A DNA stretch of 44,551 nt from an uncultured Saprospiraceae bacterium (GTDB lineage: Bacteria; Bacteroidota; Bacteroidia; Chitinophagales; Saprospiraceae), in NCBI GenBank assembly GCA_937944095.1, contig CALEAC010000152.1, positions 1 to 44,551 on the forward strand. Direction: 5' to 3'. The notes under the pieces are model-generated. The model was given only the letters and a program-made list of their open reading frames with translations. It did not search any database and was not told where the DNA came from. Numbering within the stretch: the stretch's first letter is position 1; the number at the start of each line of letters is the position of its first letter. The position numbers were made by a program, and so were the translations under genes. Below are positions 1 to 44,551 of this stretch, piece after piece.

Positions 1-141
1 TACATTGGTATCCTCAGCAATCTGGATCAGCTCAGCTAGGGACTTGACGTCAATCGAATCTGGATCAATCAAGACAGCTAAGGACTTTATACCGTGTTTC
101 GCCCTTACTGATATTTCCTGGATATATGTCTGTGCTTTCAT
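1..141 (-). CDS. Geranylgeranylglyceryl/heptaprenylglyceryl phosphate synthase-like protein, N-terminal part
   Basis: A minus-strand reading frame starts with ATG at 139-141 and stays open to the window edge (47 codons). Residues 21-28 read LAVLIDPD, the opening beta strand and Asp motif of the PcrB/GGGP synthase TIM barrel, followed by an acidic helix (SLAELIQIAEDTNV). The family joins a prenyl diphosphate to glycerol-1-phosphate; Bacteroidota commonly carry one copy. Only about a fifth of the protein is present, so the active site cannot be checked. The plus strand over the same bases also has an open frame, but its translation resembles nothing and I treat it as a shadow. No clear promoter is seen; a small palindrome lies at 155-166, just upstream. 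Confidence 0.75.
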   Translation of the reverse strand, partial: MKAQTYIQEISVRAKHGIKSLAVLIDPDSIDVKSLAELIQIAEDTNV

Positions 142-507
142 TAGCTACTACAAGGTAACAAGTTACTATCGTGTTATTGTATACGTTGTACCATTCTCTT
201 AGAAATAGAATATGGTTCTAGACCAATTTTCTATACTCAAATTAGAAAAGATGAGAACTAAGATCGGTAACTATCGGGGAAGTAAGAAGGGCTTTATTTC
301 ATTTGCTCAAAATGGTAGAAAGCCAAGGGGCATGGGTATTATGCGAATGTTCCAGCATTGATAAACTAGTCCAGGAATACAGTATTTTGATAGTCTTTGA
401 CCGTATTCTGAATTCATTGACTCTATAGGGTGGAATTGATCCTTTAGCTGATTATGCGTCACCAGCTAACCTCTTAGATAGGAAACTGGTCCCACTTGGA
501 CTCCCAC
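142..507. other. Intergenic stretch with no recognisable gene
   Basis: About 365 bases between the GGGP synthase start and the tRNA-Gln terminator. No open frame with protein-like composition was found on either strand. Visible structures are a short palindrome GTAAC-aa-GTTAC at 155-166 and a weak AT-rich hairpin (TTTTCTA at 227-233 against TAGAAAA at 243-249). Neither can be given a function. Confidence 0.6.
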
Positions 508-540
508 AAAAAAAATAAGCCACTGATACCAGCGGCTTAT
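508..540 (-). terminator. Rho-independent terminator of tRNA-Gln
   Basis: On the minus strand ATAAGCC (534-540) pairs with GGCTTAT (515-521), with an inner CTG/CAG pairing, followed by an unbroken run of T (A on the plus strand, 508-515). It lies a few bases beyond the tRNA 3' end and is a textbook intrinsic terminator. Confidence 0.9.
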
Positions 541-551
541 AATTCGGAAAG

Positions 552-623
552 TTGACCCACAAGGACTCGAACCTTGAATGCCAGTACCAAAAACTGGTGT
601 GTTACCAATTACACCATGGGTCA
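552..623 (-). tRNA. tRNA-Gln (anticodon TTG)
   Basis: The minus strand folds into a full cloverleaf: acceptor stem TGACCCA/TGGGTCA, D stem GTGT/ACAC, anticodon stem CCAGT/ACTGG with loop TTTTGGT, and a T arm with GTTCGAG. The anticodon TTG is at 588-590, giving glutamine. The discriminator base is A and no CCA is encoded. It has its own terminator and a candidate promoter, so it is probably a single-gene unit. Confidence 0.95.
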
Positions 624-633
624 ATTACGGTCA

Positions 634-641
634 CAAAATTA
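634..641 (-). promoter_or_regulatory. -7 element of the tRNA-Gln promoter
   Basis: Reading the minus strand gives TAATTTTG, an exact match to the Bacteroidota -7 consensus TAnnTTTG, ending 10 bases before the tRNA 5' end. No good TTG -33 element sits at the usual distance, so only the -7 half is supported. Confidence 0.55.
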
Positions 642-687
642 AGTGAATTCTTTTGTCTAGACTAGAGCAGATGCGTTATTTATCAGA

Positions 688-1230
688 TTAAACTTTAAGC
701 TTATATATATCTGGTAGATGCCTGCCCTGTCCATTGAGGTCTAGGCCGTAGCCTATTATGAATTCTGGAGGTATTTCCTTACCCACAAAGTCCACTGCAA
801 TAATATCATTATGCACCTCTGGTTTGCTTAGCAGTGCACAGACACTAATACTTAGAGGATTGTAAGTCTTAAGTTTTTCTAAGAAAGCCTCTATGGTTAG
901 CCCTGTATCTATGATGTCTTCTACAACTATCACGTGCTGATCATGGACCTCTTTCTTAAGGTCTAATAGAAACGCAACTTGTTTTGTACTTTCCATACCA
1001 TCGTAGGAAGCTAACTTCACAAAGCTGATCTCATGCGGAAAACTGAGCTTTCTTACCAGATCGGACATAAAAATGAATGATCCATCCAGAATACTGACGA
1101 GGAGGACTTTCCCCTTCCCTGAATAGGCCTGATTAATCCTTCTTGCTATATCTGCAACTATATGATCTAACTCATTGGCATCCAGATATTTGTAAAAAGT
1201 CTTATCCTCTATGACGACGGAATTACTCAT
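688..1230 (-). CDS. hpt: Hypoxanthine phosphoribosyltransferase
   Basis: A 180-residue protein of usual length for HPRT. It converts hypoxanthine or guanine plus PRPP to IMP or GMP in purine salvage, in the cytoplasm. The PRPP-binding signature appears as VIVVEDIIDTG near residues 100-110; the N-terminal VLLVSILDGSFIFMSDLVRK stretch matches the conserved strand and PPi loop (LDGS), and the C-terminal FIIGYGLDLNGQGRHLP matches the base-contacting segment. The ATG overlaps the end of the upstream M28 peptidase gene by eight bases, so the two are probably translated together. Confidence 0.93.
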   Translation of the reverse strand: MSNSVVIEDKTFYKYLDANELDHIVADIARRINQAYSGKGKVLLVSILDGSFIFMSDLVRKLSFPHEISFVKLASYDGMESTKQVAFLLDLKKEVHDQHVIVVEDIIDTGLTIEAFLEKLKTYNPLSISVCALLSKPEVHNDIIAVDFVGKEIPPEFIIGYGLDLNGQGRHLPDIYKLKV

Positions 1231-2638
1231 CTAGTCCGTTCTGATCGATAAGGTAAACAAGGCTAGTTATCGCTGCAGCTCCAGCTCTCAGTTCTCTTAC
1301 GTGAACATTGCTGAATACATCCTCAGTGGTGTGATGTAAATCGAAATAACGGCTATTATCAGGCTTAAACCCAATAAGCAAGCCTTGCTGAGATTTTAGT
1401 GGGTTGATGTCAGCGCCACCTCCACCAGCTTTGATACTGAGGTCATAAGGCACCAGGTATTCTTCGAATTTCTGCAGGCTTGTCAGCATCGGCTTGAACA
1501 CCTTAGGATGGGCAGAGCAGCCGAAACCCCTCGGCGTAAACCCACCCATATCAGATTCTATAGCTGCTAAGTGGAATTCTTTTTTTGCATTTGACTCTTT
1601 TGCGTAAGCTTTACCACCGCCTAGACCATTCTCTTCATTCATAAACAACACGCACCTAAGGGTCCGTTTGGGCTGGTAATTAAGGGCTTTTAATGTCTCA
1701 AAGACCTGCATCGCATGGACACATCCTGCACCATCATCATGCGCACCGCCACCGACATCCCAAGAGTCGAGATGGCCACCCACTAAGATAATTTCATCTG
1801 GGAAAGTACTGCCTTTGATCTCTGCAATGACATTATATGAAGTGACTGAATCATGGATCTCAGGATTATTCTTGATATAGACTTCTAGATCTGAGTACTC
1901 TTGCAATAACTGAGAGAGTCTTTCTGCAGCAATTGTGCTGATTGCTAGAGCAGGTATTGGTTCTATTCCATCGGCATACTGCTGTACACCAGTATGCGGT
2001 ATATCATCATAAGACAAGGTCATAGACCTTACTATAGCCGCTTTAGCTCCATACTTACCAGCCCTACTTGCACCATGCACTCTCTGGTCCACTGCTTCGC
2101 CATAAGCATGGCCAGTATTAATTCGAGTCGGATTCATAGGTCGATTATAAAAAACTATCTTATCCTTGACTTGCTCTCTTAATATGTCCAAAGTATCCAG
2201 ACCAAAGACCTCGATAACTTGTCCTCGTAGCCCTGACGGACCAGTACCAATGGTGTTTCCGAGGGATAAGGCATTGAGCGCTGAATCCTTTTCTCTAGAA
2301 CCTTCTTTCCAGAAAGCCCTGACCACTTCCTTATCCCCTCGAGTCCACTTAGGAACTATACATGGCTGAAGCCATACATCTAGGCCCTGTTCCTCTAGCA
2401 TCTTCTGAGTATAACTAACAGCTTCCTCGGCCTGTACAGAACCTGCTAACCGCCCACCAATCGTATCGGATAGCACAGCAAGCCAATTATCGCATTTGGC
2501 ATTGGTCAGGGTATGCTCATAGATGGATTTGATAAAAAAAGCTTGGTTTTCCTCCTGACCATTTGCATCATAAAGCAGCGAACTGCCTACAATTAATAAT
2601 AAGATATTGGTTTTAAGAGTAATATGAAATGGTCTCAT
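1223..2638 (-). CDS. Secreted M28-family zinc aminopeptidase/carboxypeptidase
   Basis: A zinc exopeptidase. The start is placed at the ATG of 2636-2638 because it directly begins a signal peptide (MRPFHITLKTNILLLIVGSS, then a short AxG-like cleavage region); a longer frame extends upstream to 2740 but adds no plausible secretion signal. M28 metal ligands are visible: VGGHLDSWDVGGGAHDDGAG supplies His and bridging Asp, MNEENGLGG the catalytic Glu and Zn-binding Glu, IESDMGG an Asp, and FDLHHTTED the last His. A PA-like insert lies between the signal and the catalytic domain. It probably acts in the periplasm or outside the cell on peptides. It overlaps hpt downstream. Confidence 0.88.
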   Translation of the reverse strand: MRPFHITLKTNILLLIVGSSLLYDANGQEENQAFFIKSIYEHTLTNAKCDNWLAVLSDTIGGRLAGSVQAEEAVSYTQKMLEEQGLDVWLQPCIVPKWTRGDKEVVRAFWKEGSREKDSALNALSLGNTIGTGPSGLRGQVIEVFGLDTLDILREQVKDKIVFYNRPMNPTRINTGHAYGEAVDQRVHGASRAGKYGAKAAIVRSMTLSYDDIPHTGVQQYADGIEPIPALAISTIAAERLSQLLQEYSDLEVYIKNNPEIHDSVTSYNVIAEIKGSTFPDEIILVGGHLDSWDVGGGAHDDGAGCVHAMQVFETLKALNYQPKRTLRCVLFMNEENGLGGGKAYAKESNAKKEFHLAAIESDMGGFTPRGFGCSAHPKVFKPMLTSLQKFEEYLVPYDLSIKAGGGGADINPLKSQQGLLIGFKPDNSRYFDLHHTTEDVFSNVHVRELRAGAAAITSLVYLIDQNGLDE

Positions 2639-2851
2639 AATTGGGAAAACGAATGATTCAGGCCTATTTAGAATGGTAATTCGTCTTGATGAAGAAATCC
2701 TATTAAGCATATTGTGATATCTGTGAAATAATCGATTCATCGAACTGGTGTAGTCTAAATATGTATGGATACCCTAATTATTTGACAATCAACAGTAACT
2801 TTACCTCCTTATTATCGTCAAAAGGACGTATCCCATAAAATTAGCCTAAAA

Positions 2852-3445
2852 TTGATCAATTTATTGTATCCGCTTTTAGCCACTGATATCTCCAAAAAGG
2901 TATCTGATGAGGAATTGGTTAAGCTCTATCTGGAATCTCAGAATGTAGCTTACTTCAATTTACTATACAAGCGGTATTCTGGGAAGATATTTGGTAAGTG
3001 CCTTTCTTTATTAAAGAATGAGGACGAAGCGGAAGATGCGACCCAAGATGTAATGATGAAGATTTTGTTGAATATGTCCAAATTCAGTGGAAGGAGTAGA
3101 TTCTCCACATGGATATACTCGATAACCTACAACTACTGTATCGATTTTCTTAGGAGGAAGAAAAAGGACTTAGCCATCTATGTCGAGGATTTCAATGACA
3201 ACATAGATGTAGAAGATAACGTAGAAGATGCTTTTTTGCTCCAGATGAATGTAGATAGACTAAAGGTCATCATGGAGGAGATACCATTAACTGACAAAAC
3301 CATCCTTTTGATGAAGTATCAAGATGAAATGTCAATCAAAGAGATTTCAGAAATACTGAAAAAATCAGAGAGTGCGGTCAAGATGAAGATCAAAAGAGCA
3401 AAACATAAATTCAAAAAAACTTTTAGTGCAAAATATAGTGATTAA
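2852..3445 (+). CDS. ECF-type RNA polymerase sigma factor
   Basis: A 197-residue sigma-70 family factor. Region 2 is seen as NLLYKRYSGKIFGKCLSLLK and EDATQDVMMKI...FSTWIYSITYNYCIDFLRRKK; region 4 as LTDKTILLMKYQDEMSIKEISEILKKSESAVKMKIKRAKHKFKK, a helix-turn-helix typical of ECF factors. No in-frame ATG exists before region 2 and an in-frame TGA lies at 2783-2785, so translation probably starts at TTG 2852 (or TTG 2864). No anti-sigma factor with a recognisable zinc or membrane domain follows. The next genes are a small acidic ORF and an MscS-type channel, so a role in an envelope or osmotic response is possible but inferred only from position. Confidence 0.9.
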   Translation: MINLLYPLLATDISKKVSDEELVKLYLESQNVAYFNLLYKRYSGKIFGKCLSLLKNEDEAEDATQDVMMKILLNMSKFSGRSRFSTWIYSITYNYCIDFLRRKKKDLAIYVEDFNDNIDVEDNVEDAFLLQMNVDRLKVIMEEIPLTDKTILLMKYQDEMSIKEISEILKKSESAVKMKIKRAKHKFKKTFSAKYSD

Positions 3446-3447
3446 GC

Positions 3448-3654
3448 GTGCCAGAAGATTATAACAGTTTCAAAGAGCTGGAAAAACTAACCAGCGACCA
3501 ATATGCTGACAATATCAGTAAAGTGAAAAAAAGCGTAGATAACAATATTAGTTCTATGTCTTTTATCACGAACATCATAGATATGTATTTCTCAAAAGTC
3601 GTATCTTATGTTGTCAACCTCTCCGGAGGTGATAGTGATAAAGAAAAAGAATAA
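3448..3654 (+). CDS. Small acidic protein of unknown function between sigma factor and channel
   Basis: A 68-residue ORF that starts with GTG two bases after the sigma-factor stop and ends 32 bases before the channel gene, so it fits tightly into the same transcription unit. The N-terminal half is charged and likely helical (SFKELEKLTSDQYADNISK); a moderately hydrophobic segment lies near residues 38-58 and the tail is acidic (GGDSDKEKE). No family is recognised. By position it could be a small sigma regulator or a membrane-associated partner of the channel; this is a guess. It is likely real because of its spacing and composition. Confidence 0.55.
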   Translation: MPEDYNSFKELEKLTSDQYADNISKVKKSVDNNISSMSFITNIIDMYFSKVVSYVVNLSGGDSDKEKE

Positions 3655-3686
3655 CCCTCATACCCCAAAGAATAAACTATCTACAC

Positions 3687-4508
3687 ATGTTTCTATTTTC
3701 ATTATCCGAATCCAGCGCTCTAGGTGATCTAATCACCAGTTTTATGCGTGGTGTCCCCAATTTCCTCATGGCTGTCGTCATAGCAATTATTGGTTTCATC
3801 GTAGCCAAAATCATTGCCAAAATCATTCAGAAAGCCATGGTCAGTATCAATATAGATGCCATAGGTGAAAAACTGAATGAGATTGACTTCATAGACAAGT
3901 CTAATATTAAAATCAAAATAAGCACCATCCTTAGCAAGGTTGTCTATTATGTATTGGTCTTGTTTTTTATGGTTGCAGCGACAGATGTGCTAGGTATGCC
4001 AGCAGTTTCAAGCTTGGTGTCAGATTTATTCAATCTTATTCCGAACCTCATTGTTGCTGGCATTATCCTCATTCTAGGAACCCTTCTAGCTGATATGCTC
4101 AGAGGTGTGGTACAAACCGCGTTAGAATCACTTGGCATTCCCTCTGCTAGGATGATTTCATCCTTTGTGTTCTATTTCTTGTTAATTAACATTGTCATCA
4201 GTGCATTTACCCAAGCACAGATTAATACAGCATTCCTTTCCCAGAATATCTCTATCGTTATAGGAGGCATCGTCCTCGCCTTTGCTATAGGCTATGGACT
4301 CTCTTCTAGGTCTTCTATGTCTAATTTCTTAGCCTCTTATTATTCGAAAGGCAAGTTTGATGTAGGGGATACGATTACGCTGGATGGCGTGACTGGAAAA
4401 GTAGTCGAAATGGACAAATCATCACTGATACTCATTGCCGATAGTGGCAACAAAATAATTTTCCCTCTTAACCAAGTGAGCAATTCGAAAATTGAAATTC
4501 ATAACTAA
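3687..4508 (+). CDS. Mechanosensitive ion channel (TM_helix/MscS-type)
   Basis: A 273-residue inner-membrane protein. Hydrophobic helices lie near residues 22-48, 80-100, 115-140, 160-180 and 190-207, with pore-lining-like Gly/Ala patterns (VVIAIIGFIVAKIIAKII; IVAGIILILGTLLADML) as in proteins with the TM_helix repeat. The C-terminal stretch KFDVGDTITLDGVTGKVVEM, then IIFPLNQVSNSKI, is the beta domain of MscS channels. Such channels open under membrane tension and release solutes after osmotic downshift. It follows the sigma factor and small ORF on the same strand and is probably co-transcribed with them. The protein is short, with a minimal cytoplasmic part. Confidence 0.85.
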   Translation: MFLFSLSESSALGDLITSFMRGVPNFLMAVVIAIIGFIVAKIIAKIIQKAMVSINIDAIGEKLNEIDFIDKSNIKIKISTILSKVVYYVLVLFFMVAATDVLGMPAVSSLVSDLFNLIPNLIVAGIILILGTLLADMLRGVVQTALESLGIPSARMISSFVFYFLLINIVISAFTQAQINTAFLSQNISIVIGGIVLAFAIGYGLSSRSSMSNFLASYYSKGKFDVGDTITLDGVTGKVVEMDKSSLILIADSGNKIIFPLNQVSNSKIEIHN

Positions 4509-4535
4509 AACTTATTTAACTAACAAATTTTTATA

Positions 4536-5564
4536 ATGAGACAATTACTATTACTACTAGTAGCAACTACTTTATGTCTAAGTGTTGCTAATGCTCAAGA
4601 AATGACTCTAGAGTCTCTTAAGTCTATGAAAGCTGATAAGCAAGCTGCTATCGATGGCATGGTTGCTGAGCTTGCTGACTTAGAAAACCAAATCTTAACT
4701 TTTCCAGGATGGAAAATAGGTGGTTTAGGTAGCATCGGCTTTGATGGTATCAGAAACAACGACTGGTTCGCACTTAGTAATGCAAACTCTGCAAATTACG
4801 CACTTAACCTTGGGTTAAGAGGTTTTGCTAGATTAGATAACGACGATTTATTCTGGGATAACGGATTGAAGGTCAATCTAGCTAGAGTAGGAGCATTTAT
4901 CGATAAAGACATCGACACAGCGCCTAGTAAATCAGTAGCGCTTACTAATAATGCATTAGAACTTAGCTCTATTTTCGGAAAGAAAATCGCTCCAAAATGG
5001 GCACTTTCTGCAGAATTAAATTGGCTTTCGACAGTAGTAGAAAGAGAAACTGACATTAAGTACAATTTTGCTCTTAACCAACCTGGACAAGCTACATTCA
5101 GTTTAGGTCTTACTTGGTTACCTATCACTAACTTAAAGGTGAATATTCACCCATTAGGTTACCAAAAGAACTGGCCAGGCGCATTGTCTTCTATGGCTGG
5201 GGCAAAAATAGGTGCAACTTATACAGCCGAGATACTTCCTAACGTCAATTGGGATTCGAACTTAGGAGCATTTATCCCTTACACAGGTGCAGGTGATGTC
5301 GCTCATGCATTTACGGATGCTGCAGGTGTCGCTGGTACTCAAAATGTCGCTTACGAAACTGCTGATTTAGCTAACTGGAAATGGATTAATACTTTCTCTA
5401 CAAAAATATGGAGAGGAATTGGTGTCGTTGCAGAAGTTGGTCTTGCAGGAAACAGACAAATAGCTGACCTAGCAAGAGTTGCTAGTGGTGGTGATGGTCA
5501 AACTGACATTTCTGACAATCCACTACAATCTTACTATAGCTTAGGTCTAGGATACACTTTCTAA
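4536..5564 (+). CDS. DUF3078-like outer membrane beta-barrel protein 1
   Basis: A 342-residue exported protein: signal peptide MRQLLLLLVATTLCLSVANAQ, a short charged helix likely to form a coiled coil (about residues 24-55), then a beta-rich region from the FPGWKIGGLGSIGF segment to a C-terminal strand ending in aromatic F (SLGLGYTF), as expected for an outer membrane barrel. The NDDLFWDNGLKV segment resembles DUF3078 proteins of Bacteroidota. It has the same architecture as the next gene. Codon choice is strongly biased (GCT, CTT, ACT, GGT recur), unlike its neighbours, which suggests high expression. A perfect terminator follows. The substrate is unknown. Confidence 0.75.
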   Translation: MRQLLLLLVATTLCLSVANAQEMTLESLKSMKADKQAAIDGMVAELADLENQILTFPGWKIGGLGSIGFDGIRNNDWFALSNANSANYALNLGLRGFARLDNDDLFWDNGLKVNLARVGAFIDKDIDTAPSKSVALTNNALELSSIFGKKIAPKWALSAELNWLSTVVERETDIKYNFALNQPGQATFSLGLTWLPITNLKVNIHPLGYQKNWPGALSSMAGAKIGATYTAEILPNVNWDSNLGAFIPYTGAGDVAHAFTDAAGVAGTQNVAYETADLANWKWINTFSTKIWRGIGVVAEVGLAGNRQIADLARVASGGDGQTDISDNPLQSYYSLGLGYTF

Positions 5565-5591
5565 GACTACCTATAGTAGCATAATAAAACC

Positions 5592-5627
5592 AAAAAGGGG
5601 TACGGATTCGATTTCGTACCCCTTTTT
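5592..5627 (+). terminator. Rho-independent terminator after the first barrel gene
   Basis: GGGGTACG (5597-5604) pairs with CGTACCCC (5615-5622); flanking A5 and T5 extend the stem and provide the U-tract. The symmetrical A/T flanks mean it could act on both strands. Confidence 0.92.
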
Positions 5628-5658
5628 GTATTTTTGGTCCATACCTAATAATATCATT

Positions 5659-6699
5659 ATGAATAGACTCATACTACTTGCTCTACTGTGTATCAACTCA
5701 GTGTTAGTTGATAAGACCCATGCACAGAGCATAGAGGACCTTAGAAACGATCAAATGAACCTTCTGGGCAAATATGCTGACCTCGAAGCAGAGCTCACTG
5801 CAACGCAAGGCGAGATCGATGCCCTACAAAAGGAAATAGATATTCTATCTGGATGGAGAAAAGGGCTAAATGGCCAGATAGGCTTTAACCTCAACAAATC
5901 GTTGGGTTGGGTGGCTAATCCGAATCCGAGAGCCTCCACCACTTCGCTGAACTTAGGACTCACCGCATATGCAAACTATGATAAGGAAAAACTTTTCTGG
6001 CACAACAAGGGTATCATCACCGAGTCATGGCAAGATGTCGATAAGAGTGATGCGGATAGAGCTGTAAGCAACGATGGCCTGTTCAAGAATGGTGTGGTCG
6101 ATCTATTTAATATCTCATCATTAGCAGGCTATAGAATCACAGATAACTTTGCTTTTTCTGGACAGGCGGAGCTCAACACGTCACTGCTTAACTTTCTATC
6201 TCCAGGAACCATGGATATAGGGGTCGGTGCCACTTGGATTCCTATGCCTAATCTGACTGTCATGATACATCCATTCAATTATCATTATGCCTTTTCAGGT
6301 ATAGATGGTCTATCCAGCAAAGGGGCTCTAGGTGCAAAAGTTCGTGTGGATTACTATGAAGACTTCCTTATCATGGGTAAATCTGTGAACTGGTCATCTA
6401 CTTTGACTTCATTTTTTCCATATGGAAATAGCGAACCGCAGACCGTTCTCTTAGATCCACTTAACCCTGACACCTCAGAATCTTTCGAGGCTGGCTTATT
6501 CGAATACACTTGGCTGAACACCTTATCTTTTGAGGTATGGAAAGGTATCGGCGTTGGTCTTGCGTGGGGACTCAGAAAATCAGACTTCGAAGGCGAGAAA
6601 TTATCAGAAGATGAACTGCCCGATGATTGCAAAAACTGCCTGCTTTCTGGACCTGGCACTCAGAGTTATATGAATGTAGGTCTATCCTATAATTTCTAG
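5659..6699 (+). CDS. DUF3078-like outer membrane beta-barrel protein 2
   Basis: A 346-residue paralogue of the preceding gene. The start is set at ATG 5659, which opens the signal peptide MNRLILLALLCINSVLVDKT, ending at AQS; the frame runs upstream to 5626 inside the previous terminator, which is unlikely to be coding. The order is the same: signal, coiled-coil helix (DLEAELTATQGEIDALQKEI), GWRKGLNGQIGFNLNKSLGW start of the barrel, KLFWHNKG, and a terminal strand SYMNVGLSYNF. Two cysteines (DDCKNCLL) lie in a likely external loop. Codon bias is weaker than in its neighbour, so the pair seems to differ in expression level. The function is unknown. Confidence 0.75.
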   Translation: MNRLILLALLCINSVLVDKTHAQSIEDLRNDQMNLLGKYADLEAELTATQGEIDALQKEIDILSGWRKGLNGQIGFNLNKSLGWVANPNPRASTTSLNLGLTAYANYDKEKLFWHNKGIITESWQDVDKSDADRAVSNDGLFKNGVVDLFNISSLAGYRITDNFAFSGQAELNTSLLNFLSPGTMDIGVGATWIPMPNLTVMIHPFNYHYAFSGIDGLSSKGALGAKVRVDYYEDFLIMGKSVNWSSTLTSFFPYGNSEPQTVLLDPLNPDTSESFEAGLFEYTWLNTLSFEVWKGIGVGLAWGLRKSDFEGEKLSEDELPDDCKNCLLSGPGTQSYMNVGLSYNF

Positions 6700-6730
6700 A
6701 GACTGAGAACTGAGCTAAAACAAAATAATC

Positions 6731-6768
6731 AACAAAAAGCCTTCTGATCACTCAGAGGGCTTTTTGTT
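6731..6768 (+). terminator. Rho-independent terminator after the second barrel gene
   Basis: An almost perfect hairpin: AACAAAAAGCC (6731-6741) pairs with GGCTTTTTGTT (6758-6768), with inner TCTGA/TCAGA pairing around a tcac loop. The A/T-rich outer stem makes it potentially bidirectional. It lies 47 bases before the polA start. Confidence 0.92.
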
Positions 6769-6814
6769 GATATATAGGGATTACTTCTATCTTGGGTCCC
6801 CAATCCAAAATGAT

Positions 6815-9592
6815 ATGGAAAAAAAGTTGTTCCTGCTTGATGGCCATGCACTGGTCTTTAGAGCCCACTATGCCTTTATTAATAGACCATTGATCAATTC
6901 TAAAGGGGTAAATACCTCAGCCATTACTGGCTTTGTCAGATCTCTATGGGATATCCTACAGAAACAGAAACCGACGCATATCGCGGTCGCCTTTGATCCT
7001 CATGGCAAAGTCTTCCGTCATGAGCTGTATGAGCCATATAAGGCCAATCGGGATGCAACACCAGAAGATATAACAACGGCTTTCCCATATATCAAATCTA
7101 TTGTCGAAGGCTTCAACATCCCGATAATAGAAGTGCCCGGTTATGAGGCTGACGATACGATAGGAACGATAGCTAAGCAAGCAGAAAAAGAAGGCTTCAC
7201 TGTATATATGGTCACACCAGATAAAGATTATGCTCAGCTTGTTTCTGATAAGATCTTCATGTACAAACCGGCCCGTATGGGCAATGGCATAGAAATACTG
7301 GGTAAACAAGAGGTTCTGGCCAAATGGGATATAGAGAATGTGCTACAAGTCATCGATATCCTAGGTCTCCAAGGAGATAGTGTAGACAACATTCCTGGGA
7401 TCCCCGGCATCGGCGCCAAGACAGCAGTCAAACTACTTAAGATCTATGGTAGCGTAGAAGAACTAATCGATAAAGCAGAGGAACTCAAGGGCAAGCAAAA
7501 AGAGAACGTGATTAACTTTGCCGAGCAGGGTCTCTTATCTAAACAACTGGCCACCATCAAACTAGATGTGCCTATCCAGTTCGATAGTAAGAAATACTTG
7601 ACAGAGCAACCTGATAACGAAAAACTATCTGTCTTATTCAAGGAATTAGAGTTCAGATCACTTGCAGATTCTATCCTAGGTAAGCAAGTACCGACACAAG
7701 GAGATTTATTCGGCGGCGGCCGACCGTCTCAAAATGAGGCTAACAAAAAAGCAGCTGAGAACTATTCGGTCTCAGACAATAACCTCACTAATACTAAGCA
7801 CAAATACATCTTGGTCGATACTGAGAAAGCAATGAAGTCTCTAGCAGATAAGCTCGCTAAGCAAAAGATTTTCTCTTATGATACTGAGACCACTGGCATC
7901 GATGCCAATGCGGCAGAGCTCGTAGGCCTTGCTTTTTGTATCAAAGCACATGAAGCTTATTACGTCCCAGTCCCTGAGGAGAAGGAAGCGGCCCTAGCCG
8001 TTATTGAGATTTTCCGTCCAGTACTGGAGTCGAGTGATATTAATAAAATAGGGCAAAACATCAAGTATGATAACTTGATACTGAAGTGGTATGGTGTCGA
8101 GGTCAAAGGTCAATTCTTCGATACCATGATCACGCACTATCTGCTGGAACCAGATATGAGGCATAAGCTCGATCTCATCGCAGCTGGACTGCTTAATTAT
8201 AAGATGGTCCCTATAGAAGCACTGATTGGAAAGAGAGGCAAGAATCAGCTGACTATGAGGGATATTGCCATAGAGAAAGTCACCGATTATGCAGCCGAAG
8301 ACGCAGATATAACACTCCAAGTCAAAAAGATACTAGCAAAACAACTCAAGGATGAGAAGCTCGATGAACTATATTATGCGGTAGAAGAACCACTCATAGA
8401 AGTGCTCTGCCATATGGAATACGAGGGGGTCAGAATAGATGGTGATTTCTTAAATAAATATTCCAATGAACTCGCTAAGAAAATCCGACAAGAAGAAAAA
8501 AGCATACATAAGATTGCTGGCGTCGACTTCAATATAGGTAGCCCCAGACAAGTAGGAGAAGTGCTCTTCGACAAACTTAAGATTCCATACCGCTGGCGTA
8601 AGACTTCTTCTGGACAATACTCAACTGATGTCGAAAAGCTCAATGAATTATCCTTCGAGCATGAGATCGTACAACAGATCTTACAGTTCAGAAAATACTC
8701 TAAACTGAAGTCCACCTATGTGGATGCGATACCCCTGATGATCAATAAGAAATCAGGACGAGTGCATAGCAATTTCAATCAAGCTCGTGCAGCTACTGGT
8801 CGTCTAAGTTCTGAGAATCCTAACATGCAGAATATTCCTATCAAGGATGAAGCTGGAAGAGAGATCAGAAAAGCATTTATACCAAGAGATAGTGATCACA
8901 TCCTACTTGCCGCAGATTATTCTCAGATAGAACTCCGACTTATAGCCGACATATCTAAAGATGAATTTATGATGGAGGCTTTTCTGGAAGGACAAGATTT
9001 CCATAGAGCCACAGCTGCTAAAGTCTACGCTGTAGATTATGATAAAGTTACCGCCGATCAACGACGAAATGCCAAGACTGTCAATTTTTCCATCATCTAT
9101 GGCGCTGGCGCACTTAACCTCTCCAGACAATTAGGCATCAAGCGAGCAGAAGCTAAGGACCTCATAGAGACGTACTTCTCTCAATTTTCTGGACTCAAAA
9201 AATACATGGACGATACAGTCACCTTCGCTCGTGATAACGGTTATGTGCTCACACTGGCTGGTCGAAAAAGGATATTAAGAGATATCAATTCTAGAAACGG
9301 GCTCGCCAGATCTAATGCAGAACGTATGGCGATTAATACGCCTATCCAGGGCTCAGCGGCCGATATGATCAAAATGGCAATGATTACAATCCATAATGAG
9401 ATAAAGACAAGACAATACAAATCAAGAATGATCATGCAAGTGCATGATGAACTCGTATTCGATGTATACAAGCCAGAATTGGACGAATTGAAAGCACTCG
9501 TTGTCGATAAGATGACTATAGCCCTACCCCAGCTGAAAGTCCCAATCCTTGTAGAGCCAGGAACTGGAGAAAATTGGCTAGAAGCCCATTAG
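6815..9592 (+). CDS. polA: DNA polymerase I
   Basis: A 925-residue three-domain PolI for Okazaki fragment processing and repair. The start at ATG 6815 gives the usual MEKKLFLLDGHALVFRAHYA N terminus; an upstream in-frame ATG at 6764 lies inside the previous terminator. Domains: 5' nuclease (about 1-290, with EADDTIGTIA and a PGIPGIGAKTA helix-hairpin-helix); 3'-5' exonuclease with DTETTG (near residue 356) and a YAAEDADITL Asp, so proofreading residues appear intact; polymerase with motif A ADYSQIELR (near 700), the O-helix RRNAKTVNFSIIYG, and motif C QVHDELVFD (near 876). It stands alone between two terminated units. Confidence 0.97.
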   Translation: MEKKLFLLDGHALVFRAHYAFINRPLINSKGVNTSAITGFVRSLWDILQKQKPTHIAVAFDPHGKVFRHELYEPYKANRDATPEDITTAFPYIKSIVEGFNIPIIEVPGYEADDTIGTIAKQAEKEGFTVYMVTPDKDYAQLVSDKIFMYKPARMGNGIEILGKQEVLAKWDIENVLQVIDILGLQGDSVDNIPGIPGIGAKTAVKLLKIYGSVEELIDKAEELKGKQKENVINFAEQGLLSKQLATIKLDVPIQFDSKKYLTEQPDNEKLSVLFKELEFRSLADSILGKQVPTQGDLFGGGRPSQNEANKKAAENYSVSDNNLTNTKHKYILVDTEKAMKSLADKLAKQKIFSYDTETTGIDANAAELVGLAFCIKAHEAYYVPVPEEKEAALAVIEIFRPVLESSDINKIGQNIKYDNLILKWYGVEVKGQFFDTMITHYLLEPDMRHKLDLIAAGLLNYKMVPIEALIGKRGKNQLTMRDIAIEKVTDYAAEDADITLQVKKILAKQLKDEKLDELYYAVEEPLIEVLCHMEYEGVRIDGDFLNKYSNELAKKIRQEEKSIHKIAGVDFNIGSPRQVGEVLFDKLKIPYRWRKTSSGQYSTDVEKLNELSFEHEIVQQILQFRKYSKLKSTYVDAIPLMINKKSGRVHSNFNQARAATGRLSSENPNMQNIPIKDEAGREIRKAFIPRDSDHILLAADYSQIELRLIADISKDEFMMEAFLEGQDFHRATAAKVYAVDYDKVTADQRRNAKTVNFSIIYGAGALNLSRQLGIKRAEAKDLIETYFSQFSGLKKYMDDTVTFARDNGYVLTLAGRKRILRDINSRNGLARSNAERMAINTPIQGSAADMIKMAMITIHNEIKTRQYKSRMIMQVHDELVFDVYKPELDELKALVVDKMTIALPQLKVPILVEPGTGENWLEAH

Positions 9593-9718
9593 AATGGCAT
9601 TAATATCATGAAAAGTCAATCTATTTGCCTCTATTGGTTAAAATCTCGTTAACAATGTTTACTAAACCCTCTTAGCTTCGTTTTAAGTAATAGATTGCCT
9701 AAACTAAAGATTTTCAAA

Positions 9719-10252
9719 ATGAAACAAACACTGACTCTTATATTCATTTCAGCTCTAATGGGCTTTGCACTTAACATTTCTGCTCAAGAAGAAGTTGCGG
9801 CAACCACAGAGACTGTGGCGGCTCAAATGCCCTCTATTCCTCTTAAGACACTAAAAGGTCAGACAGTTAACATACAAGACTTCTTAGGTAATGGAAAAAT
9901 CACCGTAATCAGTTTCTGGGCAACGTGGTGTAGTCCTTGTAAGAGAGAACTGGATGCTATTGCGGACATCTATGAAGAATGGCAAGAAGACCATAATGTC
10001 GAATTGCTAGCGATTACAATTGATGATGCTAGATCATTAGCCAAAGTACCTGCTCTTGTAGAAACGAAGGGTTGGGACTACACTATCTTAGCAGACTCAA
10101 AAAGAGAACTACAAAAAGCACTTAATTTCCAGACTGTACCACAAACATTTCTAGTGGATCAGGATGGTAACATAGTCTATACACATACTGGCTACAACCC
10201 AGGTGATGAACTAGAACTAGAAGATGAGATTATTAAGATCTCTGCTAAGTAA
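9719..10252 (+). CDS. TlpA/ResA-type periplasmic thioredoxin
   Basis: A thioredoxin-fold protein of 177 residues from the chosen start at ATG 9719, which begins the signal peptide MKQTLTLIFISALMGFALNI and is cut after SAQ. The redox motif is WCSPC within SFWATWCSPCKREL, and the cis-Pro loop is VPQTFLVDQDG. AhpC/TSA-like features (PSIPLKTLKGQTVNIQDFLG) precede the active site, typical of TlpA/ResA. It likely reduces or exchanges disulfides of envelope proteins or cytochromes. A short Ala/Glu/Thr-rich linker follows the signal. It forms a single-gene unit ended by a strong terminator. Confidence 0.9.
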   Translation: MKQTLTLIFISALMGFALNISAQEEVAATTETVAAQMPSIPLKTLKGQTVNIQDFLGNGKITVISFWATWCSPCKRELDAIADIYEEWQEDHNVELLAITIDDARSLAKVPALVETKGWDYTILADSKRELQKALNFQTVPQTFLVDQDGNIVYTHTGYNPGDELELEDEIIKISAK

Positions 10253-10280
10253 CCGACGGAAAAGTTAGTTATTACTATAT

Positions 10281-10314
10281 AAAGAGACTGTGTCCTAGGA
10301 TCCAGTCTCTTTTT
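10281..10314 (+). terminator. Rho-independent terminator after the thioredoxin gene
   Basis: AAAGAGACTG (10281-10290) pairs with CAGTCTCTTT (10303-10312) around a 12-base loop, followed by further T. It separates the thioredoxin gene from the next transcription unit. Confidence 0.9.
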
Positions 10315-10340
10315 GTTTATAAAGGACCCATTTTAAAGTT

Positions 10341-10348
10341 TACTTTTG
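10341..10348 (+). promoter_or_regulatory. -7 element upstream of the reductase gene
   Basis: TACTTTTG matches TAnnTTTG exactly and lies 40 bases before the ATG at 10389. A TTTG occurs at 10312-10315, but the 25-base spacing is longer than usual, so the -33 element is uncertain. Confidence 0.45.
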
Positions 10349-10388
10349 CCCCTCCTTACTTTAAAAACAATAAATAACTGATATACCA

Positions 10389-11495
10389 ATGTCGCATGCA
10401 TTCCACAAGTTGGTTGTTGATAGCATAATTGAGGAAACGGCAGATAGTCGCTCATTCTTACTGACTCTACCTGAAGACCTCACCGAATCCTATACATATA
10501 AAGCAGGCCAATACCTGACAGTCCAAGTCTCAGTAAAAGGTGAAGAACAGCGTCGAGCATATTCGATCTTTACGGCACCGAGAGCTAATGAATTTGGATT
10601 CACCGTCAAGAGGGTCTCTGGTGGTCTCGTGTCCAACTATCTAATCGATGAGATCAAAGTTGGTGATACGCTCTCCGTCATGATACCAGATGGAAAATTC
10701 ACAATAAAGCCTAATTCAGATAGTATCAGGGATCATTATTTCATCGCAGGTGGATCAGGCATAACCCCAGTTATTGCAATGATTTCGGAACTGCTAGAAG
10801 CAGAACCCATGAGTACTTGCTATCTATTATACGCTAATAGAGACGAAGCCAATATTATTTTCAGAAACCAACTGGACCATCTATCTGAATCATACGCTGG
10901 TCAATTTTATCTAGACCACATTCTGTCTCAGCCACAACAAAATAAAGCTGCTGGTCTCAAAGGGTTATTCGGTGCCAAATCTCGCCCAACCTGGAAGGGA
11001 ATGAAGGGCAGAATTAATCCTCAGTTGCTAGAAAAATATTTTGAAGATCGACCGTCTAAGAGTAATGAAAACATCTACTACCTATGCGGCCCTGGCGGTC
11101 TAATAGAGACGATGGAGACCTACCTAGTAGGACATGGTACCTCTACTAAAAACATCAAAAAAGAATATTTTACTTCTAGTAAAGAAAGTGCTCCAGCCCC
11201 TCTAAGTGCTGATAGCAATGGCGCTACAGCGACCGTTTTGCTTAATGGAGAAAAATTCACACTGACTATACCACCTTCCAAGACTATTCTAGATGCGATC
11301 ATCGACGAAGGAAAAGATCCTCCTTACTCTTGTACCAGTGGTGCTTGTTCGACCTGTGTCGCTAAATTGACTTCTGGTAAGGTAGATATGGAAGCTTGCT
11401 TTGCATTAGATGACGAAGAGATAGAGGATGGATATATCCTAACCTGTCAGGCTAGGCCTACGACGAGTGAGATTAGCCTCGATTACGAATCTTAA
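10389..11495 (+). CDS. PaaE-like flavin/2Fe-2S NADPH oxidoreductase
   Basis: A 368-residue reductase: an FAD-binding barrel with RRAYSIFTAP (residues about 56-65), an NAD(P)-binding domain with FIAGGSGITPVIAM, and a C-terminal plant-type ferredoxin domain whose cluster ligands are PYSCTSGACSTC plus ACFALD...LTC. This order (FAD, NAD, 2Fe-2S) is that of PaaE and related ferredoxin/flavodoxin-type reductases. In Bacteroidota such single genes often serve as electron donors without a phenylacetate operon, and no paa genes are nearby, so the partner oxygenase is unknown. A basic insert (GLFGAKSRPTWKGMKGR) sits in the NAD domain. It converges with the endonuclease gene with no gap. Confidence 0.87.
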   Translation: MSHAFHKLVVDSIIEETADSRSFLLTLPEDLTESYTYKAGQYLTVQVSVKGEEQRRAYSIFTAPRANEFGFTVKRVSGGLVSNYLIDEIKVGDTLSVMIPDGKFTIKPNSDSIRDHYFIAGGSGITPVIAMISELLEAEPMSTCYLLYANRDEANIIFRNQLDHLSESYAGQFYLDHILSQPQQNKAAGLKGLFGAKSRPTWKGMKGRINPQLLEKYFEDRPSKSNENIYYLCGPGGLIETMETYLVGHGTSTKNIKKEYFTSSKESAPAPLSADSNGATATVLLNGEKFTLTIPPSKTILDAIIDEGKDPPYSCTSGACSTCVAKLTSGKVDMEACFALDDEEIEDGYILTCQARPTTSEISLDYES

Positions 11496-12557
11496 TTACT
11501 TAAGTAAGATTGTCTTACTCTGCACTACAGCTTCTGCCGATTGTAATACAAGAAGATATAAGCCAGGTGCTAGTGGAAGCGTTACAGAAAGACGATGGTT
11601 TTCTGTTCTGGTCTGGAAGACCTTACGACCAGATATTTCAAACAGTTGAGCCATAATGATTCTCTGATTAACATTATCTATGGGTAAGACAATCGTCTCT
11701 CCAGTACTATATACAGTGCCCATATCGAAATCATTATCGCCTTCGACTTCTTTAGAGTCCACTATTCTACAAGCCTGTGAGATGTCACCACAGTGCATCC
11801 TTGCGAGGCTACAATCCAATACAAAAGGGTTAGGTTTATCCCCTTGGTACTCAGCAATCTTCCAAGTTCTAACCCACTCTAGAGAGTCCACTGGATCCTT
11901 GTAATGCCAGTCACATAGCTGATCTAACTGATTCTCAAAGTAAAATGGATCTGCGTTGTTAGCTTCACTTGTATACATCGTATAGAAATAGAACATCGCC
12001 CTAGCTATATTGCCCTTAGCAGCTTCACGTGGTTCGAAAGCAAAGTCAGTATCTTCAGAATACAAATCGATATTTGAGTTGGGTTTGGAATTCAGTGTTT
12101 GTTCCAGATAGAACCACGAATTAGTCTGGGCATCATTGATTTCCATGAATGGGTCACTGGCCCTCGCCGAATTAACTGGGACTCGAGTTGGAATCAAATG
12201 GTGCATATCACTGGAAGCAAAACCACTATCTGCACCTTTACTTCTAGGATAGATATGTTCCAGATTTATATCATCATTATTCCCAGATTCGAATAGGTAC
12301 TGAGAAGGGTCAGAATTAGGATCCAGATACTTACCCATCTGAGTATAGACACAATAGACAGTGTCATTTTCTTGATATACCCGCTTATAGAGTGTGTCAC
12401 GCGCATCACTTAGACTCAAGACCAAGTCTGGTTTATATGCCTGCTTGACAGCAGAAGCTAATTGATCGATTGTAAGTTCTGGAAAGACAGGCGTGTGGTC
12501 ATACTGAGCATGCAGACTACCCATCCACACTAAAAAAAGGCCGATCCACCACCTCAC
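11496..12557 (-). CDS. Secreted endonuclease I family protein with T9SS sorting domain
   Basis: A 353-residue secreted nuclease. The signal peptide is MRWWIGLFLVWMGSLHAQ. The catalytic region carries NLEHIYPRSKG, the beta-beta-alpha metal motif of the EndA/NucM family, and GDKPNPFVLDCSLARM near the end of the domain. The last 60 or so residues (IIMAQLFEISGRKVFQT...APGLYLLVLQS...KTILLK) form a Por secretion (T9SS type A) sorting domain, so the protein is likely exported across the outer membrane and cleaved there. It would degrade extracellular DNA or RNA. Its ATG overlaps the rhomboid stop by four bases. Confidence 0.92.
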   Translation of the reverse strand: MRWWIGLFLVWMGSLHAQYDHTPVFPELTIDQLASAVKQAYKPDLVLSLSDARDTLYKRVYQENDTVYCVYTQMGKYLDPNSDPSQYLFESGNNDDINLEHIYPRSKGADSGFASSDMHHLIPTRVPVNSARASDPFMEINDAQTNSWFYLEQTLNSKPNSNIDLYSEDTDFAFEPREAAKGNIARAMFYFYTMYTSEANNADPFYFENQLDQLCDWHYKDPVDSLEWVRTWKIAEYQGDKPNPFVLDCSLARMHCGDISQACRIVDSKEVEGDNDFDMGTVYSTGETIVLPIDNVNQRIIMAQLFEISGRKVFQTRTENHRLSVTLPLAPGLYLLVLQSAEAVVQSKTILLK

Positions 12558-13162
12558 TTGCGGAAGGTCTTTTTCTTAAATAAAAAATAAGTAAGTAAAA
12601 TACCAGTCAGAGCGCCGCCGAGATGAGCGAAGTTAGCCACATTAGCCTGAGCACCCGTGACACCTGAGAATAGATCGATAACGATATAGATCGCTGCGAG
12701 ATATTTCGCCTTAATAGGAACAGGAGGTATTATTAATTGCAATTTCAGATTTGGGAATAGCACTGCAAATGCCATAATGACACCCATAAGTGCGCCAGAA
12801 GCACCGACCATTCCTCTGAAGTGATTGGGTTCGATTGCGCTCATCTGGAAATAAGTCACTGCAAAGTGGGCAATTAGAGCACCTAAGCCACTGGCAAAAT
12901 AAAGTAAGAAGAACTTCTTCTCTCCGATGTATCTCTCCACATAAGGTCCAAAAACATACAGACCAAACATATTAAAGAATAAGTGTCCTGTGTCAGCATG
13001 CATGAACATATGAGTTACCAACTGATATGGCGAAAATCGAGAATCAGCAGGAAAGTATAAGGCCATATCAGGCAAGAAAGCACCTGCCGCAGTAGAGGCT
13101 AAAAAGAATATCACCACATTGATGATAATAAGGTGTTTGACGACATCAGTAAGTCCAGCCAT
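12554..13162 (-). CDS. Rhomboid family intramembrane serine protease
   Basis: A 202-residue protein with six hydrophobic helices. The rhomboid catalytic dyad is present: Ser in MVGASGALMG and His in NFAHLGGALTG. THMFMHADTGHLFFNM is the conserved helix 2 with HxxxxHxxxN character. It cleaves membrane proteins within or near the bilayer; substrates are unknown. It lies between mutL and the endonuclease gene on the same strand, 21 bases after mutL and overlapping the next gene, an arrangement common in Bacteroidota. Confidence 0.92.
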   Translation of the reverse strand: MAGLTDVVKHLIIINVVIFFLASTAAGAFLPDMALYFPADSRFSPYQLVTHMFMHADTGHLFFNMFGLYVFGPYVERYIGEKKFFLLYFASGLGALIAHFAVTYFQMSAIEPNHFRGMVGASGALMGVIMAFAVLFPNLKLQLIIPPVPIKAKYLAAIYIVIDLFSGVTGAQANVANFAHLGGALTGILLTYFLFKKKTFRK

Positions 13163-13183
13163 GTTGTTAAGAACTTCTATCTA

Positions 13184-15010
13184 TTAATTGAATAGTTTAT
13201 CCAAATCGGACAACCCATAAGATATAAAACATTTCTTTCCGCTGGGGCTAGAATACGGAAATTCACAGCCAAAAAGATCATCTATTAACAGCTTCATTTC
13301 TTCTACTTCTAATGACCTGCCTTTCTTAATCGCTGAAGAAAAAGCCATAGATCGAGCTATATTCTCGTTTTTAGTGAGATTCAACTTGAGATTAGAACCA
13401 AACTGTTCGATGAGCTCATCCATAACATGCTGGATATTGTTCTCTGTGAACCCTGGAGGGATTCCTTGTATTAGGTAAGTATCCCCACCGAAATTTTGTA
13501 TCTCAAACCCAAGCGCACTTATCTCAGGTATAATCTCAGCAAATATCTTTGCCTTGTCTTTGGAGACCGTTATTGTAATCGGAAACAACTGTTTTTGTAC
13601 AACTTCTTTATTGGCTTCTATATTACTGAGATACTTCTCATACAAGATCCGCACATGTGCATGATGCTGATCGATAAACATCAGACCTGACTTAATCTGA
13701 ACTAGGATAAAAGCATTGTGAATCTGCGTCGGTTGCTTCTCTTCTACATGGAATTGTTCGTGATCCGTGAGCAAGTCGCCACTGACAGCACTAGGGATAA
13801 TCAGTTGCTCCTCTTGGTCATTCTCAGATGGATCATCAGTTAACTCTGAGCTATCAGTACCTGTATACAATGACTGCCAGTTCCTTAGAATAGGTGCAGA
13901 CCTCACTTTGGAGGCTCTAGGATTCTCTGATCTGGTATTATTATTACCACTAGAGTGAGCAACCTTCTGTATCAGTGTCCCTAGCTGGTCTTCGTGATTA
14001 AAGTCCAATTGAGGTGACAAACTGTATCGCCCGAGGCCATGCTTAATAGAGACCTTCAGGTAATTATAAATCAATCTTTCGTCATCGAACTTTATTTCTT
14101 GCTTCGTCGGATGTACATTGATGTCGATATGAGCTGGGTCAATCTCTAGGTGGAGCAAATAGAAAGGATATTGCTTTTCTTCCAGTAAATTCTGGTAAGC
14201 AGACTTAATCGCATGACTAAGGTAATTGCTCTTAACGAATCGCTTATTGATGAATAGATATTGTTCACCTCTTTGCTTTTTGCCAATCTCAGGATTTCCG
14301 ACAAATCCAAGAATCTTCACCGCGTCAGTATCTTCTTCTATTCGGATCAGTTTGTCCTCATAAGTCTTTCTAAACAGACTAAGTATTCGTTTTTTTAGAC
14401 TGCCCTCTGGGAGATTATATATCTCATTATCATTATGGATAGCTCGGAATCTGATATCTGGATGGGCTAGAACGACCCGCTTAAACTCCTCTAATATATA
14501 TTTTAGTTCTACTGAGTCTGTCTTGAGGAACTTGCGTCTCGCAGGCACATTGAAAAAGAGATTCTTGACACTGATCGTTGTGCCAGCTTCTGCCTGACAG
14601 AACCCTTGCGAGATAACTTCGGATGATCGAATCACCAGTTTAGTACCGAGCTCTGCATCGAGGGGCCTAGTCTTAAGCTCGACTTCAGCAATAGAGGCGA
14701 TGGAAGCAAGTGCTTCGCCTCTAAATCCCATGGTCGTGATATTAAATAAGTCGTTAGTCGTGGAGATCTTAGAGGTTGCATGGCGCTCAAAACTCATCCT
14801 CGCATCCGTCTCCGTCATACCCTTCCCATTATCGATGACTTGGATCAGCGTTTTTCCAGAATTCCTGATGACCAGACTGATATTTGTACTGTCTGCATCG
14901 ATGGCGTTTTCCATCAATTCTTTGACGACGGATGCAGGTCTTTGGATGACCTCACCTGCTGCTATCTGATTTGCTATGGATTCTGGAAGTAATTTTATGA
15001 CGTCTGTCAT
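13184..15010 (-). CDS. mutL: DNA mismatch repair protein MutL
   Basis: A 608-residue MutL. The GHKL ATPase is intact: E34 in ELMENAIDAD, IDNGKGM, FERHATSKI and TMGFRGEALASI. A disordered linker (about 345-430) leads to the C-terminal dimerisation domain. The endonuclease metal-binding motif, DQHA(x)2E(x)4E in MutL proteins that nick, is here DQHHAHVRILYE (447-458), with Val at the first Glu position, and the C-terminal CPHGRP-like segment reads SPSGKK. It may therefore act as a matchmaker without nicking activity; this is inferred from residues only. Two DnaA-box-like sequences lie upstream. Confidence 0.95.
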   Translation of the reverse strand: MTDVIKLLPESIANQIAAGEVIQRPASVVKELMENAIDADSTNISLVIRNSGKTLIQVIDNGKGMTETDARMSFERHATSKISTTNDLFNITTMGFRGEALASIASIAEVELKTRPLDAELGTKLVIRSSEVISQGFCQAEAGTTISVKNLFFNVPARRKFLKTDSVELKYILEEFKRVVLAHPDIRFRAIHNDNEIYNLPEGSLKKRILSLFRKTYEDKLIRIEEDTDAVKILGFVGNPEIGKKQRGEQYLFINKRFVKSNYLSHAIKSAYQNLLEEKQYPFYLLHLEIDPAHIDINVHPTKQEIKFDDERLIYNYLKVSIKHGLGRYSLSPQLDFNHEDQLGTLIQKVAHSSGNNNTRSENPRASKVRSAPILRNWQSLYTGTDSSELTDDPSENDQEEQLIIPSAVSGDLLTDHEQFHVEEKQPTQIHNAFILVQIKSGLMFIDQHHAHVRILYEKYLSNIEANKEVVQKQLFPITITVSKDKAKIFAEIIPEISALGFEIQNFGGDTYLIQGIPPGFTENNIQHVMDELIEQFGSNLKLNLTKNENIARSMAFSSAIKKGRSLEVEEMKLLIDDLFGCEFPYSSPSGKKCFISYGLSDLDKLFN

Positions 15011-15090
15011 CTCTCACGTAGTTTTCTATCAGGCTTACGCCCAAAGTAGGACACTAAGTAAGACAATTATTTTCGTCTGATTCGCTCAAG

Positions 15091-15110
15091 TTATCAACAG
15101 CTGTGGATAC
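15091..15110. promoter_or_regulatory. Pair of opposed DnaA-box-like sequences upstream of mutL
   Basis: TTATCAACA (15091-15099) and TGTGGATAC (15102-15110) each differ by one base from the DnaA box TTATCCACA and its complement, and face each other across two bases, forming a near-palindrome about 80 bases upstream of the mutL start. No AT-rich unwinding region or dnaA gene is seen, so an origin is not claimed. Confidence 0.3.
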
Positions 15111-15430
15111 TATCCTACCTCCATAACCTCAAGAAAACGCTGTATCCGATTAGAGGTCAATATCAGGTAACTGATGATGCATAAGAACACCAGAATATAG
15201 ACGATTCTGAGGTTAGATTTCCGGACGGTCGCCTTTCTATAACTTTCGTCACCGATATACTTATGTCTCAGTCCTGAACTGATTCGCTGCTTCAGTTTGT
15301 CCTCATTAGATACCTCTCCACTATGCTGCGATATTCTCTGAGACAGGCTCTCCTTATTCTCATTGTAATAACGAGGTAGATAATCAAATTTCTTATGTTT
15401 CGGTCTTTTGCCAAATCCAAATGAGAGCAT
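15110..15430 (-). CDS. Small tail-anchored membrane protein of unknown function
   Basis: A 106-residue protein: a basic N-terminal region (FGKRPKHKKFDYLPRYYNE), a charged middle, and one hydrophobic helix near residues 75-93 (IVYILVFLCIISYLIL) followed by a short charged tail. The KKFDYLPRYY motif recurs in small Bacteroidota proteins that are often labelled riboflavin synthase subunit beta; nothing here supports that enzyme function. It precedes mutL on the same strand with a gap of about 100 bases and may belong to the mutL-rhomboid unit. Confidence 0.7.
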   Translation of the reverse strand: MLSFGFGKRPKHKKFDYLPRYYNENKESLSQRISQHSGEVSNEDKLKQRISSGLRHKYIGDESYRKATVRKSNLRIVYILVFLCIISYLILTSNRIQRFLEVMEVG

Positions 15431-15530
15431 TTGTGTTTATTTTATGTGTTAGATGACAAAGTGCAGTCTAAAGATGGGATATTGTTATTAAAGATTCCTC
15501 ATTTTACGATCTCAAGAGTTTCTAATGACC

Positions 15531-15538
15531 TAACTTTG
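15531..15538 (+). promoter_or_regulatory. -7 element of the purF promoter
   Basis: TAACTTTG matches TAnnTTTG exactly, 41 bases before the purF ATG. No clear TTG is seen about 20 bases upstream. Confidence 0.5.
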
Positions 15539-15579
15539 CTAAGAGTAAACTATTAATCTTTCTGCAATAGGACCTGCCA

Positions 15580-17472
15580 ATGAGTGATATCATAAAGCAT
15601 GAGTGCGGACTCGCATTTATAAGACTTAAACAACCCTTACAATATTATCACGATAAGTATGGTACTGCACTATACGGAATCCAAAAGATGCAATTGCTCC
15701 TCCAGAAGCAGCGCAACAGAGGACAGGATGGTGCTGGAATAGCGACTATTAAACTTAACCCAGAACCTGGAAGTCGATATATCTCACGAAAAAGGTCTCA
15801 TTCTTCCACCTACTTAGAGGATATTTTCGGCGAAGTCTACCAACACTTCAATGATCTACCCGAAGCCATGCTAGCCAATGCAGACTGGCTCAAGGATAAC
15901 CTGCCTTATACTGGTGAAGTGTTATTAGGACATTTGCGTTATGGGACTCATGGGAGCAACTCGATCGAATCAGTACACCCTTTCCTAAGACTGAATAATT
16001 GGATTACTCGAAATCTAGTACTTGCAGGTAATTTCAATCTCACTAATGTCAATGAACTCTTCGAAGAACTACTGACATTCGGCCAACATCCTAAGGAAAG
16101 GTCCGATACGGTCACAGTCATGGAAAAGATAGGCCACTTCCTAGATGATGAGGTACAGAAATTATTCAACTGGTACAAGGCTGATGGGTATAGCAACGAT
16201 CAGATCACAGCGATGATAGCTGATAAGCTAGATGTCAAACGCTTACTACAGCGCGCGAGCAGACGATTTGATGGTGGTTATGTCATGGCTGGGATAATAG
16301 GTCATGGTGATGCCTTTATACTCAGGGATCCATTTGCCATCAGGCCAGCCTACTGGTACGAAGATGAAGAGGTCGTTGTTATGGCCTCAGAGAGACCAGC
16401 TATACAGACGACCTTCGGCATACATGTCGACCAAGTCAATGAACTTAAGGGCGGACATGCCCTGATTATAAAGAAAGACGGAACCACCTCAGAAGAAGAC
16501 ATACTTCATTCCAAAAAAAGAAAAGCCTGTTCTTTCGAACGTATATATTTCTCTAGAGGATCTGATAAGGATATCTATCTAGAAAGAAAGGAGCTAGGTC
16601 GATGCCTAGCCCCTCGAATACTAGAGGAGATAGAATACGATTTAGAACACACTATATTCTCTTTCATACCAAATACAGCAGAAACCGCATTTTATGGCGT
16701 CATAGAAGGGGTTAGTGATGAGCTAGATAAGATTAAGAAAAAACGAATCCTAGACATGAAGAATAAGATGGATGCCACTGAGTTGGACTCCATATTCAGA
16801 CTGAAGCCGAGAGTCGAGAAGGTCGTTGTCAAAGACGCCAAGATGAGAACCTTCATCGCCGATGATAACCTCAGAGGTAATATGGTCTCACATGTTTATG
16901 ATGTGACCTATGGCCTGGTCAGAAATAATGAAGACACACTAGTCATGCTTGATGATAGTATCGTAAGGGGCACTACGCTGAAGGACAGCATCATCCAGAT
17001 ATTATCTACGCTAAAACCCAAGAAAATTATTTTTGTCTCATCGGCCCCTCAGATTAGATATCCTGACTGTTACGGTATAGATATGTCTAAGATGAATAAT
17101 TTCGTGGCATTCAAAGCGATGGTCGCACTGCTCAAAGAAAGAGGAAAAGAAGCATTACTGGAAGAGGTGTATGAGAAATGCAAAGCCGAATTAGACAAAG
17201 AGATGAATCTCACTAATCCAGTGAAAGAACTCTACCAATTATTCACAGATGAAGAGATCTCGGATAAGATTTCTGAAATAGTCACGCCAGATGGTCTCGA
17301 TATAGAAGTGAAGATCATCTATCAGACAGTGGCTGACCTCAATGTTTCTTGTCCAGATCATCTAGGAGACTGGTATTTCTCAGGTGATTACCCTACAGAA
17401 GGCGGTATGAGGGTTGTCAATAAAGCTTTCATCAATTTTATAGAAAAGGTTGATGCTAGAGCATATACTTGA
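15580..17472 (+). CDS. purF: Amidophosphoribosyltransferase (class II glutamine amidotransferase)
   Basis: A 630-residue enzyme of the first step of purine synthesis: PRPP plus glutamine gives phosphoribosylamine. The N-terminal glutaminase nucleophile is Cys9 in HECGLAF, so an eight-residue propeptide must be removed. GQDGAG, LLGHLRYGTHG and NFNLTN match the Ntn glutaminase domain. The C-terminal PRTase domain shows the PRPP loop VMLDDSIVRGTTL. At 630 residues it is longer than E. coli PurF (about 505), with inserted charged segments in both halves, as seen in a Bacteroidota group. No C-terminal FeS cysteine pattern is obvious. Other pur genes are not in the window. Confidence 0.88.
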   Translation: MSDIIKHECGLAFIRLKQPLQYYHDKYGTALYGIQKMQLLLQKQRNRGQDGAGIATIKLNPEPGSRYISRKRSHSSTYLEDIFGEVYQHFNDLPEAMLANADWLKDNLPYTGEVLLGHLRYGTHGSNSIESVHPFLRLNNWITRNLVLAGNFNLTNVNELFEELLTFGQHPKERSDTVTVMEKIGHFLDDEVQKLFNWYKADGYSNDQITAMIADKLDVKRLLQRASRRFDGGYVMAGIIGHGDAFILRDPFAIRPAYWYEDEEVVVMASERPAIQTTFGIHVDQVNELKGGHALIIKKDGTTSEEDILHSKKRKACSFERIYFSRGSDKDIYLERKELGRCLAPRILEEIEYDLEHTIFSFIPNTAETAFYGVIEGVSDELDKIKKKRILDMKNKMDATELDSIFRLKPRVEKVVVKDAKMRTFIADDNLRGNMVSHVYDVTYGLVRNNEDTLVMLDDSIVRGTTLKDSIIQILSTLKPKKIIFVSSAPQIRYPDCYGIDMSKMNNFVAFKAMVALLKERGKEALLEEVYEKCKAELDKEMNLTNPVKELYQLFTDEEISDKISEIVTPDGLDIEVKIIYQTVADLNVSCPDHLGDWYFSGDYPTEGGMRVVNKAFINFIEKVDARAYT

Positions 17473-17485
17473 TTTAAAGTAAATT

Positions 17486-17518
17486 AGATATTACATTTTA
17501 ATTTAATATGTAATATCT
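17486..17518 (+). terminator. AT-rich hairpin after purF, overlapping a promoter
   Basis: AGATATTACAT (17486-17496) pairs perfectly with ATGTAATATCT (17508-17518), followed by TT. It could end purF transcription, though it is AT-rich and the T run is short. Its right arm overlaps the -7 element of the next gene. Confidence 0.5.
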
Positions 17519-17521
17519 TTG
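17514..17521 (+). promoter_or_regulatory. -7 element of the SPOR lipoprotein promoter
   Basis: TATCTTTG matches TAnnTTTG exactly, 47 bases before the ATG at 17569. It lies in the right arm of the 11-bp inverted repeat, so the dyad may be an operator as well as, or instead of, a terminator. The -33 element is not clear. Confidence 0.5.
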
Positions 17522-17568
17522 TGGACTGATATACCTAATTCAATCCTCAAACCTAACACTTTAAGATC

Positions 17569-18165
17569 ATGGGAAGACTACCTAAAATTATCCTAACCAT
17601 AGCGACCATGACCGCTATTTTCCTCTGGGTCAGCTTAGCATTCAATTCATGTGGCGATAAGGCAGATGGCCTCATAGATGATTCAGCCACCTCTAGCGAA
17701 GTGACTAATGACGATAGCAGAATATTCGATGCTGACAATGACAATGACATTTTTGGTTCTGACAGTGCCGAGGACCCTGATTTTGAGATAGAGGAAGATG
17801 ACGAAGAAGTGGAATATGTCGATGACCCTGCTGAAATAGATTTTACCGAGCCAGAACCCGAACGAACCAGAGTCGTCGAAAGAGAAAAAACACCAGCGCC
17901 TGTTGCCACCAATAATAACTCTGGCAATTCATATGGAGAATATATGGTTATAGCAGGAAACTACTTAGTAGAATCTAATGCCAAAGCCATGATGAAAAAG
18001 CTCAGTAACTTAGGGTATAATAATTCAGATGTTTCCGTATTTGATAACTCACAATATCATACTGTCATAGCCTCACGTCATGACTCATATGGATCCGCAC
18101 TGGAGATTGCAAGTGCCATCAGAAGACAAGGTGTTGATTGCTATGTCAAGAAAAAACAATACTAA
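17569..18165 (+). CDS. SPOR-domain lipoprotein
   Basis: A 198-residue exported protein. The N-terminal hydrophobic helix ends in AFNSCGDK, a plausible lipobox with Cys28. A long, very acidic, low-complexity linker (DNDNDIFGSDSAEDPDFEIE and onward) spans about residues 40-100, followed by Pro/Thr/Asn-rich spacing. The C-terminal 75 residues (GEYMVIAGNYLVESNAKAMM...VIASRHDSYGSALEIASAIR) form a SPOR domain, which binds septal peptidoglycan lacking stem peptides. A role in cell division or envelope remodelling is likely. It converges directly, with no spacer, on the glycosyltransferase gene. Confidence 0.85.
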   Translation: MGRLPKIILTIATMTAIFLWVSLAFNSCGDKADGLIDDSATSSEVTNDDSRIFDADNDNDIFGSDSAEDPDFEIEEDDEEVEYVDDPAEIDFTEPEPERTRVVEREKTPAPVATNNNSGNSYGEYMVIAGNYLVESNAKAMMKKLSNLGYNNSDVSVFDNSQYHTVIASRHDSYGSALEIASAIRRQGVDCYVKKKQY

Positions 18166-19527
18166 TTACATCGGTTTCTTATAGAGGATGACTTTGACTC
18201 CTCTGCATTTCTTAGCGTACACGATTTCCCACTGCTCTAGGTCAGCTAGATCACTGTCAGAGAACTCATTCATGACATTGGAATAGAATATATACTTGTC
18301 CTTGCTTAGGTCGTACTTATGGTACCCTATACTTTCTTCACCTAACTCTATCGCCGTCCTAAAAGTACGAATGGGAAAAGCAGTGCCTATCTGCTTTCGA
18401 TTGAGGTCAGGATGACGATCGATAAAATCTCCCACTTCGTGATAAAGATTGTAAAACGGCCAATGTGCTGCAGTCGCGTCCCAACCCTTGGCAATATGGT
18501 CAGGGTATATCAAGAAATTGCCTAAGCCCATGGCAACGACTAGCAACAACGTTAAGTATATCTTTCTAGGACCTAATACCTGGAAAGCCAGAATAATCGT
18601 CAGTAGTTGGATCGGTAGGATGTATCGATGATTAAGTAAACCACTGAATGGTGTAAGTAGAAATAAAAAGACAGCGATTAATATCAACCAAAGCCAAATC
18701 AATTTGGACTTCAGCCCTAATAACTTCTTAGCCTGGCTGACGACAATCAAGACCGGAACAATCATACCATGGTCTATGATTCTCCAGAGATAGATACCAC
18801 AATGCCTCGCCCAGTCACCTATAGATACAATCTGAAAAGAAGATTGCCATGGAGAATCATCATGGAAGCCAAACCAAGAGGTCTTTAGGAAATGATATAC
18901 TTGGTATACGACTAATAGCGTCATAGCATACCCATATATTTTTATCGTCTTTATAAGGACTGGCTTAAGCGTTTCTTTTTGACCTAATAAGATCAGGTGA
19001 TATAACATGAGACAGCATAGGACAACCGCACCACGCATACTGATCAGTGCTAGAATAATAGAACCCCCTATTACTAAGCCTCGCTTATAAGTGAGTATAC
19101 CGTACAGACACAATAGAAATCCAGAAATCAGGACCAAATCTGGAGAGACAAGAACTGTATGCCCCAAATAAAACGGACATAGCAATAAGGCAAATAATAA
19201 TAAGCCTCGATGAGCAGCTAATAGCTCTATACTTAGCCTATGAATCAAATAGACATTAGTAAACAAAAAAGGCAACATAGACAGGTGGGAAACCCTGAGT
19301 GAACAGCCGCCTAGCTGCCACAATATGGATTGGTACCAACCAAAAGTCGGTGGGTGTCCACTATCCAATGCTGCCGGGAGAGTTAATGAAAATCCGTTTT
19401 CAAAAAAATACAGACCATGTCTGCCAGCGAACTGCACCGTATCCCAAAATAAGATTGCATCCTTATAGGTGATTACCACCATTAAGGTTAGCAGATAGGC
19501 AAGATAAAGGCATACTCTGTCTAGCAT
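18166..19527 (-). CDS. Integral membrane glycosyltransferase (GT39/ArnT-like)
   Basis: A 453-residue protein with roughly ten hydrophobic helices and a soluble C terminus. The first loop has an Asp motif (LFWDTVQFAGRHG) followed by SGHPPTFGWYQS, the pattern of GT-C fold enzymes that use polyprenyl-phosphate sugars, such as PMT/ArnT-like transferases. It would transfer a sugar to a protein or lipid on the outer face of the inner membrane. The family call rests on topology and these loop motifs; acceptor and sugar are unknown. It is divergent from the BlaI-like gene. Confidence 0.65.
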   Translation of the reverse strand: MLDRVCLYLAYLLTLMVVITYKDAILFWDTVQFAGRHGLYFFENGFSLTLPAALDSGHPPTFGWYQSILWQLGGCSLRVSHLSMLPFLFTNVYLIHRLSIELLAAHRGLLLFALLLCPFYLGHTVLVSPDLVLISGFLLCLYGILTYKRGLVIGGSIILALISMRGAVVLCCLMLYHLILLGQKETLKPVLIKTIKIYGYAMTLLVVYQVYHFLKTSWFGFHDDSPWQSSFQIVSIGDWARHCGIYLWRIIDHGMIVPVLIVVSQAKKLLGLKSKLIWLWLILIAVFLFLLTPFSGLLNHRYILPIQLLTIILAFQVLGPRKIYLTLLLVVAMGLGNFLIYPDHIAKGWDATAAHWPFYNLYHEVGDFIDRHPDLNRKQIGTAFPIRTFRTAIELGEESIGYHKYDLSKDKYIFYSNVMNEFSDSDLADLEQWEIVYAKKCRGVKVILYKKPM

Positions 19528-19603
19528 GGTGGTGAAGATATAACTTGCTGTGATAATCCCACTGAGAATGAAAATCGACTCAAATGGTTAAAATATTCTT
19601 AAC

Positions 19604-19621
19604 ATACGACTTTATTCGTAT
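19604..19621. promoter_or_regulatory. BlaI-like operator, upstream copy
   Basis: ATACGA-N6-TCGTAT is a perfect 6+6 dyad. Its centre lies 31 bp, about three helical turns, from the centre of the second copy, so two bound dimers would lie on the same DNA face. Confidence 0.7.
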
Positions 19622-19627
19622 TAAAAA

Positions 19628-19659
19628 TTTGACACTACGACCATCTTCGTATATCTTGG
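19628..19659 (+). promoter_or_regulatory. Promoter of the blaI-blaR1-like operon with internal operator
   Basis: A -33 TTTG (19628-19631) and a -7 TATCTTGG (19652-19659, one mismatch to TAnnTTTG) are separated by exactly 20 bases. The second operator copy, TACGA-N6-TCGTA (19636-19651), fills the spacer, so repressor binding would block RNA polymerase directly. The blaI-like ATG follows 21 bases later. Confidence 0.75.
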
Positions 19660-19680
19660 ACAAAGTAATTAGTTGTATAC

Positions 19681-20070
19681 ATGATATCAAAAAGAAAAAA
19701 GTTCGAGCCTACGGAGTCAGAATTAGAAATTCTACAGATTCTATGGGGAGAAAACGCAGCATCGGTTAGAAAGGTAAATGATCTTCTAAATGAGAAAAGA
19801 GAGGTCGGGTATACAACCACACTCAAGATAATGCAGATCATGACGGAAAAGGGTTTAGTTACCCGTGATACCAAAAGCAGAACTCATATATACTATGCTG
19901 CTGTAAAAGAAAAAGAAACGCAATCATCCTTACTTAGGAATTTCATAGACAAGACCTATAGAGGATCTGCTATGAAGCTGGTAATGCATGCATTGGGTAA
20001 TGAGGATACCTCACCTGAAGAATTAGAACAACTCAAGAAACTAGTAGATAAACTTTCCACTAAGCAATAA
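19681..20070 (+). CDS. BlaI/MecI-family transcriptional repressor
   Basis: A 129-residue winged-helix repressor. FEPTESELEILQILWGENAASVRKVNDLL and GYTTTLKIMQIMTEKGLV are the typical N-terminal recognition domain; the C-terminal part, SAMKLVMHALGNEDTSPEELEQLKKLVDKL, is the dimerisation helix region. The family represses its own operon and is removed by proteolysis triggered by the partner M56 membrane protease, encoded 12 bases downstream. Two dyads match a self-operator just upstream. No beta-lactamase or penicillin-binding protein gene follows, so the controlled stress is probably a general envelope signal rather than beta-lactams. Confidence 0.92.
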   Translation: MISKRKKFEPTESELEILQILWGENAASVRKVNDLLNEKREVGYTTTLKIMQIMTEKGLVTRDTKSRTHIYYAAVKEKETQSSLLRNFIDKTYRGSAMKLVMHALGNEDTSPEELEQLKKLVDKLSTKQ

Positions 20071-20082
20071 TCTTTTGTTACA

Positions 20083-22023
20083 ATGAGCCAATTCTTATCT
20101 AGTCAATTAATCGATGCGCTGGTCTGGACTCTATTCCACTCAGTCTGGGAAATATCTATCATTGCAATATTATTAGCTCTAGTCCTAAGGTCTATGAGAT
20201 CCTGCACTGCTGAGTCAAGATATATCGTCACCTTCGGTGCATTAGTCCTATCGTGCATCTTAGCACTTATTACCTTTTCGATTCACTATATAGAACATAC
20301 TGATGTAGAACAAATCATCCTGAAGGCCCTGAGTTCAGACGTGGCTATAACCACTATAGCTGCAACTGAGACAGATGGCATAATAGCAACCTTGCTAGCA
20401 TACAGAGCAGAACTTGTTTGGCTATGGCTATTCGGTTCTATTCTATTTCTAATAAAGCTTTCTGGAGGGCTAATTTATCTTAGAACACTAATAGCAAGCT
20501 CTGATGTTGCATCGCCCTTATTGTTAGAACAATTAGAAGAACTCAAACAGAAATTCCAGATTAATCGTAAGATTGAAATAAGAACTTTAGATAATCATAC
20601 GACCCCTATGGTCACTGGTTTCCTTAAGCCAATTATACTTTTCCCTATAGGCTTAGTTAATTGTCTCAATACCAACGAGGTCTCTGCAGTTCTTGCACAC
20701 GAACTGGCGCATATTAAGCGACACGATTTTTTCTTCAATGTGATCCAGACGTTTATGGAATCAATTTTCTATTATCACCCAGCCATCTGGTATATCACTT
20801 CGTCCATCAGAAAAGAAAGAGAAAACTGCTGTGACGATTTGGCTATGAGCCATACCAGTTCGACGGCAGATTATGCAAGAACGCTGATTCGCCTCCAGGA
20901 AATCAAAGTAACCAACTATCAGCCTGCTCTGGCGATGGCCGGTGTAAGTAGTCAGTTAAGTCTCAGAATCAAAAGAATCCTGCAAGTACCCGATTATAGC
21001 TCAGGGCTGCGCGAAAAAGCGATTTCCATTCTATTAATACTCTCTACACTTATGGGTTTTATGGATGGCGGAGAACAAAAAAACCAGGCTGAGGATAGCA
21101 ATAATCTAGACATCTACATTATTGATGATTGCCCTAGAGATGAGAATGAGATTAAGTTCTATCTCGATACGATACCAGACAAGAATGATTTTCATATCAA
21201 GAAGAAAAATAATGATACGGATCTAGAACTAGAGGTGCAAGATGGCATAATCAAAGAACTTAAGATTAACGGCAAGGTCATACCTGCAGAAGAATATACT
21301 CAACTTGAAGAACTGATAAAAGAAATAGCACCCGCTGGTGAAAAAGATATTATTACCATTTTTCCTTATTGCGGAGATGATTTTGGCAATTTCTACTTCT
21401 TAGATAAGCAGAAGAAGGTCCATAATATTGACTCTATAGTTTTGGATTTAGAAAATCAACTCGATGGCTTTTCGTTCTTAGACACACTAGATTTTGATTC
21501 TATTTTCCAGCATAGCATTTCTGGAAAGCTCAGTGGACTAGGTGATGAGTTAAGTTTGCTAGATTCTATCTTAGGTAACAAATTATCGAATAAGTTCGGT
21601 GGGATGTCAAACAATAAATTTCAAATTGATTCTATACTAGATCTCTTTCCAAATAAGCTTCCAGACCTGACCTTTCCATTCCGTTTTGAGGATAGATTTT
21701 TACCTCAGCATAAGCCTAATTGGTTTAATCATTCGGAACCATTCACATTCCCAATACCAAGGGCCGGGGACAATACAGCTGAAGTGCTTTCTTACAACTT
21801 ATTAAAAGATCAGCTGATTAGCCAAGACAAAGTCAGTACACTAGAGCTATCAAGTAAGAATATGAAAATCGATGGTGAAAAACAACCGTCCAATCTATGG
21901 CGGAAGTACAAAAAAATCTACGAGCAGCACTCGGGGATAGCGTTATCCAAAGATTCTAAAGTCACAATGACCATCGATCCTAATGCAGTTAAGTTCCCTC
22001 ATAAAATCTTTCTAGATATCTAA
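20083..22023 (+). CDS. BlaR1-like M56 family membrane metalloprotease
   Basis: A 646-residue signal-transducing protease. Membrane helices lie near residues 15-35, 48-68, 110-130 and around 305-320. The zinc site is HELAH (206-210) in AVLAHELAHIKRHD, with a third ligand in RKERENCCDD (about 244-252). The extracytoplasmic part after residue 320 does not look like the penicillin-binding sensor of BlaR1/MecR1 (no SxxK/KTG pattern seen). It holds a short ELKINGKVIPAEEY unit followed by a long low-complexity stretch rich in Asp, Ser, Leu and Phe with repeated DSI/LDS tripeptides. It would cleave or destabilise the BlaI-like repressor upon an unknown signal. Confidence 0.88.
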   Translation: MSQFLSSQLIDALVWTLFHSVWEISIIAILLALVLRSMRSCTAESRYIVTFGALVLSCILALITFSIHYIEHTDVEQIILKALSSDVAITTIAATETDGIIATLLAYRAELVWLWLFGSILFLIKLSGGLIYLRTLIASSDVASPLLLEQLEELKQKFQINRKIEIRTLDNHTTPMVTGFLKPIILFPIGLVNCLNTNEVSAVLAHELAHIKRHDFFFNVIQTFMESIFYYHPAIWYITSSIRKERENCCDDLAMSHTSSTADYARTLIRLQEIKVTNYQPALAMAGVSSQLSLRIKRILQVPDYSSGLREKAISILLILSTLMGFMDGGEQKNQAEDSNNLDIYIIDDCPRDENEIKFYLDTIPDKNDFHIKKKNNDTDLELEVQDGIIKELKINGKVIPAEEYTQLEELIKEIAPAGEKDIITIFPYCGDDFGNFYFLDKQKKVHNIDSIVLDLENQLDGFSFLDTLDFDSIFQHSISGKLSGLGDELSLLDSILGNKLSNKFGGMSNNKFQIDSILDLFPNKLPDLTFPFRFEDRFLPQHKPNWFNHSEPFTFPIPRAGDNTAEVLSYNLLKDQLISQDKVSTLELSSKNMKIDGEKQPSNLWRKYKKIYEQHSGIALSKDSKVTMTIDPNAVKFPHKIFLDI

Positions 22024-22042
22024 TCAGGTGGTTTCATGAATA

Positions 22043-22984
22043 TCAATACACTAACAATTCTTTCTTAGCGTCGTAAGCGATCTCAAGGTCATGCCGTGGT
22101 AACGAAAATGAGAAGGTACTGCCCTCATCCAACCGGCTTTCTACCCATATCTTTCCACCATGTTTTTCGATGATCTCTTTACTCATGGCGAGGCCTAGTC
22201 CACTCCCGGCGAATCTTTCATTGGTGTTCAACTTATTTAGGGTCTCAAAGATGGATGGTAAGTATCTTTCGTCGATGCCAATGCCGTTATCTGCAAAGCT
22301 GAAGATAAAGTCTCTTCCTAGCTGTCTGCAATTAATCAAGATTGTAAGTTTAGAATCTAGCTTGGAGAATTTTGTCGCATTACTAATCAAATTCTGAAAC
22401 ACTCTTTGGATTTTTCTCCTATCCGCATATAAGTACTCTGGAATATCTGATAATACGATGTCAGCTTTCTTCTCCCTTATATCATGTTCGTGTATATCGA
22501 TAACCTCTTGGATCATCTCACGAACTTTAAATTTAGATTTGCCTAGTGTCATTGCATTAATCTGTGCGTAGTCCAATAAGTCTTCTGTTAAGTTGTCTAA
22601 TTGGATGGCACTTTTTTCTACCAGGTCTAAATAGGCATTTACTTTTTTGTCATTAGAGTCTACTAATCGCTTCTTAGCTAAACCAGTAAAGCTGATGACC
22701 GTCCTCAGTGGTGACTTAAAATCATGAGAGGCGATCTCTGCAAATTGTTCTAATCTTATATTTGATTCTATATAAGATTGTAGCTCTAGATTCTGTTTTT
22801 GCCATTTGATGTGGGAGTTCCACAAATAGAAACAGAGCACTGATAAGCCTAGACAACAACACAGCAATAACAAGGTCACACTTGATCCAGGCGTAGCCAG
22901 TAGTAGCTGAACAGATGATATAAACCCGTTAAGGCTTTGGAGATCCAAAGCAGTAAAGCTTATTATCGCATTATAAAATAGCAT
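22043..22984 (-). CDS. Membrane-bound sensor histidine kinase
   Basis: A 313-residue kinase with one clear membrane helix (about 35-55, LLLLCCCLGLSVLCFYL) and possibly a second near the N terminus. The H box is EIASHDFKSPLRTVISF with the phospho-acceptor His near residue 88; the N box is FQNLISNATKF; G boxes are FADNGIGID and GSGLGLAMSKEIIEKHGG. The cytoplasmic part (HisKA plus HATPase) resembles bacteriophytochrome-type kinases, but no sensor domain is present. No response regulator is adjacent, so it is an orphan. It converges with the M56 protease gene with a 19-base gap. Confidence 0.9.
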   Translation of the reverse strand: MLFYNAIISFTALDLQSLNGFISSVQLLLATPGSSVTLLLLCCCLGLSVLCFYLWNSHIKWQKQNLELQSYIESNIRLEQFAEIASHDFKSPLRTVISFTGLAKKRLVDSNDKKVNAYLDLVEKSAIQLDNLTEDLLDYAQINAMTLGKSKFKVREMIQEVIDIHEHDIREKKADIVLSDIPEYLYADRRKIQRVFQNLISNATKFSKLDSKLTILINCRQLGRDFIFSFADNGIGIDERYLPSIFETLNKLNTNERFAGSGLGLAMSKEIIEKHGGKIWVESRLDEGSTFSFSLPRHDLEIAYDAKKELLVY

Positions 22985-23114
22985 TCCTTGTTTATTCTAT
23001 TTGACCTAAGAACAATGTTCCTATAGAAATAAACGAACCAAACTAACTCCAGGGTTACCGATTTGGTGGAAATAACTGTAAAGTATCAGGCATATTGGCC
23101 AAAGGATGCGATAG

Positions 23115-23564
23115 TTAGCCCAATAATAGTTTTTTTACTAGCATAGAAAGTGTCTTACCATCAGCTTGGCCTGCTATTTTCTGGCTGGCCATACCCATGA
23201 CTTTGCCCATATCAGCCATAGAGCTTGCTCCTGTTTCATCAATTATTCCTTTGATAATAGGTCGTAATTCTTCTTCAGAAAGCTGTGTGGGTAGATACTT
23301 TTGTAGAACCGCAATCTCCGCTTCCTCTATTTCTGCTAGATCTGCCCGACCCTGCTTTTTAAATATCTCGAGAGAGTCCTGACGTTGCTTAATCAATTTT
23401 TGGATAAGTTTGATTTCACCGCTTTCGTCTAATTCCTTGCCAGTCCCATCTGTCTTTGTTAATAAAATAGCAGCCTTGACAGCTCGGATGCTTCTTAGAG
23501 CTGCTTGATCTTTGGCTTTCATTGCCGTTTTGAGATCGGTCATGATTTGTGTTTCTAGACTCAT
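23115..23564 (-). CDS. GatB/YqeY domain protein
   Basis: A 149-residue protein covering the YqeY family from end to end: SLETQIMTDLKTAMKAKDQAALRS at the N terminus and SSMADMGKVMGMASQKIAGQADGKTLSMLVKKLL at the C terminus, the latter homologous to the tRNA-binding tail of GatB. It is thought to help tRNA-dependent amidation or interact with tRNA, but its role is not settled. Its start overlaps the end of rsmA by four bases. Confidence 0.9.
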   Translation of the reverse strand: MSLETQIMTDLKTAMKAKDQAALRSIRAVKAAILLTKTDGTGKELDESGEIKLIQKLIKQRQDSLEIFKKQGRADLAEIEEAEIAVLQKYLPTQLSEEELRPIIKGIIDETGASSMADMGKVMGMASQKIAGQADGKTLSMLVKKLLLG

Positions 23565-24316
23565 GTTTCTTTAGCTTGTATTATTTGTGCAATATTAATA
23601 AAATCGGAAACACCTAATTGTTCTGGTCGTTTGTGCATAAAATCTACTTCGTCTAACATGAAGGATTTCAGGGAGTTCCGAAGCATTTTTCTTCTCTGCT
23701 GGAAGGCCATCTTAATCACATTCTTGAAAATCTTAGGATCACAAGGTAGGCCATAGTCTGCCTTACGACTTAGGATAATTACTGCTGAGTCCACCCTAGG
23801 TGGTGGATAGAAGGATGTTGGTGGCACCTCGAACAATAATTCTACATTATAATAAGCCTGCGTCCTAATACTCAGTATACCATTGGCTTTCGTACCAGGA
23901 CTAGAGCATATTCTCTGGGCCACTTCTTTCTGGAACATACCTATCATGACCGGAATGCGCGCCACATTATCTAAGACTTTGAAAATAATCTGTGAGGATA
24001 TGTTGTATGGGAAGTTGCCTACAACATGAAATTGGTCCGAAAACAATTCTGTTATATCTATGTGCAAGAAATCTGCATGGCGTAATTGCGTTGCTGGCAA
24101 CTTTTCTGACAGTTGATCTATCATATCCCGATCGACATCCACAGCAAGAAACTGTTTATACTTTTCAGCAAGCTCATAAGTTAAGATACCGGGCCCAGGA
24201 CCGACTTCTATTACCGGGATACTTTCATCACAATGCTTATATATTTCAGTCAGTATCCGATCGATCACCGCTCGGTCATGAAGGAAATGTTGGCCTAGGT
24301 GTTTCTTTGCTTTCAC
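23561..24316 (-). CDS. rsmA: 16S rRNA dimethyladenosine transferase RsmA (KsgA)
   Basis: A 251-residue SAM-dependent methylase that dimethylates two adjacent adenines of helix 45 in 16S rRNA during late 30S assembly. The signature KKHLGQHFLHD begins the protein; the SAM motif is VIEVGPGPGILTYELA, and the catalytic motif is VGNFPYNISSQI. FYPPPRVDSAVI matches the C-terminal conserved segment. It is divergent from pdxA with an 87-base shared upstream region; the rsmA-pdxA neighbourhood is widespread. Confidence 0.96.
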   Translation of the reverse strand: MKAKKHLGQHFLHDRAVIDRILTEIYKHCDESIPVIEVGPGPGILTYELAEKYKQFLAVDVDRDMIDQLSEKLPATQLRHADFLHIDITELFSDQFHVVGNFPYNISSQIIFKVLDNVARIPVMIGMFQKEVAQRICSSPGTKANGILSIRTQAYYNVELLFEVPPTSFYPPPRVDSAVIILSRKADYGLPCDPKIFKNVIKMAFQQRRKMLRNSLKSFMLDEVDFMHKRPEQLGVSDFINIAQIIQAKET

Positions 24317-24403
24317 AGCTTCCAGCTCGTTTCTTCCACCAAAGTACTTATAAATGGCGCTTAAATCCTTGTATACACGTATCTTCGCACTCTAATCGTA
24401 AAC

Positions 24404-25465
24404 ATGGCTAAGAAGATCAAGATAGGAATTACAATAGGCGACATCAATGGTATAGGGCCTGAAGTAATCATCAAGGCACTCTCAGAATCTAAAATGATGG
24501 ACTATTTCAAGCCCGTCATCTATGGTAGCACTAAGGCCTTAGCCTATCATAAAAACATCGTCAAGGACGCAAATTTTACGTTTGTTTCCATCACAGATAT
24601 CCATAATGCCGCATTCAATAAGGTGAATGTGATCAATGCCTGGACAGATGATGTCAATATAGAAATGGGTAAACCGACTGCAGAATCTGGAAAGTGTGCC
24701 CTGTTAGCCTTGGAAAGAGCGGTACAAGATATCAAAGAAGGTCACCTAGATGCTCTAGTAACTGCGCCTATCAGTAAGCATGCGATGAACATGGCAGGTT
24801 TTGCTCATAAGGGCCATACTGAATTCCTAACTGAGTCACTAGGCGCCCCAGAATCAGTAATGACCATGGTATCAGATGATACCATTATAGCTGTGGCAAC
24901 TAATCATTTAGCTATCAAGGACGTCGCTGGCAAACTCAATAAGGATAAAATCACTAGAAAACTAAAAGTCCTCAATAAAGCGCTAAAACAAGACTTTGGC
25001 TTAGAAAGACCCACAATTGGTGTCTTAGGACTTAATCCACACGCAGGTGATGAAGGTGTGATCGGCCGAGAAGAAAACGAATACATCATACCAGCTATCA
25101 AGGACGCTAAGAAAAATGATGTATTGGTCTCAGGCCCCTACCCTGCTGATGCCTTTTTCGGTGGCTCAGAATTCAAAAAAGTGAATGCCATACTGGCTAT
25201 GTATCATGACCAAGGCCTTATTCCTTTTAAACTAATGTCATTTGGCAATGGTGTGAACTTTACTGCTGGCTTACCTATAGTGAGGACTTCTCCGGATCAT
25301 GGAACTGCTTATGACATCGCAGGAAAAAACATAGCAGATCCAGCATCTATGCGGAAAGCGCTATTCCTAGCACGTGATCTATTCTATAATAGGAAGTTAT
25401 ACCTGGAGGGTCAGAAGGACAGAATCAAAAAAACACCAAAGCCGCAAGAAGGAATCCAAGATTAG
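24404..25465 (+). CDS. pdxA: 4-hydroxythreonine-4-phosphate dehydrogenase
   Basis: A 353-residue enzyme of the DXP-dependent pyridoxal phosphate pathway, oxidising 4-phosphohydroxy-L-threonine. The N terminus is GITIGDINGIGPEVIIKAL; metal-binding histidines appear in KGHTEFLTE, LNPHAGDEG and MYHDQGLIPFK; TSPDHGTAYDIAGK is the C-terminal signature. The length matches the family. TATCTTCG near 24380 resembles a -7 element with one mismatch. No other pdx gene is present in the window. Confidence 0.95.
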   Translation: MAKKIKIGITIGDINGIGPEVIIKALSESKMMDYFKPVIYGSTKALAYHKNIVKDANFTFVSITDIHNAAFNKVNVINAWTDDVNIEMGKPTAESGKCALLALERAVQDIKEGHLDALVTAPISKHAMNMAGFAHKGHTEFLTESLGAPESVMTMVSDDTIIAVATNHLAIKDVAGKLNKDKITRKLKVLNKALKQDFGLERPTIGVLGLNPHAGDEGVIGREENEYIIPAIKDAKKNDVLVSGPYPADAFFGGSEFKKVNAILAMYHDQGLIPFKLMSFGNGVNFTAGLPIVRTSPDHGTAYDIAGKNIADPASMRKALFLARDLFYNRKLYLEGQKDRIKKTPKPQEGIQD

Positions 25466-25587
25466 GTTGAGATTTAGGTTCTAAAAAAATCCTCTCCTTA
25501 GATTGGTTTATTGCTTGTCTTACTTCTATTGACTTTGGCTCGACAAATATAATCATCCGATTATATAATTCCCATGTCTATTTTTCT

Positions 25588-26145
25588 TTAACGAGTAATG
25601 GTTCTAACCATTCTTAGAGGATTAGCATCACTATCGTATCTGGCGAGGTCATATTTCTCTACTATAGCTATCAATTTCAAGGCATACATAGGGTCAGTAG
25701 CGTAACCAGCCTTCTTTAGGCCATAAGCCCATGACTTATAGTCATCTCTTCTAAGTTGGAATAATTCGCTATAGTTTTCACTGTTTTGAAGAAAATTCGA
25801 GTGATCCACATAAGAATCTATCACTGTAGAGTAAGATCTAAAGCATGATTCTATTAGTCTTCCCGAGTGGTCTGTATCATCATCCTTGTGATAATAAGTA
25901 CCGCCTGTCCAGTAGGTCTTACACTTGATTCCGAAATGGTTATTGGCGTAGGTTGCTAGGTCACTAGTGCCTAAATTTGACTCATGAAGGGCCTGCGCCA
26001 AGGTGATACTGGCGGGAATACCTGATCGGTACATTTCCACGACAGCAATCTGCCTATATTCATGAATGTAATTCTTCGCAAGGTGAGCTCTTGTGTCAGA
26101 CGGATGACTGAGCCCAAATAGTAGGATACTAATAAATAAAAACAT
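25588..26145 (-). CDS. Secreted N-acetylglucosaminidase (GH73-type)
   Basis: A 185-residue peptidoglycan hydrolase. The N terminus is hydrophobic (MFLFISILLFGLSHPSDTRA) and probably a signal peptide. The catalytic Glu is in ASITLAQALHESNLGTSDLA, followed by NHFGIKCKTYW and SYVDHSNFL; WAYGLKKAGYATDPMYA is the conserved C-terminal motif of the family. It cuts the glycan strand between GlcNAc and MurNAc. Many relatives in Bacteroidota carry a LysM domain; none is present here. It is divergent from the glycosylase gene. Confidence 0.9.
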   Translation of the reverse strand: MFLFISILLFGLSHPSDTRAHLAKNYIHEYRQIAVVEMYRSGIPASITLAQALHESNLGTSDLATYANNHFGIKCKTYWTGGTYYHKDDDTDHSGRLIESCFRSYSTVIDSYVDHSNFLQNSENYSELFQLRRDDYKSWAYGLKKAGYATDPMYALKLIAIVEKYDLARYDSDANPLRMVRTITR

Positions 26146-26208
26146 AAAGTCAGGTGGTTTCTCTTATAATTCCAAAAGACGTGCCAACCTATATTAAAAA
26201 AAGATCAT

Positions 26209-26823
26209 ATGTTAGATTTCAAACTGGCCACTAAGCATCTGATCAAGGATAAGATCCTCAAAAAAGCGATCAAAGGATTACAACCTCTTGAGCTTCCAGC
26301 CACAGGAAATGTGTACAACGAACTGGTCAAGGCCATCGTCTATCAACAAATCTCCTATAAAGCTGCAGATACTATATATGGACGTTTCGTAGACTTGCTA
26401 GGTTCAGAAAATTTTCTTCCGCAAGATCTGATGATGGTTTCTCAAGAAGATCTAAAAGCTGTTGGATTTTCAACACAAAAGGCGCGCTATGTCCATAATA
26501 TAGCTGAGTATTTCCTAGAGCAAAAGCTCTATGAAGCAGATTGGTCCGCCTATTCTGACTCAGAAATCATCAAGCTCCTCACTGAAATAAAAGGGGTTGG
26601 CGCATGGACTGTTAATATGATGCTCATCTTTCAGCTAGGTAGACCAGATATACTTCCACTTGGTGATCTGGCGATCCGACAAGTGATGATCCAATTATAC
26701 CAAGTCAAGTCTGAGAAAAAAGAACTAAGGAAAGCCCTTACCCAGATAGCTGAACCATGGCGCCCCTATAGAACCATAGCCAGTCTCTATTTATGGTCAT
26801 GGAAAAGAGAGAATCCTAGTTAA
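26209..26823 (+). CDS. DNA-3-methyladenine glycosylase, AlkA-type (HhH-GPD)
   Basis: A 204-residue base-excision glycosylase. The helix-hairpin-helix is LTEIKGVGAWTVNMMLIFQLG, followed after a short loop by the catalytic Asp in PLGDLAIRQ. VKAIVYQQISYKAADTIYGRF is the family's conserved N-terminal helix. It lacks the extra N-terminal domain of E. coli AlkA, like many compact homologues. It removes alkylated purines. It is followed 19 bases later by the AstE-like gene. Confidence 0.92.
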   Translation: MLDFKLATKHLIKDKILKKAIKGLQPLELPATGNVYNELVKAIVYQQISYKAADTIYGRFVDLLGSENFLPQDLMMVSQEDLKAVGFSTQKARYVHNIAEYFLEQKLYEADWSAYSDSEIIKLLTEIKGVGAWTVNMMLIFQLGRPDILPLGDLAIRQVMIQLYQVKSEKKELRKALTQIAEPWRPYRTIASLYLWSWKRENPS

Positions 26824-26842
26824 TCAATTACTTTAGTTTCTG

Positions 26843-27778
26843 ATGATGAGCGAAAAAAGGATAATTGGCACTTATGAAGGAAGGACTAAAGGGCCTCTTT
26901 TCATAGCTATCGGGGCGATGCATGGCAATGAACCTGCCGGTGTGAGAGCGATAGAACTAGTTCTGAAGATGCTGGAAGTAGAACCAGTCAGGAATCCCGA
27001 ATTCACATATATAGGCCAGTTCTTGGGTCTTATCGGTAATGTAACTGCTTATGAAGCAGGGGTTCGCTTCATGGATAAGGATATGAATAGGAATTTCACT
27101 GCAGAAAACCTGGACCATAACAATCTAGACAGCTCAGACTGTGATGCAGAGGATCGTGAGATTATAGAGCTACAGACCACTATAATGAACGCTATAGCAG
27201 CTTATCGACCTAATAAAGTGATTCTACTGGACCTCCATACCACTTCTTCTTATGGTGGCATCTTTACCATATGCCGTGATAAGGCGGCAGACATAGAAAT
27301 AGCCGCCGCTATGCACGCACCTATTGTATTAGGGATGCTCAGAGGGCTAAAGGGAACGACACTGCACTACTTTACCACAGAGACCTTAGGCGTGGAGACA
27401 ACACCTATAACCTTTGAATCTGGGCAGCATACAGAAGAGTTATCGGTCAGACGAGCTGTAGCAGGTCTTATTAACTGTATGAAAGCCATAGGATCAGTAA
27501 AAGAAGATGATGTCGAAAACCATCATGAACAGATTCTCATCCAATATTCTGCTGATTTACCGAAACTAACTAAGTTGGTAAATAGACATGGTATCAAGGA
27601 GGAAGACAAATTTAGAATGAATCCAGGTTATAAGAATTTCCAAAAAGTCAAAGCAGGGGAAACGGTTGCTCAGGACAAAAACGGTCCAGTGAAGATTCCA
27701 CAAGATGGACTTATCCTCATGCCGTTATATCAGGATAAGGGAGAAGATGGTTATTTCCTAATAGAAGAAGTTATATGA
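26843..27778 (+). CDS. Succinylglutamate desuccinylase/aspartoacylase-like zinc enzyme
   Basis: A 311-residue M14-like amidohydrolase. Zinc ligands are His and Glu in IGAMHGNEPAG and His in LLDLHTTSS; FMDKDMNRNF contains the conserved substrate Arg/Asn region; TFESGQHTEELSV supplies the catalytic Glu area. The C-terminal domain (FRMNPGYKNFQKVKAGETVA) matches the AstE/AspA barrel. No ast operon is around, so the true substrate may be another N-acyl amino acid. The start could also be the second ATG at 26846. Its stop overlaps the next start by four bases (ATGA). Confidence 0.85.
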   Translation: MMSEKRIIGTYEGRTKGPLFIAIGAMHGNEPAGVRAIELVLKMLEVEPVRNPEFTYIGQFLGLIGNVTAYEAGVRFMDKDMNRNFTAENLDHNNLDSSDCDAEDREIIELQTTIMNAIAAYRPNKVILLDLHTTSSYGGIFTICRDKAADIEIAAAMHAPIVLGMLRGLKGTTLHYFTTETLGVETTPITFESGQHTEELSVRRAVAGLINCMKAIGSVKEDDVENHHEQILIQYSADLPKLTKLVNRHGIKEEDKFRMNPGYKNFQKVKAGETVAQDKNGPVKIPQDGLILMPLYQDKGEDGYFLIEEVI

Positions 27779-28218
27779 AACTGACAGAGGCGACAATAGA
27801 AGAAGTGCTGCAGGAACTAGAACAAGGCCCATTAACACCTGAATTTTCACTAGCACAGTTGGAATTCTGGCAATATCTTAATTCTGAGACCTTTCTTGGG
27901 CTGAAAGCTGCGGAGCATCAGTTATTATTTTTTGTCCTTTCAGTCATCTATCATAGCTATAGTCGAGTAATCGAGTTGCCAGACTTTGATATAGATTTAT
28001 TTCAGAAATCGGAAGACGATTTATGGGCTCAGAGAGAGGGCTATAAGAGTTGGCCGATTGCTCTAGATAACTTCTTCGAATCCTCCACAGAGGAAGATAT
28101 AATGGCGTTTGTTGAGGATATGATAACTGAGGAAGAACCGGAAGAACTGACCGAATTAGGTAAGGAAGTCGTATTCATAACCGCTTTCGCATATATCCTG
28201 TTTTTGTCAAGTGGTTAG
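27775..28218 (+). CDS. Acidic protein of unknown function coupled to the AstE-like gene
   Basis: A 147-residue protein, strongly acidic, with a soluble helical pattern and a Trp/Tyr-rich middle (SEDDLWAQREGYKSWPIALDNFF). The C terminus is hydrophobic (VVFITAFAYILFLSS) but short for a membrane anchor. It shares an ATGA overlap with the upstream hydrolase, so it is translated with it. No family is recognised. It is the last host gene before tRNA-Asn. Confidence 0.7.
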   Translation: MKLTEATIEEVLQELEQGPLTPEFSLAQLEFWQYLNSETFLGLKAAEHQLLFFVLSVIYHSYSRVIELPDFDIDLFQKSEDDLWAQREGYKSWPIALDNFFESSTEEDIMAFVEDMITEEEPEELTELGKEVVFITAFAYILFLSSG

Positions 28219-28234
28219 AAATGTACATAAATCA

Positions 28235-28265
28235 TTGCACAGCTTCTAGAATCAGGTTATTTTTG
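28235..28265 (+). promoter_or_regulatory. Promoter of tRNA-Asn
   Basis: TTG at 28235-28237 and TATTTTTG at 28258-28265 (exact TAnnTTTG) are separated by 20 bases, a near-ideal Bacteroidota housekeeping promoter. The tRNA begins 15 bases after the -7 element. Confidence 0.8.
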
Positions 28266-28280
28266 GCCTCGCAATGAAAA

Positions 28281-28354
28281 GCTCCCTTAGCTCAGCTGGT
28301 TAGAGCGGCGGACTGTTAATCCGTAGGTCCAAGGTTCAAGTCCTTGAGGGAGCG
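28281..28354 (+). tRNA. tRNA-Asn (anticodon GTT)
   Basis: A complete cloverleaf: acceptor GCTCCCT/AGGGAGC with discriminator G, D stem GCTC/GAGC, anticodon stem GCGGA/TCCGT with loop CTGTTAA, T arm CAAGG-TTCAAGT-CCTTG. CCA is not encoded. It has its own promoter and is followed by an intrinsic terminator. The integrative element inserts just downstream, and the recombinase reading frame on the opposite strand runs through nearly the whole tRNA. Confidence 0.96.
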
Positions 28355-29861
28355 CTTTAGAGGACGTATTTGAGATTATCTCTTTTACGTCCTTTTTTAT
28401 TGCCCCTAAGTCATTGATATTCAGGGTGAATAGAGATAATAAGACACTTGGCTTAGTGGTTCGATATTTTTGGTCTTCAAATATCAGTTTATCAGGAAAT
28501 ATCGAACCAATGATTTTGTGCTTTATATCTATTGAAGCCTCTTTAAAGTGGTTTCCTATATTTTGGATTAGGGGTATACTGTAAGACAGGTACTTTTGAA
28601 AGTTCGTCTTTTTACTTCTGAGTCTTGTTTGCTTCATGACTAATTCACTCTTATCATCGATATACTTAGAAGAAAGCTCTTCATACTTTACAGAACTAAT
28701 GTCATTATCAATAAACTTCTCATCTATTGAGTCAATACGGTCCTGAGCCTTTGTAATGAGCTTCTCAAGCTGATAAGTCTCTTTCAGTATATTCTTATCC
28801 TCATTTTTAAACAAGTCCTTTACAATGGCTAAGTAGAGCTTTGAAATCTCGTCTGGCAATTGAAATGAATTTAGATATGACTCAAAGGCTTCATTAGCTT
28901 TCTTGGCATTAAAACTTTCCTTACAGGTCTTTTGACATTTATAGTAATAGTAATAACCGCCATTCCCTTTAGATTTTGCGCCTGTAAGATTCCCACCGCA
29001 CTTAGCACAAACTAGGAAGCCACGTAAAGGAAGGTTAGGGTCTTTCGTAGTCTTTTGTAGTGGTTGTACTCTTTTGCTGCTTAGTATGCTTTGAACTTTA
29101 TTGAAAAGAGATTCGGTTACAATTGCCTCGTGTAATCCTTGAACAATCTCTTCCTTCTCTTCTTTCCATGCCTTAATCACAATCTTGCCAATGTAGACAG
29201 GATTAGATAACATTCTACTAAATGGGTTCTTGGTTAGCTTGAATCCTTTTAAGCTCATCATTCTTCTCACTTCTTCCTTAGAATAAATGCCTTTTGCAAA
29301 TAACTTAAAGGATTCTTCTACGAACTTGGCTTTATAGTTCGGTGTAATAGTATGAATGTTTCCAGTTTTGTATCTATCATATCCAGTCGGTGGTACACCA
29401 TTCCATCTTCCCTCTCTTTTTGCTTGTCGCATACCCCTTTTAGTATTCAGACTTCTTCTCTGGTTATCCATTTGGGGGATAGCAAAATTGATTAGGGATA
29501 AGAACCAAGATTCAGGCGTAGAGTCGTCAAAGTCGTTCTCAAGGAATTTTAACTCTACACCAAGTTTTCTAAGTGCTGCAACTTGTTCAAATGATTCCCT
29601 TAGATTCCTAGAAAATCTATCTGGTCTTATTATTAGGACCATAGAAGGATTAAACCTATTCTCTTTTAGATCATTGATAAACTCCTTCCACTTAGGTCTA
29701 TTAAAATTCTTTGCTGAATGGTCTTCTTGATAATGGTGTAGTATCTCATACCCTTCTCTATCACAATACTTCACAAGTCTTTTATACTGGTCCTGAAGAC
29801 TAAAGCCACTATCCTTCTGTTCTTCTGTAGATACCCTTGTATATAAGACTACTTTTTTCAT
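28287..29861 (-). CDS. Serine recombinase (integrase of the element)
   Basis: A 524-residue large serine recombinase. The resolvase domain has the nucleophile Ser11 in YTRVSTEEQ and IIRPDRFSRN; the Recombinase domain runs about 155-265 (WNGVPPTGYD; NPVYIGKIV); a zinc ribbon has Cys285, 288, 309 and 313; a coiled coil follows (about 355-420). Such enzymes integrate DNA between short att sites. The last 34 codons lie outside the predicted element, antisense to the tRNA-Asn terminator and tRNA, and end at a TAA inside the tRNA. In the predicted circle the frame would instead end as GAIKK-PDST (494 residues). The ATG overlaps the TGA of the small upstream ORF. Confidence 0.92.
   Translation of the reverse strand: MKKVVLYTRVSTEEQKDSGFSLQDQYKRLVKYCDREGYEILHHYQEDHSAKNFNRPKWKEFINDLKENRFNPSMVLIIRPDRFSRNLRESFEQVAALRKLGVELKFLENDFDDSTPESWFLSLINFAIPQMDNQRRSLNTKRGMRQAKREGRWNGVPPTGYDRYKTGNIHTITPNYKAKFVEESFKLFAKGIYSKEEVRRMMSLKGFKLTKNPFSRMLSNPVYIGKIVIKAWKEEKEEIVQGLHEAIVTESLFNKVQSILSSKRVQPLQKTTKDPNLPLRGFLVCAKCGGNLTGAKSKGNGGYYYYYKCQKTCKESFNAKKANEAFESYLNSFQLPDEISKLYLAIVKDLFKNEDKNILKETYQLEKLITKAQDRIDSIDEKFIDNDISSVKYEELSSKYIDDKSELVMKQTRLRSKKTNFQKYLSYSIPLIQNIGNHFKEASIDIKHKIIGSIFPDKLIFEDQKYRTTKPSVLLSLFTLNINDLGAIKKDVKEIISNTSSKALPQGLEPWTYGLTVRRSNQLS
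28361..28398 (+). terminator. Terminator of tRNA-Asn, overlapping the recombinase 3' end and the att core
   Basis: AGGACGTA (28361-28368) pairs with TACGTCCT (28386-28393), with inner GAGAT/ATCTC pairing, followed by T6. The T-tract is the first half of the 13-bp direct repeat, so integration leaves the terminator intact. Confidence 0.75.
28392..28404. repeat. attL core of the integrative element
   Basis: CTTTTTTATTGCC occurs here and again, in the same orientation, at 35197-35209. One mismatch further on both copies continue with CTA. It lies in the tRNA-Asn terminator T-tract and inside the recombinase frame. The copies are 6805 bp apart and bracket all the accessory genes. Confidence 0.7.
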
Positions 29862-30016
29862 ATGTTACTTTCTAAAAATTGTTCTTTGTCAATGTTAGCT
29901 AATTGATATAGTAAATCTCTTATGAGTTCTATTTCTTCTTTTGAGTATTTGTTTCCTTGACTATTAAGTATGTTTTGACAGAATGAAATGGATAGCATTT
30001 CTATGAAATAGACCAT
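29858..30016 (-). CDS. Small protein coupled to the recombinase
   Basis: A 52-codon frame beginning MVYFIEMLSISFCQNILNSQ and containing KEEIELIRDLLYQLANI, a well formed amphipathic helix. Its TGA overlaps the recombinase ATG (ATGA), so the two are probably translationally coupled. Small ORFs in this position are frequent before serine recombinases in Bacteroidota; they might be recombination accessory factors, but no function is known. The frame partly overlaps the preceding 36-codon ORF in another phase; together they could be one gene of about 70 codons split by a frameshift. Confidence 0.55.
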   Translation of the reverse strand: MVYFIEMLSISFCQNILNSQGNKYSKEEIELIRDLLYQLANIDKEQFLESNI

Positions 30017-30074
30017 CTACTTGAGCCTTCAAGTTTTTTAGCCTGTATGTATTATAGACTGATACTTCAGTCAT
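29964..30074 (-). CDS. Very small ORF coupled to the MerR-like gene
   Basis: A 36-codon frame (MTEVSVYNTYRLKNLKAQVD and onward, ending in KHT) whose ATG overlaps the TGA of the MerR-like gene by four bases. It overlaps the next small ORF in a different phase for over 50 bases. It may be a genuine leader peptide, or the 5' part of a small gene broken by a one-base shift. The coupling on both sides supports translation through the region. Confidence 0.35.
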   Translation of the reverse strand: MTEVSVYNTYRLKNLKAQVDGLFHRNAIHFILSKHT

Positions 30075-30898
30075 TTCTTTACCTTTTTCTTTGCGTACAC
30101 AACCTTTCCTTTTCGTTGTTTAATCTCTAAGTCTTGATCTGGATTTTCTTTTAGCAAATCGTGAATATTCGTTCCCTTACCAAAAGAGTACTCAGTTGTA
30201 ATACTTGATATTTCTTCCCCTTTCAGTTCTACATTAATGTTCTTATATCCGTTGGTTCTGATTTCGTAGAGTACTTTAGACTCTGAATGGCTTAGTTGAT
30301 GCATAGCCTTATTAAGTGCTGAAACATCTTTTTTGTATAATTTTTGGACCAAGCTATTAAGCTCAATTCTGATATGATGCGGACTTATAGTACCAAAATC
30401 ATAAGCCAAATTAGCTTCTTGTATAGATGCAAATTCAATTGTCCCATCTGTAAAGATTAAGGCGAATACAGGCAACCTGAAGCAAAGTACTCTACCTATA
30501 TTGTATTGTAGTAATTGATTGCCAGAAATTGTCTTATTTGTTGACCTCTTTATTAGGTCATTTTTGACTTTGAGGATATTCTCGTTTGAGAAACCAAATT
30601 TTCTTAATTGATGAATAATTTCCATCCATACAATATCACAAGTAGAATATTTGCGCCATCCTTTTCCCTCAGGTCTTTCGTTATCAATTAAACCTAGCTT
30701 TTCCCAATGGTTAAGCATTCTGTAAGTAATGGCATTATTAGACTGCTTGATTCTTTTTTCAGATAGAAAGGTTTGAATCTCCTTCTGATTAATGATGAAC
30801 TCATCAAACTGGTCCATCATTTTATCATTTAAAGGAATCCAATTAGCTCTGGATTTTGAGTCTTTTCCTTTTTTGTTTGTTTGGTAAATATCTGCCAT
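30071..30898 (-). CDS. MerR-like DNA-binding regulator of the element
   Basis: A 275-residue protein. Residues about 55-115 read as a MerR-type winged helix: ITYRMLNHWEKLGLIDNERP, then GWRKYSTCDIVWMEIIHQLRKFGFSNENI. Before it is a 50-residue basic segment, and after it a longer C-terminal region with no recognised ligand-binding domain and a very basic tail (KQRKGKVVYAKKKVKK). It starts the operon that ends with the recombinase. A perfect dyad lies over its own -7 element, so autoregulation is likely. It could control integration/excision, or act as an excisionase-type factor; only the DNA-binding fold is visible. Confidence 0.7.
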   Translation of the reverse strand: MADIYQTNKKGKDSKSRANWIPLNDKMMDQFDEFIINQKEIQTFLSEKRIKQSNNAITYRMLNHWEKLGLIDNERPEGKGWRKYSTCDIVWMEIIHQLRKFGFSNENILKVKNDLIKRSTNKTISGNQLLQYNIGRVLCFRLPVFALIFTDGTIEFASIQEANLAYDFGTISPHHIRIELNSLVQKLYKKDVSALNKAMHQLSHSESKVLYEIRTNGYKNINVELKGEEISSITTEYSFGKGTNIHDLLKENPDQDLEIKQRKGKVVYAKKKVKK

Positions 30899-30904
30899 TA
30901 AGTG

Positions 30905-30930
30905 TAAATCTTACTTAAAGGTAAGATTTA
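30905..30930. promoter_or_regulatory. Palindromic operator in front of the MerR-like gene
   Basis: TAAATCTTAC and GTAAGATTTA are perfect 10-base arms around a 6-base spacer, 7 bases upstream of the ATG and centred on the -7 element. A further GTAAGA half-site starts at 30950. This is a probable autoregulatory site for the MerR-like protein. Confidence 0.7.
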
Positions 30931-30947
30931 TCTAAAAACTTTCCAAA
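30916..30947 (-). promoter_or_regulatory. Promoter of the MerR-like/recombinase operon
   Basis: On the minus strand, TTTG (30944-30947) is followed after exactly 20 bases by TACCTTTA (30916-30923), one mismatch from TAnnTTTG. The start codon at 30896-30898 leaves a very short leader. The dyad covers the -7, so a bound regulator would repress. Confidence 0.65.
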
Positions 30948-30973
30948 TGGTAAGAATCTTAAGAGATGGGCAT

Positions 30974-31000
30974 AAAAAAAGCCTAGAACGAGTCTAGGCT
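30974..31000 (-). terminator. Rho-independent terminator after the Abi gene and candidate RNA
   Basis: On the minus strand AGCCTAGA (30993-31000) pairs with TCTAGGCT (30980-30987) around a 5-base loop, followed by seven T. It ends the MmeI-like/Abi transcription unit about 90 bases after the Abi stop codon. Confidence 0.9.
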
Positions 31001-31089
31001 ATGTTAAAATTTTATAGTGCAGCAAATGGGCAAAAGCCATATGGGGCACTTTTGTCCTGCGAAGTTACTTTAAAATAACTATTCAGGTA
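30974..31089 (-). ncRNA. Candidate structured RNA downstream of the Abi_2 gene
   Basis: The 116 bases from the Abi stop to the terminator have no ORF but several hairpins on the minus strand: AGTTA/TAACT just after the stop, an imperfect hairpin at 31019-31060 (CAAAAG with CTTTTG, CCATATGG at its tip, GCAG/CTGC at its base), then the terminator stem. AbiF-type proteins have been described with adjacent RNA antitoxins; whether this stretch is such an RNA, or just a structured 3' UTR, cannot be settled from sequence. No separate promoter is seen. Confidence 0.4.
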
Positions 31090-31965
31090 CTATATAACTG
31101 ATGTATAACCAATTTTAGTTCCAATTATAGAATTTATTGATGTAGAATGAGCATTTCTTGCTAAGGTGGAATTGATTTCCTCTAAAAAATCTGTTTTTCT
31201 ATTGGTTGATATTTGACCTATATAGTGTGATATGAGCTTAAAAACACCATTTAGCGAATGTCTATCGTTTCCTTGTAAGGGAAAAGAAGGCAAAGAAGTT
31301 ATACCCTTAGGAGTCTTAATATCATAAAGAACACCTCCATGGGCACATATATTTCTAATGAAAATTATGGTTTTAAAGTGGTCTATGAACTTAACAACAT
31401 TACGAACACCATATTTTGCTGATATCACCTCTTGGGCCTGAACATCTATGATCGCGTCAAATAGCTTAAGGTTGAAACCAAACGACATAAATTCTAGGGT
31501 CTTCCAAGCTGGAGCATACCTATCTCTAGGATATTTATTGTGATGATCTTTTATGGCCCTATTTCTTCTTTTAAAATCGTTATTGTAATAATTGGGTAAG
31601 TTTCGAACGAACCACCTTTTCACATATCTAGAATCATTAAACCAGATAGGTTGATTGTTATACTTATTTGATATCTCGTAAATCAACTGAGTTCTGAAAT
31701 TGACTTCTATTCGATTTAAATATTTTACTATTATGTTTTTGAGATCAATATCTAAGTAATAGAGTTTTAGCGCTTCCGAAAACTTACTGCCTGTAAGGAA
31801 AGTATGTGACCTATTTGCTTCAAAATAATGCCAATAAAAACCAAGTCGATAATATCCAATATCTAGTAACACCTCTCTAATTTTAGATATAGGGATATCT
31901 AAATCTAAGCCTCTTTGTTGTAGTATCGCTATTTGATTAGTTATCGTAGTTGCTGTTCTACCCAC
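31090..31965 (-). CDS. Abi_2 (AbiD/AbiF-like) HEPN abortive-infection protein
   Basis: A 291-residue protein of the Abi_2 family. Conserved family segments are DIGYYRLGFYWHYFE (about 35-49), YLNRIEVNFRTQLIYEIS (82-99) and FIRNICAHGGVLYD (202-215). The last holds R204-N-x3-H209, the RNxxxH motif of HEPN ribonucleases, so an RNA-cutting toxin activity is plausible. Members block phage growth by killing or arresting the infected cell. The gene starts 3 bases after the MmeI-like stop, so both are in one operon. A structured, terminator-ended tail follows and may hold an RNA partner. Confidence 0.87.
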   Translation of the reverse strand: MGRTATTITNQIAILQQRGLDLDIPISKIREVLLDIGYYRLGFYWHYFEANRSHTFLTGSKFSEALKLYYLDIDLKNIIVKYLNRIEVNFRTQLIYEISNKYNNQPIWFNDSRYVKRWFVRNLPNYYNNDFKRRNRAIKDHHNKYPRDRYAPAWKTLEFMSFGFNLKLFDAIIDVQAQEVISAKYGVRNVVKFIDHFKTIIFIRNICAHGGVLYDIKTPKGITSLPSFPLQGNDRHSLNGVFKLISHYIGQISTNRKTDFLEEINSTLARNAHSTSINSIIGTKIGYTSVI

Positions 31966-31968
31966 GTC

Positions 31969-34698
31969 CTATTTCTTTAACTCTTCTAATAACGGCTGTG
32001 TATACTCCTCATACAACTCAAACAAAAACTCTATCCTTTCCCTCTCAGACATAAAAGCCTTTCTCCGATAGCACTGGTCCACTGCCTTGTCTAAAGCCTG
32101 ATGAGCTTTAACCAATTTGGGAGGCATAGATAAGGGGTCGTATAAATCTGCTAGACTACTATCTGGAAACTCTTTTCTTACGTCTAAAACTTTTTGTGCA
32201 GCGGATTGTACCTTTTCTTTTAGTTTGCCTGATACTTCTTTGGGAAATGGGAAATTGTTGAAAATCAGTTTGTTTGAATACCTGTAATCACTCTTAAGTT
32301 TGCCCCCAATATATTTAACCCATATCATATGCATTTCAGAAGTAATGATTCCAAATTCTGAAACAGTTCCCTGTGGAATAATATATAACTGATTTGAGGC
32401 AATTATTGCCTTATCCAAGTAGGCTATTGGAATGTATTTTCTCCTTTCTGATGAAACTGTTGGAATTGCTATATAATCACTAGTTGGTTGTCTGATTTCC
32501 GCAAAGGTAGTCGGGAAAGCTGCCATTTTCTTTGTGTTTGCTCTATTGCTTGACTGTCTCCAAGTTTTCACATTGCTTACCTTTTGAAGAACGATAGGTG
32601 ATTCCTTTAGATATTTGATGTTGCTGTCATCTATCCATATGCAGAAGCGTTGTATATTGTTTATAAGTTCTTTACCACCAATAAAGGGCCTTATGAATTT
32701 TTTAGTTTGCGGCTCTTTTAATAGAATTTCCTCTTTTTCTTCCTTACTTAACGTATAATTGCCATCATCTAATGCAAAACTTCCGTAGACTAATGACTTA
32801 TCTGAATTTATCGATTTCGTTCTTAGACTAACTATTGTGTTATCACCTTCAACTAAATAAGGATTAATATTTTTTACCTTTACTTCGAGGGCTTCTCCAT
32901 TTATGTCTTCATAATCATATAATAAAGTTTCCTTATTTTGGCGAAGACTGAACCCTATTATAATTACATGCACTGCAGCTTTTCCTTTTGCTGCATTACT
33001 CCATTTGAAAGTTCTATGAGCAAAATTTATTTTGATATGTAGTTCATTTAATAACTTATTCCATAATATACCGACCTGTTCACCTTGAGTGATCGAATTT
33101 GTTGAAACAAAAGCAACTTTAATTTCTGTGCTTTGGATTAGTTCACTTGCTTTGACAAACCACCCTGATACGAAATCTAAATTGTTTGCACCTTTCATAT
33201 TATTGAATGCAAAATTTAGATCTTCTTTTTGCTGTTTAGATTGTTCTTTTTTTCCTAAGAAAGGTGGATTGCCTAGAATATAGTTAAGCTCAGATTTAGG
33301 TATAACTTCAGGCCATTCAATTTTTAAGGCATTTGCGTTTCTAATATTTGCTATTCCTATTAATGGAAGATTGATAACATTATGACCGAACTCCAAAGAC
33401 AACTTTTCATTCATCTGATGCTCTATAAGCCACATACCTACCTCTGCAACTTTGGCGGCAAATTCATCTAATTCAATACCATAGAATTGAGTGATTGAAA
33501 CTTTAAGTAGAACATTAATGTCTAGGACAGTTTGACCAGTTTTATTAAGCGCCCTTAATACTTCTAATTCTAGTAGTCGTAATTCTCTATATGTTATAAT
33601 TAGAAAGTTTCCACTACCACAGGAGGCAGGGTCTAAGAAGTTTAGAGTCGCAATTTTATTATGAAACGCATTTAGCTTTTTATCTGAATTTTTGATTCGT
33701 TGAAATTCGCTCCACAACTCATCCAAGAACAAAGGTTTTATAACCTTCATAATGTTCTTTTCTGAAGTGTAGTGAGCTCCCATATTTCTTCGCTCCTTAG
33801 GGTCTAAGGCAGCTTGGAACATTGAGCCAAATATTGCAGGGGATATTTCACCCCAATCCATAGCCCCTGCATCTAAGAGTATTTCTCTCATTGAACTATC
33901 AAAGGCTGCTACAGGTAGTACTTCTTCATATAGTGAGCCATTGACATAAGGAAAAGCATCGAGAGCCTCATTAAGTGTTTTGAGCCTTTTGTCTTCAGGT
34001 GTATTGAGGACTTGGAATAATTGATTGAGATGTGCAGCTAGATCGCTACCATCTTCTTTAGTATGTAAGTCTATATATTCCTGAAATATGCCAGTGTTGA
34101 AAATACCAGTATCATCAGCAAATAAGCAAAATAAGAGACGGACCAAGTAGACTTCTAAATTATGTCCTTCGTATCCTATCTCTTTGAGCCTGTCGTGGAG
34201 TTTACCCATCTTTTCGGCTGCCTCTATGTTTACAGGTGCTTCTTCTTGTATGGTCCTTTTCTCATACCCTGCTATGAATCCAAATAGATGAATGTTATCT
34301 ACAAACTCGGATATAGTAAAAGCATTCTCAGTGCTATTTTCTAGATCATATAGTTTGAAGTTTCCAAAGTCTGAGACTAGGACATATTGAGGTAATTCTC
34401 TCTCCTTCAATCCGTGGAAATAATCTAGAGCTTGTGTATAGGCTTTGTCTAAGTCCTTGCCTTTTGACTTATGTTCAACTAGTAATTTTCCTTTCCAGAA
34501 TAAGTCTATGAATCCATATTTCTCATTGAGCTTCTTTACTGGCTGCTCAAAGGAGGCTACTCTCTTTCTTGATATGCCAAACACATTAAAGAACTGATTC
34601 CAGAAAGTATCCTTTTCGGCTCTTTCTCTACTCTCGCTTTCCCATTCTTTTGTAAAGGTGATGGCTCTAGACCTGATTTCATTCCAACTCAGCGGCAT
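31969..34698 (-). CDS. MmeI-like type IIL restriction-modification enzyme
   Basis: A 909-residue single-chain enzyme. The N-terminal nuclease has D65, E75 and K77 (FIDLFWKGKLLVEHKSKG), the same D-x9-E-x-K spacing as MmeI. A helical connector follows (about 150-300). The N6-adenine methylase has GAHYTSEKNIMKVI (motif X), LDPASCGSGNFL (motif I, 355-366, one residue longer than the usual DPACGSGNF) and ILGNPPF (motif IV, ending 480). The rest (about 580-860) should be target recognition. Such proteins methylate one strand of an asymmetric site and cut about 20 bp away; the site cannot be read from sequence. It is followed at once by the Abi gene. Confidence 0.9.
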   Translation of the reverse strand: MPLSWNEIRSRAITFTKEWESESRERAEKDTFWNQFFNVFGISRKRVASFEQPVKKLNEKYGFIDLFWKGKLLVEHKSKGKDLDKAYTQALDYFHGLKERELPQYVLVSDFGNFKLYDLENSTENAFTISEFVDNIHLFGFIAGYEKRTIQEEAPVNIEAAEKMGKLHDRLKEIGYEGHNLEVYLVRLLFCLFADDTGIFNTGIFQEYIDLHTKEDGSDLAAHLNQLFQVLNTPEDKRLKTLNEALDAFPYVNGSLYEEVLPVAAFDSSMREILLDAGAMDWGEISPAIFGSMFQAALDPKERRNMGAHYTSEKNIMKVIKPLFLDELWSEFQRIKNSDKKLNAFHNKIATLNFLDPASCGSGNFLIITYRELRLLELEVLRALNKTGQTVLDINVLLKVSITQFYGIELDEFAAKVAEVGMWLIEHQMNEKLSLEFGHNVINLPLIGIANIRNANALKIEWPEVIPKSELNYILGNPPFLGKKEQSKQQKEDLNFAFNNMKGANNLDFVSGWFVKASELIQSTEIKVAFVSTNSITQGEQVGILWNKLLNELHIKINFAHRTFKWSNAAKGKAAVHVIIIGFSLRQNKETLLYDYEDINGEALEVKVKNINPYLVEGDNTIVSLRTKSINSDKSLVYGSFALDDGNYTLSKEEKEEILLKEPQTKKFIRPFIGGKELINNIQRFCIWIDDSNIKYLKESPIVLQKVSNVKTWRQSSNRANTKKMAAFPTTFAEIRQPTSDYIAIPTVSSERRKYIPIAYLDKAIIASNQLYIIPQGTVSEFGIITSEMHMIWVKYIGGKLKSDYRYSNKLIFNNFPFPKEVSGKLKEKVQSAAQKVLDVRKEFPDSSLADLYDPLSMPPKLVKAHQALDKAVDQCYRRKAFMSERERIEFLFELYEEYTQPLLEELKK

Positions 34699-34781
34699 CT
34701 AATAATGATTTACGGATTTATAGGGGTCATATGAAGGTAATTTAATAGTGCTAAATTCATACGCTGGATAACTGATTAAAT

Positions 34782-35189
34782 ATGGCAAAGCGAGATTCTT
34801 ATGGGACTTTTATGGCACGTGAGTTTATGCCTGAATTGATAAAGGTGCTTTATAAAGAGGATAAGCTACTTAGACGCCGTTTAAGAGGATCACGACATAA
34901 GGCGTATTATTCAGAAGATTCAAGCGCTTTGTTGTCAAATGCTTTTACTGAAAAGGTACTTCAGTACCTTATATATAGGGAGCTTTCAGGTCTTTTTAAA
35001 ATTGAGTTAGAGGCAGCGGTTTATGGTAATACTCAAAAGAGAGTTGACTTTGTAATTTACAGGAAGCCTATCTATAGACATTTAAATGTGCCTGAAATTG
35101 CAGTTGAGATTAAACAGATTTCATTAAATCAAGATATGCAGTTGAGCGGGCAAGGTTTGAAATCCTTTGCTGATGATTCAATTATGTAG
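34782..35189 (+). CDS. Short PD-(D/E)XK-like protein at the element's right end
   Basis: A 135-residue protein divergent from the MmeI-like gene. Residues 53-65 form a helix with Glu (AFTEKVLQYLIYR); VDFVIY (D89) and IAVEIKQ (E109, K111) look like the D...ExK core of a restriction-nuclease fold. The chain stops 24 residues after the core, which is short for a complete fold, so it may be truncated, a partner subunit, or inactive. Its stop lies 7 bases before the right repeat. In the circular form it would converge on the recombinase. No family is recognised with confidence. Confidence 0.6.
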   Translation: MAKRDSYGTFMAREFMPELIKVLYKEDKLLRRRLRGSRHKAYYSEDSSALLSNAFTEKVLQYLIYRELSGLFKIELEAAVYGNTQKRVDFVIYRKPIYRHLNVPEIAVEIKQISLNQDMQLSGQGLKSFADDSIM

Positions 35190-35196
35190 AGTCGGG

Positions 35197-35209
35197 CTTT
35201 TTTATTGCC
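35197..35209. repeat. attR core of the integrative element
   Basis: The second copy of CTTTTTTATTGCC. Joining the tRNA-Asn terminator stem to the sequence right of this copy recreates a plausible uninterrupted site with the terminator T-tract intact. Confidence 0.7.
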
Positions 35210-35330
35210 TCTATAATATCTCAATATTTAAATAGCTCGTAAGCAGCAAAAATCAGATTTTCCATATCCTAGTACTGAGAGGAAACTGGCTTTGGAATAG
35301 CAATATTCAAAAATTCAGTTAGACGTCTTT

Positions 35331-35362
35331 GGAGGATCTGTCTTTTGTTAGGCCGATCCTCC
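35331..35362. repeat. Inverted repeat between the element and cysN
   Basis: GGAGGATC (35331-35338) pairs with GATCCTCC (35355-35362) across a 16-base loop, 21 bases beyond the cysN stop. It may end the cys operon or stabilise its 3' end, but there is no T-tract on the minus strand. Confidence 0.5.
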
Positions 35363-35383
35363 TGTCTTATAAGAGTTACAAGC

Positions 35384-36652
35384 TTATATAATCATACCAG
35401 CACCGACCGTATTATTAGTGCCTTCGTCTACTAGTATGAGACTACCTGTTATCCTGTTTTTTCTGTACGCATCTACGAATAGTGGCTTAGTTGTTCTAAG
35501 AACAACTCTTGCAACATCATTCATGTGAATGTCTGTTTCTTCTTCGAGCCTATGTAGAGAATTGATGTCTAGCTTATACCTTATTTCCTTGACAACACAC
35601 CGTACTTGCTGACTGGTGTGCATCAGTGTGTACTTACCTTTTAGCTGTAAGGGCTTATCACTATCGAACCAAACAAGCATTATTTCCACATCTTGGGTAA
35701 TTTCTGGCTTATTATTAGCTCGGACTATCATATCTCCTCGACTCAGGTCAAAATCGTCATCTAACAAGACAGTGACTGATTCTGGCGGAAAAGCTCTTTC
35801 TTGCTCACCACTTGGGCCTTGGATCATTTTAATCTTGGTGGTAAAACCAGATGGTAGAAGCATGACTTCATCACCTTTTTTCATTACGCCGCCTGCAACT
35901 CGACCTGCATAGCCACGATAATCGTGATATTCATCATTATAAGGGCGTATCACATATTGTACAGGAAAACGATTATCGATGAAATTATGATCGCTCGCGA
36001 TATGTACATTCTCCAGATAATACATCAGTGTCGGGCCGTCATACCACGGGGTTTCCGTTGACCGGTGGACCACATTATCTCCTATAAGAGCAGAAATCGG
36101 AATAAAGTGCACGTCTATGACATCTAGCTTAGCGGCAAATTTTTCGAAATCATCCTGTATTCTGTTGTATATGTTTTCATCATAATCTACAAGATCCATC
36201 TTATTGATACAGACGACAACATGAGGAATCTGTAAAAGTGAAGCTATGATTGCATGCCTTCTCGTCTGCTCAGCGACGCCGTTTCGTGCATCTATAAGTA
36301 TCAAGGCCACATTAGCGGAAGACGCCCCAGTAACCATATTACGTGTATACTGGATGTGTCCAGGCGTGTCCGCGATGATGAACTTCCTTTTTGGTGTGGC
36401 AAAATAGCGATAAGCAACATCTATGGTGATGCCTTGTTCTCGCTCCGATTTCAGTCCATCCGTCAGTAGGGCTAGGTTAACACCCTCTTCTCCACGTTTC
36501 TCACTGATTCTTTCTATCTGCTCGTACTGATCTTGGAAAATTGACTTACTATCATATAAGAGTCTACCTATCAGAGTCGATTTCCCATCGTCTACAGAAC
36601 CTGCAGTCGTGAACCTTAATAATTCACTATCTATTAGTTGGCTATCTGCCAT
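35384..36652 (-). CDS. cysN: Sulfate adenylyltransferase large (GTPase) subunit
   Basis: A 422-residue elongation-factor-like GTPase. Nucleotide motifs: SVDDGKSTLIGRLL (P-loop), ADTPGHIQYTRNM (G3), NKMDLVD (G4). It drives APS synthesis from sulfate and ATP together with CysD. It is not fused to an APS kinase; cysC is a separate gene in the same operon. Gap to cysD is 30 bases. The C terminus (TIGAGMII-like, VGAGMII) is that of stand-alone CysN. The element's right end lies 174 bases beyond its stop. Confidence 0.95.
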   Translation of the reverse strand: MADSQLIDSELLRFTTAGSVDDGKSTLIGRLLYDSKSIFQDQYEQIERISEKRGEEGVNLALLTDGLKSEREQGITIDVAYRYFATPKRKFIIADTPGHIQYTRNMVTGASSANVALILIDARNGVAEQTRRHAIIASLLQIPHVVVCINKMDLVDYDENIYNRIQDDFEKFAAKLDVIDVHFIPISALIGDNVVHRSTETPWYDGPTLMYYLENVHIASDHNFIDNRFPVQYVIRPYNDEYHDYRGYAGRVAGGVMKKGDEVMLLPSGFTTKIKMIQGPSGEQERAFPPESVTVLLDDDFDLSRGDMIVRANNKPEITQDVEIMLVWFDSDKPLQLKGKYTLMHTSQQVRCVVKEIRYKLDINSLHRLEEETDIHMNDVARVVLRTTKPLFVDAYRKNRITGSLILVDEGTNNTVGAGMII

Positions 36653-36682
36653 TGATCCAATGTTTTGTGTGAAATAAATTTT

Positions 36683-37585
36683 CTAGAAATAGCCCTTCTT
36701 CTTTCTATCCTCCATACTGGTTTCTGACCTTTTGTCATCAGTCCGACCCCCTCTCTCTGTCATTCGTGTAGTTGCTACTTCTTCTATGATATCTGCTGTA
36801 GTTGCAGCAGTAGAACGCCAGACTCCTGTACAGGTCATATCACCTATAGTTCGACATCTAACCGTTTCTCTAAAGACTTTTTCTTCTGGCTTCTTTTCTA
36901 TATAATCGCAATCTGCAAGTAAGGTCCCGTCCCTTTCGAATACATCACGCTCATGTGCATAATAAAGTGAAGGTAGATCGACTTCCTCATGAGCAAGATA
37001 TTGCCATACATCAAGTTCTGTCCAATTACTGATCGGAAATATCCTGAAATGTTCTCCGAGATGGTGAATTCCATTGAACAAATTCCATAATTCAGGTCTT
37101 TGGTTTTTGGGATCCCACTGACCGAATTCGTCTCGATGCGAGAAGAATCTTTCTTTGGCTCTTGCCTTTTCCTCATCTCTTCTGGCACCACCGAGTGCTG
37201 CATCGTATTTACCATTCTCCAGCGACTCTAATAAGACGGCTGTCTGCAGACCATTCCGACTTGCATTGACACCTTTTTCCTCAGTTACCAATCTCTTATC
37301 TATAGCTTCTTGTACAGAACCGACAATCAGTTTAGCACCGATTTTTTTTACGAGATCATCTCGAAACTTAATTGTCTCAGGAAAGTTATGACCAGTATCT
37401 ATATGCAAAAGAGGGAAAGGCACCTTGGCTGGAAAAAACGCTTTATAAGCAAGATGAACCATCAGAATGGAGTCCTTACCGCCTGAAAACATCAGGACTG
37501 GATTCTCAAATTGAGCAGCTACTTCCCTTAAGATGAAGATTGACTCTGATTCTAATTCCTTTATATGACTTAAATTATAATCCAT
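36683..37585 (-). CDS. cysD: Sulfate adenylyltransferase small subunit
   Basis: A 300-residue PP-loop ATP pyrophosphatase-type protein. The start is taken at ATG 37583-37585 (MDYNLSHIKELESESIFILR), the usual N terminus; an upstream in-frame ATG would overlap cysC. The PP-loop is MFSGGKDSILM, followed by LHIDTGHNFPETI, LGGARRDEEKARAKE and FPISNWTELDVW. It makes APS with CysN. It follows cysC after 10 bases. Confidence 0.95.
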   Translation of the reverse strand: MDYNLSHIKELESESIFILREVAAQFENPVLMFSGGKDSILMVHLAYKAFFPAKVPFPLLHIDTGHNFPETIKFRDDLVKKIGAKLIVGSVQEAIDKRLVTEEKGVNASRNGLQTAVLLESLENGKYDAALGGARRDEEKARAKERFFSHRDEFGQWDPKNQRPELWNLFNGIHHLGEHFRIFPISNWTELDVWQYLAHEEVDLPSLYYAHERDVFERDGTLLADCDYIEKKPEEKVFRETVRCRTIGDMTCTGVWRSTAATTADIIEEVATTRMTERGGRTDDKRSETSMEDRKKKGYF

Positions 37586-37595
37586 ATCTACTTTT

Positions 37596-38195
37596 CTATG
37601 TCCTAGTAATTTTAGGGAGCACAAAATTAAACACTTTTCTGACACCTTCTTCTACCGTCAGATTTTCTGTAAGTAATTCTAAATCAGGTTGTTGAGGTGG
37701 TTCAAATGGCGAATCGATGCCTGTAAAACCTTTTAACTCACCAGCACGTGCTTTGGCATATAATCCTTTGACATCTCTTTGCTCACATATATGTAGGGGT
37801 GTATTGACATATATCTCAATGAAATCATCATCACCTATGATGGTTCTAGCCATATTTCTAATAGCTATAGTCGGACTCACGAAACTATTCAGGCAGATTA
37901 TTCCGGAGTCTGCGAAGAGCTTACTTACTTCGGCGATACGCCTAATATTCTCTTGTCGATCCTCTAAACTGAATCCAATATTGTTATTAAGCCCAGTCCG
38001 TGTATTGTCACCATCCAATACTTGGATGAAATAGCCTTCACTGAATAACAACTTTTCTAAACCCTGTGCAATAGTACTCTTCCCGGATCCCGAAAGGCCG
38101 GTGAACCACAGGACCTTACTCTTTTGGTTTAAGTAGTTTTCTTTTTCAGATCGTCCAAGTAGTCGGTCAAAAATGGGATGGATATTATTGTCCAT
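37596..38195 (-). CDS. cysC: Adenylylsulfate kinase
   Basis: A 199-residue APS kinase that makes PAPS. The P-loop is WFTGLSGSGKSTIAQ; LDGDNTRTGLNNNIGFS and NIRRIAEVSKLF are family signatures, and YVNTPLHICEQRD, DVKGLYAKARAGELKGFTG and DSPFEPP follow. With cysD and cysN directly downstream it completes sulfate activation. There is no cysH, cysI or sulfate transporter here, and the gene upstream encodes a polysaccharide chain-length protein, so PAPS may be used for sulfation rather than for cysteine synthesis. Confidence 0.95.
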   Translation of the reverse strand: MDNNIHPIFDRLLGRSEKENYLNQKSKVLWFTGLSGSGKSTIAQGLEKLLFSEGYFIQVLDGDNTRTGLNNNIGFSLEDRQENIRRIAEVSKLFADSGIICLNSFVSPTIAIRNMARTIIGDDDFIEIYVNTPLHICEQRDVKGLYAKARAGELKGFTGIDSPFEPPQQPDLELLTENLTVEEGVRKVFNFVLPKITRT

Positions 38196-38226
38196 TATTG
38201 CAGATGGATTTTGAGATTATTAAATA

Positions 38227-39318
38227 TCAATTGGTGAGTATATCAAGATACATCTTCTTGGTAATCACATAGAGTATAGAACAGACACCCCCTAGTAGGC
38301 CCCCTAATAAGAAATAATAGAATGCGCCTTTATTGACTGGTTTCAAGGGTAATATGGGTCTATCTATAAGTTGGATATAGGCAAAATTGTTCTCGACAGC
38401 TAATCTGGCGATTTGAAGTTGCTTCTCGGCTTCGCCCATCATGGTCACCAATTTCATCTCCTCTACCTTGAGCTGTTTTTCTCTGAGGAGGTCTTGTTTC
38501 CTGTATAAGCCTTGGCTTTGGTCTTCGAATTTTGCTATGGAATACTGCACGGAATTCAGTCGAGTATTAATCGAATCATACTTACTCTTGATAAGCTTGA
38601 AGTCATATTCTTGTTTTTCAGCAGATCTACTGATGTAATATTCTGATAAGTCATCATATAACTGATTGACTAATTGTATAGACAACTCTGGATCAAAGGT
38701 GCTAATATGAAAATTCATGATACCACTTAGCTCAGAATAATCACTTCTGAAGGCAGCACCTACCCTTTCCTTACCGACTAGATAATTATATAGCTTCTTC
38801 AAGGCCTTATTTTCTAGTATCGTAAAAACGCCCAAACTATCGTGACGAAATCTGAAACCCTCTAAGTCTAGTCCATCCTTACCACCAAACGGTAGTAAGC
38901 TCTTCCGCGTCCATGCGTTGTGCTCTTCTAAAGAAGCGATGAGATGATTGGCCAAGTAATCTTCCGAACCTCTCAACACCACCTCATGAAATAATGCTGA
39001 CTGGCTAATTGTACGTGTTCGAGATAGCTCTATTATCTTATCTAGGTTAGACTCTGAACTACCCATTCCTAGACCGAACTGCCCTAGGATGTTACCTATA
39101 CCACCTAGAGAACTAGAGCTATCATCGTTGAGCATGAAGTTGAGGTGTGCACTATATATAGGTGCCTTCTTATAATTGAGAGCAAAAAGTATAAATGCAA
39201 ATAGGAAACCGCAGATTGTGATCAGCTTCCAAGATCTAAAAAGATGAATCACATAGCTTCTGATCTCAAGGACCATGGATCTGACGGATATGTCTTGATT
39301 GGGGCTGATATTACTCAC
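38227..39318 (-). CDS. Wzz-type polysaccharide chain-length/export protein
   Basis: A 363-residue inner-membrane protein with two membrane helices (about 34-48, LITICGFLFAFILFAL; and 332-352, YYFLLGGLLGGVCSILYVI) enclosing a large periplasmic domain with coiled coil (about 225-310). RPILPLKPVNKG before the second helix is the Pro-rich Wzz signature. No cytoplasmic kinase domain is attached. It sets chain length in O-antigen or exopolysaccharide export. It lies 31 bases upstream of cysC on the same strand, likely the first gene of a wzz-cysCDN unit; no other polysaccharide genes are adjacent. Confidence 0.82.
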   Translation of the reverse strand: MSNISPNQDISVRSMVLEIRSYVIHLFRSWKLITICGFLFAFILFALNYKKAPIYSAHLNFMLNDDSSSSLGGIGNILGQFGLGMGSSESNLDKIIELSRTRTISQSALFHEVVLRGSEDYLANHLIASLEEHNAWTRKSLLPFGGKDGLDLEGFRFRHDSLGVFTILENKALKKLYNYLVGKERVGAAFRSDYSELSGIMNFHISTFDPELSIQLVNQLYDDLSEYYISRSAEKQEYDFKLIKSKYDSINTRLNSVQYSIAKFEDQSQGLYRKQDLLREKQLKVEEMKLVTMMGEAEKQLQIARLAVENNFAYIQLIDRPILPLKPVNKGAFYYFLLGGLLGGVCSILYVITKKMYLDILTN

Positions 39319-39385
39319 TTTAGAAAAACGAAAATACTATAGTTTTCCTGAGTTGAGTTTCTCTCAAGCCATTATAACATATTAT

Positions 39386-42300
39386 CTAGCCTAACAAATG
39401 CCCAAGAAGCTTTCTAGCTCTATCGACTTCCATGTCTTTTCGACTAGCATAATCTATAATCTGGTCTTCAGAAATTGTGTTGATTCCAAAATACTTGCTC
39501 TCAGGATGTGCAAAGTACCAACCACTAACTGCAGCGGCTGGATACATAGCATATGACTCTGTCAGACTGATCTGAGCCTGATTCTGTACATCCAAGAGTC
39601 TGAATAATTTCTCCTTTTCCGAATGCTCAGGACATGCTGGGTATCCGGGTGCAGGTCGTATGCCATTGTACTCTTCTCTGATCAGTCTTACATTATCTAA
39701 GGATTCTTCAGCAGCATACCCCCAGTATTCTTTTCTGACACGCTCGTGCAATCTTTCTGCAAATGCTTCCGCTAATCTGTCTGCAAGGGCTTTGAGCATA
39801 ATAGCGGAGTAGTCATCCTGATTATCCTGAAAGTGCGTGACCCATTTCTCTATCCCTAGTCCTGTCGTCACTGCAAAAGCCCCTATGTAATCTTTCTTTC
39901 CTGTCGTTCGAGGCGCTATGAAATCTGACAATGAGAAGTACTGTCTCCCCTTTGCTTTCTCTACCTGCTGTCTGAGCTGATTAAGTATCATGAAGGGCTG
40001 TCCACTATTGTCCTGTACGATGATATTATCGTCCTGTGTGGAAGCTGCTGGAAAGATGCCGAATACCCCTTTGGCGGTAAGCCATTTCTCATCTATAATC
40101 CTCCTAAGCATGCTTTGGGCATCGTTGAATAACTTAGTTGCTTCTACGCCGACCACTTTATCTTGGAGAATAGCAGGATACTTCCCTGCTAGTTGCCAAC
40201 TACTAAAAAACGGCGTCCAATCTATGTACCTAACTAGCTCCTCGATCGAATAATTATCGAAACACTTGACACCTGTAAATTTAGGCTCTGGTATATGGTA
40301 GTTATTCCAATCTATCTGAAATCTATTAGCCCTCGCCTCTTCGATGGAAATCATTTTTTTCTTTCTCTTACCTGCTCGCGCTATCCTTGTTTTTTCATAA
40401 TCTTCTTTGATTCCTCTCAGGTATTTCTCCCTGGCTACTAGATCTTCTGACAGTAGCGTCGAAGCCACGCCTACACTTTTACTTGCATCGAGAACATGAA
40501 TCACCGGTGCATTGCTATAGTGTGGCTCTATTTTTAGTGCAGTATGTGTCTTAGAGGTCGTAGCACCTCCTATAAGCAACGGGATGTTGAGATTCTGTCG
40601 TTGCATTTCTTCAGCGACATTGACCATTTCATCTAGCGATGGCGTGATTAAGCCACTGAGCCCTATGATATCTACTTTCTCCGCAATAGCGGTAGAAATG
40701 ATTTTCTCAGCAGGGACCATGACACCTAAGTCGAGAATGTCATAATTATTACAAGCCAACACGACACCGACTATATTCTTACCGATGTCATGGACGTCAC
40801 CTTTGACAGTGGCCATTAGTATCTTGCCTTTAGAACTCGCAGTCGTAGAATCTTTTTCTGCTTCTATGAAAGGGGTTAGGTAGGCCACAGATTTCTTCAT
40901 AACTCTGGCACTCTTAACCACCTGAGGTAAAAACATTTTACCCTCCCCGAATAGATTTCCGACCACGTTCATGCCATCCATGAGTGGTCCTTCGATTACA
41001 TGTAGACTCTTAGGATGCTTTTTCCTACACTCTTCTGTATCCTCCACTATATATTCTGTAATGCCTTTTACTAAGGAATGTGATAACCTTTCCTCTACTG
41101 TACCCTCACGCCATGAAAGGTCTCTGACCATTACCTTGCCACCACCAGTAACGCGTTCAGCATAATCAGTTAATTCCTCAGTTGCTGATGGTTTTTTATT
41201 GAATAGTACATTCTCGACCAGTTCCAATAAGTCTTGAGGAATATCCTCATAGACTTCTATCAGACCAGCATTGACAATGCCCATATCCATACCTGCTTTG
41301 ATTGCATGGTATAAGAAAGCAGAGTGCATGGCTTCTCTGACTCTATTATTCCCTCTGAAAGAGAAAGAAATATTACTGACGCCACCACTTACCTTGGCAC
41401 CAGGACAGCTTTCTTTAATCTGTCTCGTCGCCTCGATGAAATTAATTGCGTAGTCATTATGCTCTTCTATTCCTGTAGCAACAGCAAAGATGTTAGGATC
41501 AAATATGATATCATAAGGATTGAAACCTACCTTTTCGACAAGGACCTTATAGGCTCGTTGACATATCGACACTTTCCGATCTATGGTATCTGCCTGACCC
41601 TTTTCATCAAAAGCCATCACGACAGTTGCAGCGCCGAAACGTTTGAGAATTTTGGCTTGTCTTATAAACTCTTCTTCGCCTTCTTTGAGCGATATAGAAT
41701 TAACGATACATTTCCCTTGAACGACTTTGAGGCCTTCAGTAATGATGTCGAATTTCGACGAATCGATCATGATCGGCAATTTGGCTATATCAGGTTCTGA
41801 CATGATCATGTTCAGGAATTCCTTCATTTCTTTCTTAGAATCGAGTAGACCTTCATCCATATTGACATCTAGTATCTGGGCACCACCTTCGACCTGATGT
41901 TGAGCGACGGATATCGCTTCAGCATAATCACCTTCCTTTATCAGTCTAGCGAATTTCTTAGAGCCCGTCACATTCGTTCTTTCACCTATATTGATAAAAT
42001 TCATTTCCTCTCTCACGACCAGTGGTTCTAGACCTGAATAAAATGAATGCTTCGGTTTCTCAGCGCGTACTCTAGGCTTCAGCCCAGCTACACCTTCTGC
42101 CATCGCTCTAATGTGATCTGGTGTAGATCCACAACAACCACCGACAATATTTACAAAATTACTCTCTGCGAAATCCTTGATGAAAGCACTCATCTCTTCG
42201 GGTGTTTGATCATATTCCCCAAGTTCGTTAGGTAGACCTGCATTAGGGTAGGCACTAATATGGCAGTCAGCAATTGCGGAGATGTCTTTCAGATGTGGTC

Positions 42301-43051
42301 GCATCTCTTTAGATCCTAGTGCGCAATTCAGGCCAACACTAAATGGCTCAGCGTGGGATATAGAAATCCAAAATGCTTCTACTGTCTGTCCACTCAGTGT
42401 CCGACCACTATTATCAGTGATGGTACCAGAAATCATAATCGGTAATTTCTCAGTCTCCTTATCATCGAAATACTTATGGATGGCATAGATAGCTGCCTTT
42501 GCATTGAGCGTATCAAAGATTGTCTCAATCAACAGTAGATCAGCCCCTCCATCTACTAATCCGGAGGTTTGCTCATAATAGGCATCAACTAATTCATCAA
42601 AGGTTACAGCCCTGTATCCAGGATTATTAACATCTGGTGACATGGATGCTGTCTTACTCGTCGGCCCTAAAGCACCAGCAACAAATCGCGGCTTAGCAGG
42701 ATCTTTTGCGTTGTACTCCTGTGTCACCTCCTTAGCTAATTTGGCTGCTGCTAAATTAAGCTCGTAGGCAAGCTCAGACAGTTCATAATCAGCCTGTGAT
42801 AAGGATGTCGAGTTAAAGGTATTCGTCTCTATAATATCAGCCCCTGCATCTAGATACGCTCTATGGATAGCTTGTATGACCTCTGGCTTAGTGATAGACA
42901 GCAAGTCATTATTGCCCTTGACATCTTGATGATGGTCTAGGAATCGAGTCCCACGGTAGTCTGCCTCCTCTAGCTTATATCTCTGTATCATGGTGCCCAT
43001 CGCACCGTCAAGAACGAGAATTCTTTCCTTTATAACCTCTTGTATGTTCAT
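39386..43051 (-). CDS. metH: Cobalamin-dependent methionine synthase
   Basis: A 1221-residue enzyme with all modules: the homocysteine domain ([12 protein letters not shown]; zinc Cys in VGLNCALG and [11 protein letters not shown]), the pterin domain ([18 protein letters not shown]), the B12 cap and the Rossmann B12 domain with [15 protein letters not shown] (His ligand), and the C-terminal SAM activation domain ([15 protein letters not shown]). It transfers a methyl group from methyltetrahydrofolate to homocysteine. Translation starts at 43049-43051, inside a hairpin downstream of a SAM-I riboswitch, so expression is expected to fall when SAM is high. Confidence 0.97.
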
Positions 43052-43074
43052 AAGCGTACTGTTTTTAGCGCTTA
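43051..43074 (-). promoter_or_regulatory. Start-codon hairpin (expression platform) of metH
   Basis: On the minus strand TAAGCG (43069-43074) pairs with CGCTTA (43051-43056), whose last base is the A of the metH ATG. The left arm overlaps a segment (43074-43082) complementary to the 5' part of the riboswitch, so the two pairings compete. Confidence 0.6.
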
Positions 43075-43112
43075 AGAAAGGACTCAGGAATAGATAATTG
43101 AATTCTTATTCA

Positions 43113-43208
43113 CTCATCTTTCCCCTTAGATAGGGCAGGAATTGGCACCTTGCTTAGCGCTGGTTGCCAAGGAATCATAGGGCCTGTCCCTCCTCCTTTC
43201 TTTATAAG
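43113..43208 (-). promoter_or_regulatory. SAM-I (S-box) riboswitch of metH
   Basis: The minus strand contains the S-box core in order: P1 CTTAT, AGGAGGGACAGGCCCTATGA, GGCAACC, GGTGCCAATTCCTGCC, then AAAGATGAG closing P1 (43113-43117 with 43204-43208). It ends about 60 bases upstream of the metH ATG. It binds S-adenosylmethionine and is expected to turn the gene off. A near-consensus -7 element (CATATTTG) lies just upstream. Confidence 0.93.
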
Positions 43209-43269
43209 CACTGCAAATATGAATATCTTTTCGGGAAATATGTTCGCAGAGCACTCATTTTTCCACTCT

Positions 43270-44551
43270 TTAGTAATCTAGAAATTGATTGCCGATGTTA
43301 TATCGCAGGGCAGTCCCAAGATATAGTGTTTGCTGCTCTGGAAGTGTTTCGATTTGATTGACTCTATAGACAGATTCTATATCCCAGAATAGGTTGTTTG
43401 AGATTTGATAATATAGATTTAGGTGGAGCATTCTAATCCGACTGAGCTGCCCTTGATTCTGTTCTATTCCAAAGTCAGCTATCCTAGTTGTATTGCTGAT
43501 TAGGATATTACCCCCATTATTAGCTTCATTATTAAGTCCAGTTTCTGTAAACATACCTCGTATTCTCGTTTGCCAATTTCCAGGGAGGTCATATCGCAAC
43601 TCCACTAACAATTCAGTAAAGTTCGCCCCTAATGGATGCGCCAAAGGCTGATTGTAATGGCTATAATTCGATACCGTTACATCTACGACATTCTGCGATG
43701 GCTGCCAGTGAGAATAGGTATAAGGTCTTACACGATTATATTCTAATTGTAAGTCAAGCTTAGATATACTGAGTACATCCAAATATTTCATGCCCAACTG
43801 CAACCCAAACTTATTACCCCACCATTTTTCGCTACTGAATAACTGATCAGTTCTGAATTCATCGAGGATAAACTGTCCATATATAGATATGCTATTAAGT
43901 AGGTTAAGCTTAAAGTTAGTGCCTATGAGTACATTATCAGGACTATCTAGCTGGTGCTCTAGTGTTCTATAAAAAATGACGGGATTAAGGTATTGTAATT
44001 CGAAGTTGTTTTCTCTAGAGAAAATAATCGCCTCATAAATGCCTAATTCTAAGTTCCTTGTCGGCTTGAAGCTTAGATAGTGATTGGCCATGTACTTCTT
44101 TGGTAATAATTGGTTACCAAAATTGAACCGCGCTGAGATTGTAGACAACTCTGCGAAAATGGTCTGATAATGTAGTTTCCAGAACTTAGCAGAAAACTTA
44201 ACGTTAAAGTAATTATGCCCAGAATCACTAAGCAATAAGGATCTGATTCCGTTGCCGATGAAGTAGCGATTGTGGCCTAACTGTATACTAGTATGTTGGG
44301 ATAATTTATATTGTAAAAAACCGGTTGCAAAGCCATAATCGTAGCCTACCAAGCCGCTAATGATAGAACTACTATAATCTTTGTAGTTCCCCTTGCCTCT
44401 AATCGCTTTAAACTGACTGACAAAGTCATCTTGATAACCTAAGAAATTAGATTGGTTTTCTTCGTAGGCTGAATAGAAAGAAAATCTATTGTCCAGTCTT
44501 CCATACAATTCTATACCTCGCTTATTAAGAAAGATGTTGTTATCATTACTT
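43270..44551 (-). CDS. Wzi/RemB-like outer membrane protein, N terminus missing
   Basis: The frame stays open to the right window edge (codons run from 44550), so the start is beyond it; about 427 residues are present. The sequence is beta-barrel-like with frequent aromatic strand ends. NKRGIELYGRLDNRFSFY, LGHNRYFIGNGIRSLLLSD and NYFNVKFSAKFWKLHYQTIF resemble the capsule-assembly Wzi family and gliding-related RemB of Bacteroidota. It probably sits in the outer membrane and helps surface polysaccharide attachment. It lies upstream of metH on the same strand, separated by the riboswitch region. Confidence 0.75.
   Translation of the reverse strand, partial: SNDNNIFLNKRGIELYGRLDNRFSFYSAYEENQSNFLGYQDDFVSQFKAIRGKGNYKDYSSSIISGLVGYDYGFATGFLQYKLSQHTSIQLGHNRYFIGNGIRSLLLSDSGHNYFNVKFSAKFWKLHYQTIFAELSTISARFNFGNQLLPKKYMANHYLSFKPTRNLELGIYEAIIFSRENNFELQYLNPVIFYRTLEHQLDSPDNVLIGTNFKLNLLNSISIYGQFILDEFRTDQLFSSEKWWGNKFGLQLGMKYLDVLSISKLDLQLEYNRVRPYTYSHWQPSQNVVDVTVSNYSHYNQPLAHPLGANFTELLVELRYDLPGNWQTRIRGMFTETGLNNEANNGGNILISNTTRIADFGIEQNQGQLSRIRMLHLNLYYQISNNLFWDIESVYRVNQIETLPEQQTLYLGTALRYNIGNQFLDY

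Follow-up and report, generated by a model that had tools for sequence, protein, structure and literature searches.

A large serine recombinase family whose C terminus is predicted to be exchanged upon integration at tRNA genes

Direction choice by serine integrases is a long-standing question, for which the usual answer is a separate directionality factor. In large serine recombinases (LSRs), as far as the accessible part of the source describes them, the attP half-site measures 25 bp and the zinc-domain motif is offset by 5 bp between attP and attB (PMC3783163). Archaeal SSV-type integrases, in the available text called "suicidal," carry the attachment site within the integrase gene, so that integration breaks the gene (PMC8371274); they are tyrosine recombinases split into N- and C-terminal parts, with the catalytic domain in the C-terminal part. 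The nearest bacterial example of a C terminus that depends on integration is, from the accessible portion of its description, the repressor of mycobacteriophage BPs, in which attP lies inside the gene and integration shortens the C terminus of the protein and alters its behavior, the piece lost being a degradation tag (PMC4557955). In the tRNA islands found by TIGER/Islander, the available excerpt describes elements that rebuild their target once they have inserted (PMC12884075), and a tyrosine integrase at tRNA-Arg is treated in the accessible part of another study (PMC6764341). An LSR tail swapped by integration is not described in the portions of PMC10083194, PMC12884075, and PMC6764341 that were accessible, and the open-access literature yielded no report of an LSR C terminus swapped by integration at a tRNA.

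The window analyzed here, a stretch of 44,551 nt from an uncultured Saprospiraceae bacterium, holds an LSR that resembles the integrases of A118/LI, phiC31, and Bxb1 in its domain set, in the 25-bp attP half-site, and in the 5-bp shift of the zinc motif, which is seen here in relatives. It differs from them in that attP would lie inside the recombinase frame, that the targets are the 3′ ends of tRNA and tmRNA genes across many isoacceptors, and that a conserved tail would be lost upon integration. The nearest concept is that of the archaeal SSV-type integrase as its accessible description presents it, with an attachment site in the integrase gene as the likeness (found here in relatives and probable for the window). 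However, the window protein has serine recombinase domains and is not a tyrosine recombinase, and in this bacterial enzyme the catalytic domains would be kept and a short tail alone lost. In contrast to BPs, as far as described, the altered gene is that of the recombinase and not of a repressor. Restoration of the target gene is shared with the tRNA islands of the TIGER/Islander excerpt, whereas here the restored terminator would double as antisense coding sequence of the recombinase.

The recombinase ORF of 524 aa (28287..29861, minus strand), which we regard as the integrated form on the basis of its Pfam domains and relatives, contains Resolvase (PF00239), Recombinase (PF07508), and Zn_ribbon_recom (PF13408) domains, all above their own cut-offs. 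Sequence searches matched the A118 integrase (4kis/6dnw), and a structure model of a relative (L055), with predicted long helices at residues 339-386 and 392-418 that are candidates for the long C-terminal coiled coil of LSRs, matched 9dxf, 9iu2, 9rah, and 4kis with E-values of 1e-19 to 1e-10 and TM-scores below 0.5; together the sequence search and the fold predicted for this relative place the enzyme with the A118, phiC31, and Bxb1 integrases. The 3′ end of the gene runs antisense through a terminator and then into the host target gene, a tRNA-Asn(GTT) predicted by ARAGORN (28281..28355, plus strand). This arrangement had been read from the letters alone in the original prediction, and both the ORF antisense to terminator and tRNA (translation, ARAGORN) and the identification of PQGLEPWTYGLTVRR as antisense tRNA (translation) are confirmed. 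Behind the recombinase, all on the minus strand, follow a MerR-like DNA-binding protein that is either cargo or a regulator (30071..30898, PF13411), and two further cargo genes coding for an Abi_2-family protein (31090..31965, PF07751) and an MmeI-type restriction-modification protein with five MmeI Pfam domains (31969..34698). A genus relative (G012; L089 4346-9083) has a stretch 88% identical to window positions 30711-30955, the start of the MerR-like gene, and this stretch is located near the same host gene and tRNA-Asn. On the right side, host similarity extends only to about 35302, and the sequence after cysN (35302-35384), common to one relative (G009, L118), is the nearest sure host DNA right of the element. 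For an empty site of the window, the cysN-flanking stretches of 12 genus relatives were compared, and these lack tRNA-Asn.

Relatives of the recombinase were collected from 148 related genomes (67 matched, many via the antisense tRNA tail alone), from 396 genomes belonging to the order (81 of them with a match at E 1e-60), and from GTDB contigs, where the best 80 loci among 566 relatives were taken; single-sequence scans of genome and viral contigs found no relative, and alignment-based searches did recover them. Annotated phage and plasmid records matched at E 1e-20 or better in 25 and 7 cases, respectively, all with less than 30% identity, and therefore no free phage genome of this recombinase family is among them. 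The family is mostly found in Bacteroidota and uses many tRNA genes and tmRNA as targets; those of the in-frame set are Asn, Arg, Leu, Lys, Pro, Glu, Met, Val, Ser, Ala, Phe, Gln, and tmRNA.

In a gap-free alignment of 107 junctions, which was limited to recombinases whose conserved end is followed at 50-110 nt by an antisense tRNA and left out loci L226-L231 as repeats of earlier loci, the tail enters the tRNA in a frame that reads GxEP in 102 cases. In an enlarged set, a tRNA or tmRNA could be placed for 124 recombinases (120 distinct 3′ ends); the frame is found in 118 of these, and in the same 118 the distance from the profile end to base 56 of the T-arm, in standard numbering, is exactly 88 nt. 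The six exceptions, with spacings of 77, 87, or 89 nt, comprise two at tRNA-His, two at tRNA-Asn, L141 (11 nt short), and L202 (1 nt short), and three of them are low-scoring, distant members. No antisense tRNA could be placed in 36 of the 160 recombinase ORFs (six of the 160 are shorter than 400 aa); 11 of the 36 have a T-arm at register +86, five show the free register described below, and the remainder are truncated or unexplained. Selection on the antisense-tRNA tail, considered as the source of the constant frame when it stood at 20 of 23 junctions, was rejected in favor of a fixed attL geometry because the spacing is exactly 88 nt and native terminators are found displaced. As a separate observation, more distant recombinases on viral contigs (L369, L376, L384, L387) run antisense into tRNA-His in another frame, with tails like GAGDGVRTHEYRNHNPRP, so that tRNA-coded tails may occur in other LSR lineages too.

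The terminator that follows the tRNA belongs, by sequence comparison of the relatives, to the element. TCC at positions -9 to -7 is present in 93 of 111 distinct element arms, compared with 3 of 19 displaced terminators and 4 of 34 native ones, the last control including four sequences that are 1-2 nt out of register (those of that genus in register give 4/22); GTCC occurs in the same register in 68 of the 111 element arms. Insertions at tRNA-Arg (L251) and tRNA-Lys (L198) are identical over the 87 nt before the tRNA and 7 nt inside it and then diverge, and another terminator is common to several tRNA-Leu and tRNA-Arg insertions. The window has TCC as well, its GGAC at 28362-28365 being GTCC on the recombinase strand, and this in-register motif together with a hairpin of -17.3 kcal/mol marks 28356..28398 (plus strand) as a probable element-borne tRNA terminator, the antisense of which codes recombinase residues DVKEIISNTSSK; the element side would start at about 28354. 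The CCA end of the target tRNA, too, seems to come from the element (L275 (G416) compared with L276-L304): an encoded CCA after GGGCAC is absent in most of the genus relatives displayed and present in attL.

Two empty sites place the native terminator at the far end of the element, beside the core. In G416, where the element occupies tRNA-Leu, the far end lies 20.7 kb off and resumes the sequence that natively follows the unoccupied tRNA-Leu of G464, in a match that starts 6 nt past the core GGGCAC and holds 92% identity over 64 bp; the far end of the tRNA-Asn insertion in G267 matches the native terminator of G498 at 93.5% over 31 bp from the core end, and none of the other 12 relatives compared with this far end matched. 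In the relatives, the distance from the T-arm motif GGTTCGA/GGTTCAA to the core end is 23 nt in attL and 28 nt in attR, a shift of 5 bp. A scan for core plus motif upstream of the 124 recombinases, over 40 offsets, returned 18 exact matches at offset 19 and none at the 39 others; when cores were permuted among elements, a mean of 1.4 and a maximum of 5 matches were obtained, in part because many elements have a common core. Most of the 124 yielded no far end, many stretches being short or reaching the contig end, and a search by plain similarity for a copy of the tRNA 3′ end at the far end gave nothing convincing because the repeated core is short. Two far ends were found behind a single recombinase in G249:C12 and in G383:C1, which suggests that elements are stacked at a single tRNA. 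On visual inspection, no clear GGTTCGA-type motif stands out in the P′ arm, an asymmetry with the P arm. Taken together, these alignments put the crossover of the relatives at the tRNA 3′ end and not at a T-tract repeat.

Such a repeat had been the basis of the original prediction, by which crossover takes place at 13 bp, CTTTTTTATTGCC, in the T-tract of the terminator, leaving 34 host codons in the integrated gene and a free form of 494 residues that ends GAIKK-PDST-stop. The repeat does exist, at 28392-28404 and 35197-35209 (plus strand), the sole exact match of at least 12 bp between 28271-28460 and the right side (29862-44551), and its second copy sits at a plausible right boundary just beyond the last element ORF. 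Its role as recombination core is a different matter: a comparable 13-bp repeat arises in 11 of 300 Markov-1 resamples of the right side, sequence tails such as CTTTTTTATGCC come after tRNA-Asn in two genus relatives, the far-end scan of the window lends the second copy no support as an attachment core, the core of the relatives maps to the tRNA 3′ end and leaves the terminator within the element, and the terminator of the window itself has an in-register GGAC of the element type. We reject this core on the strength of the family geometry, the empty sites, and the element-type terminator, and we hold the T-tract map as a whole to be highly improbable; the PDST ending, because it depends on that core, loses its support. 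Alignment of relatives does not stop at GAIKK either, the common frame continuing past it. The antisense-tRNA tail recurs at unrelated sites in a trivial way, as GxEP, because these sites are T-arms of tRNA or tmRNA; the mapping of the core elsewhere overturns the map, and the tail swap itself stands in the relatives. One could also suppose that the constant frame comes from recognition of a T-arm and a host terminator at a spacing encoded by the host, since all sites are tRNA or tmRNA genes with a hairpin at a similar distance 3′. Yet the native terminators of two genera differ in length and sequence, and the terminator that adjoins the recombinase is element-borne with the native one displaced, which makes a host-encoded spacing scarcely credible.

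With the fixed attL geometry transferred from relatives, the T-arm GGTTCAA of the window (28333..28339, plus strand) is the predicted zinc-domain motif of the attB half-site, by the 23/28-nt spacing of the relatives. Counting 20 nt from its start at 28333, the crossover would therefore fall near 28352/28353, within a predicted zone at the tRNA 3′ end (28347..28355, plus strand), so that about 21 codons antisense to the tRNA (28290..28353, minus strand), and not 34, would form the host-coded tail of the integrated enzyme, and DVKEIISNTSSK would be the antisense of the element terminator. No attR of the family geometry is present within the window. GGTTTGA at 35154 was considered as its P arm and rejected, the bases 28 nt on not being GAGCGC and no tail-pattern match lying nearby. 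In the genome of the window, which is 82.93% complete, a pattern search for the far end gave 20 matches compared with 17 for a reversed-pattern control; the far end may have been lost or altered, or may lie elsewhere in this incomplete genome.

The two ends of the elements were rejoined in silico at the core for 19 far ends of 17 recombinases (G249 and G383 contributing two apiece); the core was exact in 18 and agreed at 5 of its 6 bases in the remaining one. The rejoined frame is open for at least 18 codons in 19 of 19, and the other two frames in 4 and 6 of the 19. The tails so obtained follow the pattern h-SN-x-h-xx-[DE]-[LF]-[KR]-x-h (h, hydrophobic), which is suggestive of an amphipathic helix, and the integrated copies carry GxEP from the tRNA. 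Because rejoined ends give a conserved open tail and integrated copies give GxEP, integration exchanges the C-terminal tail of the recombinase in the relatives, and more strongly than the original prediction of different tails in free and integrated forms had proposed; for the window, we infer the same by sequence analogy. Entropy by codon position in the free tail is 1.39/1.13/1.70 bits, the second position being the most conserved and the third the least, and such a profile argues for conservation at the protein level. The acidic residue of the pattern is present in 14 of 19, and several of the 19 are without an acidic residue or D-L. In five genes that are contiguous, unjoined, and lack a tRNA, the P motif sits at +91, the free register, compared with the T-arm at +86, the integrated register, in 11 others; these five are natural free-type junctions, possibly from tandem elements, and one of them (G383) fits the tail pattern poorly. 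In the model of L055, which is a free-type recombinase, the tail has a pLDDT below 50, too low to place its packing.

Whether the exchange has consequences for the enzyme turns on how the free tail is read. It could be real and neutral, geometry fixing the frame and the loss of the free tail having no effect; the fixed attL geometry alone would account for the constant GxEP frame, and in-frame integrated tails reach their stop at distances of 11 to 347 nt beyond the T-arm. We find a neutral swap unlikely in view of the codon-position signal and the three-frame control, by which the free tail is conserved as protein and its loss should therefore matter, and in view of the frame staying open across the 22 terminator codons (this 66-nt stretch is open in the GxEP frame in 88 of 93 clusters at 90% identity, compared with 39 and 10 in the other frames). 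The conserved segment might instead be a by-product of constraint on the P-arm DNA and not a selected peptide, S-N being the DNA motif TCGAAC read in a fixed frame. However, the pattern extends about 10 codons beyond this motif, conservation there being highest at second and lowest at third codon positions, and the other frames have stops in 15 and 13 of the 19, so we rate a mere DNA constraint as very unlikely.

In the reading that we prefer, the window very probably carries an element that an LSR with tRNA and tmRNA genes as targets has inserted at the 3′ end of tRNA-Asn, with integration swapping the tail of the enzyme. In the relatives, the T-arm GGTTCGA is the attB-side motif, which recurs in the P arm of the element at a position 5 bp more distant from the core, and the element brings a replacement terminator whose antisense forms the end of the recombinase frame, so that attP falls within the gene for the recombinase. 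In the circular form, the frame would cross the core into the P arm and end in the conserved segment of S-N-x-h-x-x-D-L-K type; in the integrated element this S-N...D-L-K segment would stay at the far end, the frame entering the host tRNA antisense and giving a GxEP tail of variable length. The full-length free enzyme may be the integration form, copies made after integration without the segment may differ in stability, synapsis, or directionality, and excision would restore the tail segment. An effect of the swap on excision versus integration, or on stability, is thus conceivable. More tentatively, and as a possibility that we would not yet favor, the C-terminal helix of the circular form may be needed for integration and amputated by it, so that later copies could no longer re-integrate or would be freed to excise, together with a second P-type site (28458-28508) that would let the enzyme bind and control its own gene.

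For at least 17 recombinases with a readable far end, the family offers one enzyme in two natural versions, of which one has a conserved C-terminal segment and the other lacks it, depending on whether the element is free or integrated. It thereby resembles the archaeal integrases that disrupt their own gene, with a bacterial serine recombinase in their place. If this is true, C termini taken from integrated genomic copies are partly host sequence, and cloning the gene as annotated would probably give the tail-less form.

The candidate second P-type site is a 51-bp inverted repeat, GGTTCGATATTT...AAATATCGAACC, at 28458..28508 in the recombinase gene, which by sequence and conservation is spaced like a complete P-type site, 51 bp being twice the P half-site spacing. 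Its arms GGTTCGATA...TATCGAACC fall in the codons for GSI...YRT. Among 57 members of the subfamily of the window that have the peptide motif, GGTTCG is kept in 50, CGAACC in 55, and the 51-bp span in 56; elsewhere in these genes CGA makes up 10% of Arg codons, ACC 25% of Thr codons, and TCG 9% of Ser codons. The repeat, with its unusual codons, thus seems conserved at the DNA level in this subfamily, and our guess is that it serves self-regulation of the recombinase. A second subfamily has a span of 57 nt, and its listed members do not retain GGTTCG. Lastly, paired recombinase genes lie close together at L198 and in G185:C8, G377:C13, G409:C5, and G422:C68, and one of each pair ends in a common tail close to AESVHL.RKHAV..LRNRM.
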